Part shown: in pieces, positions 1 to 37,566 of the stretch
Layout of the letters: each line of letters opens with the position of its first letter
How positions within the stretch are numbered: the first letter of the stretch is position 1
Assembly (NCBI GenBank): GCA_018606725.1
Contig: JAGYID010000017.1
Span: 1-37,566 of the forward strand
DNA: 37,566 nucleotides
Origin: Acidobacteriota bacterium
Lineage (GTDB): Bacteria > Acidobacteriota > Polarisedimenticolia > Gp22-AA2
Direction: 5' to 3'
The notes under the pieces: generated by a model
Seen by the model: only the letters and a program-made list of their open reading frames with translations
Databases searched by the model: none
What the model was told of the DNA's origin: nothing
Program-made: the position numbers and the translations under genes

Positions 1-152
1 CTGCGACCGCGGATCTGGCCGCCCTGACGGGCGTCCTCGCGGCTCGCACCCGTCAACGTATGTCGAATACGTTTCGGGTCCTCGCCGCTGCGGGTGCCCT
101 TCATGACGGCCATCTGCGCGGTCTCGCGACGAACCCCGGTGAGAAATCCGGG
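1..152. other. window edge, no gene assigned
   Basis: Between the window edge and the stop codon of the adenylylsulfate kinase gene I see no convincing coding region; open frames here are antisense by-products of the kinase gene. Two small structures are visible. One is a 7-bp inverted repeat AACGTAT/ATACGTT at 55-73 with a 5-nt loop. The other is a weak CCCGG/CCGGG hairpin just beyond the kinase stop (135-152), which has no T-run after it and is at best a poor terminator. Confidence 0.4.
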
Positions 153-758
153 CTATGCTTCCGAGGTCGACTGGATCGGCGTCAGTCGCTCGTTCCCCAG
201 CCCCTCGGAGCGCTCCGGCGGCAGGTGGCCGAGCGTTCTCATCCTGGAGACGATCCGCTCGACGCTGGTGTCGACCGTCTCGTGGCTGGTCTCGACCACC
301 AGCTCCGGGTTGAGCGGCGCCTCGTACGGGTCGTCGACCCCGGTGAAGTGCTGGATCTTGCCGTCCAGCGCCTTCTTGTACAGCCCCTTGACGTCGCGGC
401 GGATGCACTCCTCAACCGGGCACTGTACGTGCACCTCGACGAAGCGCTTGATCTCGGCGCGCGCCTCGTCGCGGGTCCGGCGGCAGGGGGAGATCGCCGC
501 CACGATGACGGCGGTGCCGACCTCGGTCAGCAGGCGCGCGACGTAGGAGATGCGCCGGATGTTCTCGTCGCGGTCGGCCTTCGAGAAGCCGAGCCCCTTG
601 TTCAGGCGCTCGCCCACCTCGTCGCCGTCCAGCACCATGACGGTCCGGCCCTCCGCCTCAAGCCGGCGCGCCAGCCGGTGGGCGATGGTGCTCTTGCCGG
701 CGCTCGGCAGGCCGGTCAGCCAGACCGTCACTCCCCTGCGTGTCGCGGACAATTTCAT
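153..758 (-). CDS. cysC: adenylylsulfate (APS) kinase
   Basis: This 201-residue protein should phosphorylate adenosine 5'-phosphosulfate to PAPS with ATP in the cytoplasm, for sulfate assimilation or sulfation. The Walker A loop GLPSAGKS lies at residues 16-23, followed by the family pattern of a DGD segment (VMVLDGDEV), FSKADRDENIRRI and the LYKKALDG/FTGVDDPYE region. The ATG at 758 was chosen over an upstream in-frame start at 884 because a GGGGAG ribosome site precedes it and CysC homology begins there; the upstream part is low-quality sequence containing the promoter. It stands alone: no cysD, cysN or cysH is visible in the window. It is separated by 163 bp from the flavoprotein gene upstream and has its own promoter-like sequence. 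The family call is secure; which PAPS-using pathway it feeds is unknown. Confidence 0.93.
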   Translation of the reverse strand: MKLSATRRGVTVWLTGLPSAGKSTIAHRLARRLEAEGRTVMVLDGDEVGERLNKGLGFSKADRDENIRRISYVARLLTEVGTAVIVAAISPCRRTRDEARAEIKRFVEVHVQCPVEECIRRDVKGLYKKALDGKIQHFTGVDDPYEAPLNPELVVETSHETVDTSVERIVSRMRTLGHLPPERSEGLGNERLTPIQSTSEA

Positions 759-800
759 CCGTGTCTCCCCTGCGCCGGCGCGCTGTATGTTGTGGTCGCA

Positions 801-829
801 TTTATACCACCATGGGGGCTGGCTTTCAC
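801..829 (-). promoter_or_regulatory. putative cysC promoter with extended -10
   Basis: On the minus strand there is a GTGAAA -35-like hexamer (829-824), a 17-bp spacer and a TATAAA -10 hexamer (806-801). The -10 is preceded by TGG, giving an extended -10. It lies about 40 bp before the cysC start. A short inverted repeat, GTGGT and ACCAC, flanks the -10 and could be an operator. The short AT-rich patch stands out in otherwise GC-rich DNA. This is read from sequence only; the start site is not known. Confidence 0.45.
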
Positions 830-921
830 CGGGAATCACGCGGGAAATCGCGACGGCGGCGGCTTTACGGAGCGGGCGCGCCATGGCGACCCGGCCGCCA
901 GGCGCGGGAGGCGGACCGGGC

Positions 922-2646
922 TCAGCCCCGGACGAGCGCCAGCGCCTCGCGGGCGGCGTCGGCGCCGGCGCGCGTGGCCAGCTCGAACGACGGCATGCCG
1001 TGCCGGTCTGAATGGGCGAAGGTGATCCGGCCGAGGGGGCGGGTCAGATCCCGGCGCGCCGTCCCGGTGAGGAAGCCGGGGTACGGGATCACCATGTGAT
1101 GCCCCCAGACGTAGACGTCGAGGCGGGTGATGTCCCCCATGATGCCGGGCACCATCATCTCCAAGTCATCGGCGAGGATGTCGGCCCACTTGGACCACGG
1201 CTCGGTGAGCAGATCGGCGCGCGTCACCTTGCCGCCCAGAGGCGACCAGAGCAGCAGGACGTTCGGCCGTTTCGGATCGGCCTTGCGCCAGCGGTCCGAG
1301 TTGTAGTCGCCGACCAGGAACCCCTGGGAGAGCCTGCCGTCGGCGCTGTTGAACCAGGCGAGCGGCGCGCCCTTCAGGACGGGGGTGCGGCGGGTGAAGG
1401 CGGCCCCCATGATCAGGGCGCCGTAACGATAGTCGAGGAACTGCTTCCGCCCCGCCGCCGCCAGCTCCGGCACCATCCGGCCGGTGATGTGCTTGGGGCA
1501 GGCGATGACGGCGCAGCGGGCCCGGCGCATGGAGAACCGCAGCGTCTTCTGATCTACCAGCGTGACCCTGACTTCCGAGCTCTCGTTGACGACCCGCACC
1601 GCGACCAGGCCGGTGCGCAGCCGGTCGGCGCCGGCCTTCGCCGCCAGCCGCTCCGCCAGCCACGCGTTGCCGCCGGGGATGGTGATGTCCTCCCCTCCCT
1701 GCCCGAGTCCGTTGAAGGTCCAGAAGCCGTAAGCCGACACCTCCTCGGGCGTCCCGCCGATGTCGCTGGTCGACCACTCGGCGGCGATCCGCTGCGTCCG
1801 CTCGCCCCAGCCGCGGCGTTTCATCCACTCGGCGAGGGTGACGGTGTCCAGCGCCAGGATCTCCGGGTCGCGGCTGCCCTCCTCGACCGGCATGGCGGCG
1901 ACCGGCAGGCCGTCCTTGCCTTTGCGCTTCCCCCAGGCCTCCATTTCGCGGTAGAAATCGATCAGGTCATCGCGATCCTTGGCGGACAGTGGCATCCGCC
2001 GCACGTCGGCGGCGACGTCGAGGCCGTACATGGTCAGCTCGGGGTACCAGGTGCCGTCGACCAGCTGGTTGAAGTCCGGGCCGGGGCCGAGGAGCTCCTT
2101 GTGGATGCGCGGCGTGCCGTCGGCGGCGAACGACTCGACGACGTCGAGATCCTTCAAGAGCCGCTTCATGAAGGCGTCGCGCGGCCGGACGCAGGACCAC
2201 GTCCCGACCGTGAAGTCGGTGCCGTTGCCGTGCTCCTTGCGGGCGTTGCCGCCGAGATACCCTTCCTTCTCGTAGAGCACGACGTCGTCGAGCCCGCCGC
2301 GCCGCAGGTCCCACGCCGCCATCAGCCCCGACATGCCGCCGCCGAGAACGATGCCGTCGTGCAGCGGCCCCTCCGGGGCGAGCGCCGGGATCTCCAGCGA
2401 CCCGTCGCGCAGCCGGTGGGCGATGTCGTACGACTCGGCCACCAGCTCGCCGTCATAGCGCCGCGCCGGCGGCGCCGCGACGGTCTCCGCCAGCAGCCGT
2501 CCCATCGACAGCCGCCCCGCCGCGCCGGCGAGAATGGTCGCCTTGAGCGAGCCGTTCAGGAACAACCGCCGGGTCCACGCCGCGGGAGCTGCGGAGGCGC
2601 CCGCGGGCGGGGTCACGGCCGGGGACCGGCGCGCCGGCCGGCTCAT
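922..2646 (-). CDS. Tat-exported FAD-dependent oxidoreductase (NAD(P)-binding Rossmann/amine-oxidase-like)
   Basis: A 574-residue flavoprotein. The N-terminus carries a twin-arginine-like signal (TRRLFLNG around residues 25-32, then a hydrophobic, alanine-rich stretch), so export as a folded, cofactor-loaded protein is likely. The dinucleotide-binding motif LGGGMSGLMAA at residues 101-111 is followed by a VVLYEKEGYLGGNAR segment typical of flavin amine oxidases and phytoene-desaturase-like enzymes. The overall pattern, including the RRxFLNG leader, recalls spermidine dehydrogenase-type enzymes, but I cannot assign a substrate. Its start overlaps the stop of the exported protein gene upstream (ATGA at 2643-2646), so the two are translationally coupled and probably work together in the periplasm. 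It is likely the last gene of the transcript, because cysC has its own promoter-like sequence. Confidence 0.8.
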   Translation of the reverse strand: MSRPARRSPAVTPPAGASAAPAAWTRRLFLNGSLKATILAGAAGRLSMGRLLAETVAAPPARRYDGELVAESYDIAHRLRDGSLEIPALAPEGPLHDGIVLGGGMSGLMAAWDLRRGGLDDVVLYEKEGYLGGNARKEHGNGTDFTVGTWSCVRPRDAFMKRLLKDLDVVESFAADGTPRIHKELLGPGPDFNQLVDGTWYPELTMYGLDVAADVRRMPLSAKDRDDLIDFYREMEAWGKRKGKDGLPVAAMPVEEGSRDPEILALDTVTLAEWMKRRGWGERTQRIAAEWSTSDIGGTPEEVSAYGFWTFNGLGQGGEDITIPGGNAWLAERLAAKAGADRLRTGLVAVRVVNESSEVRVTLVDQKTLRFSMRRARCAVIACPKHITGRMVPELAAAGRKQFLDYRYGALIMGAAFTRRTPVLKGAPLAWFNSADGRLSQGFLVGDYNSDRWRKADPKRPNVLLLWSPLGGKVTRADLLTEPWSKWADILADDLEMMVPGIMGDITRLDVYVWGHHMVIPYPGFLTGTARRDLTRPLGRITFAHSDRHGMPSFELATRAGADAAREALALVRG

Positions 2647-3119
2647 TTCGCCCGCTCGATGGTGAACTTGCCGAAGGCGAAGCCGACATCGACGCCCCGC
2701 CCCGTGCCGGCCAGCGCCAGGGAAACCTCCCCCTTGGTGAGCGCCTGCGCGGCGGCCGACTTGCCGGCGCCGGCGTGCGCCTCCGACTGGACGTACGACC
2801 CGAACAGCTCCCCGATGTTGAGCGCGCCGGTGAACTTGCCGGTGCCGCCGATGACGTCGGACTTGCCGAAGGTGATGCCGCCGCCCTTGGCCGTGATCGT
2901 GACCTTGGCGGTCTGGCCGTTGTCGCAGGTGATCGTCCCGGTCCCCTTCGAGGACTTGTAGAAGACCGACCAGCTCTTGAGGTCGAAGGTCATCTTGCAG
3001 ATCACCAGCGCCGCGTCATGCTTCGCCTCGCCGCTCTCCCCCGCGAGTGGCGAGCCGGGGGACCCGGCCGTGAGAAGGACGACGCAAAACGTCATCGCGG
3101 CGACGGCAGCGCGCTTCAT
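2643..3119 (-). CDS. small exported protein of unknown function, coupled to the flavoprotein
   Basis: A 158-residue protein with a clear Sec signal peptide: basic start MKRAA, hydrophobic core AMTFCVVLLTAG, and likely cleavage near SPLAGES. The mature part is rich in Gly, Thr and alternating hydrophobic residues (GTITCDNGQTAKVTIT, GGGITFGKSDVIGGTGKF, VSLALAGTGRGVDVGFAFGKFTIE), which suggests a small all-beta protein. It loosely recalls DUF992 or YSC84/SYLF-type beta proteins; I do not claim either family. Its TGA overlaps the ATG of the Tat flavoprotein gene, and it starts 52 bp after the stop of the second RND pump gene. It may therefore be read from the efflux operon or from a short promoter in that gap. 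Confidence 0.7.
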   Translation of the reverse strand: MKRAAVAAMTFCVVLLTAGSPGSPLAGESGEAKHDAALVICKMTFDLKSWSVFYKSSKGTGTITCDNGQTAKVTITAKGGGITFGKSDVIGGTGKFTGALNIGELFGSYVQSEAHAGAGKSAAAQALTKGEVSLALAGTGRGVDVGFAFGKFTIERAK

Positions 3120-3171
3120 GGCGTACCTCCAGCGTGGACGGGCCCAGACTGGCTCCTGGGCGGGGGCGATC

Positions 3172-6100
3172 CTACAACGATTGGGCTGCGGCCGGGACGG
3201 CTGACGACGCGCCCGCGGCTTCGGGACGCGCAGCCTCGGGTGACGAGGCGCGCCACAGGCGGCCGAGCCAGGCGACCGCCGACTCGACTTCGAGGTTGAT
3301 GAACGGCAGGACGATCAGGGTCAGGAGCGTCGACGACGCCAGTCCGCCGATGACGGTGCGGGCCAGCGGGAAGTAGTAGACGCCGCCGACCGTCGAGTTG
3401 CCGATTGCCAGCGGCACCAGACCGACGATCGCGGTCAGCGCCGTCATCAGCACCGCCCGCAGCCGGTCGCGCCCCGCCCTGAGGATCGCCTCGTCCCGAC
3501 CCATCCCGGCGCGCCGCAGCTGGTTCATGTGATCGAGCAGCACGATGCCGTTCTTGACCACGACGCCGATCAGCATCAACAGGCCGATCTGCGCCATCAG
3601 ATTGAACGGGGTCCGGGTCGCCGCCAGCAGCCACGCCACCCCCGGCAGGCTGAACGGGATCGAGAACAGGATGGCGAACGGCTGCACCACCGACTCGAAC
3701 AGCGACGCCATGGCGATGTAAACGAGGATGAGCGCCAGCATGAAGTTGATCAGCATCTGCTGGTTTTCCTCCCCCTGCTCGATGAGCTGGTCGTCCCACG
3801 ACCAGGAGTATCCCGGCGGCAGGTCGAAGGCGTTCATCAGCGCCTCGATGCGGGCCCGCGCCTTCGGCCAGTCGGCGCCTTCGTAGGTGGCGTTGACGGC
3901 GGCGCGCACCTTGCGGTTCTCGCGCTCGATCTGGTTGGCGCGCCGGACCACCTGGAACGTCGCGATGTCCGCAAGTAGAACAGGATGGTCCGCCGGGCCG
4001 ATCCGGATGCTGCGCAGGTCGTCGAGGTTCTCCCGGTCCGCCTGCCGCAGCTCGAGCCAGGTCTCCACTTCCTTGTCGCCGGCGTTGAAGCGCCGCAGGC
4101 GCATGCCGCCGAGGGTGAACTGGAAGATGTCCGACACGTCCTCGGCGCTCAGCCCGGCGCGCTGCGCCTTGGTCCGGTCGATGACCACCTGGATCTCGTT
4201 GCGTCCCTTGTTGAGCGAGGTCGAGATGTCCTCGATGCCCTCGACCGTCCCCAGGCGGCGCGCCGCCTCGTCGCCGAATTTCTGCAGCAGGGAGCCGTCA
4301 TGGCCGAAGAACTTCACCGCGAAGTAGGTGCTCGAGCCGCCCTGGTCGGCCTCCTCGCGGAAGAAGATCCGCGCCCCCGGCACCGCCGGCAGGCCGGCGC
4401 GGATCGTCTTGCGCAGCTCTTTGATGTCGCGGTCGTTGACGTGGGTATCTTGAAGAGTCAGCAGCGTGCCGGCCTCGTTCTCGCCGAAGAAGCTGTAGAC
4501 CGACTCGAGGCCGAACTTCTCCTTGTTGGCGGACAGGTACGCCTCGACCTGCCGCACCGCCCGCTCGGAGTCCGACTTGTAGGAGAAATCGGAGAACTCG
4601 TACTGCAGCCGCAGCCGGTTGTTGACCGCGCCGGCGAACTGCGCCATGTCGACCATGCCGAGGACGAACGGCACGAAACCGACGCCGAGACCGGCGAGGA
4701 CGATCAACGAAGTCCAGACGCGGTGCCGCAGGGTCCAGGCCAGGACACCGGCGTAGCGCTCCTCGAGCCACGCCAGACCCTTCGGCTGCACCGCCTCGCG
4801 CCGCCGCAGCAGACCCGCCGCCATCAGCGGGATCAGGGTCAGCGACGAGAACAGCGAGCAGACCAGCGCGATCGAGATCGCCACGCCGATCTCCCGCAGC
4901 CAGGTCGTCAGCTCGGTGCTGGCGCCGACGACCAGCGGCAGGAAGACGATGACCGTGGTGAGCGTCGAGCAGGTCACCGCCATGGCGACGTCGCGGCTGC
5001 CGATCAGCGCCGCCCGGCGCGGGTCGGCGACCTCGCGCCGCTTGCGGTCGATCGCCTCGAGCACGACGATGGCGTCGTCCACCAGCATGCCGATGCCCAG
5101 CATCAGCCCGCACATCGACAGGACATTGAGCGTGCCGCCCATGAAATACAGGATCCCGCACGCCGCCACGATCGAGAACGGGATGGAGAACGACACCACC
5201 AGCGTCGAGTCGATGCGGCGCAGGAACAGGTAGAGGACGAAGATCGCCAGCAGGCCGCCGATGAAGCCGGCGTGCATCAGACCGTCGATCCCCGAGGTGA
5301 TCTGCTTCCCCTGGTCCTCGAAGACGAACAGCTTGACGCCCTTGAGCAGCGGGTCGTGGTTGATGTCCTCGGTGATCGTCCGCATGACGGCGCGCACCAC
5401 GTCCACGGTGTTGGCCGTCGACTCCTTGTAGACGTTGACCGCCACGGCGTAGACGCCGTCGAGGTGGCGGCCGAAGGCGATCGGCGGCTCCTCGTAGCGG
5501 ATCTCGGCGATGTCCCGGAGGCGCAGGCCGCGGTCGTTGACCAGCAGGTCGCCGATGGCTTCGAGCGAGCCGAAGGCGCCCAGCGCCCGGGCGGTGTAAT
5601 GCATCCCGTCGTGCCCGACCTGCCCGAGCACCATGTTGGACGAGGCGCCCTGGAGCCGCCGCAGCAGCACGTCGATATCGACGGCGTGCTCCTTGACCCG
5701 GTCGAGGATCAGGTCGATGTAGATCTCGCGCGGCGCCACCCCGTTGAGCTCGACCTTCGCCACGCCCGGGATGCGCCGGATGCGGTTCACCACCCGGCTC
5801 TCGAGCAGGTCGTAGTTCTGCGACAAGTCGACCCCCGCCGCCGCGATCCGCCCCTCGACCACCGGAATGTCGCTGGTGTTGAAGGAGGCGATCAGGATCT
5901 GGCCGATCCCCGGCGGCAGCGACCCGCGGACCTGGTCGATCTTCTCGCTCACCTGCATCCGCACGATGTCGAGGTCGTGCCCCCAGTGGAACTCGATCTG
6001 CACCTCGGCGCCGTCGGCGGTCGAGGTCGAGGCGAGCCGCTTCACCCCCGGCAGGGTGGCGAGGACCTCCTCGACCGGCTTGGCGATCTGCTTCTCGATC

Positions 6101-6273
6101 TGCGTCGGGTTGCTGTTGGGGTAGGGAATGTTGATGCTGATGAACGGGATGTCGACGTTCGGCAGGAACGCCAGCGGCAGCCGCGCCATGGCGATGCCGC
6201 CCACCACCATGACGCACAGCAGGACCATCAGGGTGGTGATCGGGCGCCGGACGCTCAGATCCGCCAGGCTCAC
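3172..6273 (-). CDS. RND efflux pump inner-membrane subunit (AcrB/HAE1 family), second copy
   Basis: A 1033-residue resistance-nodulation-division transporter. The N-terminal helix follows MSLADLSVRRPITTLM, and a large periplasmic porter domain sits between TM1 and TM2. The TM4 proton-relay motif GIGMLVDDAIVVLEA places the two Asp at 399-400. A second periplasmic half follows, then the C-terminal helices with the family repeat of GVVVKNGIVLLDHMN. Length is normal for the family. The start codon overlaps the stop of the upstream pump gene (ATGA at 6270-6273), so this is the third gene of an adaptor-pump-pump operon. Two unlike pump subunits with one adaptor resemble the MdtABC arrangement, where the subunits form a heterotrimer. 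Substrate cannot be read from sequence. The short C-terminal tail is rich in Ala, Pro and Glu. Confidence 0.93.
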   Translation of the reverse strand: MSLADLSVRRPITTLMVLLCVMVVGGIAMARLPLAFLPNVDIPFISINIPYPNSNPTQIEKQIAKPVEEVLATLPGVKRLASTSTADGAEVQIEFHWGHDLDIVRMQVSEKIDQVRGSLPPGIGQILIASFNTSDIPVVEGRIAAAGVDLSQNYDLLESRVVNRIRRIPGVAKVELNGVAPREIYIDLILDRVKEHAVDIDVLLRRLQGASSNMVLGQVGHDGMHYTARALGAFGSLEAIGDLLVNDRGLRLRDIAEIRYEEPPIAFGRHLDGVYAVAVNVYKESTANTVDVVRAVMRTITEDINHDPLLKGVKLFVFEDQGKQITSGIDGLMHAGFIGGLLAIFVLYLFLRRIDSTLVVSFSIPFSIVAACGILYFMGGTLNVLSMCGLMLGIGMLVDDAIVVLEAIDRKRREVADPRRAALIGSRDVAMAVTCSTLTTVIVFLPLVVGASTELTTWLREIGVAISIALVCSLFSSLTLIPLMAAGLLRRREAVQPKGLAWLEERYAGVLAWTLRHRVWTSLIVLAGLGVGFVPFVLGMVDMAQFAGAVNNRLRLQYEFSDFSYKSDSERAVRQVEAYLSANKEKFGLESVYSFFGENEAGTLLTLQDTHVNDRDIKELRKTIRAGLPAVPGARIFFREEADQGGSSTYFAVKFFGHDGSLLQKFGDEAARRLGTVEGIEDISTSLNKGRNEIQVVIDRTKAQRAGLSAEDVSDIFQFTLGGMRLRRFNAGDKEVETWLELRQADRENLDDLRSIRIGPADHPVLLADIATFQVVRRANQIERENRKVRAAVNATYEGADWPKARARIEALMNAFDLPPGYSWSWDDQLIEQGEENQQMLINFMLALILVYIAMASLFESVVQPFAILFSIPFSLPGVAWLLAATRTPFNLMAQIGLLMLIGVVVKNGIVLLDHMNQLRRAGMGRDEAILRAGRDRLRAVLMTALTAIVGLVPLAIGNSTVGGVYYFPLARTVIGGLASSTLLTLIVLPFINLEVESAVAWLGRLWRASSPEAARPEAAGASSAVPAAAQSL

Positions 6274-9200
6274 GATTCGCTCCCCGCCGGCGCCGGAACG
6301 CCCGCCGCGGCGAAGGCCGAGGATCCCTCGGCCGCGGCGGGCGCCCCGCTCTCGGCCGGCTGGTGCGCCAGACCTCGATCAAGCAGGACATACAGGACCG
6401 GGATGACCAGGAGCGTCAGGGCGGTCGCCACGGTCAGCCCGCCGATGACGGTCACCGCCAGCGGGGCGCGCAGCTCGGCGCCCTCGCCCAGCCCGAACGC
6501 CATCGGCAGCAGCCCCAGGATGGTCGTCGCGGTGGTCATCAGGATCGGACGCATCCGCCGCATCCCGGCCTCCACCAGCGCCGCCTCGCGCGCCATCCCC
6601 TCGCGTCGCAGCATGTTGACGGCGTCGATCAGCACGATGGCGTTCTTGACCACGATCCCCGCCAGCATGACGGCGCCGATCATCGCCACCACGTTGACCG
6701 TGTGGCCGGACAGGCGCAGCGCCAGGACGGCGCCGATGATCCCGAGCGGCACCGTGAACATGACCACGAACGGATGCAGGAGCGACTCGAACTCGCAGGC
6801 CATGACCAGGTAGACGAGGAAGATCGCCAGCGCCATCGCCAGCTTGAGGGAGCGGAACGAGCGCTCCATCTCCTCTTCCTGGCCGCTCAGCCCGGCGATG
6901 ACCCCGGACGGCAGGCCGGCTCCCGCCGCCGCCCCGGCGGGCGCGGCCGCGCTGGCACCAGCCGGCCGCCCCGCTTCAGCGGGTGCGGCAGCGTTCATGA
7001 TGACCCGGCGCACGTCGGCGGCGACCGCCCCCATGCTGCGACCGGCGAGGTTGCCGGAAATCACCGCGGCGCGCTTCTGCCCGACCCGGCGGATCTCGCT
7101 CGGGCCCTCGGCCAGCCGCACTTCGGCGACCGATTTCAGGAAGATCGGCACCCCGTCGCGCTGGCCGACGATGAGCGCGCCGAGGTCGTCGATCTTCGCC
7201 TGCCCGACCGCCACCGAGCGGACCAGGATGTTGATCTCGCGGTCCCCTTCGAGGAAGCGGGTCGCAACCGCCCCCTGCACCTTGTCGCGGATGGTCTCGG
7301 CCACCTGCGCCAGGTCGAGCCCCAGGCGCGCCAGATCCTCGCGGTGGAAGGTGATCTGCAGCTCGGGGTTGCCGATCTCCATCGACGACTTGACGTCGAC
7401 CAGCCCCGGCACCTTCTCGATCGCCGTCTTCAGCGTCGCGGCGGCGCTCTGCAGCTGCGCCAGATCGTCGCCGTACACCTCGACCTCGATCGGGGTGCGG
7501 AAGGTGAAGTAGGACGGCCGCTCGAACTTGTAGCGGGCGATGCGGGAGGCCTCCAAGCGCCGGCGCAGGACGGCGGCCACCGCCTCCTCGTCCGCCCGGC
7601 GCGTCTCCGGCTTCATCCGCACCTGAATGCGGGCGGCGTTCTCCCCCTCCGTGCCGGTCTGCGTCAGCGACAGGCCGGCGCCGCCGATGATGCTCGACGC
7701 CGACAGGACGCGCGGATCGTCCTGGATCGACGACTGCACGTCGGCGACGAAGCGGTCGGTCGCCTCGAGCGGCGTGCCCTCCGGCAGCTCGACCAGGAAG
7801 CTGAACTCACCCTGCGAGAACGACGGGATCAGATCGACGCCGAGCCCCTGCGCCACGACCAGCGAGGCGACGAACATCCCCAGGGCGACCGACAGCACCG
7901 TGCCGGGGTTGCGCAGCGACCAGCGCAGGGCGACCGGGTAGAGCCGCAGCCCGGCATCGAAGGCCCGATCGAAGGCGGAGCTGATCGGCCGGGCGAGCCA
8001 CGCCAGCAGCCCCCAGACCCCCCGCGCGCCGCGCCGCAGCGCCCGCAGACCCGCCGGCGCCCAGACCCCGAAGACGCGATGCGCCGCGCGCCGGAACCGC
8101 GACGCCCCGACCGGCGGTAAGGCGAAAGCCGCGTCGCCGAGCGGCCGGGCCGCGTCCAGCAGCGCCGACACCATCGGGATGAGGGTCAGCGACACGACCA
8201 GCGACGCCAGGAGCGAGAACGACACGGTCAGCGCCTGGTCGCGGAACAGCTGCGCCGCCACCCCCTCGACGAACACCACCGGCACGAACACCGCCACCGT
8301 CGTCAGGGTCGAGGCGACCACGGCGCGACCGACCTCGGCGGCGCCGCGCGCGGCGGCGATCGCACCGCTCTCGCCGCGCTCGCGCCGCTTGACGATCGCC
8401 TCCAGGACGACGATCGAGTCGTCGACCAGCATGCCGACCCCCAGCGCCAGCCCGCCGAGCGACATGATGTTGAGCGTCGTGCCGGTCTGGTACATCAGGA
8501 AGAAGGTGGCGATGATCGAGATCGGGATCGACACGCTGATGATCAGCGTCGAGGAGAGGTCCTTCAGGAAGAGCAGGATGATCAGCACCGACAGCAGGCC
8601 GCCCTCGAGCGCGCTGACGATGACCTCGTGGATCGAGGCCCGGATGAAGCGCGACTGGTCGACGCCGGTGACGAGCTCCACGTCCGCCGGGAGCTCCTTC
8701 CGGATCCGATCCAGCCGCACCTCGATGGCGGAGGAGACCGCGACGGTATTGGCGTCGCCCTCCTTGTAGAGGGCCAGCTCGACCGCCTCCCGGCCGCCGA
8801 ACCGGGTGATCGACTCGCGCTGCGTGTGACCTCGTGTAATTGAGGCGACGTCCGACATCAGCACGTTGCGGCCGTCCCTGGAGATCAGGACGGTCTGCAT
8901 GATGTCGTCGAGGTTCCTGAACTCGTTGCGGGCGCGCACCAGATAGCGCGCCTCCTGCTCGTACAGGCTGCCGCCCGCCTGGTTGACGTTCTCGCGCTGC
9001 AGCCTCTGGTTGATGTCCTGGATGCCGAGCCCCAGCAGGGACAGCTTCCCCTGGTCGACGTGGACCTGGATCTCCTCCTCGTAGCCGCCGTTGACCTTGA
9101 TGGCGGCGACCCCCTCGGTCGACTCGAGGTCCTTCTTCAGAATTTCGTCGGCGAGGTAGCGCAGCTGGTACAGGTTGTCGCCGCCGCTCAGGTACAGCCG

Positions 9201-9611
9201 CACGATCGGGTCGTTGTTGGGGTCGAGGCGCAGGACGACCGGCTTCTCAGCCTCGCGCGGCAGGCTCACCAGGTCGAGCTTCTCGCGTACGTCCAGCGCC
9301 GCGAAGTCCATGTTGCGGCCCCAGCCGAACTCGAGCGTCACCTGCGACAGCCCGGGCCGCGACACCGAGGTGATCCGCTGCACGCCGGCGACGATGCCGA
9401 CCGCCTCCTCGACCGGGCGGCTGAGGAGCGTCTCGATCTCGCCCGGCGCCGCGCCGGGATACTTGGTCTCGACAGTCAGGGTCGGGTACGACATGTTCGG
9501 CAGCAGGTTGATCGGGAGGCGGGTGAACGCGACGATGCCGAACACCACCAGCGCGATGGCGCACATCGTCACGGTGACGCGGCGACGGAGCGAGAAATCG
9601 ATGAGATTCAT
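6270..9611 (-). CDS. RND efflux pump inner-membrane subunit (AcrB/HAE1 family), first copy
   Basis: A 1113-residue RND transporter that would use the proton gradient to expel substrates through a tripartite envelope complex. It opens with MNLIDFSLRRRVTVTM and TM1. The TM4 motif GVGMLVDDSIVVLEA carries the paired relay Asp at 397-398, and the C-terminal half contains GIVVKNAIVLIDAVN. It is about 80 residues longer than its neighbour. The excess comes partly from an insert rich in Ala, Phe and Arg between the two membrane halves (SRFRRAAHRVFGVWAPAG region) and partly from an Ala/Gly/Pro-rich linker before the second membrane block (AGRPAGASAAAPAGAAAG). Start and stop codons overlap those of the adaptor gene (9608-9611) and the next pump gene (6270-6273). 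No outer-membrane factor gene is present nearby. Confidence 0.93.
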   Translation of the reverse strand: MNLIDFSLRRRVTVTMCAIALVVFGIVAFTRLPINLLPNMSYPTLTVETKYPGAAPGEIETLLSRPVEEAVGIVAGVQRITSVSRPGLSQVTLEFGWGRNMDFAALDVREKLDLVSLPREAEKPVVLRLDPNNDPIVRLYLSGGDNLYQLRYLADEILKKDLESTEGVAAIKVNGGYEEEIQVHVDQGKLSLLGLGIQDINQRLQRENVNQAGGSLYEQEARYLVRARNEFRNLDDIMQTVLISRDGRNVLMSDVASITRGHTQRESITRFGGREAVELALYKEGDANTVAVSSAIEVRLDRIRKELPADVELVTGVDQSRFIRASIHEVIVSALEGGLLSVLIILLFLKDLSSTLIISVSIPISIIATFFLMYQTGTTLNIMSLGGLALGVGMLVDDSIVVLEAIVKRRERGESGAIAAARGAAEVGRAVVASTLTTVAVFVPVVFVEGVAAQLFRDQALTVSFSLLASLVVSLTLIPMVSALLDAARPLGDAAFALPPVGASRFRRAAHRVFGVWAPAGLRALRRGARGVWGLLAWLARPISSAFDRAFDAGLRLYPVALRWSLRNPGTVLSVALGMFVASLVVAQGLGVDLIPSFSQGEFSFLVELPEGTPLEATDRFVADVQSSIQDDPRVLSASSIIGGAGLSLTQTGTEGENAARIQVRMKPETRRADEEAVAAVLRRRLEASRIARYKFERPSYFTFRTPIEVEVYGDDLAQLQSAAATLKTAIEKVPGLVDVKSSMEIGNPELQITFHREDLARLGLDLAQVAETIRDKVQGAVATRFLEGDREINILVRSVAVGQAKIDDLGALIVGQRDGVPIFLKSVAEVRLAEGPSEIRRVGQKRAAVISGNLAGRSMGAVAADVRRVIMNAAAPAEAGRPAGASAAAPAGAAAGAGLPSGVIAGLSGQEEEMERSFRSLKLAMALAIFLVYLVMACEFESLLHPFVVMFTVPLGIIGAVLALRLSGHTVNVVAMIGAVMLAGIVVKNAIVLIDAVNMLRREGMAREAALVEAGMRRMRPILMTTATTILGLLPMAFGLGEGAELRAPLAVTVIGGLTVATALTLLVIPVLYVLLDRGLAHQPAESGAPAAAEGSSAFAAAGVPAPAGSES

Positions 9612-10825
9612 CCGCGCACTGTGCGAACGTGATCGTCCGGCCGGCCGAGGTCGGACGCCTGCGGCGCGACGATGACCTTGACCGCGGCGCCGTCCTTCAG
9701 ACCGCCCTGGCCGGCGACGATGACCTGCTCGCCAGGCTCGAGACCCTGCACCGCCTCGATGCGGCTGCCCTCCTCGAGCCCCAGCTCGATCGGCCGCTTC
9801 CTGGCCACGCCTTCCACGGCGACGAACACGAAGGCCTCCTGCAGCTCGCGGATGACCGCCTCGCGCGGCACCAGACGGGCGTTCTGGTGGGTGGTGCGGA
9901 CGATGTCGACGGCGACGAAGGCGCCGGGCCGGACCTCGGCCGGCGGCGCCACCGCCTCGACGGTGACCTTGACGGTGCCGGTGGCGACGTCGACCACCGG
10001 GCTGATCTGCCGGATGCGGCCGCGGAAGCGGGTGTCTTCATTGGCCTTCAGAGTGATCCGGACCTCGCGCCCCTCGCGCAGGCCGTAGATGTCCTTCTCG
10101 GCGAGATAGATCTTAGCCACCAGCGGGTCGAAATCGGCGATGGTGAACAGGACGTCGCCCGGCCGGACGTGCTGGCCGAGCTTGACGGTCCGCTCGGTGA
10201 CCCGCCCGGCGATCGGTGCCTTGATGCTGGTCTTGTCAAGGCGCCAGCGCGCCTCGGCCAGTTCCTGGTGCGCGATGTCCTTGTCGAGACCGGCCCTGTC
10301 GAACTGCTCGCGGCTGATCAGGTTCTGGCCGACGATCTCCGCCGCCCGCTCGAACACCCGATCGGCGTTGGCGGCCCGCATGGTGGCCTTGGTGAGCATG
10401 ATCTCCGCGTCGTCCCGGACCAGCGAAGCGAGGACGCCGCCGGCCGCCGCCCGCTGCCCCTCCTCGATGTTGAGCGCGGCGACCCGGCCCTCGGCCTCCG
10501 CCAGGATCTTGACCTCGCTCTCGGCGACCAGGTTGGCGGTGGCGGTGATGTACGACGACACCGCGCCGACCTCGATCGACGCGACGCTGACCGGGACGGG
10601 GGCCTTCTCGTCTTTTTTGTCCCCCTCCTTGGTCCCCGGCTTCTCATCTTCTTTATTGGCGGCGGCCACGACCGTGCCGCCGCCCCCGGGCTTGGCGCCC
10701 GCCTTCCCGGCGGTCGCGCCGTTGACCTTCCCGGACCGGAGCAGCGACCAACCGGCCCACAGGCCGATGGCCAGGACCGCCAGGATGACGACCGGAACGA
10801 CGATCTTCTTCTTGGTCTGAGCCAC
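9608..10825 (-). CDS. RND periplasmic adaptor (membrane fusion protein)
   Basis: A 405-residue HlyD/AcrA-type adaptor that would bridge the pump subunits to an outer-membrane channel. It has an N-terminal membrane anchor (KKIVVPVVILAVLAIGLWAGWSLL, residues 6-29), a charged Lys/Glu/Asp and Gly-rich linker, then the biotinyl-lipoyl-like half (VKILAEAEGRVAALNIEEGQ), a helical hairpin, the second lipoyl half (ITKAPIAGRV-like segment SIKAPIAGRVTERTVKLGQ), and beta-barrel and membrane-proximal parts. The anchor lacks a lipobox, so it is held by a transmembrane helix. The start is GTG at 10825, supported by AAGGAGA seven bases upstream. It is the first gene of the operon and is divergent from the muramidase-family gene; the shared 156-bp gap should hold both promoters. 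No local regulator gene is visible. Confidence 0.92.
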   Translation of the reverse strand: MAQTKKKIVVPVVILAVLAIGLWAGWSLLRSGKVNGATAGKAGAKPGGGGTVVAAANKEDEKPGTKEGDKKDEKAPVPVSVASIEVGAVSSYITATANLVAESEVKILAEAEGRVAALNIEEGQRAAAGGVLASLVRDDAEIMLTKATMRAANADRVFERAAEIVGQNLISREQFDRAGLDKDIAHQELAEARWRLDKTSIKAPIAGRVTERTVKLGQHVRPGDVLFTIADFDPLVAKIYLAEKDIYGLREGREVRITLKANEDTRFRGRIRQISPVVDVATGTVKVTVEAVAPPAEVRPGAFVAVDIVRTTHQNARLVPREAVIRELQEAFVFVAVEGVARKRPIELGLEEGSRIEAVQGLEPGEQVIVAGQGGLKDGAAVKVIVAPQASDLGRPDDHVRTVRG

Positions 10826-10981
10826 GTCGGTTCTCCTTGTTCCTGGGATGTCGTGGTGCTTCTTCCTGCCGCGTCCGGTTCAACGACCATTCCCGGCCGC
10901 CGGTTCCCGGCTCCCGGAAGATTTTTGATACGATGCCGCCGGCCGGTTGCAGTGAATGACGCGTCGGAAGACGGGGGTCAC
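10826..10981. promoter_or_regulatory. divergent intergenic region between efflux operon and NamZ-like operon
   Basis: These 156 bp separate two operons that read away from each other, so promoters in both directions must lie here or just inside the genes. An AT-rich patch at about 10920-10934 (ATTTTTGATACGAT) is the obvious candidate for promoter elements. No good -35/-10 pair at standard spacing could be fixed on either strand. The adaptor gene's AAGGAG ribosome site lies at the left edge. Confidence 0.4.
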
Positions 10982-12244
10982 GTGCGCAGCGTCAAACGGC
11001 GCGTCCTGAGCGGTCTCGAGGTCCTCGCCCGGGCGAGACCCCGCTGGCTGCGCGGCCGGCGCGTCGGCCTGCTGATGCACCCCGCCTCGGTGGGCCCCGC
11101 CTACATCCCGGCCCGCGATCTCATCCGCGATCGATGCGGCGCGCGCCTGCGCGCCCTGTTCGGCCCCCAGCACGGTTTCGCCGGCGAAAAGCAGGACAAC
11201 ATGATCGAGTCGGCGCACGGCGTCGACCCGGAGCTGGACATCCCCGTCTACAGCCTGTACTCCGAGACCCGCTCACCGGCGCCGGAGATGCTGGCGGACA
11301 TCGACCTGCTGCTGGTCGACCTTCAGGATGTCGGGACGCGCGTCTACACCTTCGAGTGGACCACGGCGCTGGCTCTCGAGGCCTGCGCCGCGCAGGGGAA
11401 GGAGGTCGTCATCCTCGACCGCCCCAACCCGATCGGCGGGGTGACGCTGGAGGGGAACCTGATCCGCCCCGGGTACACCTCGTTCGTCGGGCTGTACCCG
11501 GTGCCGATGCGGCACGGGCTGACGCTCGGCGAGCTGGCGGCGCTGGTCAACGCCCGGATGGCGGCGGGCGAGGGCGCCGGCGGCGAGCGCATCGCCCCGC
11601 CGACCCGGCGCCGCGACGGCGCCGGCTGGCGCTGCCCCGGCCGGTGCGCCCTGACCGTCGTGCCGATGGCCGGCTGGCGGCGCCGGATGCTGTTTCCCGG
11701 CACCGGCCTGCCGTGGGTGCTGCCGTCGCCCAACATGCCGACCTTCGACACCGCCGTCGTCTACCCGGGCCAGGTGCTGCTGGAGGGGACCAACCTGTCG
11801 GAGGGGCGCGGCACCACCCGGCCGTTCGAGATCTTCGGCGCGCCGTTCATCGACATGAAGGCGGTGCGGCGGCGGTTCGAAGCGCGCCGCCTGCCGGGCG
11901 TCGTCCTGCGGGAGCACGCCTTCGAGCCGACCTTCCACAAGTGGAAGGGCGAAGTCTGCCGCGGCTTCCAGATGCACGTCACCGACGTCGCCGCCTACAA
12001 GCCGTACCTGACGACCCTGGCGATCCTGCAGGACATCATCGCCGAGCACGGGCGCCGCTTCGAGTGGAAGCAGCCGCCCTACGAGTACGTCACCGACCGG
12101 CTGCCGATCGACGTGCTGACCGGCGACCCTGCCGTGCGCCAGGCCCTGGAGGGCGGCGGCGACCTGCGCGCCCTGGAGCGCTCCTGGCGGGCCGAGATCG
12201 CCGCCTTCGCCCGCGAGGCGCGCGAGGTGCGACTGTATGAGTGA
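10982..12244 (+). CDS. NamZ-type exo-beta-N-acetylmuramidase family protein (GH171, formerly DUF1343)
   Basis: A 420-residue member of the DUF1343 family, for which NamZ enzymes have been shown to remove N-acetylmuramic acid from the non-reducing end of peptidoglycan fragments. Family blocks visible in order are GPQHGFAGEKQDNM, DLQDVGTRVYTFEWT, DRPNPIGG, MRHGLTLGELA, SPNMPT, LLEGTNLSEGRGTTRPFEIFGAPF and AFEPTFHKWKGEVCRGFQMHV. I chose GTG at 10982, preceded by GGGGGT; GTG at 10952 is also in frame and possible. Neither start gives a signal peptide, so the protein looks cytoplasmic, unlike secreted characterised members. It overlaps the MscS gene by 8 bp (12237-12244), making an operon of cell-wall turnover and osmotic protection. 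Function is by family; activity is inferred. Confidence 0.85.
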   Translation: MRSVKRRVLSGLEVLARARPRWLRGRRVGLLMHPASVGPAYIPARDLIRDRCGARLRALFGPQHGFAGEKQDNMIESAHGVDPELDIPVYSLYSETRSPAPEMLADIDLLLVDLQDVGTRVYTFEWTTALALEACAAQGKEVVILDRPNPIGGVTLEGNLIRPGYTSFVGLYPVPMRHGLTLGELAALVNARMAAGEGAGGERIAPPTRRRDGAGWRCPGRCALTVVPMAGWRRRMLFPGTGLPWVLPSPNMPTFDTAVVYPGQVLLEGTNLSEGRGTTRPFEIFGAPFIDMKAVRRRFEARRLPGVVLREHAFEPTFHKWKGEVCRGFQMHVTDVAAYKPYLTTLAILQDIIAEHGRRFEWKQPPYEYVTDRLPIDVLTGDPAVRQALEGGGDLRALERSWRAEIAAFAREAREVRLYE

Positions 12245-13358
12245 ACTGTCCGCGAGCGACCTGGTCCTGTCCCCCTGGGTGCTGGCGCCGGCGGCGTTCG
12301 TCCTGTGGGTCGCGGTCCTGCTCGTCGTCCGCCGGATCGCGCTGTCGGCCATGCGGCGGGTCGCCTCCCGCACCCGCTGGGCGTGGGACGACGCCCTCGT
12401 CGAGGGGCTGTCGACGCCCCTCTTGATCGCCATTTTCGCCAGCGGTCTGGTGCTGCTCGGCCGCATCCTGCCGCTCCAGCCGGAGTTCGACCGCGCCTTC
12501 GACGTCCTGCTGGCGGCCGCCCTCGTCCTGGCGCTGGTCCTGTTCGTCGACCGGACGGCGCGCGGCCTGCTCGATCGGCTGGCGCCGGACTCGCCCTTCC
12601 TGCAGGGCGCCCGCGGCCTGATCCTGGCCGGGGTGCGCGGCCTGATCGTCGGGCTCGGGATCCTCGTCTTCCTCGACAGCATCGGCATCTCGATCACGCC
12701 GATCCTGGCGTCGCTCGGGGTCGGCAGCCTGGCGGTGGCGCTGGCCCTTCAAGATACCCTGGCCAACCTGTTCGCCGGCGTCTACATGGTCGTCGACAAG
12801 CCGATCGAGCCGGGCCAGTTCATCCGCCTGGAGAGCGGCGAGGAGGGCGTGGTCACCCGGGTCGGCTGGCGCTCGACGCGCATCCTGATGCAGCCGAACA
12901 ACACCGTCGTCGTGCCGAACAGCAGGCTGGCCGGCAGCGTCATCGTCAACTACGACCAGCCGGAGCCCGAGATGGCGGTGTACGTCGAGCTGGGCGTCCA
13001 CTACGACAGCGACCTGGCGCGCGTCGAGCGCGTCACGCTCGAAGTGGCGCGCGACGTCATGCGGACCGTCGCGGGCGGCGTCCCGGCCGCCGAGCCCGGG
13101 TTCCGCTACCATACCTTCGCCGAATCGGGCATCCGGCTCACCGCGGTCGTGCGGGCGAGGGATTTCCCGTCGACCTATCCGGTGCGGCACGAGTTCATCA
13201 AGCGGCTGGTGGACCGCTACCGGCGCGAGGGGATCGTCATCCCGTACCCGATCCGGACCCTCGACCTGCCGGCCCGCCACCTGTCGGGCGCGCGCGAGCT
13301 CCTCGGCGCCGGCGACGACGCCGCGGGCCGGCGCGCCGACCGGAAGACGAACGCATGA
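12237..13358 (+). CDS. small-conductance mechanosensitive channel (MscS family)
   Basis: A 373-residue integral membrane channel that opens under membrane tension to release solutes on hypo-osmotic shock. Hydrophobic segments occur at about residues 9-30, 60-80, 85-103 and 123-145. The pore-lining helix is LASLGVGSLAVALALQDTLANLFAGVYMVVDKPIEPGQFI, with the Gly/Ala packing pattern characteristic of MscS TM3. The beta domain follows (GVVTRVGWRSTRILMQPNNTVVVPNSRLAGSVIVNY). With extra N-terminal helices it is longer than the E. coli MscS core. Its ATG lies inside the end of the NamZ-like gene, and its TGA overlaps the ATG of the next gene (13355-13358), so all three are translationally coupled. 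No sensor or ligand domain is fused. Confidence 0.9.
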   Translation: MSELSASDLVLSPWVLAPAAFVLWVAVLLVVRRIALSAMRRVASRTRWAWDDALVEGLSTPLLIAIFASGLVLLGRILPLQPEFDRAFDVLLAAALVLALVLFVDRTARGLLDRLAPDSPFLQGARGLILAGVRGLIVGLGILVFLDSIGISITPILASLGVGSLAVALALQDTLANLFAGVYMVVDKPIEPGQFIRLESGEEGVVTRVGWRSTRILMQPNNTVVVPNSRLAGSVIVNYDQPEPEMAVYVELGVHYDSDLARVERVTLEVARDVMRTVAGGVPAAEPGFRYHTFAESGIRLTAVVRARDFPSTYPVRHEFIKRLVDRYRREGIVIPYPIRTLDLPARHLSGARELLGAGDDAAGRRADRKTNA

Positions 13359-14425
13359 CCAAGCCGAAGCGGGGCGGTGTTTCTGGCGGTAGCGGCGCGG
13401 CGGGTTCGGCCGGCGGCAGCGCGGGCGGAGCCGGCGCGGCGCACGAGATCCTTTACCTGTCCCGCGCCGATGTCGAGGCGGCGGGGTTGCCGATGAGCGC
13501 CATCATCGAGCGGCTCCAGCTGGCGTTCCGCGAGAAAGGGCACGGGCGGGTCGAGATGCCGCCCAAGCCGGCGATCCACCCGGGCGGCCACGGCAGCGAC
13601 AGCTTCATCCACGCCATGCCGGCGTTGATCGAATCGCTCGGCGCCGCCGGCGTGAAATGGATCAGCGGCTTCCCGTCGAACCAGGCGAAGGGGCTGCCGT
13701 ACATCTCGGGCCTGTTGATTTTGAACGACCCGGCGACCGGCGTGCCGACGGCCGTCATGGATGCCACCTGGATCACGGCGATGCGGACCGGCGCCGCCAC
13801 CGCCGTGGCGGCCACCCACCTGGCGCGTCGCGACGCCGCCGTCCTCGGCATCCTCGGCTGCGGAGTGCAGGGACGGAGCAACCTCGAGGCGATCGCCTGC
13901 GTCCAGCCGGCGCTGCGGGAGGTGCGGGCCTACGACCTGCACCCCGACCGGGTGCGCGCTTACATCGACGAGATGCGCAAGCACCACCCGGGCCTCCGCT
14001 TCACCGCCGCCGAGGCGCCGCGCGGCGCCGTCGAGGGGTGCGACATCGTCGTCACCGCCGGTCCGATCCTGGCGCAGCCCCGCCCGGCGATCGAGGCGGC
14101 GTGGTTCGCCGAGGGAGCGCTGGGCGTGCCGCTGGACTATGACTCGTACTGGAAACCGGAGGCGATGCGCGCCGCCGCGCGCTTCTACACCGACGACACC
14201 AAACAGATCCTCAGCACCAAAGCGGGTGGCGTCTACTTCCGGCAGATCCCCGAGGTGTATGCCGACCTCGGCGAGGTCGCCGCCGGCCTGAAGGACGCCC
14301 GCCGCGACCCGCGCGAGCGCCTGCTCTGCATGAACCTCGGAATCGCCATGGACGACATGGCGACCGCCCCGCTGGTCCTGGAGCGAGCCCGGCAAAAGGG
14401 ACTCGGAGTCCGGCTGCCGCTCTAA
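13355..14425 (+). CDS. ornithine cyclodeaminase / mu-crystallin family protein
   Basis: A 356-residue NAD-dependent enzyme of the ornithine cyclodeaminase family, which includes ornithine cyclodeaminase (ornithine to proline plus ammonia), alanine dehydrogenase and related imine reductases. The nucleotide-binding motif LGILGCGVQGRSNLEAI places GxGxxG at residues 168-173. Other family blocks are GVKWISGFPSNQ (around 99-110) and MDATWITAMRTGAATAVA. Residues 7-28 form an unusual Gly/Ser/Ala-rich low-complexity leader that is not part of the fold. The ATG at 13355 overlaps the MscS stop. The nearby rocD also uses ornithine, which favours an amino-acid catabolic role, but the substrate is not certain. 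Its 3' end overlaps the convergent nucleotidyltransferase gene by 4 bp. Confidence 0.85.
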   Translation: MTKPKRGGVSGGSGAAGSAGGSAGGAGAAHEILYLSRADVEAAGLPMSAIIERLQLAFREKGHGRVEMPPKPAIHPGGHGSDSFIHAMPALIESLGAAGVKWISGFPSNQAKGLPYISGLLILNDPATGVPTAVMDATWITAMRTGAATAVAATHLARRDAAVLGILGCGVQGRSNLEAIACVQPALREVRAYDLHPDRVRAYIDEMRKHHPGLRFTAAEAPRGAVEGCDIVVTAGPILAQPRPAIEAAWFAEGALGVPLDYDSYWKPEAMRAAARFYTDDTKQILSTKAGGVYFRQIPEVYADLGEVAAGLKDARRDPRERLLCMNLGIAMDDMATAPLVLERARQKGLGVRLPL

Positions 14426-14991
14426 GGATTTGTCCGGGAGCGTCCCCGGCGAATCCGGGATTTCTTGAGCCTCGCGAGAAACTCCTCGAAGGCGGGCTGC
14501 GCGCCTTCCATGGCGCTCCACGTGCGAACGATATCGAGATCGACCTTGCAGCGGCGGGCAATGGCCGTCGCGACCTTCAGACTCTGTCGATCCCCCCAGT
14601 GAAAGAAGCCGGCAAGTCGATCCCGGCAGGAGTCGGTCGGGGACAGGGTGAGGACGCGGGCGCTGTGCATTTTGAATTCGACTGGCTGGATCCGAAAATC
14701 CCTGCCGATGGCCAGAGGGCCGGCGGGGAATTCGACGAAGAAGGGAGCCTCGGGATGTTCGTAATGACCGCCCTTCCGCGAAAACCCGACCCCGGCCATG
14801 GCGCGATCGAGTTCTCCGGAAGAGACCTTCGTCTGGATAATGAAGTCGAGATCGGAGGACTGGTAACGTCCGCCCGCATGGAGATTGGCGCAGGCTCCGC
14901 CCGTCAGCACCGCGCGGATGCCGGCCGCTTCGAGAGCGCGGGACACGCACAGGGCGACCTCGCGCAATCGTGACCGCTTCGTGAGCCTCAA
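14422..14991 (-). CDS. nucleotidyltransferase-fold protein, partner of winged-helix gene
   Basis: A 189-residue protein with a minimal nucleotidyltransferase signature: TGG at residues 30-32 followed by SSDLDFII, giving the metal-binding Asp pair at 47 and 49. The rest has the look of the small substrate-binding or AbiEii-like nucleotidyltransferases found beside DNA-binding partners (EVDFP-like segment FFVEFPAGP, then FKMHSARVLTLSPTDSCRDRLAGFFHWGDRQSL, which resembles the conserved AbiEii/MNT helical region). The start overlaps the stop of the winged-helix gene (ATGA at 14988-14991). Together they form a two-gene unit resembling nucleotidyltransferase-type toxin-antitoxin systems. I do not know the target or whether it is toxic. 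Its end overlaps the cyclodeaminase gene on the other strand by 4 bp, suggesting the module was inserted compactly. Confidence 0.75.
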   Translation of the reverse strand: MRLTKRSRLREVALCVSRALEAAGIRAVLTGGACANLHAGGRYQSSDLDFIIQTKVSSGELDRAMAGVGFSRKGGHYEHPEAPFFVEFPAGPLAIGRDFRIQPVEFKMHSARVLTLSPTDSCRDRLAGFFHWGDRQSLKVATAIARRCKVDLDIVRTWSAMEGAQPAFEEFLARLKKSRIRRGRSRTNP

Positions 14992-15323
14992 AGCGGCTTG
15001 CCGGTGCGCCGCGGCCGCTTCCGAAGATCCTCGATCCGTTTTCTGAGCTCGGATTCCGGCTCGGTCAGGCGCCGCAGGTAGCGGTCGAGATCCGCGTAGG
15101 CGAAGTAGCGGGGGTTGAGGCGGAAGACCCGGGTGCGCCCCATGCTCCGCCCGGACACGATGCCGTCCGTCTCGAGTCCCTTGAGGGCGGTCTGGACGCC
15201 GTACAGAGACGTCTCGAGGATCCGCGCCAGCTCTCTGGGATAGCTCTGGGTGAGCAGACTAAGGGCGAGGAGGACCCGGGTGCGCGTCTTGCCCCCGAAG
15301 GGGCTGGATCGTCCGACCAACAT
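14988..15323 (-). CDS. winged-helix transcriptional regulator, probable antitoxin/autorepressor
   Basis: A 111-residue protein. Residues 12-70 form an ArsR/MarR-like winged helix: KTRTRVLLALSLLTQSYPRELARILETSLYGVQTALKGLETDGIVSGRSMGRTRVFRLNPRY, where the recognition helix and wing are apparent. The C-terminus is a charged helix (ESELRKRIEDLRKRPRR). It is coupled to the nucleotidyltransferase gene downstream by an ATGA overlap. The start ATG at 15323 has no Shine-Dalgarno. A TTGACG -35-like element at 15360-15355 would place transcription start almost at the ATG, suggesting a leaderless message. A 40-bp symmetric palindrome covers this start region, which fits autoregulation. The antitoxin role is inferred from gene pairing. 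Confidence 0.75.
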   Translation of the reverse strand: MLVGRSSPFGGKTRTRVLLALSLLTQSYPRELARILETSLYGVQTALKGLETDGIVSGRSMGRTRVFRLNPRYFAYADLDRYLRRLTEPESELRKRIEDLRKRPRRTGKPL

Positions 15324-15353
15324 TACTGGTCATATGACCATAGAAATTGGTCG
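15314..15353. promoter_or_regulatory. composite palindromic operator over the winged-helix gene start
   Basis: The perfect 14-bp palindrome TGGTCATATGACCA lies at 15327-15340. Seven-bp arms CGACCAA (15314-15320) and TTGGTCG (15347-15353) flank it at equal 6-bp distances. All pairs share one centre between 15333 and 15334, giving 28 symmetric positions in 40 bp. The inner and outer arms share the half-site GACCA/TGGTC, so two dimers could bind side by side. The site covers the ATG (15323) and the likely -10 region of the winged-helix/nucleotidyltransferase pair, and it lies about 100 bp upstream of rocD. Binding by the winged-helix protein is inferred. Confidence 0.7.
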
Positions 15354-15410
15354 TCGTCAACTACCATTCGCAGGCGATCGGATCCGTGCGGGGAAGCGCA
15401 TCGTCTGTTG

Positions 15411-15416
15411 TACAAT
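15411..15416 (+). promoter_or_regulatory. possible -10 element for rocD
   Basis: TACAAT matches the TATAAT consensus at five of six positions and lies 34 bp before the rocD start, in the only AT-rich patch of this gap. No convincing -35 is present at 16-18 bp upstream, so the call is tentative. Confidence 0.35.
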
Positions 15417-15450
15417 TCCGTCCTCTCACATCGCGAAACGAGGAGACGCC

Positions 15451-16677
15451 ATGACCACTTCCAAGACGACGGCGGGCGGCACCGAGACCGCCCGGCTGAT
15501 CGAGACCACCGAGACCTTCAGCGCCCACAACTACCACCCCCTGCCGGTGGTGATCGGCAAGGCGGAAGGGGTCTGGGTGTGGGATCTCGAGGGGAAGCGG
15601 TACATGGACATGCTTTCGGCTTACTCGGCGCTCAACCAGGGGCACCGCCACCCGCGCATCGTCGCCGCCCTCAAGGAGCAGGCCGACAAGGTGACGCTGA
15701 CGTCGCGCGCCTTCCACAACGAGCTGTTCGGGCCGTTCTGCGAGAAGCTCTGCCGGCTGGCCGGCATGGAGATGACGCTCCTGATGAACAGCGGCGCCGA
15801 GGCGGTCGAGACCGCCATCAAGACGGCCCGCAAGTGGGGCTACAAGGTCAAGAAGGTCCCCCAGGACAAGGCCGAGATCATCGTCTGCACGAACAACTTC
15901 CACGGCCGCACCACGACCATCGTCGGCTTCTCGTCGGAGGATCAGTACCGCGAGGATTTCGGGCCGTTCACCCCTGGCTTCCGGCTGATCCCGTACGATG
16001 ACCTCGACGCCCTGAAGAAGGCGATCACCCCGAACACCATCGGCTTCCTGGTCGAGCCGATCCAGGGCGAGGCCGGCATCATGATGCCGCGCGACGGCTA
16101 TCTGAAGGCGGCCGCCGACATCTGCCGGCAGAACCGCGTCCTGCTGATCGACGATGAGATCCAGACCGGCTTCGGCCGCACCGGCCGGATGTTCTGCGCC
16201 GATCACGAGGGGGTGAAGCCGGACCTGTACATCGTCGGCAAGGCGCTCGGCGGCGGGGTCCTGCCGGTGTCGGCGGTCATCGGCCGGCGCGAGACGCTCG
16301 GCCTGTTCCGCCCCGGCGATCACGGCTCGACATTCGGCGGCAACCCGCTCGCCTGCGCGGTCGGCATCGCCTCGCTCGACGTCATCGTCGACGAGCGGCT
16401 GCCGGAGAAGTCGGCCGAGATGGGCGGCTATTTCATGTCGCGCCTGCGGGCCCTCAACTCACCCCACGTCCGTGAAGTCCGCGGCAAGGGGCTCCTGATC
16501 GGCGTCGAGATCAAGGCGGAGCGCGGCAAGGCCCGCCCCTACTGCGAGAAGCTGATGGATCTCGGCATCCTGGCCAAGGAAACCCACGACCAGGTGATCC
16601 GCTTCGCGCCGCCGCTCGTCATCAGCCGCGCCGACGCCGACTGGGCGCTGGAGAGGATCGCCAAGGTCCTGGCGTAG
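15451..16677 (+). CDS. rocD: ornithine--oxo-acid aminotransferase
   Basis: A 408-residue PLP-dependent class III aminotransferase that should move the delta-amino group of ornithine to 2-oxoglutarate, giving glutamate-5-semialdehyde. Family features are NSGAEAVETAIKTARKWGY (PLP phosphate region), FHGRTTTIVGFS, LVEPIQGEAGI, LLIDDEIQTGFGRTG with Asp234 for the pyridine nitrogen, and Lys264 in VGKALGGGVLPVSAV for the Schiff base. The pattern matches ornithine rather than acetylornithine aminotransferases (SAYSALNQGHRHP near residue 56). The ATG at 15451 was chosen for the AGGAG site at 15441-15445; the open frame extends further upstream but without homology. It precedes mmsA by 20 bp, so the two are probably co-transcribed. 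Product spontaneously cyclises to pyrroline-5-carboxylate for proline/glutamate metabolism. Confidence 0.92.
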   Translation: MTTSKTTAGGTETARLIETTETFSAHNYHPLPVVIGKAEGVWVWDLEGKRYMDMLSAYSALNQGHRHPRIVAALKEQADKVTLTSRAFHNELFGPFCEKLCRLAGMEMTLLMNSGAEAVETAIKTARKWGYKVKKVPQDKAEIIVCTNNFHGRTTTIVGFSSEDQYREDFGPFTPGFRLIPYDDLDALKKAITPNTIGFLVEPIQGEAGIMMPRDGYLKAAADICRQNRVLLIDDEIQTGFGRTGRMFCADHEGVKPDLYIVGKALGGGVLPVSAVIGRRETLGLFRPGDHGSTFGGNPLACAVGIASLDVIVDERLPEKSAEMGGYFMSRLRALNSPHVREVRGKGLLIGVEIKAERGKARPYCEKLMDLGILAKETHDQVIRFAPPLVISRADADWALERIAKVLA

Positions 16678-16697
16678 ACATCATCGAGGAGGTCACC

Positions 16698-18179
16698 ATG
16701 GCAGTCCGCAAGCTGCGCAATTACGTACGCGGAGAGTGGTACGAGCCGCGGGGCGCGCGCTTCATCGACGTCGAGAACCCGTCGACCGGCGAGGCGATCG
16801 CCCAGGTCCCGCTGTCGACCGCGGAGGACACCAACGTCGCCATCGCGGCGGCCCACGCGGCGTTCCCCGGCTGGGCCGCGACGCCGGTCGACAAGCGGGT
16901 GGCGCCGCTGTTCAGGCTGGCGGGAATGATCCGGCAGAACCACGAGACGCTCGCCCGCAGCATCACCGAGGAGATGGGCAAATCGCTCCCCGACGCCCGC
17001 GCCGAAATCGACCGCACGCTGGAAAACGTCGAGACCGCCTGCGGCATGCCGGTCCTGCAGCAGGGCGACAAGCTGGTCGGCGCGGCCCCCGGCATCGACG
17101 GCGAAGTGATCCGCCTGCCGATGGGCGTGTTCACCATGATCGCGCCGTTCAACTTCCCCGGCATGGTGCCGTTCTGGTTCATCCCCTACGCGCTTGCCAC
17201 CGGCAACACCTACGTCGTGAAGCCGTCCAAGCAGGTCCCCTGCACCATGCAGCTGCTCGCCACGTACATCGACGCCAGCGGCTTCCCGAAGGGGGTCTTC
17301 AACCTGGTCAATGGCGACCGGGTGGTGGCCGACGCCTTCATGGCCCACCCCGACGTGCAGGGCGTCTCGGTCGTCGGCTCGACGCCGACGGCGCGCGTCA
17401 TCGCCGAGACCTGCGCCCGGAACAACAAGCGCTTCCAGGCGATGGGCGGCGCCAAGAACCACCTGGTGGTCATGCCCGACGCCAAGATGGACGACGTCGT
17501 CCGTAACATGATCACCTCCGGCTACGGCTGCGCCGGCCAGCGCTGCATGGCCTCGTCCGCGATCGTCTGCGTCGGAGATGCCGTCTACAAGGACGTCAGC
17601 GCCCGCTTCGTCGAGGCATCCAGGAAGGTGATCGTCGCCAACCCGCTCGACCCGAAGGTGGCGAACGAGTCGATGGTCATGGGACCGGTGATTTCGTCCC
17701 AGGCGAAGGACTTCATCTTGAAGATGATCGACGCGGGCGTGAAGGAAGGGGCGACCCTGGCCCTCGACGGCCGCGGCGTCAAGGTGCCCGGCTGCGACAA
17801 GGGGCACTTCATCGGCACGACGGTGTTCACCAACGTCAAGCCGGGGATGCAGATCCACAAGACCGAGATCTTCGGGCCGGTGCAGGTGATCCTGAAGGCC
17901 GCCACGCTGGACGAGGCGATCAAGATCGTCAACGAGCACGAGTACGGCAACGGCGCGTCGATCTACACCCAGAACGGCTACTACGCGCGCAAGTTCAAGA
18001 TCGAGGCGCGGGTCGGCATGGTCGGCATCAACGTCGGCATCCCCGCCCCGGTCGCCTACCTGCCGTTCGGCGGCATGAAGTCGTCGCAGTTCGCCGACAT
18101 CAAGGCGCAGGGCAAGGCGGTCGTCAACTTCTTCACCCAGGACAAGATCGTCACCGAGCGCTACTGGCCGGAGGCCTGA
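16698..18179 (+). CDS. mmsA: CoA-acylating methylmalonate-semialdehyde dehydrogenase
   Basis: A 493-residue aldehyde dehydrogenase of the MmsA type, which oxidatively decarboxylates methylmalonate (or malonate) semialdehyde to propionyl- or acetyl-CoA in valine and inositol breakdown. The catalytic Cys283 lies in GYGCAGQRCMASS. The position of the general-base Glu of ordinary aldehyde dehydrogenases is replaced by Asn254 in MGGAKNHLVVMPDAKMD, a hallmark of the CoA-dependent group. IAPFNFPGMVPFWFIPYAL and VGSTPTARVI are also family blocks. A perfect GGAGGT sits at 16688-16693, four bases before the ATG. It is 20 bp downstream of rocD and 25 bp upstream of the selenoprotein peroxiredoxin, so all three may share one transcript. 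The enzyme assignment is strong; pathway partners are not in the window. Confidence 0.92.
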   Translation: MAVRKLRNYVRGEWYEPRGARFIDVENPSTGEAIAQVPLSTAEDTNVAIAAAHAAFPGWAATPVDKRVAPLFRLAGMIRQNHETLARSITEEMGKSLPDARAEIDRTLENVETACGMPVLQQGDKLVGAAPGIDGEVIRLPMGVFTMIAPFNFPGMVPFWFIPYALATGNTYVVKPSKQVPCTMQLLATYIDASGFPKGVFNLVNGDRVVADAFMAHPDVQGVSVVGSTPTARVIAETCARNNKRFQAMGGAKNHLVVMPDAKMDDVVRNMITSGYGCAGQRCMASSAIVCVGDAVYKDVSARFVEASRKVIVANPLDPKVANESMVMGPVISSQAKDFILKMIDAGVKEGATLALDGRGVKVPGCDKGHFIGTTVFTNVKPGMQIHKTEIFGPVQVILKAATLDEAIKIVNEHEYGNGASIYTQNGYYARKFKIEARVGMVGINVGIPAPVAYLPFGGMKSSQFADIKAQGKAVVNFFTQDKIVTERYWPEA

Positions 18180-18204
18180 AACGACCGAGCGGAGGGACCA
18201 CACC

Positions 18205-18822
18205 ATGTCGGAACCGGCGAGCGGGCTGAAGCTGGGACAGAACGTCCCCGACTTCGAGCTCGAGACCTACGATCCCGTCAAGGACGACTTCGGCAAGTTC
18301 CGCCTGCAGGACCAGATCGCCGGCAAGCGCTGGACGGTCCTGTTCTTCTACCCCGCCGACTTCACCTTCGTCTGAGCGACCGAGTTCGCTGCTCTGGCAG
18401 AGCAGCACGAGCGGTTCGTGAAGATGGGGTGCGACATCATCACCATCAGCGCCGACACCAAGTTCGTGCACCTGGCGTGGCGCAAGAACGAGAAGGAGCT
18501 GGCGGCGGTGCGCTATCCGATGGCCTCCGACCCGACCGGCAAGGTCGGCCGGATGTTCGGGGTCTACGACGACAACACCGGGCTGAACCTGCGCGGCACG
18601 TTCGTCATCAACCCCGAGGGGAAGCTCCTGAACGCCGAGGTGAACTTCTACAACCTCGGCCGCAACATCGACGAGCTGATGCGGAAGTTCAAGGCCAACC
18701 TCTACATGACCAAGAAGACCAACGAAGCCTGCCCCTCGAAGTGGAAGGACGAGGGCGACAAGACCCTGGTCAACCCGGGCGCGAAGATGGTCGGCAAGGT
18801 CCACGAGGCGCTGAACCCGTAA
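18205..18822 (+). CDS. selenocysteine-containing peroxiredoxin (AhpC/2-Cys type), UGA at codon 57
   Basis: A 205-residue peroxiredoxin that would reduce hydrogen peroxide and organic hydroperoxides. The frame opens at ATG 18205 after GGAGGG and reads through TGA at 18373-18375 to TAA at 18822. The TGA falls exactly on the peroxidatic residue: FFYPADFTFV-U-ATEF replaces the family's FYPxDFTFVCPTE. After it, similarity continues unbroken: TISADTKFVHLAWRK, the Arg-containing SDPTGKVGRMFGVYD, GTFVINPEG, and a C-terminal resolving Cys176 in ACPSKW. A hairpin right after the TGA looks like a bacterial SECIS. The Pro after the peroxidatic residue is Ala here, a small departure. Selenocysteine would need SelA/B/C/D, which are not in this window. 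A sequencing error or nonsense mutation is the alternative, made unlikely by the hairpin. Ordinary gene calling would report only 18418-18822. Confidence 0.88.
18373..18406 (+). promoter_or_regulatory. putative bacterial SECIS element following the UGA codon
   Basis: Starting 12 nt after the TGA, the arms GCTGCTCT (18388-18395) and AGAGCAGC (18399-18406) pair perfectly over 8 bp around a GGC loop. The loop begins 20 nt after the TGA. Bacterial SECIS elements lie just downstream of the UGA inside the coding region, have a short stem and a small loop with G in its first positions, and bind SelB; this fits. The hairpin is coding (AALAEQ). Recognition by SelB is inferred. Confidence 0.75.
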
Positions 18823-18883
18823 GAGGCATCGCAGCACCGCGCCGACCGGCCAGTGCCCCGCAGGGGCGGAGAGGGGGTGAGCC

Positions 18884-19576
18884 ATGAAGCCGGAGATGAC
18901 CATTCTGTTCTGGTGGCTGCTGTTCGCCGGCACCCACATCATCGGGTCGAGCGTGCCGGTGCGCACGCGGCTGATTCGCGCCCTCGGGCTGCGGGGGTTC
19001 AAGGGGCTCTACACCGTCGTCGCCCTCGCCACCTTCGTCCCGCTGTTCTACGTCTACTTCGCGAACAAGCACGCCGGGACGGCGCTTTTCAATCCGGGAG
19101 AGGGGCTGCGGCTCGTCGCCCAGGGGCTGATGCTGCTGGCGTTCGTCGTTCTCGCCCAGGGGCTCGCCACACCGAGCCCTCTGACCACCCAGGCGGAGAT
19201 GACCGGCGCCTTCCCCGACCGGGCCCGCGGCATCCAGCGGATCACCCGGCACCCGCTGAACCTCGGCTTCGCACTGTTCGGCCTGGCGCACTGCCTCGCC
19301 AACCCCAATGCCAGCGACTGGATCTTCTTCGGCGGCTTCGTCGTCTACGCCGTGATCAGCGCGCTGCACCAGGACCGCCGGACGTGGGCGACCGGCCCCG
19401 ACGCGGTGCGGCAGTTCCAGGAGCAGACTTCGTTCGTTCCGTTCGCTGCCATCCTCTTCGGCCAGCAGCGGCTGGCCCTGCGCGAGTTCAGCCAGTCCGC
19501 GTTGTGGGCGTCCGTCGCCCTGTTCTTCGTCGTGCGGCACTTCCACGGCAGGCTCTTCGGGGGGCTCGAAGGATAG
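18884..19576 (+). CDS. NnrU family integral membrane protein
   Basis: A 230-residue polytopic membrane protein with about six hydrophobic helices (for example ILFWWLLFAGTHIIG, LYTVVALATFVPLFYVYF, LMLLAFVVLAQGLA, WASVALFFVVRHF). It contains the NnrU-type core RGIQRITRHPLNLGFALFGLAHCLANP, which resembles the isoprenylcysteine-methyltransferase/NnrU fold where the RHP motif is conserved. NnrU was named from nitrite/nitric-oxide reduction clusters, but no denitrification gene is nearby and the molecular function is unknown. It begins 61 bp after the peroxiredoxin stop. The start ATG at 18884 follows a purine-rich GAGAGGGGGTGAG segment. It is convergent with the kinase gene, whose stop lies 59 bp away. 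Confidence 0.8.
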   Translation: MKPEMTILFWWLLFAGTHIIGSSVPVRTRLIRALGLRGFKGLYTVVALATFVPLFYVYFANKHAGTALFNPGEGLRLVAQGLMLLAFVVLAQGLATPSPLTTQAEMTGAFPDRARGIQRITRHPLNLGFALFGLAHCLANPNASDWIFFGGFVVYAVISALHQDRRTWATGPDAVRQFQEQTSFVPFAAILFGQQRLALREFSQSALWASVALFFVVRHFHGRLFGGLEG

Positions 19577-19635
19577 GCCCCGCCAGTCAGCCCGAGAGTT
19601 TTTTAGGGCTCGATACAGGTACCGGGTCTCTGGGC

Positions 19636-22551
19636 TCACCCGTCGGGCGAGGATGCCAGTCGCTTGCGAGCCTCGATCAACTCGGGGATGTCGGGGTCGG
19701 CGTCTTTCCAGTCGGTGACGAATTGCCCGTACCATTGACGGGCGCGGTCGGCCTGGCCCGCCCGCTCGCAGGCGCGCGCGGCGCTGTACTGGTCGAGCGA
19801 CCCGAAGACCGACAGGACGAGATATCGCCTGCGGAAGGGGTATTTCAAGACTTCCTCGTAGGCGCCCGCCGCCTCCGGCCACATTCCGAGCGCTTCGTAG
19901 GTTCGCGCCAGCACGTGGTGGCGCCGCAGAAGGATCGAGTTGTAGGCCAGTTTTTCGAGCGCCGGCAGCGCCTCGGCCGGCCTGCCACGCACCAGCCGGA
20001 GGCAGGCGCGGGCGAACTCCAGCTCCTCCGTTGCGAAGCGGCTGTCGAGATCCTTGAGGGCGATCTCCTGCTCGCGCACCATAGCGGCCAGCGGTTCCTC
20101 CTGGCCGGTCTCGACGGCCATGACCGCCATCGCCGGGAGATAGACGATATTGCGGTCGAGCGGGGCGATCTGGTCGCGATCGAGCCGGACCGGCTTGCCG
20201 GAGGTGCGCCCGTCGACCCACGCGCGGGCGAGCGCGCTCCACCCGCGCATATCCACCTTCTTGATCTCCGCGGCGGAGCGCCAGGCGGCGATGACCGCCT
20301 CCCGCCCTTCCTTGAACCGCCCGGCGCCGAGCAGGCCATCGGCGTAGGTCACTGCCATGACGGACACGATTCCCGTTCCCTCCCTGCCGTACGTTTCGGT
20401 CAGCGCCCGGGCCTTCGTCCAGTCGCGCCGGAGGACGTGGGCCCACATCCTGGAAGGCTCCACCTGTTGCGGCAGCCTGCCCGCCTTCAACGCCTCGTCG
20501 ACGATCCAGTCGATTTCCCGGGTGTTCCCCTGTTTTTCGAATGCATCGACGCAATTCCCGAGGGCGAGCAGGGTCGGCACGATGTTGTACTCAGCGCGAT
20601 AGAGGGCTTCGGCGCCGACCGGATCCTCGAGCAAGTTGAGGTAGATCCAACCCAGCCAGTCTGGATAGCGGACATCGTGGGGATACATCGCCATCTGGGA
20701 CTTCAGGCGCTCGATTTCGATGTCGGTCTGCAACGTGGCATCGAGGTGGTTGATCTCCGCCCACGTCCGCTTCATGGGCGACTGACCAGTGGAGCGACGA
20801 TGCGCCTCTGCGGCGTTTTTGCGATATCCATCCCAATCACCCAAATTGGCCAGGGTGACGCCGAGGTCGATGTAAGCGTCCACGAAATCGGGGTCGATGT
20901 CGATCGCCTTCTTATAGAGCCCGACGGACGCCTCGTTTCCGGAAGCCCTTTCGGCCGCGGCCACAGCCTGCAGGGCGGCGAGCGAGCGGGTGGCTGGCGG
21001 TTCCGTCGAGCCGATCGCCTGCAGGCTCTCACCGGTCCTGCGCCGCACGGCGTTCGCGATGCTCCAGATCGTCCCGACGATCGCGTCCTCGCCCGCCGCC
21101 AGCGCGGATTCCGTGACCACCGCTCGCTCCTCGCCGCGGCGGTGCAGGCCGACTTGGATCCGGTAGGCGGACCCTTCCCGGACGATCTTGCCGCTGACGA
21201 AGCCTCCGCAGTGTACCTGGCACAGACTGGCAGCGGCCTTCGCGTCGATCCGGGTCGCCGTTCGAAGGCCCGCCGCCTTCGTCAGATCGGCCAAATCGTC
21301 TCCGGTCACCACCCACAGGTAGGTCGAGAAGTTGAGCATCCATTCGAACGCGTCCCTGATTGCCGTGTCGAATTGAGATTGCCCCGTGGCGTTCTCGAAG
21401 TCGGCGACGACGATGCGGCTGCCGACCGGGAAGGCGGTCGCCGGCCGGCTCGCGACCCAATGACGGACGGCGAAGATCGCCAGCAGGGCCGCCGCGCCGG
21501 CCGCGGCGCCCATCCAGGCGATCCGCGACCGGCCAGACGGTCGCGACCAGCCTGACAGCCGGCGGCCGGACCGCGGCACGCCCACCGCCACCGGCCCGCC
21601 CGGGGTCCGGACTACCTGTACGTCCGAGTCGGTCGCCCGCTTCAGGCGGCGCAAATCAGTCACCATGTCGTCGGCGTGGTGATAGCGATCCTGCGGGTCC
21701 TTTTCCAGCGCCTTGGCGATGATCCGTTCCAGCTCAGGCTGCGGCTCGCCGGTCACGCTGCCGGGAGGCGGCGCCTCCTCCTTCAGGATCGAGGCCAGCG
21801 TCTCCGCGTCGGTCTTCCCCTTGAACGGCTGCCGCCCGGTCGCCATCTCGTACAGCACCACCCCGAACGAGAACAGGTCCGAGTGGTGCGTCACCCGCTC
21901 TCCGCGCGCCTGCTCCGGGCTCATGTAGGCGACGGTGCCGAATACCTTCCCCTGCATCGTCAGCTCGCGCGAGATCGTGTCCATGCGCGAGTGCAGGTCC
22001 TCCCCGGCTGCACCGCCGGCCCGGGTGTCCGCCGTGTCGCCCACGCCGGTCGAGCCGCCCGCCCCTTCCGGCTCCAGCAGCTTCGCCAGCCCGAAGTCGA
22101 GGACCTTTGCCGTCCCCTGCCGCGTGACGAAGATGTTGTCCGGCTTCAGGTCGCGGTGCAGGACGCCGTGCTCGTGCGCCGCCTGCAGCGCCTCGCCGAT
22201 CTGCATGGCCACCGGCAGCAGCGTCTTGAGCGGCAGCGGCCGGTGGCCGATCCGCTCCCGCAGCGTCTGCCCCTCGAGGAGCTCCATCACCAGGAAGTCG
22301 CTCCCGTCGTGCTCTTCGACGGCGTGGATGGTGCAGATGTTCGGGTGATTCAGCGCCGCCGCGGCCTGCGCCTCTCTCCTGAACCGCAGGCGGCGCTCGT
22401 CGCTGCCGACCAGGTCCGGCGGCAGGACCTTGATTGCCACGGGGCGGTTCAGCCGGGTGTCGAGGGCGCGATAGACGACGCCCATGCCCCCCTCGCCGAG
22501 GCGGGAAACCACCTCGTAGTGGCCGACGCGCGATCCCGGAGCGAGGTTCAT
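19636..22551 (-). CDS. membrane Ser/Thr protein kinase with C-terminal helical-repeat region
   Basis: A 971-residue Hanks-type kinase. Residues 12-290 form the kinase domain: Gly-rich loop LGEGGMGVVYRA, Lys41 in VAIK, catalytic HRDLKPDN with Asp134, DFGLAKL, and GTVAYMSPEQARGE. A Ser/Gly/Arg linker leads to one transmembrane helix (WMGAAAGAAALLAIFAV, around residue 355). The periplasmic part begins with a VVADFEN...FDTAIRDAFEWML segment that looks like an adenylate-cyclase-associated/TolB-like domain, followed by TPR-like helices (ALQAVAAAERASGNEASVGLYKKAIDIDPDFVDAYIDLGVTLANLGDWDGY and later repeats). The ATG at 22551 was chosen because kinase homology starts there; no Shine-Dalgarno is evident. 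This architecture is abundant in Acidobacteriota. Substrates and signal are unknown; no partner gene lies next to it. Confidence 0.9.
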   Translation of the reverse strand: MNLAPGSRVGHYEVVSRLGEGGMGVVYRALDTRLNRPVAIKVLPPDLVGSDERRLRFRREAQAAAALNHPNICTIHAVEEHDGSDFLVMELLEGQTLRERIGHRPLPLKTLLPVAMQIGEALQAAHEHGVLHRDLKPDNIFVTRQGTAKVLDFGLAKLLEPEGAGGSTGVGDTADTRAGGAAGEDLHSRMDTISRELTMQGKVFGTVAYMSPEQARGERVTHHSDLFSFGVVLYEMATGRQPFKGKTDAETLASILKEEAPPPGSVTGEPQPELERIIAKALEKDPQDRYHHADDMVTDLRRLKRATDSDVQVVRTPGGPVAVGVPRSGRRLSGWSRPSGRSRIAWMGAAAGAAALLAIFAVRHWVASRPATAFPVGSRIVVADFENATGQSQFDTAIRDAFEWMLNFSTYLWVVTGDDLADLTKAAGLRTATRIDAKAAASLCQVHCGGFVSGKIVREGSAYRIQVGLHRRGEERAVVTESALAAGEDAIVGTIWSIANAVRRRTGESLQAIGSTEPPATRSLAALQAVAAAERASGNEASVGLYKKAIDIDPDFVDAYIDLGVTLANLGDWDGYRKNAAEAHRRSTGQSPMKRTWAEINHLDATLQTDIEIERLKSQMAMYPHDVRYPDWLGWIYLNLLEDPVGAEALYRAEYNIVPTLLALGNCVDAFEKQGNTREIDWIVDEALKAGRLPQQVEPSRMWAHVLRRDWTKARALTETYGREGTGIVSVMAVTYADGLLGAGRFKEGREAVIAAWRSAAEIKKVDMRGWSALARAWVDGRTSGKPVRLDRDQIAPLDRNIVYLPAMAVMAVETGQEEPLAAMVREQEIALKDLDSRFATEELEFARACLRLVRGRPAEALPALEKLAYNSILLRRHHVLARTYEALGMWPEAAGAYEEVLKYPFRRRYLVLSVFGSLDQYSAARACERAGQADRARQWYGQFVTDWKDADPDIPELIEARKRLASSPDG

Positions 22552-23053
22552 ACGACTGTGCGCCGCACGATTCCCCCCGTTCGTGACGCTCGCGGGCCCG
22601 GGATCCGTGGTGACGATCGCCGGCGAATACCGGCCGCGCGCGCTTTCTGAACTTGACCGGAAGGTCCGTCCCACCGGGCCAGGGACAACAAGTGGAGCGA
22701 TTCTAACCCAATTGCCCTCGGCGGGGCTGCCCGCGGCCACACCGGCGGCGAATCCAGCGGCCGGGCGCCGCATCCCAAGACCGGGTGCGGTTGCTGGGCG
22801 GTCAACGGAGATCGCCGGCCAGCGCCCGGAGGCGGCGTCCGATGACCCACATCGTGCTGTACGACCTGGAATGCTGCGGCGCTCCGGTGGCCGCGGCGGC
22901 GACGACGACCTGCAGCGCCAGATCCTCGAGCACGCCTGCGCCGGACCGCTTGAAGCTCCCGACCCCGGCGACGAACTGGACCGCCGCGCTGCCCGCCTGC
23001 GAATTCGCGATTACGCCTGGGAGATGTGACGCGCCGGACCGGCGAAGGCGCTC
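22552..23053. other. 502-bp gap between kinase and acyl-CoA dehydrogenase genes
   Basis: No recognised gene lies here. The kinase promoter must be within it or close to it. Codon use and composition do not clearly favour any frame except the short plus-strand frame 22871-23029 listed separately. I found no tRNA-like fold or strong terminator. Confidence 0.5.
22871..23029 (+). CDS. possible small acidic protein, unrecognised
   Basis: A 52-residue frame from ATG to TGA on the plus strand, opposite in direction to its neighbours. It has a Gly/Arg-rich start and a well-mixed, charged, helix-like body (DDDLQRQILEHACAGP, then DELDRRAARLRIRDYAWEM). Third positions are mostly G/C, as in real genes here. 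It lacks a Shine-Dalgarno and any family I recognise, and an overlapping +1 frame is also open, so it may be chance. Listed as a weak candidate only. Confidence 0.22.
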   Translation: MLRRSGGRGGDDDLQRQILEHACAGPLEAPDPGDELDRRAARLRIRDYAWEM

Positions 23054-24195
<1,142 letters not shown>

Positions 24196-24199
<4 letters not shown>

Positions 24200-24696
24200 C
24201 CGTTGCCTTTGCCTTTCCCCCGCTCCATCTCGGCGAAGAACTTCTCTCCTCCGGCGCGGATCTCGTCCTCGCTCATTTCCACCTTCTGGGTGGCGAGCCC
24301 CCAGCGGTGGCCGAACGGGTCCTCGACCTTGCCGTAGCGATCGCCCCAGAACATGTCGGTCACCGGCATGGTGACCGTGGCGCCGGCGTCAATGGCGCGC
24401 TTGAAGGCGGCGTCGACGTCGTGCACGTACAAGTGCAGCGTGCAGGCGGTGCCGCCGAGGGTCTTCGGCGACACGTAGCCCATGTCGGGGAACTCGTCGG
24501 CGAGGAAGATGACCGAGTCGCCGATCTTCAGCTCGGCGTGCATGACGGTCTTCCCGTCCGGGCCGCGCATGCTGCTGATGACCTCCGCGCCGAACGCTTT
24601 CTTGTAAAAGGCGATCGCCGCCTCGGCGCCCTTGATCGACAGACCGGGGGTGACGGTGTGGAATCCTTTCGGGATGCCCTGCGACGGGTTGGCCAT
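24196..24696 (-). CDS. VOC/glyoxalase-family protein (PhnB-like)
   Basis: A 166-residue vicinal-oxygen-chelate fold protein. It opens with TVTPGLSIKGAEAAIAFYKKAFGAEV, the usual beta-alpha-beta start of the PhnB/YciI-like branch. It then has MHAELKIGDSVIFLADEF, LHLYVHDVDAAFKRAIDAGATV and the closing FWGDRYGKVEDPFGHRWGLAT, where the DPFGH.W block is diagnostic. The Lys/Glu/Gly-rich C-terminal tail (EMERGKGKGNG) is extra. PhnB-like members often lack a full metal-binding set, and no substrate can be assigned. It is the first gene of a coupled pair with the acyl-CoA dehydrogenase; a GGAGGAT ribosome site precedes its ATG. Confidence 0.87.
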
Positions 24697-24786
24697 GGAT
24701 CATCCTCCTTTGGACTGCGTCTGGGCCGGTGCCGGGGATTCTACGCCAGAGGAACGCGGGATGGCGACGCGATCAGCGGGAGGCGG

Positions 24787-25713
24787 TCAGCGAGTCCGGG
24801 CGAACAGGCCCCGGAGCATCTCCGCCCACCCCGCCTCGATCGCCTGGACCTGCTCCGGCGGCACGCCGTAGGTGGACATCCACAGACCGACCTCGCGGAC
24901 GCCGCGGTTCGATTCGATGTGAACGCGGAAGAAGGCGTCGTTGAGGTTCTCGACGGTGCCGGCGAAATCGGGAGGCTCGTTGATCGAGACGGTGCCGCGC
25001 AGGCTGTCGCCGGCCGCCGTCCGGACCTCATAACGGTTCCCTTCCCGCACCCCGGCGAGCGCGCCCTCGCGCAGCAACCCGTCGCGGCTCACCAGGCGTT
25101 CCCACGCCTGCATGACCGAGCAGCCGGCCGGCAGCGGCAGGCGCGGCCAGATCGCCAGGCGCGGCGTGCCGCGATGCCGCTCGAGGTAATGCCGCAGGCC
25201 GCGCAGCTCGAAGCGCCAGCCGCGCCGGACGGAGTCGAACTCCTCGTCCCACTCGTTTCCGTCGCCAAACCCGGCGTGCACCAGACGCAGCGTCGTCTTG
25301 TTGCCGCGCCCCTCGAGCAGGTAGTCGAGGGCAACCGGGGAGGGCGGCGGCGCCGCCGGCTCCCGGCCCGCCGAGGACCCCGGGATCGGCGCAGCACTGC
25401 CGGCGGCCGCCGTCCCGGCGCCGCCCGCCTCGCGCGCCGCCCCGACGACGTCGCTGTTGCCGAACCCCTGGTCGATCAGCCGCAGGCGGCGGCCCGGCTC
25501 CCAGATCTCGATGCTCGAGGTGCCCTCGTACGGCGGCCCCCAGGAAATCCAGATAGAGCCCCCGACGCCCGGCGCCACCCTCGCCCGGATGGGGAACCAG
25601 CGGCTCAACTCCTCGGCGTCGGTCAGGGCCTTCCAGACCGCCTCGACCGGCGCGTCGATGTCGATCGCGGCCTCCACCCGCCGGCGGGTCGAACGCGTTC
25701 TCCTGGGTCCCAT
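24787..25713 (-). CDS. SRPBCC/AHSA1-like lipid-binding-fold protein
   Basis: A 308-residue protein. The N-terminal half is an AHSA1-type START-like domain: VEAAIDIDAPVEAVWKALTDAEELSRWFPIRARVAPGVGGSIWISW, then ISSIEIWEPGRRLRLID-like sequence. An Ala/Gly/Pro-rich insert splits the domain (residues about 92-125), followed by its end: TTLRLVHAGFGDGNEWDEEFDSVRRGWRFELRGLRHYLE. The C-terminal 110 residues form a second region (WERLVSRDGLLREGALAGVREGNRYEVRTAAGDSLRGTVSINEPPDFAGTVENLNDAFFRVHIE) that looks like a degenerate second SRPBCC or related beta domain. The ligand is unknown. It stands alone, 90 bp downstream of nothing on its strand, and ends 90 bp before the VOC gene start. Confidence 0.8.
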   Translation of the reverse strand: MGPRRTRSTRRRVEAAIDIDAPVEAVWKALTDAEELSRWFPIRARVAPGVGGSIWISWGPPYEGTSSIEIWEPGRRLRLIDQGFGNSDVVGAAREAGGAGTAAAGSAAPIPGSSAGREPAAPPPSPVALDYLLEGRGNKTTLRLVHAGFGDGNEWDEEFDSVRRGWRFELRGLRHYLERHRGTPRLAIWPRLPLPAGCSVMQAWERLVSRDGLLREGALAGVREGNRYEVRTAAGDSLRGTVSINEPPDFAGTVENLNDAFFRVHIESNRGVREVGLWMSTYGVPPEQVQAIEAGWAEMLRGLFARTR

Positions 25714-25762
25714 GCTGAAGATCTACCTCCGGCGCGACTGGATGTCGAGACAAATCTTAGGG

Positions 25763-26040
25763 TTAATGGCGGCCAAGGCGACCGGTGCGTGCCTGGAAAA
25801 TCGTCGCCAATTCGCCCTGCTTAGTGATGCGGGCTATGAACGAGCCTGTTTCGTCAGGACCACCCAGCCATTCTATGCGGCGAGCGTCACCCATTCCTCG
25901 TCGGTGGCGTCCGCTCGCATGACGTCGGTGTGGGTGACGATCCGGAACCCCGCTTCGCGAAGCTTTTCCGCGACGCGCCATCCGAGCGACACCTCGACGA
26001 AGAAGGTGAAGTCTTCAAGCGGCCTTGTGCTGCCAGCGGA
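25763..26040 (-). pseudogene. decayed PIN-domain toxin (VapC45-like)
   Basis: Directly after the antitoxin gene, the minus strand reads EDFTFFVEVSLGWRVAEKLREAGFRIVTHTDV...DEEWVTLAA, the N-terminal half of a PIN-like toxin. It then hits TAG (25875-25873), followed in the same frame by NGWVVLTKQ, which is the family's next block. The frame then shifts: GSFIARITKQGELATIF, the expected C-terminal block, appears in another frame and ends at TAA 25765-25763. About 45-50 residues between these blocks, including the catalytic region after LTK, are missing, and no proper start codon remains. A stop, a deletion and a frameshift together mean it is not functional. Boundaries are approximate. Confidence 0.72.
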
Positions 26041-26728
26041 TCGCTTCTTCAATGTCGCTCTGAGGCCGGCCGTAGTCTTCGGCAAGGGTCCCGAATGACT
26101 CCCCGGCAATCCACCGTTCGACCACCGTCGCCGTGGAAATGCGCGTTCCGGCGATGACCGGCCTGCCGAAAGCGATCCGGGGGTCGATGATCACGACCCT
26201 GGGGCTCGCCGGAGATTGATCGCGTCGCGTGAATGGGTAAAGGCGCGAGATCAGACCGGACGACTCGTCCCAGACGACGCGCCCGAGGTACATCTCCAGC
26301 ATTTCGCGCATGGCCAGCTGCCCGTCGCGCGAGACATTGATCAGCTCGGCGTAGTGTTCGACGAAGAGATCCAAACCGTCGGTGGCGAACCTGTGTTCGG
26401 CGAGCGGAGATTGACTCGCGGGTTTCATGTTCGTCGTGAGGTAGGTCAACGCCAACCGGACTTTCTGCAGCGAGACCTTGTGCTCGCGCCGCAGGGCATC
26501 GAGGACGTACGCCTCCGCGAGATTCAGGAACGACAACAGGCGTCGCTCCGGATCGGCGATGGCGATGACCGGTTTGAACCGGCGGCGGTGTCCCTTCTCG
26601 CCATAGGCCTGACCGAGGGTCCACGCGCGCAGTGTGGCCTGGGGCATTTGAAGATAACGGGCCGCCTCGACAAAGCCGTAGGCCGGCACGTTGCGTGGGT
26701 CTTTGCCGCCATAGATGTCGGGTTTCAC
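26015..26728 (-). CDS. VapB45-like antitoxin with MerR-type helix-turn-helix and DUF433
   Basis: A 237-residue protein. The N-terminus carries a MerR-like helix-turn-helix (YGFVEAARYLQMPQATLRAWTLG, about residues 15-37). A middle helical region follows (LLSFLNLAEAYVLDALRREHKVSLQKVRLALTYL), then a C-terminal DUF433 domain (PRVVIIDPRIAFGRPVIAGTRISTATVVERWIAGESFGTLAEDYG...IEEAIRWQ). Length and order match VapB45 antitoxins (about 239 residues), which pair with VapC45 PIN toxins. The start is GTG at 26728, chosen because a perfect GGAGGT lies seven bases upstream (26741-26736); an upstream in-frame start lacks this. The toxin frame downstream is destroyed, so the antitoxin is orphaned, yet it remains intact and may persist as a regulator or protect against another toxin. 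Confidence 0.82.
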   Translation of the reverse strand: MKPDIYGGKDPRNVPAYGFVEAARYLQMPQATLRAWTLGQAYGEKGHRRRFKPVIAIADPERRLLSFLNLAEAYVLDALRREHKVSLQKVRLALTYLTTNMKPASQSPLAEHRFATDGLDLFVEHYAELINVSRDGQLAMREMLEMYLGRVVWDESSGLISRLYPFTRRDQSPASPRVVIIDPRIAFGRPVIAGTRISTATVVERWIAGESFGTLAEDYGRPQSDIEEAIRWQHKAA

Positions 26729-26901
26729 GGCAGCCACCTCCGGAAGGGGCTGCATTCTAGCACGCGGCGCGCCGCCCCTTTCTGGCGGGCAGGGCGGCAC
26801 GGACCCGAGGTGGACTAAGATCCGCTCGTGTCGCTGCGCGGGCGCATTGACCGATGACACCCCAGGAGCGCGAGCCGGCATAATCCCCCGATGCCGAACG
26901 C

Positions 26902-28134
26902 ATGACCGCCGCCGCCATCATCTTCGGCCTGACCTACCTGGTCATCGGCCTGCAGCGGATCCCGAAGCTGCACCTGGGCCGGCCCGCCGGCGCTTTGCTC
27001 GGCGCCGTCGCCATGGTCGCCTGGGGCGTGCTCGATTTCGACGCCGCCAAGCGGGCGATCGACCTCGACACCATCCTGTTCCTGCTCGGGATGATGATCG
27101 TCCTCGCCTACCTCGAGCTGTCCGGGTTCTTCGAGGTGGTCGAGCGCCGCATCCTCGGCCTGGCGCACAGCGCCTGCGGCCTGTTGTGGCTGGTCGTCTT
27201 GTCGTCGGGCCTCCTGGCGGCGCTGTTCATGAACGACACCATCTGCCTGATGCTGACCCCCGTCGTCGTGCGGGTGACGCGCCGGCTGTCGCTGCCGCCG
27301 GCGCCGTACCTGATCGCGTTGGCGACTGCGTCGAACATCGGCTCGGTCGCCACCATCATCGGCAACCCGCAGAACGCGTTGATCGCGGTGCGCTCCGGCA
27401 TCGGCCTGCTGCCGTTCGCGGCGGCGTTGTGGCCGGTGGCGGCCGCCGGCCTCGTCCTCGACGGGCTGCTGCTCGCCTGGATCTACCGCCGCACCATCAC
27501 GGCGGCGCGGCTGGTCGTGCCACCGCCCCGGCAGCCGGGGGAGGTGCAGCGCGCCATGCTCGCCGCCTCGATGCTGGCCGGGGCCGGCATGGTGATCGCG
27601 CTGGCGTTCGGGGCGCACCCGGCCTCGGCGGCGATGAGCGCCGGTGCTGCGGTCGTGCTGGCCGGCGCGACACGGCCGCGGCGCGCCCTTCAAATGGTCG
27701 ACTGGAGCCTGCTGCTGTTCTTCGGCGGCCTGTTCGTGGTCATGCGCGCCGTCGAGCAGGCCGGGCTGGCGCACGGCGTCGTCGCGGGCATCGCCGGTCC
27801 GCTGGCCGCCGGCGGCCCCGAGGCCCTGGCCCGGATGGGGGCCGCGGTGACCATCCTGTCGCAGGCGGTCAGCAACGTCCCGGCGGTGATGCTGTTCGTG
27901 CCGACGATGGAGGCGCTGCCGCAAGCGACCGCGCACAGCCTGTGGCTCGGCCTGGCGGCGTTCGCGACGCTCGCCGGCAACCTGACGATCATCGGCTCGG
28001 TCGCCAACGTCATCGTCTTCGAGACCGCCCGCCGCGACGGGGTCCACGTCGGCTTCCTCGAGTACCTCAAGGTCGGCGCGCCGCTGACGCTCGCCACCCT
28101 CGCCCTCGCCTGGGCCGTTCTGAGCCTGCGCTGA
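26902..28134 (+). CDS. ion transporter of the ArsB/NhaD/SLC13-like (IT) superfamily
   Basis: A 410-residue polytopic membrane protein with about 10-11 helices. Family landmarks are IDLDTILFLLGMMIVLAYLELSGFFEVVERRIL, LAALFMNDTICLMLTPVVV (the conserved NDT/NDV re-entrant region), and ATASNIGSVATIIGNPQNALIA (the SNIGG/GNPQN motif of ArsB- and NhaD-type permeases). The second half repeats the pattern: SQAVSNVPAVMLFVP and NLTIIGSVANVIVFE. It could transport anions or act as a sodium/proton antiporter; no arsenic, phosphate or sulfate gene nearby decides this. The start ATG lies in a CGCATGACC context without a strong ribosome site. A promoter-like element in the gap beyond its end suggests the next gene is transcribed separately. 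Confidence 0.87.
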   Translation: MTAAAIIFGLTYLVIGLQRIPKLHLGRPAGALLGAVAMVAWGVLDFDAAKRAIDLDTILFLLGMMIVLAYLELSGFFEVVERRILGLAHSACGLLWLVVLSSGLLAALFMNDTICLMLTPVVVRVTRRLSLPPAPYLIALATASNIGSVATIIGNPQNALIAVRSGIGLLPFAAALWPVAAAGLVLDGLLLAWIYRRTITAARLVVPPPRQPGEVQRAMLAASMLAGAGMVIALAFGAHPASAAMSAGAAVVLAGATRPRRALQMVDWSLLLFFGGLFVVMRAVEQAGLAHGVVAGIAGPLAAGGPEALARMGAAVTILSQAVSNVPAVMLFVPTMEALPQATAHSLWLGLAAFATLAGNLTIIGSVANVIVFETARRDGVHVGFLEYLKVGAPLTLATLALAWAVLSLR

Positions 28135-28149
28135 CGGCCCGCTGCCGCA

Positions 28150-28179
28150 TTGACAGCCTTCTCCGAAACCCGCTAGATT
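28150..28179 (+). promoter_or_regulatory. promoter for the aldehyde dehydrogenase gene
   Basis: A perfect -35 TTGACA (28150-28155), an 18-bp spacer and TAGATT (28174-28179, four of six matches) lie 30 bp before the dehydrogenase start, leaving room for a short leader with the GGGAGG ribosome site. It is one of the clearest sigma-70-like promoters in the window. Confidence 0.6.
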
Positions 28180-28209
28180 GCCGGATCTCATCGGGATCGG
28201 GAGGTTTTG

Positions 28210-29682
28210 ATGGAGACCTGGAAGAACTACATCGACGGCAAATTCGCCGACGCCGCGAGCGGCAGGACCTACGACGCGCTCAACCCGGCGACGGGCGAGG
28301 TCCTGGCGAAAGTGCCGCAGAGCGACGCGCCGGACGTCGACCGGGCGGTGAAGGCGGCGCGGCGGGCGTTCGACACCGGGGGCTGGCCGGAGACCTCGGC
28401 GCGCGAGCGCGGCCGGATCCTGTTCCGGATCGCCGCCTGGGTGCGGGCCAACGCCGAGCGGCTCGCGACGCTGGAGACCCTCAACAACGGCAAGCCGCTG
28501 GCGGAGGCGGAGGGGGACGTCGCCGACGCCGCCTTCTGCTTCGAGTACTACGGCGGGCTGGCGACCAAGATCCACGGCGAGGTCCTGGCGGTGCCCGGCA
28601 AGGCGTTCGCGATGACGCTGCGCGAGCCGGTCGGCGTCGCCGGTCTGATCGTGCCGTGGAACTACCCGATCATGATGGCGGTGCAGAAGGTGGCGCCGGC
28701 GATCGCCGCCGGCTGCGCCAGCATCCTGAAGCCGGCCCGGCCGACGCCGGTCACCATGCTGGAGATGGCGAAGGGGTTCGCCGAGTGCGGCCTGCCGCCC
28801 GGCGTCGTCAACGTGCTGAGCGGCCCCGGCAGCAGCATCGGATCGGCGCTCGTCAAGCACCCCGGCGTCGACAAGATCTCGTTCACCGGCAGCGGCGACG
28901 TCGGCCGGGAGATCATGCGCGAGGGGGCCGCGACCCTCAAGCGCGTGTCGCTCGAGTTGGGCGGCAAGTCGCCCAACATCTTCTTCGCCGATGCCGATTT
29001 CGAGGCGGCCGTCGAAGGGGCGCTGTTCGGCGTCTTCATCAACCAGGGTGAGGTCTGCTCGGCCGGCAGCCGCGTCCTCATCCAGCGTCCGATCTACAGG
29101 AAAATGCTGGACGCCATGGTCGAGAAAGCGAAGAAGATCCGGCTCGGCCCCGGCATCGACCGGGAGACCAAGATGGGGCCGCTGGTCAACCAGGAGCAGT
29201 ACGACAAGGTGCTGTCGTACATCGAGATCGGCCGGAAGGAGGCGAAGCTGGCGCTGGGCGGCTCGCCGGTGAGCGGACTCCCGAAGGGGTGCGAGAAGGG
29301 ATTCTTCGTGACGCCGGCGATCTTCTACGACGTCGACAACGCGGCCCGCATCGCCCGCGAGGAAATCTTCGGGCCGGTGATGTCGGTGATTCCCTTCGAC
29401 GACGAGGAGGACGCCTACCGCATCGCCAACGACACGCCGTTCGGGTTGGCCGCGGCGCTGTGGAGCCGCGACCACTTCAAGGTCATGCGCGCCATCAAGC
29501 GGCTGCGCGCCGGCATCGTCTGGGTGAATCACATGCAGCCGGCGATGGTCGAGGCGCCATGGGGCGGCTTCAAGCAGTCCGGGTTCGGGCGCGAGCTCGG
29601 GACCTACGGCCTGGACGAGTTCACCGAGGTCAAGCAGGTTTACATGAACCTCGACGAGAAGCCGATCGGCTGGTACAAGTAG
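28210..29682 (+). CDS. NAD(P)-dependent aldehyde dehydrogenase, betaine-aldehyde type
   Basis: A 490-residue aldehyde dehydrogenase. Catalytic Cys283 is in NQGEVCSAGSR, and the general base Glu249 in LELGGKSPNI. The substrate-shaping block PWNYPIMMAVQKVAPAIAAGC and FTGSGDVGREIM (nucleotide site) are also present. The motif order and the EVCSAGSR sequence are closest to ALDH9/betaine-aldehyde and gamma-aminobutyraldehyde dehydrogenases, so the aldehyde may be an amino-aldehyde; that is inference. Unlike the mmsA product in this window it has the Glu base, so it hydrolyses its thioester rather than using CoA. The ATG at 28210 is preferred over the in-frame TTG three bases earlier because of the GGGAGG spacing. 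It has its own promoter and no partner gene. Confidence 0.88.
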   Translation: METWKNYIDGKFADAASGRTYDALNPATGEVLAKVPQSDAPDVDRAVKAARRAFDTGGWPETSARERGRILFRIAAWVRANAERLATLETLNNGKPLAEAEGDVADAAFCFEYYGGLATKIHGEVLAVPGKAFAMTLREPVGVAGLIVPWNYPIMMAVQKVAPAIAAGCASILKPARPTPVTMLEMAKGFAECGLPPGVVNVLSGPGSSIGSALVKHPGVDKISFTGSGDVGREIMREGAATLKRVSLELGGKSPNIFFADADFEAAVEGALFGVFINQGEVCSAGSRVLIQRPIYRKMLDAMVEKAKKIRLGPGIDRETKMGPLVNQEQYDKVLSYIEIGRKEAKLALGGSPVSGLPKGCEKGFFVTPAIFYDVDNAARIAREEIFGPVMSVIPFDDEEDAYRIANDTPFGLAAALWSRDHFKVMRAIKRLRAGIVWVNHMQPAMVEAPWGGFKQSGFGRELGTYGLDEFTEVKQVYMNLDEKPIGWYK

Positions 29683-29791
29683 GGCGCAACGCCCCGTTCG
29701 CGGCTCCTTGACCTAAGGGGCACGTTCGGGCCTGTCCCGTGGTAAAGTTCCGGCGGTTTTCGTCGAATCGCCCCAAAACTCGGAGGTGCAG

Positions 29792-30064
29792 ATGGCCGCA
29801 AAGAAAGGTCGCAAGCCCAGTGCCGCATTCATGAAGGCGATGACTCCCAGCGAAGCGTTGGCGGAGGTCATCGGCGCGAAGGCGCTGCCGCGGACCCAGG
29901 TGACCAAGAAGCTGTGGGAGTACATCAAGAAGAACAAGCTTCAAGACAGCAAGAACCGCCGGAACATCAATGCCGACGCGAAGCTGAAGAAGGTGTTCGG
30001 CGGCAAGGGCACCGTCAACATGTTCGAGATGACCCGGCTGGTGAACAAGCACCTGAAGGACTAG
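29792..30064 (+). CDS. SWIB/MDM2 domain protein
   Basis: A 90-residue, strongly basic protein. After a Lys-rich leader (AAKKGRKPSAAFMK) almost the whole chain is a SWIB/MDM2 fold: MTPSEALAEVIGAKALPRTQVTKKLWEYIKKNKLQDSKNRRNINADAKLKKVFGGKGTVNMFEMTRLVNKHL. The pattern LPRTQVTKKLWEYIKKNKLQD is diagnostic. In eukaryotes this domain occurs in SWI/SNF subunits; bacterial stand-alone forms occur in Chlamydiae, Planctomycetes, Acidobacteriota and others, and are thought to act on chromosome structure, though this is poorly tested. The ATG at 29792 follows GGAGGT at 29782-29787; a GTG six bases earlier is in frame but overlaps that site. A strong hairpin lies about 90 bp downstream. Confidence 0.9.
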   Translation: MAAKKGRKPSAAFMKAMTPSEALAEVIGAKALPRTQVTKKLWEYIKKNKLQDSKNRRNINADAKLKKVFGGKGTVNMFEMTRLVNKHLKD

Positions 30065-30150
30065 TTCCAGCGCCAGGCCGCGCGACCGTCCCGCCCGCCC
30101 GAGGGCGCACGCCGGTGCGCTGGCCGGACTCCTGACCGGCGACCATCCTT

Positions 30151-30200
30151 CCCCTCCCGCCGGGGACCGCGACGCGTCCCGGCGGGAGGGGATTCTGCTT
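30151..30200 (+). terminator. strong hairpin terminator after the SWIB gene
   Basis: CCCCTCCCGCCGGGGAC (30151-30167) pairs with GTCCCGGCGGGAGGGG (30176-30191) over 16 bp with one bulged G and an 8-nt loop. ATTCTGCTT follows, only moderately T-rich. It separates the SWIB gene from the Yip1-family gene. The stem is very stable; the weak T-run leaves some doubt on whether it ends transcription alone. Confidence 0.6.
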
Positions 30201-30238
30201 CCGGGCATACCCCGGTCGCAGAGATCGAAGGAGGTCGA

Positions 30239-31003
30239 GTGGACGATCGTCCCGACACCCCGCCGGACGGGCCTCCGCCCGCCTACCCCCCGTCCTTCGA
30301 CCCGCCGCCCCCGCCGGCCTTTGTCTTCGCACCGCCGGTGCCGATGGACGATGGCCCTCTGGTGCCTTGGGTCCACATCTGGACCCGGCCGCGGGCGGTG
30401 GTTCGAAGCATCCTGCGCACCGACCCGTCGCGCGGCACCTGGTCGCTGCCGCTGCTGTCGGGGCTGGTGCAGGGGACCTTCTTCGGCCTCTACGCCGCCG
30501 CCCGGGCCGAGGAGCAGTTCGGCTTCAGCCATGCCCTGGTCCTGCCGTTCGGGCTGGCCGCCGGTCTCGCCTTCGCGCCATTGCTGAGCGTGCTGTTCCT
30601 CAACCTCAACGCGCTCCTGGTTCAATGGACGGGTAAATGGCTGGGCGGCAGGGGCGATTTCGCCTCGGTGCGCACCGGGCTCGCCTGGTCCCTGGTGCCG
30701 GGAATCTGGGCGGCGCTTCTCTGGCTGCCGCGTCTGGCGCTGCTGGGGGGTCAGGCCTTCCAGACCGAGCCGCCGAACCTGGAGGGCGACTTCGCCGCCG
30801 GCGCCTTTCTGGGGATCCTCGGACTGTGCCAGGCGGTCATCGGCGTGTGGGCCCTTGCCATCCTCTGCAAGTGCATCGGCGAGGCGCACGGAATCTCGGC
30901 CTGGCGCGGACTCTGGGCCCAGATCCTGGCGCTGCTCATTCCCTGCCTGGCGGTGGGGCTCGTGACCGTCGCCGTCCTGGCGCTGGTCATGGGGCGGGGA
31001 TAA
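30239..31003 (+). CDS. Yip1-family membrane protein with Pro-rich N-terminus
   Basis: A 254-residue membrane protein. Residues 1-40 are a cytoplasmic Pro-rich tail (PPDGPPPAYPP, DPPPPPAF). WVHIWTRPRAVVRSILRTDP is the typical entry to a bacterial Yip1 domain. Five hydrophobic helices follow (for example LPLLSGLVQGTFFGLYAA, HALVLPFGLAAGLAFAPLLSVLFLNL, LVPGIWAALLWLPRLALLG, FLGILGLCQAVIGVWALAILCKCIG, ILALLIPCLAVGLVTVAVLALVM). The start is GTG at 30239, fixed by a full AAGGAGGT (30228-30235) just upstream. Bacterial Yip1 proteins have no established function. It is convergent with the aminotransferase gene. Confidence 0.8.
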   Translation: MDDRPDTPPDGPPPAYPPSFDPPPPPAFVFAPPVPMDDGPLVPWVHIWTRPRAVVRSILRTDPSRGTWSLPLLSGLVQGTFFGLYAAARAEEQFGFSHALVLPFGLAAGLAFAPLLSVLFLNLNALLVQWTGKWLGGRGDFASVRTGLAWSLVPGIWAALLWLPRLALLGGQAFQTEPPNLEGDFAAGAFLGILGLCQAVIGVWALAILCKCIGEAHGISAWRGLWAQILALLIPCLAVGLVTVAVLALVMGRG

Positions 31004-31033
31004 CAGAGCGGGTCGATCGCCCGGGCCGGAGCG

Positions 31034-31065
31034 GCCGCACGGCCCCTCTTTAGGAGCCGTGCGGC
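31034..31065. terminator. bidirectional hairpin between convergent genes
   Basis: GCCGCACGGC (31034-31043) and GCCGTGCGGC (31056-31065) form a perfect 10-bp stem around the AT-richer loop CCCTCTTTAGGA. It sits 30 bp after the Yip1-family gene and about 48 bp after the convergent aminotransferase gene. T-runs are weak on both sides, so the call rests on stem and position. Confidence 0.5.
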
Positions 31066-31091
31066 GCGGCCGGTCGGTCTTTCGGAATCGC

Positions 31092-31110
31092 CGGCCGGGC
31101 TTGCCGGCCG
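31092..31110. terminator. second hairpin beside the aminotransferase stop
   Basis: CGGCCGG (31092-31098) and CCGGCCG (31104-31110) form a perfect 7-bp stem with a 5-nt loop, two bases from the stop of the minus-strand aminotransferase gene. It may add to termination from that side. In DNA this GC-rich a 7-bp hairpin can occur by chance. Confidence 0.35.
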
Positions 31111-31112
31111 AC

Positions 31113-32450
31113 CTACAGCGCCTTGAGCAGCGGCGCGACCTTCTGGAACGCCTTCAAGTGCGCCTCGACGTCGGCGTCGGTGTGCTGCACGCTGATCGTC
31201 CACTGCTCGTCGGGACCCGGCGGTTGCGGGATGATCCCCTCGCACAGCATCGCCAGGTACCAGGCGTGCGACATCCGCTTGTCGAGCACCACCCAGTCGC
31301 GGTAGTTCTTGATCACGTCCTTCTTGAAGTTGATGGTGCCCATCGAGCCGACGCCGTTGGCGTATGCCGGCAGCTTGTGCTCCCGGATGATGGCGCTGTA
31401 ACCGTCCACCAGCTTGCGGTTGAGGGCGAACACCCGCTTGTAGGCTTCCGGCGTGAAGATCTCCTTGAGGCACGCCTCGGCCGCGGCCAGGGTGATCGGG
31501 TTGCTGGCGTACGTGCCGACGTGGATGACCCGCAGCGAGTTCAGCTCTTCCATGATCTCGGAGGAGGCGCCGAACGCCGCCAGCGGCATGCCGCCGCCGA
31601 TCGCCTTGGCCAGGACGGTGATGTCCGGCTTGACTTTGTAATACTCGGTGGCGCCGCCGGGCGCGATCTTCACCCCCGTCTTGACCTCGTCGAAGATCAG
31701 CAGGGCCTGATGCTCATCGCACAGCCTGCGGAGCCCCGGCAGGAAGTCCGGGTCCGGCTCGGCCACCCCCATGTTGAGCATGATCGGCTCGACGATGAGG
31801 CAGGCGACCTGGTTGATGTTCTCCTCGAACCGGGCCCGCACCGTGTCGAGGTCGTTGAAGGTCGCGATCAGGGTGTGGGCGTAGGACTCGGCCGGGATGC
31901 CCTCGCTCGCCGGCACCGGGCGCGGCTTCTTCACGCTGCCGGTCCTGTGAAGCGGCGGCTTGCCGCTGACCAGGACGGTGTCGTGGGCGCCATGGTACGC
32001 CCCCTCGAACTTGATGACCTTGGACCGGCCGGTGTAGCCGCGCGCCAGCCGGATGGCGTGCATGGTCGCCTCGGTCCCGGAGTTCGAATACCGCCACTGC
32101 TCCTGGCCGAACCGGGCCCGCAGCTCCCTGGCGACGGACGCCTCCAGGCGGTGCTGCATCGCGTGCAGCGTCCCCTTCTTCGCCTGGGTCTCGATCGCCT
32201 TGACGATCACCGGATGGGCGTGGCCGACCAGCAGCGCGCCGAAGGCGTTGCCGAAGTCGATGTACTTGTTGCCGTCCGCATCGGTGATGGTCGATCCCTT
32301 CGCCTCTTCGATGAAGATCGGATTGGGGTCGACCACCCGGAAATTGGAGGACACGCCGCGCGGCAGCAGAGTCTTGGCTTCGTTGTGCAGCTCCCGCGAC
32401 TTCTTCGTGCGCTCTGAATAACGGCTTACGATGGCGTCAAAACCCGACAT
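31113..32450 (-). CDS. class III PLP aminotransferase, glutamate-1-semialdehyde aminomutase-like
   Basis: A 445-residue PLP enzyme close to glutamate-1-semialdehyde 2,1-aminomutase in layout: ELHNEAKTLLPRGVSSNFR, DADGNKYIDFGNAFGALLVGHAHP, YSNSGTEATMHAIRLARGYTGRSKVIKFEGAYHG, LLIFDEVKTGVKIAPGG (Asp254) and Lys282 in VLAKAIGGGMPLAAFG. It resembles the broad HemL-like group more than authentic HemL, whose equivalents read DEVMTGFR and GKVIGGG. A tetrapyrrole role is therefore not certain, and a transaminase or aminomutase in secondary metabolism is possible. The ATG at 32450 follows GGGAGGTG; the longer open frame upstream lacks homology. It is monocistronic, separated from the upstream gene by a terminator. 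Confidence 0.85.
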   Translation of the reverse strand: MSGFDAIVSRYSERTKKSRELHNEAKTLLPRGVSSNFRVVDPNPIFIEEAKGSTITDADGNKYIDFGNAFGALLVGHAHPVIVKAIETQAKKGTLHAMQHRLEASVARELRARFGQEQWRYSNSGTEATMHAIRLARGYTGRSKVIKFEGAYHGAHDTVLVSGKPPLHRTGSVKKPRPVPASEGIPAESYAHTLIATFNDLDTVRARFEENINQVACLIVEPIMLNMGVAEPDPDFLPGLRRLCDEHQALLIFDEVKTGVKIAPGGATEYYKVKPDITVLAKAIGGGMPLAAFGASSEIMEELNSLRVIHVGTYASNPITLAAAEACLKEIFTPEAYKRVFALNRKLVDGYSAIIREHKLPAYANGVGSMGTINFKKDVIKNYRDWVVLDKRMSHAWYLAMLCEGIIPQPPGPDEQWTISVQHTDADVEAHLKAFQKVAPLLKAL

Positions 32451-32812
32451 GATGCGTTCACCTCCCACCGCCGCACGCCCGGGACGGCAGTGTCGCCGGG
32501 CGTTCCGAACGGCCCGCGGGGCGAGGCCCCGGGCACTATCGGTTGGTCTGCGGTTGTCCGCGAAGTCTATCACGGGCAAAGGAAAACCCGGAAGCGACTG
32601 CGGCGCAGCGCGCCGCCCCGGGTGGACGACATCCGGGAGCTTCCGGGTTCGGTGGCCTGCTGGCATTCCTCAGGCGGGAACCCAGCGCCGGCCCGATGAC
32701 CTACGTGGACCGCCTAAGTGACAGGCACCTCACGGGTCCGAATTCTCGGGCAACCACAACTGTCATATTTCATCTGCTGGACCACCTCCTTCCTCGTGTA
32801 CCGGCGAATCTA
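32451..32812. other. 362-bp gap with terminator, no gene
   Basis: The right half holds the end of the DCC-fusion operon and its terminator hairpin (32578-32649). The left half must hold the promoter of the aminotransferase gene and its GGGAGG ribosome site. No frame here has family-like sequence. Confidence 0.5.
32578..32649 (-). terminator. branched intrinsic terminator for the DCC-fusion operon
   Basis: On the minus strand AACCCGGAAGC (32649-32639) pairs with GCTTCCGGGTT (32595-32585) over 11 bp and is followed at once by TTCCTTT, a T-rich run. The enclosed 43 nt can form two further hairpins: CCCGG/CCGGG (32637-32617) and GCGGCGC/GCGCCGC (32616-32600, 3-nt loop). The result is a three-way junction. 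The position, about 165 bp past the DCC-fusion gene stop, fits a terminator. Confidence 0.55.
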
Positions 32813-34108
32813 CTACCGGGACGCGGAGGCGGCAAGAGGCTCGGCGGCGGGATGGTCGACCGGCTCGGAGGCGGGCGCGGTCCCTGGCGCGGGGCCGGTG
32901 AACCTGAACATCTCATCGCCGAACGGCGCGTCGAAGCGGATGTCGGAGTATTCGACAACCAGCTCGATCGCGCCGATCGCGCCGGTGACGTCCGAGGCGT
33001 GCGTCTCGCGGCGGGTCGCCACCCGCAGACCGTCGAAACGGCGGTGATCCGACCACAGCGTGACGAGATAGGCCCCGTCCTCGGCGCGATACGAATGGAC
33101 GCGATCGACGAGGTGGTTGAGCCGGTCGAAGTAGAAGTCCCACCAGTCGGGCGGCCCGGTGGTCTCCTTGTCGGCGAAGGTCAGCCGCACCACGTCGCAC
33201 GGCCCGGCCGGCACGCGCCCCGCGGACGGCGGCGTGCGCTCGGCGCGGATCTCCAGGCGGACGTCCGGGTCCAGCAGCGCCCACGGCTGCAAAAACGTCC
33301 AGCGGGCGATCCGGGTGTAGGCCTTCGGGAAGCCGAGGCTCGCCGGGTCGGTGACCGGCAGGCCGCCGCGCAACACCTCGACCGCGTCGCCGTCGAGTCG
33401 CACCGTCTGGAACACCGGCCCATCGAGATCTTCGATGTAGGCCTGCGCCTCGCCCCCCAGCTTCAGCCGATGAATCTGGTGCGACTCCTTCTGGGGGACA
33501 TTCTGCCCGCCGAAGAATTCCAGCCGGTAGCGGTACTCGACATTGCGCCGCGCCGACCACTCCACGTACCCGCCGTACACCTTGAGGGCGGCGGCCACGA
33601 TCTCCGCCGACGCCGGGTCGGCGTTGGACTCGAGCATCCGGCTCACCGGGTCCGGCTCCTGCGTGCCACAGGCCGCCTGCATCAGGCCCGCAAGGACGAA
33701 GCCCAGCAGCGCGACCAGCGCCCCGGGGGGCGGCAGCCGGCACCCGCGCGCCGCGCAGGACAGCCGGTAGCGCCGCGCGGCGACCCATCCGTAGATCATC
33801 CTGGCGACGGCCGGCGCGCCGGGGATACGGTAGAGCCAGGTGACCCATCCCATGCCGCGCAGCACCGGGAACAGGACGCGCCACCCGTCCGACCCCTTGT
33901 GGACGCGCCTCTCCGGGTCGTAGACCCACATCCGCTTCAACGCATCGTCGCGGTCGAGGTCCGGGAAGCGGGCCGCGACCGATGGGTCATGCACCGACAG
34001 CCATTCGATCCGGCCGTCGCGGTCGCGCGGTGCCATGCGCTCCTTCCAGCGGGTGCAGAACCCGCAGTCGCCGTCGTACAGGACCACGTGGCGGCGGCCG
34101 TCGCTCAC
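32813..34108 (-). CDS. DCC (DUF393) thioredoxin-like domain fused to a lipoprotein-like domain
   Basis: A 431-residue fusion. Residues 7-125 are a DCC family domain, named for the motif YDGDCGFC (Cys15 and Cys18), a thioredoxin-like redox module: HVVLYDGDCGFCTRWKERMAP and later YRIPGAPAVARMIYGWVAARRYRLSC. Residues 129-147 are a hydrophobic segment ending in a lipobox-like LMQAAC (Cys147). The remaining 280 residues look like a LolA/RseB-type outer-membrane lipoprotein domain (EYRYRLEFFGG, IHRLKLGGEAQAYIE, DWWDFYFDRLNHLVDRV). No start codon lies between the two parts in frame, so one chain is predicted, with the DCC part cytoplasmic and the rest periplasmic. The start is GTG at 34108, overlapping the stop of the upstream gene (34105-34108). 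Confidence 0.75.
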   Translation of the reverse strand: MSDGRRHVVLYDGDCGFCTRWKERMAPRDRDGRIEWLSVHDPSVAARFPDLDRDDALKRMWVYDPERRVHKGSDGWRVLFPVLRGMGWVTWLYRIPGAPAVARMIYGWVAARRYRLSCAARGCRLPPPGALVALLGFVLAGLMQAACGTQEPDPVSRMLESNADPASAEIVAAALKVYGGYVEWSARRNVEYRYRLEFFGGQNVPQKESHQIHRLKLGGEAQAYIEDLDGPVFQTVRLDGDAVEVLRGGLPVTDPASLGFPKAYTRIARWTFLQPWALLDPDVRLEIRAERTPPSAGRVPAGPCDVVRLTFADKETTGPPDWWDFYFDRLNHLVDRVHSYRAEDGAYLVTLWSDHRRFDGLRVATRRETHASDVTGAIGAIELVVEYSDIRFDAPFGDEMFRFTGPAPGTAPASEPVDHPAAEPLAASASR

Positions 34109-35007
34109 CGGCGCCCCCCGCCGCCCGGAGCGCTCGGCGCGGGCGGCCGCGGCACCGGGTTCGGTCCGAGATAGGTGAGTCCCCCCTCCGCGTCGATGCG
34201 AAACATCCACCTGGGGGTCAGAACCAGATGCGGCGCCAGATCGGGGCGGCGGATGATCAGCGCGACGTCGGTCGGGCTCGGCAGCTCGCTCTCGGTGTCC
34301 GTGTGGCTGTGAAGCGTCGCCTGACCGGGCTTGTGCTCCCCCGGCGGCAGATGCGTCACCGCGAGGTGCAGCGCCTGGACGTCGACGAGCTGCCGGCCGG
34401 TGGCGGCGATCAGGGCGAGCAGGTCGCCGCCCGGCCCGTCTGCGTCGCGCGCCCGGAGATAGACGCTGAACGAGCCGTCCTTCTCCCGGATGACGGCGTG
34501 ATCGAAGGGCGGCTTCGCCTCCTTGCGGCCGGCGGCGCCGTCCTTCGCCTGCTGCAGGGCGCGCATGAACGAGATCACCGAGGCCGGCGCCGGCGTCGGC
34601 GGCGCGAAGGAGCTCAGCCCGATCGCCTTGCGCGAGGTCGGGTCATAGGCCGATTCGGCGATCTCCATGGTGCCCTTCCGGCCGCCGGACTGGACCACGT
34701 CCTTGAGAAATATGACGCGCAGCCCGTCGCTCGACTTGATCACCACGGCGGCGTCGGGGGGGGCGATGTCGGACTCCCCGCGCAACCGGGCCTCCGACTG
34801 CGCCAGCGCCTCGAAGTAGTCGGCGAGGAGGCGGCCGCGCTCCTCGACGGCGCGCAGGCTCTGCTCCGGCGGCGCGCTCGGCGCCGCCGTCGCGGCCGGC
34901 GCCGGGGCCGTCTGCGGGGCCGCCGGCTGCCCGGAAACCGGAGCGCCGAGCAGGCTGAACAGCCCGGCCAGCGCGGCGGACGGGATGAGATGTTCGAGGC
35001 GGTACAT
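34105..35007 (-). CDS. exported protein with a JAMM (MPN/JAB) metallopeptidase-like motif
   Basis: A 300-residue protein. A signal peptide (SAALAGLFSLLGAPVSG) is followed by an Ala/Pro-rich linker and a helix (ERGRLLADYFEALAQSEARL). The C-terminal half contains LHSHTDTESELPSPTDVALI: the HSH (His233, His235) followed eight residues later by S-P-T-D (Ser244, Asp247), which is the zinc-binding pattern H-x-H-x(7-10)-S-x-x-D of JAMM peptidases. An upstream acidic residue that could be the catalytic Glu is not clear. The family is not recognised beyond this motif. A GTG one codon upstream (35010) is an equally possible start. It is coupled to the DCC-fusion gene, so the two may act together in the envelope. 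Confidence 0.65.
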   Translation of the reverse strand: MYRLEHLIPSAALAGLFSLLGAPVSGQPAAPQTAPAPAATAAPSAPPEQSLRAVEERGRLLADYFEALAQSEARLRGESDIAPPDAAVVIKSSDGLRVIFLKDVVQSGGRKGTMEIAESAYDPTSRKAIGLSSFAPPTPAPASVISFMRALQQAKDGAAGRKEAKPPFDHAVIREKDGSFSVYLRARDADGPGGDLLALIAATGRQLVDVQALHLAVTHLPPGEHKPGQATLHSHTDTESELPSPTDVALIIRRPDLAPHLVLTPRWMFRIDAEGGLTYLGPNPVPRPPAPSAPGGGGRR

Positions 35008-35118
35008 CACGATCGGCGGCCCCCCGGGGGATGGCCAGACAGTTTATCAGAGAACCGGAGAGCCCCCGGGGGCCGGCGCGTCCGCCGGCCCCGGACGACG
35101 CTCTCGGCGGTTTTCCGT

Positions 35119-35124
35119 TAGAAT
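35119..35124 (+). promoter_or_regulatory. possible -10 element for the flavoprotein gene
   Basis: TAGAAT matches TATAAT at five of six positions and lies 25 bp before the start of the FAD-linked oxidase gene, in the TTTTCCGTTAGAAT patch. A matching -35 is not evident. Confidence 0.35.
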
Positions 35125-35148
35125 GCTGCGGCTTTCAGGGGAACAATC

Positions 35149-36546
35149 ATGACCTCCAATCCTTCCGGCCTGGTGCGCGACCTGCAGCGCCTGGTCAAGG
35201 GACAGGTCCTCGACGATCAGCCCTCCCGCGCCGAGCGGAGCACCGATTTCGGCCGCATGGTCAACCGCCTGCCGGCGGTGGTCGTCCGCCCCGCCTCCAG
35301 CTCCGACGTGGCGGCGGTCGTGGTCTACGCGCGCCAGCACAAGGTGCCGGTGGCGACGCGCGGCGAGGCGCACAGCCAGAGCGGCCAATCGCTGAGCGAC
35401 GGCGGCATCCTGCTCGACATGACGTCGCTCGACCGCATCGTCGGCATCGACCCGGTGGGCGGCGAGGCGAACTGCGAGGCGGGGGTCAAGTGGCAGGCGC
35501 TGGTCCGTCAGGCGATCCCGAGCGGCCTGGTGCCGCCGGTCCTGACCAACAACCTGGGCGTCACCGTCGGCGGCACGCTGTCGGTCGCCGGGCTGGGCAT
35601 CGCCTCGTTCCGCCACGGGGCGCAGGGCGACAACGTCACCGAGATCGAGGCGGTGACCGGCAGCGGCGAGATCGCGCTGTGCTCCGAGACGATGAACCGG
35701 GAGATCTTCGACGCGGCGCGCTCGGGACTGGGGCAGTTCGCGATCATCACCCGCGCCCGCCTGCGGCTGCGCCGCTGCCTGCCGAAGACGCGGACCTACT
35801 TCCTGCTGTACGACGACCTGGCCGCCTATATGAAGGACGCGCAGATCGCCATCGAGCAGGAGCGCTTCGACTACATCGAATCGACCTGCAACCCGCTGCC
35901 GGTCGGGTTCAAGTGGGCCGGCCAGGCCAAGGACGCCTTCGGCGCCTGGTTTTTTCCCCTGCAGGCCACCGTCGAGTTCGATCCGGCCGCCCCGCCGGAC
36001 GATGCGGCCCGTCTCGACGGCCTGTCGCCGTACCGCCGGCTGCATGTCGAGGACCAGGACCTGCTGCATTTCGGCCTGCGGCTGGAGCCGCTGTTCGCCC
36101 TCTGGAAGCGGATCGGCAACTGGGCGATGCCGCACCCGTGGATGGAGACCATCCTGCCGTGGCAGGCGGCGCATCCCTACATCACGCAGGTGCTGGCGAA
36201 CCTGCCGCCGACGGCGCTGGGCGGCGGCCACGTGCTGCTCTGGCCGTGCCGCGGCACGGTGTCGAAGATCCCGCTGTTCATCACCCCGCAAACACCCCTG
36301 GTGATGGGGTTCGGCATCCTGCCGGGGGTGCCTCCCGACCTGCTGCCGCAGGCGAAGGGGCGGCTCAACATGCTCAGCGACATGAGCATGGCGGCCGGCG
36401 GCAAGCGCTACCTGTCCGGCTTCATCGAGTTCGACGGGCCGCGCTGGCGGCAGCACTTCGGGCCGCGCTGGGATGAGATCCGCGCTCTGAAGAAGACCTT
36501 CGACCCGGACGGCATCCTGAATCCGGGTTTCATTGATTACGCCTGA
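35149..36546 (+). CDS. FAD-linked oxidase, cytokinin-dehydrogenase-like
   Basis: A 465-residue VAO/PCMH-type flavoprotein. The N-terminal FAD-binding half includes PAVVVRPASSSDVAAVVVYARQHKVPVATRGEAHSQSGQ; His75 in the AHS motif is at the position that binds FAD covalently in plant cytokinin dehydrogenases (GHS). Then LLDMTSLDRI and LGVTVGGTLSVAGLGIASFRHGAQGDNVTEIEAVTGSGEI complete the domain. The C-terminal half has the cytokinin-dehydrogenase look (FDYIESTCNPLP, HPWMETILPW, FDPDGILNPGF). No signal peptide is present, so it looks cytoplasmic. The substrate is unknown; bacterial relatives are mostly uncharacterised. No cytokinin synthesis gene is in the window. A 19-bp tandem duplication copies the last codons after the stop. 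Confidence 0.82.
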   Translation: MTSNPSGLVRDLQRLVKGQVLDDQPSRAERSTDFGRMVNRLPAVVVRPASSSDVAAVVVYARQHKVPVATRGEAHSQSGQSLSDGGILLDMTSLDRIVGIDPVGGEANCEAGVKWQALVRQAIPSGLVPPVLTNNLGVTVGGTLSVAGLGIASFRHGAQGDNVTEIEAVTGSGEIALCSETMNREIFDAARSGLGQFAIITRARLRLRRCLPKTRTYFLLYDDLAAYMKDAQIAIEQERFDYIESTCNPLPVGFKWAGQAKDAFGAWFFPLQATVEFDPAAPPDDAARLDGLSPYRRLHVEDQDLLHFGLRLEPLFALWKRIGNWAMPHPWMETILPWQAAHPYITQVLANLPPTALGGGHVLLWPCRGTVSKIPLFITPQTPLVMGFGILPGVPPDLLPQAKGRLNMLSDMSMAAGGKRYLSGFIEFDGPRWRQHFGPRWDEIRALKKTFDPDGILNPGFIDYA

Positions 36547-36566
36547 GGGCGGGGATTACGCCTGAG
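36535..36566. repeat. 19-bp-period direct repeat at the flavoprotein gene end
   Basis: GATTACGCCTGAG occurs at 36535-36547 and again at 36554-36566. The first copy encodes the end of the flavoprotein (DYA-stop); the second lies just after it. A recent slippage duplication is the simplest explanation. Confidence 0.8.
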
Positions 36567-36601
36567 TGACGAGGCCTTCCGGCGCAGGCGGGACGATCGC
36601 G

Positions 36602-36723
36602 ATGGTCAAGGCGCTCCTGGTCGGCTGCGGCGGGTTCCTGGGGTCGATCGCCCGCTACCTGGTCGGCGGCGCCGTGCACCGGCTGGTCGGCGGACCGGTG
36701 TTGCGCTGGCGCGCTGGCTGTAG
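36602..36723 (+). pseudogene. crcB: internally deleted fluoride channel gene (crcB/fluC remnant)
   Basis: The frame from ATG 36602 gives MVKALLVGCGGFLGSIARYL followed by VGGAVHRLVGGPVL, the typical first helix and loop of CrcB/FluC fluoride channels. At about 36703 this frame stops making sense. In another frame the next codons read VALARWL and then TAG (36721-36723), matching the usual end of CrcB proteins. A normal CrcB has about 120-130 residues, so some 240-260 bp including the pore helices are missing and the junction shifts the frame. The product cannot form a channel. It sits directly before DUF190, its common partner. An assembly collapse is the other explanation. Confidence 0.72.
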
Positions 36724-36764
36724 GGACGCGACAGGCGATCGGGAACTGCACGCGGGAGGACGGC

Positions 36765-37112
36765 ATGGTCCTGCCTCAGGAAGGGCATCTGCTGCGGATT
36801 TTCATCGGCGAGAGCGACAAGCACGAGGGCTCGCCGATGTACGAGTGGATCGTGCGCCAGGCGCGCCGGCAGGGCCTGGCCGGGGCGACGGTGCTGCGCG
36901 GCGTCGAGGGTTACGGCGCCCACAGCCGGCTGCACACCGCCAAGATCCTGCGCCTGTCGGAGGACCTGCCGATCGTCATCGAGATCATCGACACCCGCGA
37001 CAAGATCGAGGCGTTCCTGCCGATCATCGACGCCGCCATCCCGGAAGGGCTGGCGACCATCGAAAAGGTCGAGATCCGCTTCTATCGCAGCGGCGGCAAG
37101 GAGAAGCCGTGA
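36765..37112 (+). CDS. DUF190 domain protein (CrcB-associated, PII-like fold)
   Basis: A 115-residue DUF190 protein: LLRIFIGESDKHEGSPMYEWIVRQARRQGLAGATVLRGVEGYGAHSRLHTAKILRLSEDLPIVIEIIDTRDKIEAFLPIID. The blocks GESD(K/R)..G.PLYE-like, GATVLRGVEGYG and HTAKILRLSEDLPIVIEIID are diagnostic. Its fold resembles PII signal proteins, and it is commonly encoded beside or fused to crcB, so a role in fluoride resistance or its regulation is presumed; biochemical function is unknown. The ATG at 36765 follows GGGAGG. The gene is intact although crcB upstream is broken. The MauE-family gene starts 20 bp downstream. Confidence 0.9.
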   Translation: MVLPQEGHLLRIFIGESDKHEGSPMYEWIVRQARRQGLAGATVLRGVEGYGAHSRLHTAKILRLSEDLPIVIEIIDTRDKIEAFLPIIDAAIPEGLATIEKVEIRFYRSGGKEKP

Positions 37113-37132
37113 ACCGGCGGGGTGGAGAGCGG

Positions 37133-37566
37133 TGACGCCGCGACTGGTCCTTGGCGTCCTGCTGAGGACCCTGGTCGGCCTGTTCCTGCTGGCGGCGGGC
37201 GTCCTGAAGCTCGCCGACCCGGCCGAATTCGTCTACGAGATGAACACCTACAAGGTCGTCGCGCCGGCTTTCGCGGCGGTCGCCGCGCCGGCCCTGATCG
37301 CCTTCGAGATCGCCCTCGCCGTGGCGCTGCTCGCCGGATTGTGGCCGCGCCTGACGGCGGCCGTCACCTGCGTGCTGTTCCTGGGCTTCATCGGGGTCGT
37401 CTGGCGGGGCGTGGCGATCGGCCGGACCGGCGGCTGCGGCTGCTTCGGGTCGTACGTGCAACGCACCCCGGTGGAAGCGATCGGCGAGGACGCCGCGGCC
37501 ATCGTCGCGACGCTGCTCGGCGCCTGGCTGCTGCGCGGCCGGCGGGGCCTGACCGGCCGCCGGGCC
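37133..37566 (+). CDS. MauE/DoxX-family membrane protein, truncated by window end
   Basis: At least 144 residues, continuing past the window. The start is GTG at 37133 after GGAG. Four hydrophobic helices are visible: LVGLFLLAAGVLKLADP, VAPALIAFEIALAVALLAGL, AAVTCVLFLGFIGVVWRGVAIG and AAAIVATLLGAWLL. Between helices 3 and 4 lies GGCGCFGSYVQRTP, the CGCFG motif typical of MauE-type proteins, which help disulfide formation or maturation of partner enzymes such as methylamine dehydrogenase. Here there is no mau cluster in view, so it belongs to the general MauE/DoxX-like redox membrane group. The likely partner, often a thioredoxin-like protein, would be beyond the edge. Confidence 0.8.

Follow-up and report, generated by a model that had tools for sequence, protein, structure and literature searches.

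A selenocysteine AhpC-type peroxiredoxin gene in Acidobacteriota, apparently of a lineage separate from PrxU

The gene and its in-frame UGA

The window, the whole stretch of 37,566 nucleotides that was analysed, carries on its forward strand at 18205..18822 a reading frame of 205 codons which ends in TAA and contains a single TGA, at codon 57 (18373..18375). The start codon ATG is preceded at a spacing of 8 nt by the Shine-Dalgarno sequence GGAGGG (18191..18196, by direct reading), and most homologues have a comparable purine-rich sequence upstream. With TGA translated as selenocysteine (Sec, U), the 205-residue product reads FYPADFTFV-U-ATEF around this codon and matches PF00578 (AhpC-TSA) at 3.3e-36 over residues 11-141 as well as solved AhpC structures, with 1yf1 at the top (6.7e-42); by both kinds of match, the halves on either side of the TGA are parts of one AhpC-type peroxiredoxin. 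In the structure alignment the TGA lies under the peroxidatic Cys of FYPADFTFVC, the redox-active Cys of the homologues, and completes a PxxxTxxU motif of P50, T54 and U57. An AlphaFold model built from the alignment of the clade (pLDDT 84, pTM 0.81) finds 2-Cys PrxA/AhpC proteins as its top Foldseek matches, for example AhpC 1n8j at 1.5e-20. Cys176 (codon 18730..18732) occupies the C-terminal resolving position within EACPSK. The protein thereby combines the PxxxTxxC/U motif, the catalytic Arg, the AhpC fold and the C-terminal resolving Cys of the AhpC/Prx1 type. At the level of sequence comparison, the gene is confirmed as that of a selenocysteine AhpC-type peroxiredoxin with UGA at the peroxidatic site. 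A preliminary description of this DNA had placed Sec at codon 57 and followed the full family sequence to a resolving Cys176 and a normal stop, and the alignments bear out both statements together with their coordinates and residue numbers. It had also foreseen annotation as a shortened gene, and the frame that a pipeline would call, starting at GTG and spanning 18418-18822 (134 aa), is indeed present.

The TGA recurs at exactly the position of codon 57 in a clade of 22 loci whose proteins share 57-88% identity with that of the window, and every one of these frames reads on to the C-terminus of the family, which excludes chance. Sixteen of the loci come from a first collection: the window itself, loci in three genomes from its phylum, and others in MAGs that carry the labels Rokubacteria, Nitrospirota, Planctomycetota or Terriglobia. 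The other six were obtained when 396 genomes were sampled from the phylum; the TGA form occurs in 10 of them, in addition to one fragment that is missing the codon. By gene, the closest public relatives are labelled Terriglobia and Rokubacteria. The next relatives are AhpC proteins with Cys from Aquificota, Desulfovibrionaceae and other groups, which are 49-62% identical and have TGC or TGT at the site, so that the comparison of relatives proposed in the preliminary description separates into TGA within the clade and Cys codons outside it. P50, T54, U57 and R130 are invariant in the clade, and the resolving Cys is retained in 21 of the 22 members, the exception being L138 with Ile. The patchy spread over phyla suggests that the gene may have been transferred laterally; searches of plasmid and phage collections gave only matches below 60% identity, none of which belongs to the clade.

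The neighbouring genes at the window locus, given here as context, are an aldehyde dehydrogenase upstream (16698..18179, forward strand; PF00171, 6.7e-130) and an NnrU family membrane protein downstream (18884..19576, forward strand; PF07298, 2.8e-35), and they are uninformative on peroxide defence. Adjoining the NnrU gene, at 19636-22773 on the reverse strand, is the gene of a large Ser/Thr kinase that contains TPR repeats. Elsewhere the gene stands beside a FUR family regulator (L024) or near desulfoferrodoxin, a flavodoxin-domain protein and rubrerythrin (L029), and the Cys relative L106 is likewise a neighbour of desulfoferrodoxin. Context therefore supports a role in peroxide defence for some relatives but not at the window locus.

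The downstream hairpin and the selenocysteine machinery

Directly after the UGA, a hairpin of the form GCUGCUCU-GGC-AGAGCAGC occupies 18388..18406 of the forward strand, with an 8-bp stem and its apical GGC loop at 18396-18398. It starts 12 nt and its loop lies 20 nt after the UGA, which agrees with the published bSECIS model of a stem-loop just downstream of the codon with a G in the first two loop positions and a loop 16-37 nt from the UGA (PMC13188914). Among the 21 distinct sequences of the clade, standard pairs are formed in 167 of 168 stem cells, compared with 45% in the equivalent columns of 90 Cys homologues. Most stem pairs are invariant, but one, between positions 18 and 32 when numbering begins at the U of the UGA, varies as T-A, C-G and G-T, with double changes in L037 and L138 that preserve the pairing. 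As the pairing count alone partly reflects shared amino acids, the stronger evidence comes from the frozen synonymous sites: where the same amino acid is compared, synonymous-codon identity is 0.98 in hairpin codons 62-67 and 0.51 gene-wide. The fold of the single sequence over 60 nt after the UGA is modest, with a z-score of -1.57, and the case for a SECIS is thus comparative and not energetic. On these comparative grounds the hairpin is a bacterial SECIS element under selection. In L138, the exception at the resolving Cys, the hairpin that follows the UGA is much longer, at about 20 bp, and the first 50 nt fold at -37.9 kcal/mol.

The window's own assembly is a draft of 235 contigs with a completeness of 95%. 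A tRNA-Sec was found in it at 73.6 bits against a cut-off of 47, its anticodon being TCA according to ARAGORN, and family searches place selA (550.5 bits), selB (330.6 bits) and selD (147.3 bits) above their cut-offs, although of selD only the second half (profile positions 155-310) is present because a contig end cuts the gene. selA, selB, selC and selD are thus found in one genome, as the preliminary description had proposed to check. That selA is present in every one of the 9 genomes where a TGA gene of one or the other Sec clade occurs has little weight, given that 52 of 59 relatives overall have it. A 100% complete relative that lacks selA has a peroxiredoxin match with one internal TGA (G020, C15:37274-37729), which is probably an alignment across a true stop.

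These observations bear on how the UGA is read. Occasional insertion of Cys at the UGA under selenium limitation is possible. The UGA could also be a true stop, or the gene a pseudogene, with a 56-residue product and a separate product of 134 aa from GTG 18418; the existence of the latter frame would fit this, but the protein is conserved before and after the TGA in different phyla, the only stop codon is always the identical one, the resolving Cys is intact, and a conserved SECIS occurs together with the Sec machinery in the genome, which leaves this explanation highly improbable. Equally hard to sustain is a reassigned UGA, or one read as another residue such as Trp or Cys in a selenium-free manner. 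Any frame that is open over a TGA formally fits such a reading, yet TGA is an ordinary stop in the same DNA, where it ends the preceding aldehyde dehydrogenase gene, a dedicated tRNA-Sec with anticodon TCA is present alongside selA, selB and selD, and the hairpin is limited to genes that bear the TGA. An error of sequencing or assembly by which a Cys AhpC gene acquired TGA in place of TGC or TGT, the objection that the preliminary description itself had raised and for which a single base in a draft of 235 contigs would be enough, has a negligible probability, as the identical TGA is borne by related genomes at 21 other loci from independent assemblies and is followed by a near-invariant hairpin that is absent from Cys homologues.

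Relation to PrxU and to cysteine-type AhpC

Peroxiredoxins with Sec have long been known and are catalogued in PMC1794560, PMC2398784, PMC9312934 and PMC13188914. A close point of comparison is PrxU, the Sec peroxiredoxin of Eubacterium (Peptoclostridium) acidaminophilum (Sohling et al. 2001, doi 10.1515/BC.2001.123), which resembles the window protein in its AhpC-type sequence throughout, in the Sec that follows DFTFV at the peroxidatic position, and in a hairpin directly downstream of the UGA. A further group, the Bcp/PrxQ-type Sec peroxiredoxins (the Prx TxxU catalogue entry; PF00578/Bcp protein; PMC9312934, PMC13188914), shares the Sec at the peroxidatic Cys but differs in peroxiredoxin subfamily. 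A second candidate TGA peroxiredoxin of PrxQ/Bcp-like sequence, LAWFPKAFTGG-U-TAECASL, is located on contig 229 of the window's own genome (L022:1423-1950, reverse strand); a stable hairpin is predicted after its TGA, and a transposase-like frame of the helix-turn-helix and integrase type lies about 140 bases past its 3' end.

The same fold, the same Sec position and a match of 8.2e-53 to the PrxU model NF040737 could be taken to mean that the window protein is a diverged PrxU and no separate Sec lineage exists. Several lines of evidence make this improbable. The match reaches 179.5 bits, 90 bits below the cut-off of 270, whereas a second set of TGA peroxiredoxins in the same phylum scores 370-420 bits and passes the PrxU model. 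Maximum-likelihood trees place the two Sec sets in separate, fully supported clades, with that of the window nested among Cys AhpC proteins beside those of Aquificota and Desulfovibrionaceae. A tree constrained to unite both Sec sets is 27-31 log-likelihood units worse and is rejected at p-AU 0.006 and 0.009, values which are somewhat optimistic because the first tree was already known when the groups were named. The hairpins differ as well, with a GGC loop in the window's clade against GGUC or AGUU in PrxU and with shifted columns, and the motif reads PGDFTFV in PrxU where the window protein has PADFTFV. The PrxU genes of the phylum (L107, L109-L113, L140-L163) all have TGA at the peroxidatic site, and their hairpins covary.

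The window protein is also distinct from the AhpC proteins represented by TIGR03137 and by the Salmonella structures 1n8j and 4ma9. It shares with them the fold, the PxxxTxxC motif and the C-terminal resolving Cys in E-x-C-P, and its nearest Cys relatives are AhpC of Aquificota and Desulfovibrionaceae; it differs in having Sec for the peroxidatic Cys, ATEF instead of PTEL after it, and a SECIS hairpin. By motif and fold it is a member of the AhpC subfamily, but it is not the TIGR03137 equivalog, for which it scores 174.7 bits against a cut-off of 272. The scanned members of its clade behave in the same way, with 175-202 bits for the AhpC equivalog and 171-192 bits for PrxU, and none of them passed either model.

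The simplest reading of the trees would be two changes from Cys to Sec in the AhpC family, and the window gene apparently belongs to a second AhpC-type Sec lineage that arose independently of PrxU. The preliminary description had compared the gene with PrxU; the gene is not PrxU but part of an apparently separate Sec lineage within the AhpC family. What is new is an additional member, from a lineage that is apparently separate and has no name in current models, Sec peroxiredoxins themselves being known. A description of this lineage was not found in the openly accessible main texts of the literature; since older catalogues list “Prx” undivided into subfamilies, members may have been counted there under that name.

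Proposed catalytic cycle and implications

The explanation that accounts best for all observations together, and which is held with very high confidence, is that of a Sec-containing AhpC/Prx1-type peroxiredoxin whose UGA would be decoded by SelB and the hairpin, which would cycle between Sec57 and Cys176, and whose clade would have arisen independently of PrxU. SelB bound to the hairpin would deliver Sec-tRNA-Sec to the UGA at 18373-18375. The invariance of P50, T54, U57 and R130 leads to the expectation that the chemistry of the first step is that of other peroxiredoxins, in which case T54 and R130 would activate the selenolate of Sec57, which would reduce peroxide and become a selenenic acid. 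This would then condense with Cys176 of the partner subunit in an AhpC-type dimer to form a selenenylsulfide, a step made likely by the retention of the C-terminal Cys in 21 of 22 members, and the bond would be reduced by a pair of thioredoxin and thioredoxin reductase. The cycle most likely to operate in this protein runs through an intersubunit Sec57-Cys176 selenenylsulfide and its reduction by thioredoxin. A full-length AhpF, the absence of which sets this system apart from that of AhpC, was not found by profile search in the window's genome, where the best match is below the cut-off, covers only the reductase half and is thioredoxin-reductase-like. From the Ile in L138, the cycle is apparently able to run without the resolving Cys.

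The combination of Sec with a C-terminal resolving Cys, emphasised in the preliminary description, is present here but not peculiar to this protein. While E. acidaminophilum PrxU has Ala at the resolving position, 10 of the 24 PrxU genes of the phylum have Cys and 14 have Thr, and the idea that the combination is unique to the window's clade was dropped accordingly. Between them, the PrxU genes of the phylum with and without this Cys offer a natural series in which to study what the residue does.

The wider reading joins several propositions: a second, independent recruitment of Sec in the AhpC branch from a Cys-type ancestor, a Sec/Cys enzyme cycling via an intersubunit selenenylsulfide with thioredoxin, movement of the gene between phyla together with its SECIS, and its omission from present family models. 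Taken as a whole, this reading is rather likely to be correct. The lineage is a clean one, is covered by neither the PrxU nor the AhpC model as they now stand and is easily mis-annotated as a broken gene. It illustrates how strongly codons within a catalytic helix are held fixed by a SECIS hairpin over divergence at the level of phyla. Its close Cys relatives allow a direct test of what AhpC gains from Sec, be it in rate or in resistance to overoxidation, and the role of the resolving Cys becomes testable too, as the window's lineage keeps this residue while the PrxU lineage is often without it.

Follow-up and report, generated by a model that had tools for sequence, protein, structure and literature searches.

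Selenocysteine (Sec)-containing peroxiredoxins with a TxxU motif are a described group, of which PrxU from Eubacterium acidaminophilum was the first, and further Prx-like selenoproteins of COG0450 have been found in the Sargasso Sea (PMC1088965). The RNA element associated with such genes in bacteria is captured by the bacterial SECIS (bSECIS) consensus of Zhang and Gladyshev, reviewed in PMC13188914. According to this model, the loop comprises 3–9 nt and lies 16–37 nt from the UGA, the stem comprises 4–16 bp, and the minimum free energy (MFE) is −7.5 kcal/mol or lower; G is found in the first two positions of the loop, usually in the arrangement N1-G-[G/U]-N-N2, in which N1 and N2 are paired (PMC13188914).

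How does the present locus compare with these systems? In the stretch of 37,566 nt analyzed here (referred to as the window), a hairpin lies directly 3′ of an in-frame TGA codon, and we consider it almost certain that this hairpin is a canonical bSECIS element that directs Sec, by way of predicted SelB binding and UGA decoding, to U57 of an AhpC/Prx1 peroxiredoxin. Sec peroxiredoxins being a long-known selenoprotein family, the hairpin adds a new, very strongly supported case to a type already known. The features of the locus are collected in Table 1.

Table 1. Coordinates in the window of the peroxiredoxin gene and of the elements associated with its TGA codon
Feature	Position	Strand	Basis
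GGAGGG, putative ribosome-binding site, 8 nt 5′ of the ATG	18191..18196	+	sequence reading
Sec-containing AhpC/Prx1-type peroxiredoxin gene, 205 aa, TGA predicted to be read through at codon 57	18205..18822	+	translation, Pfam, PDB, relatives
In-frame TGA that takes the place of the peroxidatic Cys codon, predicted to encode Sec (U57; PADFTFVU)	18373..18375	+	aligned with the AhpC peroxidatic Cys; TGC/TGT in Cys relatives
Spacer of 12 nt between UGA and SECIS stem, encoding ATEF	18376..18387	+	same length in all 101 clade-1 TGA loci
SECIS hairpin, 8-bp stem 18388-18395 (GCTGCTCT) / 18399-18406 (AGAGCAGC), GGC loop 18396-18398	18388..18406	+	sequence reading of the arms; folding, homologues, covariation
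Cys176 codon, probable resolving cysteine (EACPSKWK)	18730..18732	+	aligned with the AhpC CP.KWK cysteine

The gene matches the Pfam family AhpC-TSA (PF00578) with an E value of 3.3e-36 and 124.4 bits, against a gathering score of 26, its closest solved structures in the PDB are AhpC, and relatives that are 86–88% identical carry the same TGA. The TGA falls exactly at the peroxidatic cysteine (PADFTFV-U-ATEF), with conserved protein sequence on either side, and both the PxxxTxxC/U peroxidatic motif and the C-terminal resolving cysteine of PF00578 proteins are present, the latter (Cys176) being conserved in 96 of 99 Sec homologues and in all 48 Cys homologues. The protein therefore resembles the known Sec peroxiredoxins and COG0450 selenoproteins in its PF00578 fold, in the PxxxTxxU motif and in the placement of Sec at the peroxidatic position. 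In contrast, it is unlike the members of the PrxU and AhpC equivalogs, scoring far below the curated cut-offs of both (179.5 bits against 270 for NF040737, PrxU; 174.7 bits against 272 for TIGR03137, AhpC) and having UATEF in place of CPTEL. Because it stays under both equivalog cut-offs, we regard it as belonging to an AhpC-like clade of its own within the family. Elsewhere in the window, a 1045-aa ORF on the minus strand (19636-22773) encodes what looks like a serine/threonine protein kinase, whose long C-terminal part is repeat-like.

The preliminary description of this DNA had reported a perfect 8-bp stem with a GGC loop that begins 12 nt past the TGA, the loop itself starting 20 nt from it, and rereading the sequence reproduced these values exactly. 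The apex can alternatively be written U-GGC-A, with a closing U:A pair, and in this form it matches N1-G-G-N-N2 letter for letter. All 8 pairs are present in the MFE fold of the 58 nt from 18368 to 18425, at −26.7 kcal/mol compared with −19.4 ± 3.0 kcal/mol for shuffled sequences (z = −2.47), and the isolated hairpin folds at −11.7 kcal/mol. A more stable alternative fold, named in the preliminary description as evidence that would count against the hairpin, was sought by MFE folding of these 58 nt, and none was found. Perfect hairpins of 8 bp with a 3-nt loop occur at four sites in the 37.6-kb window, so the shape by itself is not unique. The alanine codons within the hairpin are GCT, GCT and GCA, whereas the rest of the gene encodes alanine by GCC and GCG only. 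An Rfam scan of the window matched no family, which is uninformative because no general bSECIS family responded.

The hairpin agrees with the bSECIS model at every point, with its location within the coding region, a 3-nt loop, 8 bp, a distance of 20 nt and an MFE of −11.7 kcal/mol. The likeness lies in the position directly 3′ of the UGA, the 8-bp stem and the loop that begins with G followed by G, so that the SECIS-type placement and initial G noted earlier fit the published model; the differences are that the loop is at the lower limit of the permitted range and that the nucleotide sequence of the hairpin is unusually fixed across phyla. Since the model allows loops of 3–9 nt, the earlier suggestion that the 3-nt loop is a variant suited to the SelB of this lineage is unnecessary.

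Direct evolutionary evidence comes from relatives that encode the same protein with either TGA or a cysteine codon. We collected approximately 260 homologues and read the codon at position 57 in each; those with at least 48% identity to the query constitute the clade-1 comparison set, in which 101 genes have TGA and 48 have TGC or TGT. Every one of the 101 TGA genes forms either all 8 pairs or 7 of them, with unchanged spacing, and none of the 48 Cys genes exceeds 6 pairs; after the removal of identical proteins, at least 7 of the 8 pairs are present in 96 of 96 TGA genes and in 0 of 47 Cys genes. The loop of the TGA genes is GGC in 100 cases and GGG in one, the closing pair is U-A in 99 and U-G in two, and an A.C mismatch occurs at pair 5 in seven homologues (five distinct sequences). 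The comparison with related genomes proposed in the preliminary description thus turned out in favor of the hairpin: TGA relatives keep the stem with compensatory changes and Cys relatives lose it, and TGA relatives that conserve the protein but not the hairpin, which had been named as counter-evidence, do not occur among the 96. The TGA genes are distributed over the phylum of the query itself, Nitrospirota, Planctomycetota and a Rokubacteria bin, and the earlier notion of a lineage-specific element must accordingly give way to one that spans at least four phyla. In one of these genomes (G405, CP070644.1, a single-chromosome bin), the TGA and the hairpin are present in locus L053, and neither selB nor tRNA-Sec was detected when both were looked for; in genome G721, selB was not detected. 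The assemblies of G405 and G721 are probably incomplete.

Covariation was examined in 85 distinct sequences. Changes on both sides were found at four of the eight pairs, with UA, CG, GU and AU at pair 3, CG and AU at pair 5, UA and CG at pair 6, and CG and AU at pair 2. There were 33 double-change cells compared with 4.1 after shuffling, and the covariation score was 0.232 compared with 0.114, a value that none of 500 shuffles reached. Double-change counts are inflated by relatedness, and the reliable controls are therefore the Cys genes and the alignments in which the partner was slid by one to three columns; sliding destroyed the covariation signal, all slid controls scoring far lower. RNAalifold independently recovered the same structure. 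The structure is kept by compensatory change in the Sec genes and is dispensable in the Cys genes.

The hairpin also leaves its mark on the protein. In the Sec genes, synonymous codon entropy is near zero at codons 63–67, the five lowest values of the gene, compared with a mean of 0.87 elsewhere; in the Cys genes, it is ordinary at the codons where it can be measured (64 and 65). Residues 63 and 66 are coupled in the Sec genes because codon 63 pairs with codon 66 in the stem: the combinations A/E (85 genes), D/G (9) and D/D (7) account for all 101, whereas the 48 Cys genes have D/E (13), A/D (5) and others as well. Such a pattern is predicted when RNA pairing limits the residues allowed at positions 63 and 66. 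A separate observation concerns the residue that follows codon 57 (18376-18378 in the window), which is alanine, giving UGA followed by G, in all 101 clade-1 Sec genes, whereas proline follows the peroxidatic cysteine in 32 of the 48 Cys relatives. This difference could possibly reflect a 3′ context effect on UGA decoding.

Could the hairpin have arisen for reasons other than Sec insertion? If it were a by-product of encoding the peptide AALAEQ with ordinary codons, its conservation would be due to the protein only, and it is true that some Cys homologues encode the same AALAEQ and that GGC stands at the loop position in 20 of the 48. However, the stem is lost in Cys homologues that encode this peptide, as in L186, which reads GCAGCACT TGC AGAACAGT and retains 5 of 8 pairs. 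Moreover, the double compensatory changes include amino-acid changes, and codon entropy approaches zero only at the hairpin. When the protein was fixed and codons were redrawn from local usage, 8 pairs arose at this site with P ~5e-5; a hairpin of 8 bp or more anywhere within 39 nt past the TGA was just as rare (P ~5e-5). A chance origin was likewise considered and rejected. With the Cys control lacking the stem, we rejected the coding explanation as highly improbable. Much the same low probability attaches to a transcription attenuator, a terminator or another regulatory structure that is not a SECIS. Such a role is conceivable for any stable stem-loop within an mRNA, but a T-run is absent, the presence of the hairpin follows the TGA or Cys state without exception, and the placement fits the bSECIS window, and on these three grounds we set this reading aside.

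Two further explanations concern the TGA itself, and we consider both still more improbable than the two above. An in-frame stop in a single assembly can always be read as the mark of a pseudogene, a Cys peroxiredoxin in which a nonsense mutation or an error of sequencing has produced the stop; here, however, the same TGA occupies the same codon in 101 loci from at least four phyla, and the frames are intact on both sides, with no further stops in nearly all of them, so that the conservation of both TGA and frame led us to reject this possibility. Reassignment of UGA to another amino acid such as tryptophan, with the hairpin serving another role, has precedents in the altered codes of other bacteria. 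It was rejected because the neighboring upstream gene (16698-18179) terminates in TGA, the residue aligned with the TGA is cysteine rather than tryptophan, and the genome encodes Sec machinery (selA, selB and tRNA-Sec). The SECIS reading of the preliminary description, in contrast, gains support from the TGA-linked retention of the hairpin, the compensatory changes, the fold and these same three genes.

The genome (95% complete) contains selB (330.6 bits, over the cut-off), selA (550 bits), a tRNA-Sec with the anticodon TCA (UCA; 73.6 bits) and the 3′ half of selD, the gene being cut by a contig end; all four components of the pathway are thus represented, selD by its 3′ half only. Its SelB aligns with that of E. 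coli over the full length, including the last winged helix and the terminal motif RKxAIxxLExFDxxxxTRRxGN. The last winged helix of SelB is the SECIS-binding domain. In the mechanism that we propose, the mRNA would fold 18388-18406 into the 8-bp hairpin, presenting its GGC apex 20 nt past the UGA. SelB, loaded with GTP and Sec-tRNA-Sec (UCA anticodon), would bind this apex through its C-terminal winged-helix domain and would then deliver the Sec-tRNA when the UGA occupies the ribosomal A site, yielding selenocysteine instead of a stop. The gene would thereby encode an AhpC/Prx1 peroxiredoxin of typical 2-Cys-like type with putative peroxidase activity, in which Sec57 would be peroxidatic and Cys176 probably resolving. 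Beside the true tRNA-Sec, second matches to the tRNA-Sec family (55–58 bits) were seen in three genomes, at G583:C33:30449-30543, G603:C44:44398-44490 and G721:C37:9426-9518; these are possibly tRNA-Ser.

A second candidate selenoprotein of the query genome is an FdhA-like molybdopterin oxidoreductase (L331, G000:C3:4938-6209, minus strand) with an in-frame TGA (NRT-U-HAPSV). Its TGA is followed by an 11-nt spacer and an 8-bp stem, and this FdhA-type hairpin is identical in two genomes that belong to the same family (FdhA-like TGA genes L331, L332 and L333). The two hairpins are alike in having an 8-bp stem, a loop that starts with GG and a loop distance of 19 nt (FdhA-like) or 20 nt (peroxiredoxin), and unlike in that the FdhA-type loop consists of five nucleotides (GGUCU) and its stem sequence is unrelated. 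Probably, one SelB meets both. The phylum also contains a second Sec-AhpC clade with approximately 40% identity (L019, L022 and others), which shares the UPTE/UATE peroxiredoxin and a covarying hairpin past the UGA but differs in its 7-bp stem, its GGUC or AGUU tetraloop and a loop 17 nt past the UGA. Both Sec-AhpC types occur in genome G135 (L126 and L294), with a GGC-triloop hairpin in one gene and a GGUC-loop hairpin in the other; this genome has one selB match over the cut-off. When a covariance model of the hairpin was searched against nine genomes of the phylum, the peroxiredoxin gene was the only significant match in each, at approximately 60 bits, and the best other matches, reverse-strand echoes included, did not exceed 17.8 bits; we therefore conclude that the exact element is not shared by other genes in these nine genomes.

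How did the TGA and Cys forms come to coexist? A tree of 165 proteins places the clade-1 Sec genes in one supported group of 110, which encloses 14 Cys genes at five places (L186, L208, L233, L262 and a ten-row group around L205). The hairpin is absent from all 14, yet selB persists in 13 of the 14 genomes, and in 10 it is accompanied by tRNA-Sec. These nested genes probably arose by reversion from Sec to Cys, in genomes whose Sec decoding has been retained. The best tree requires approximately five reversions; an AU test did not reject a single clade-1 Sec clade without reversions (p = 0.093), and we therefore call the reversions only probable. An early survey listed five Cys-to-Sec events for Prx and no Sec-to-Cys event (PMC1794560).

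A hairpin spotted by eye has thus become a SECIS element with direct evolutionary proof, in a peroxiredoxin gene whose reading frame would be cut short at the TGA by ordinary annotation. A broader proposal, which we judge about equally likely to be right or wrong, is that a SECIS subtype with a tight triloop (CU-GGC-AG apex) has spread with one Sec-peroxiredoxin clade across at least four phyla; that its stem dictates which amino acids stand together at positions 63 and 66 and disappears once Sec has reverted to Cys; and that a single SelB per genome reads this loop together with the GGUCU or GGUC loops found in other selenoprotein genes. The family amounts to a natural experiment, in which the same protein is encoded with TGA or Cys and the hairpin is retained or lost, and it should be useful for measuring the strength of the constraint that an RNA element places on a protein and for learning how a single SelB accepts both 3-nt and 5-nt loops. 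The family further suggests that reversions from Sec to Cys have taken place in peroxiredoxins, where the early survey had none (PMC1794560).
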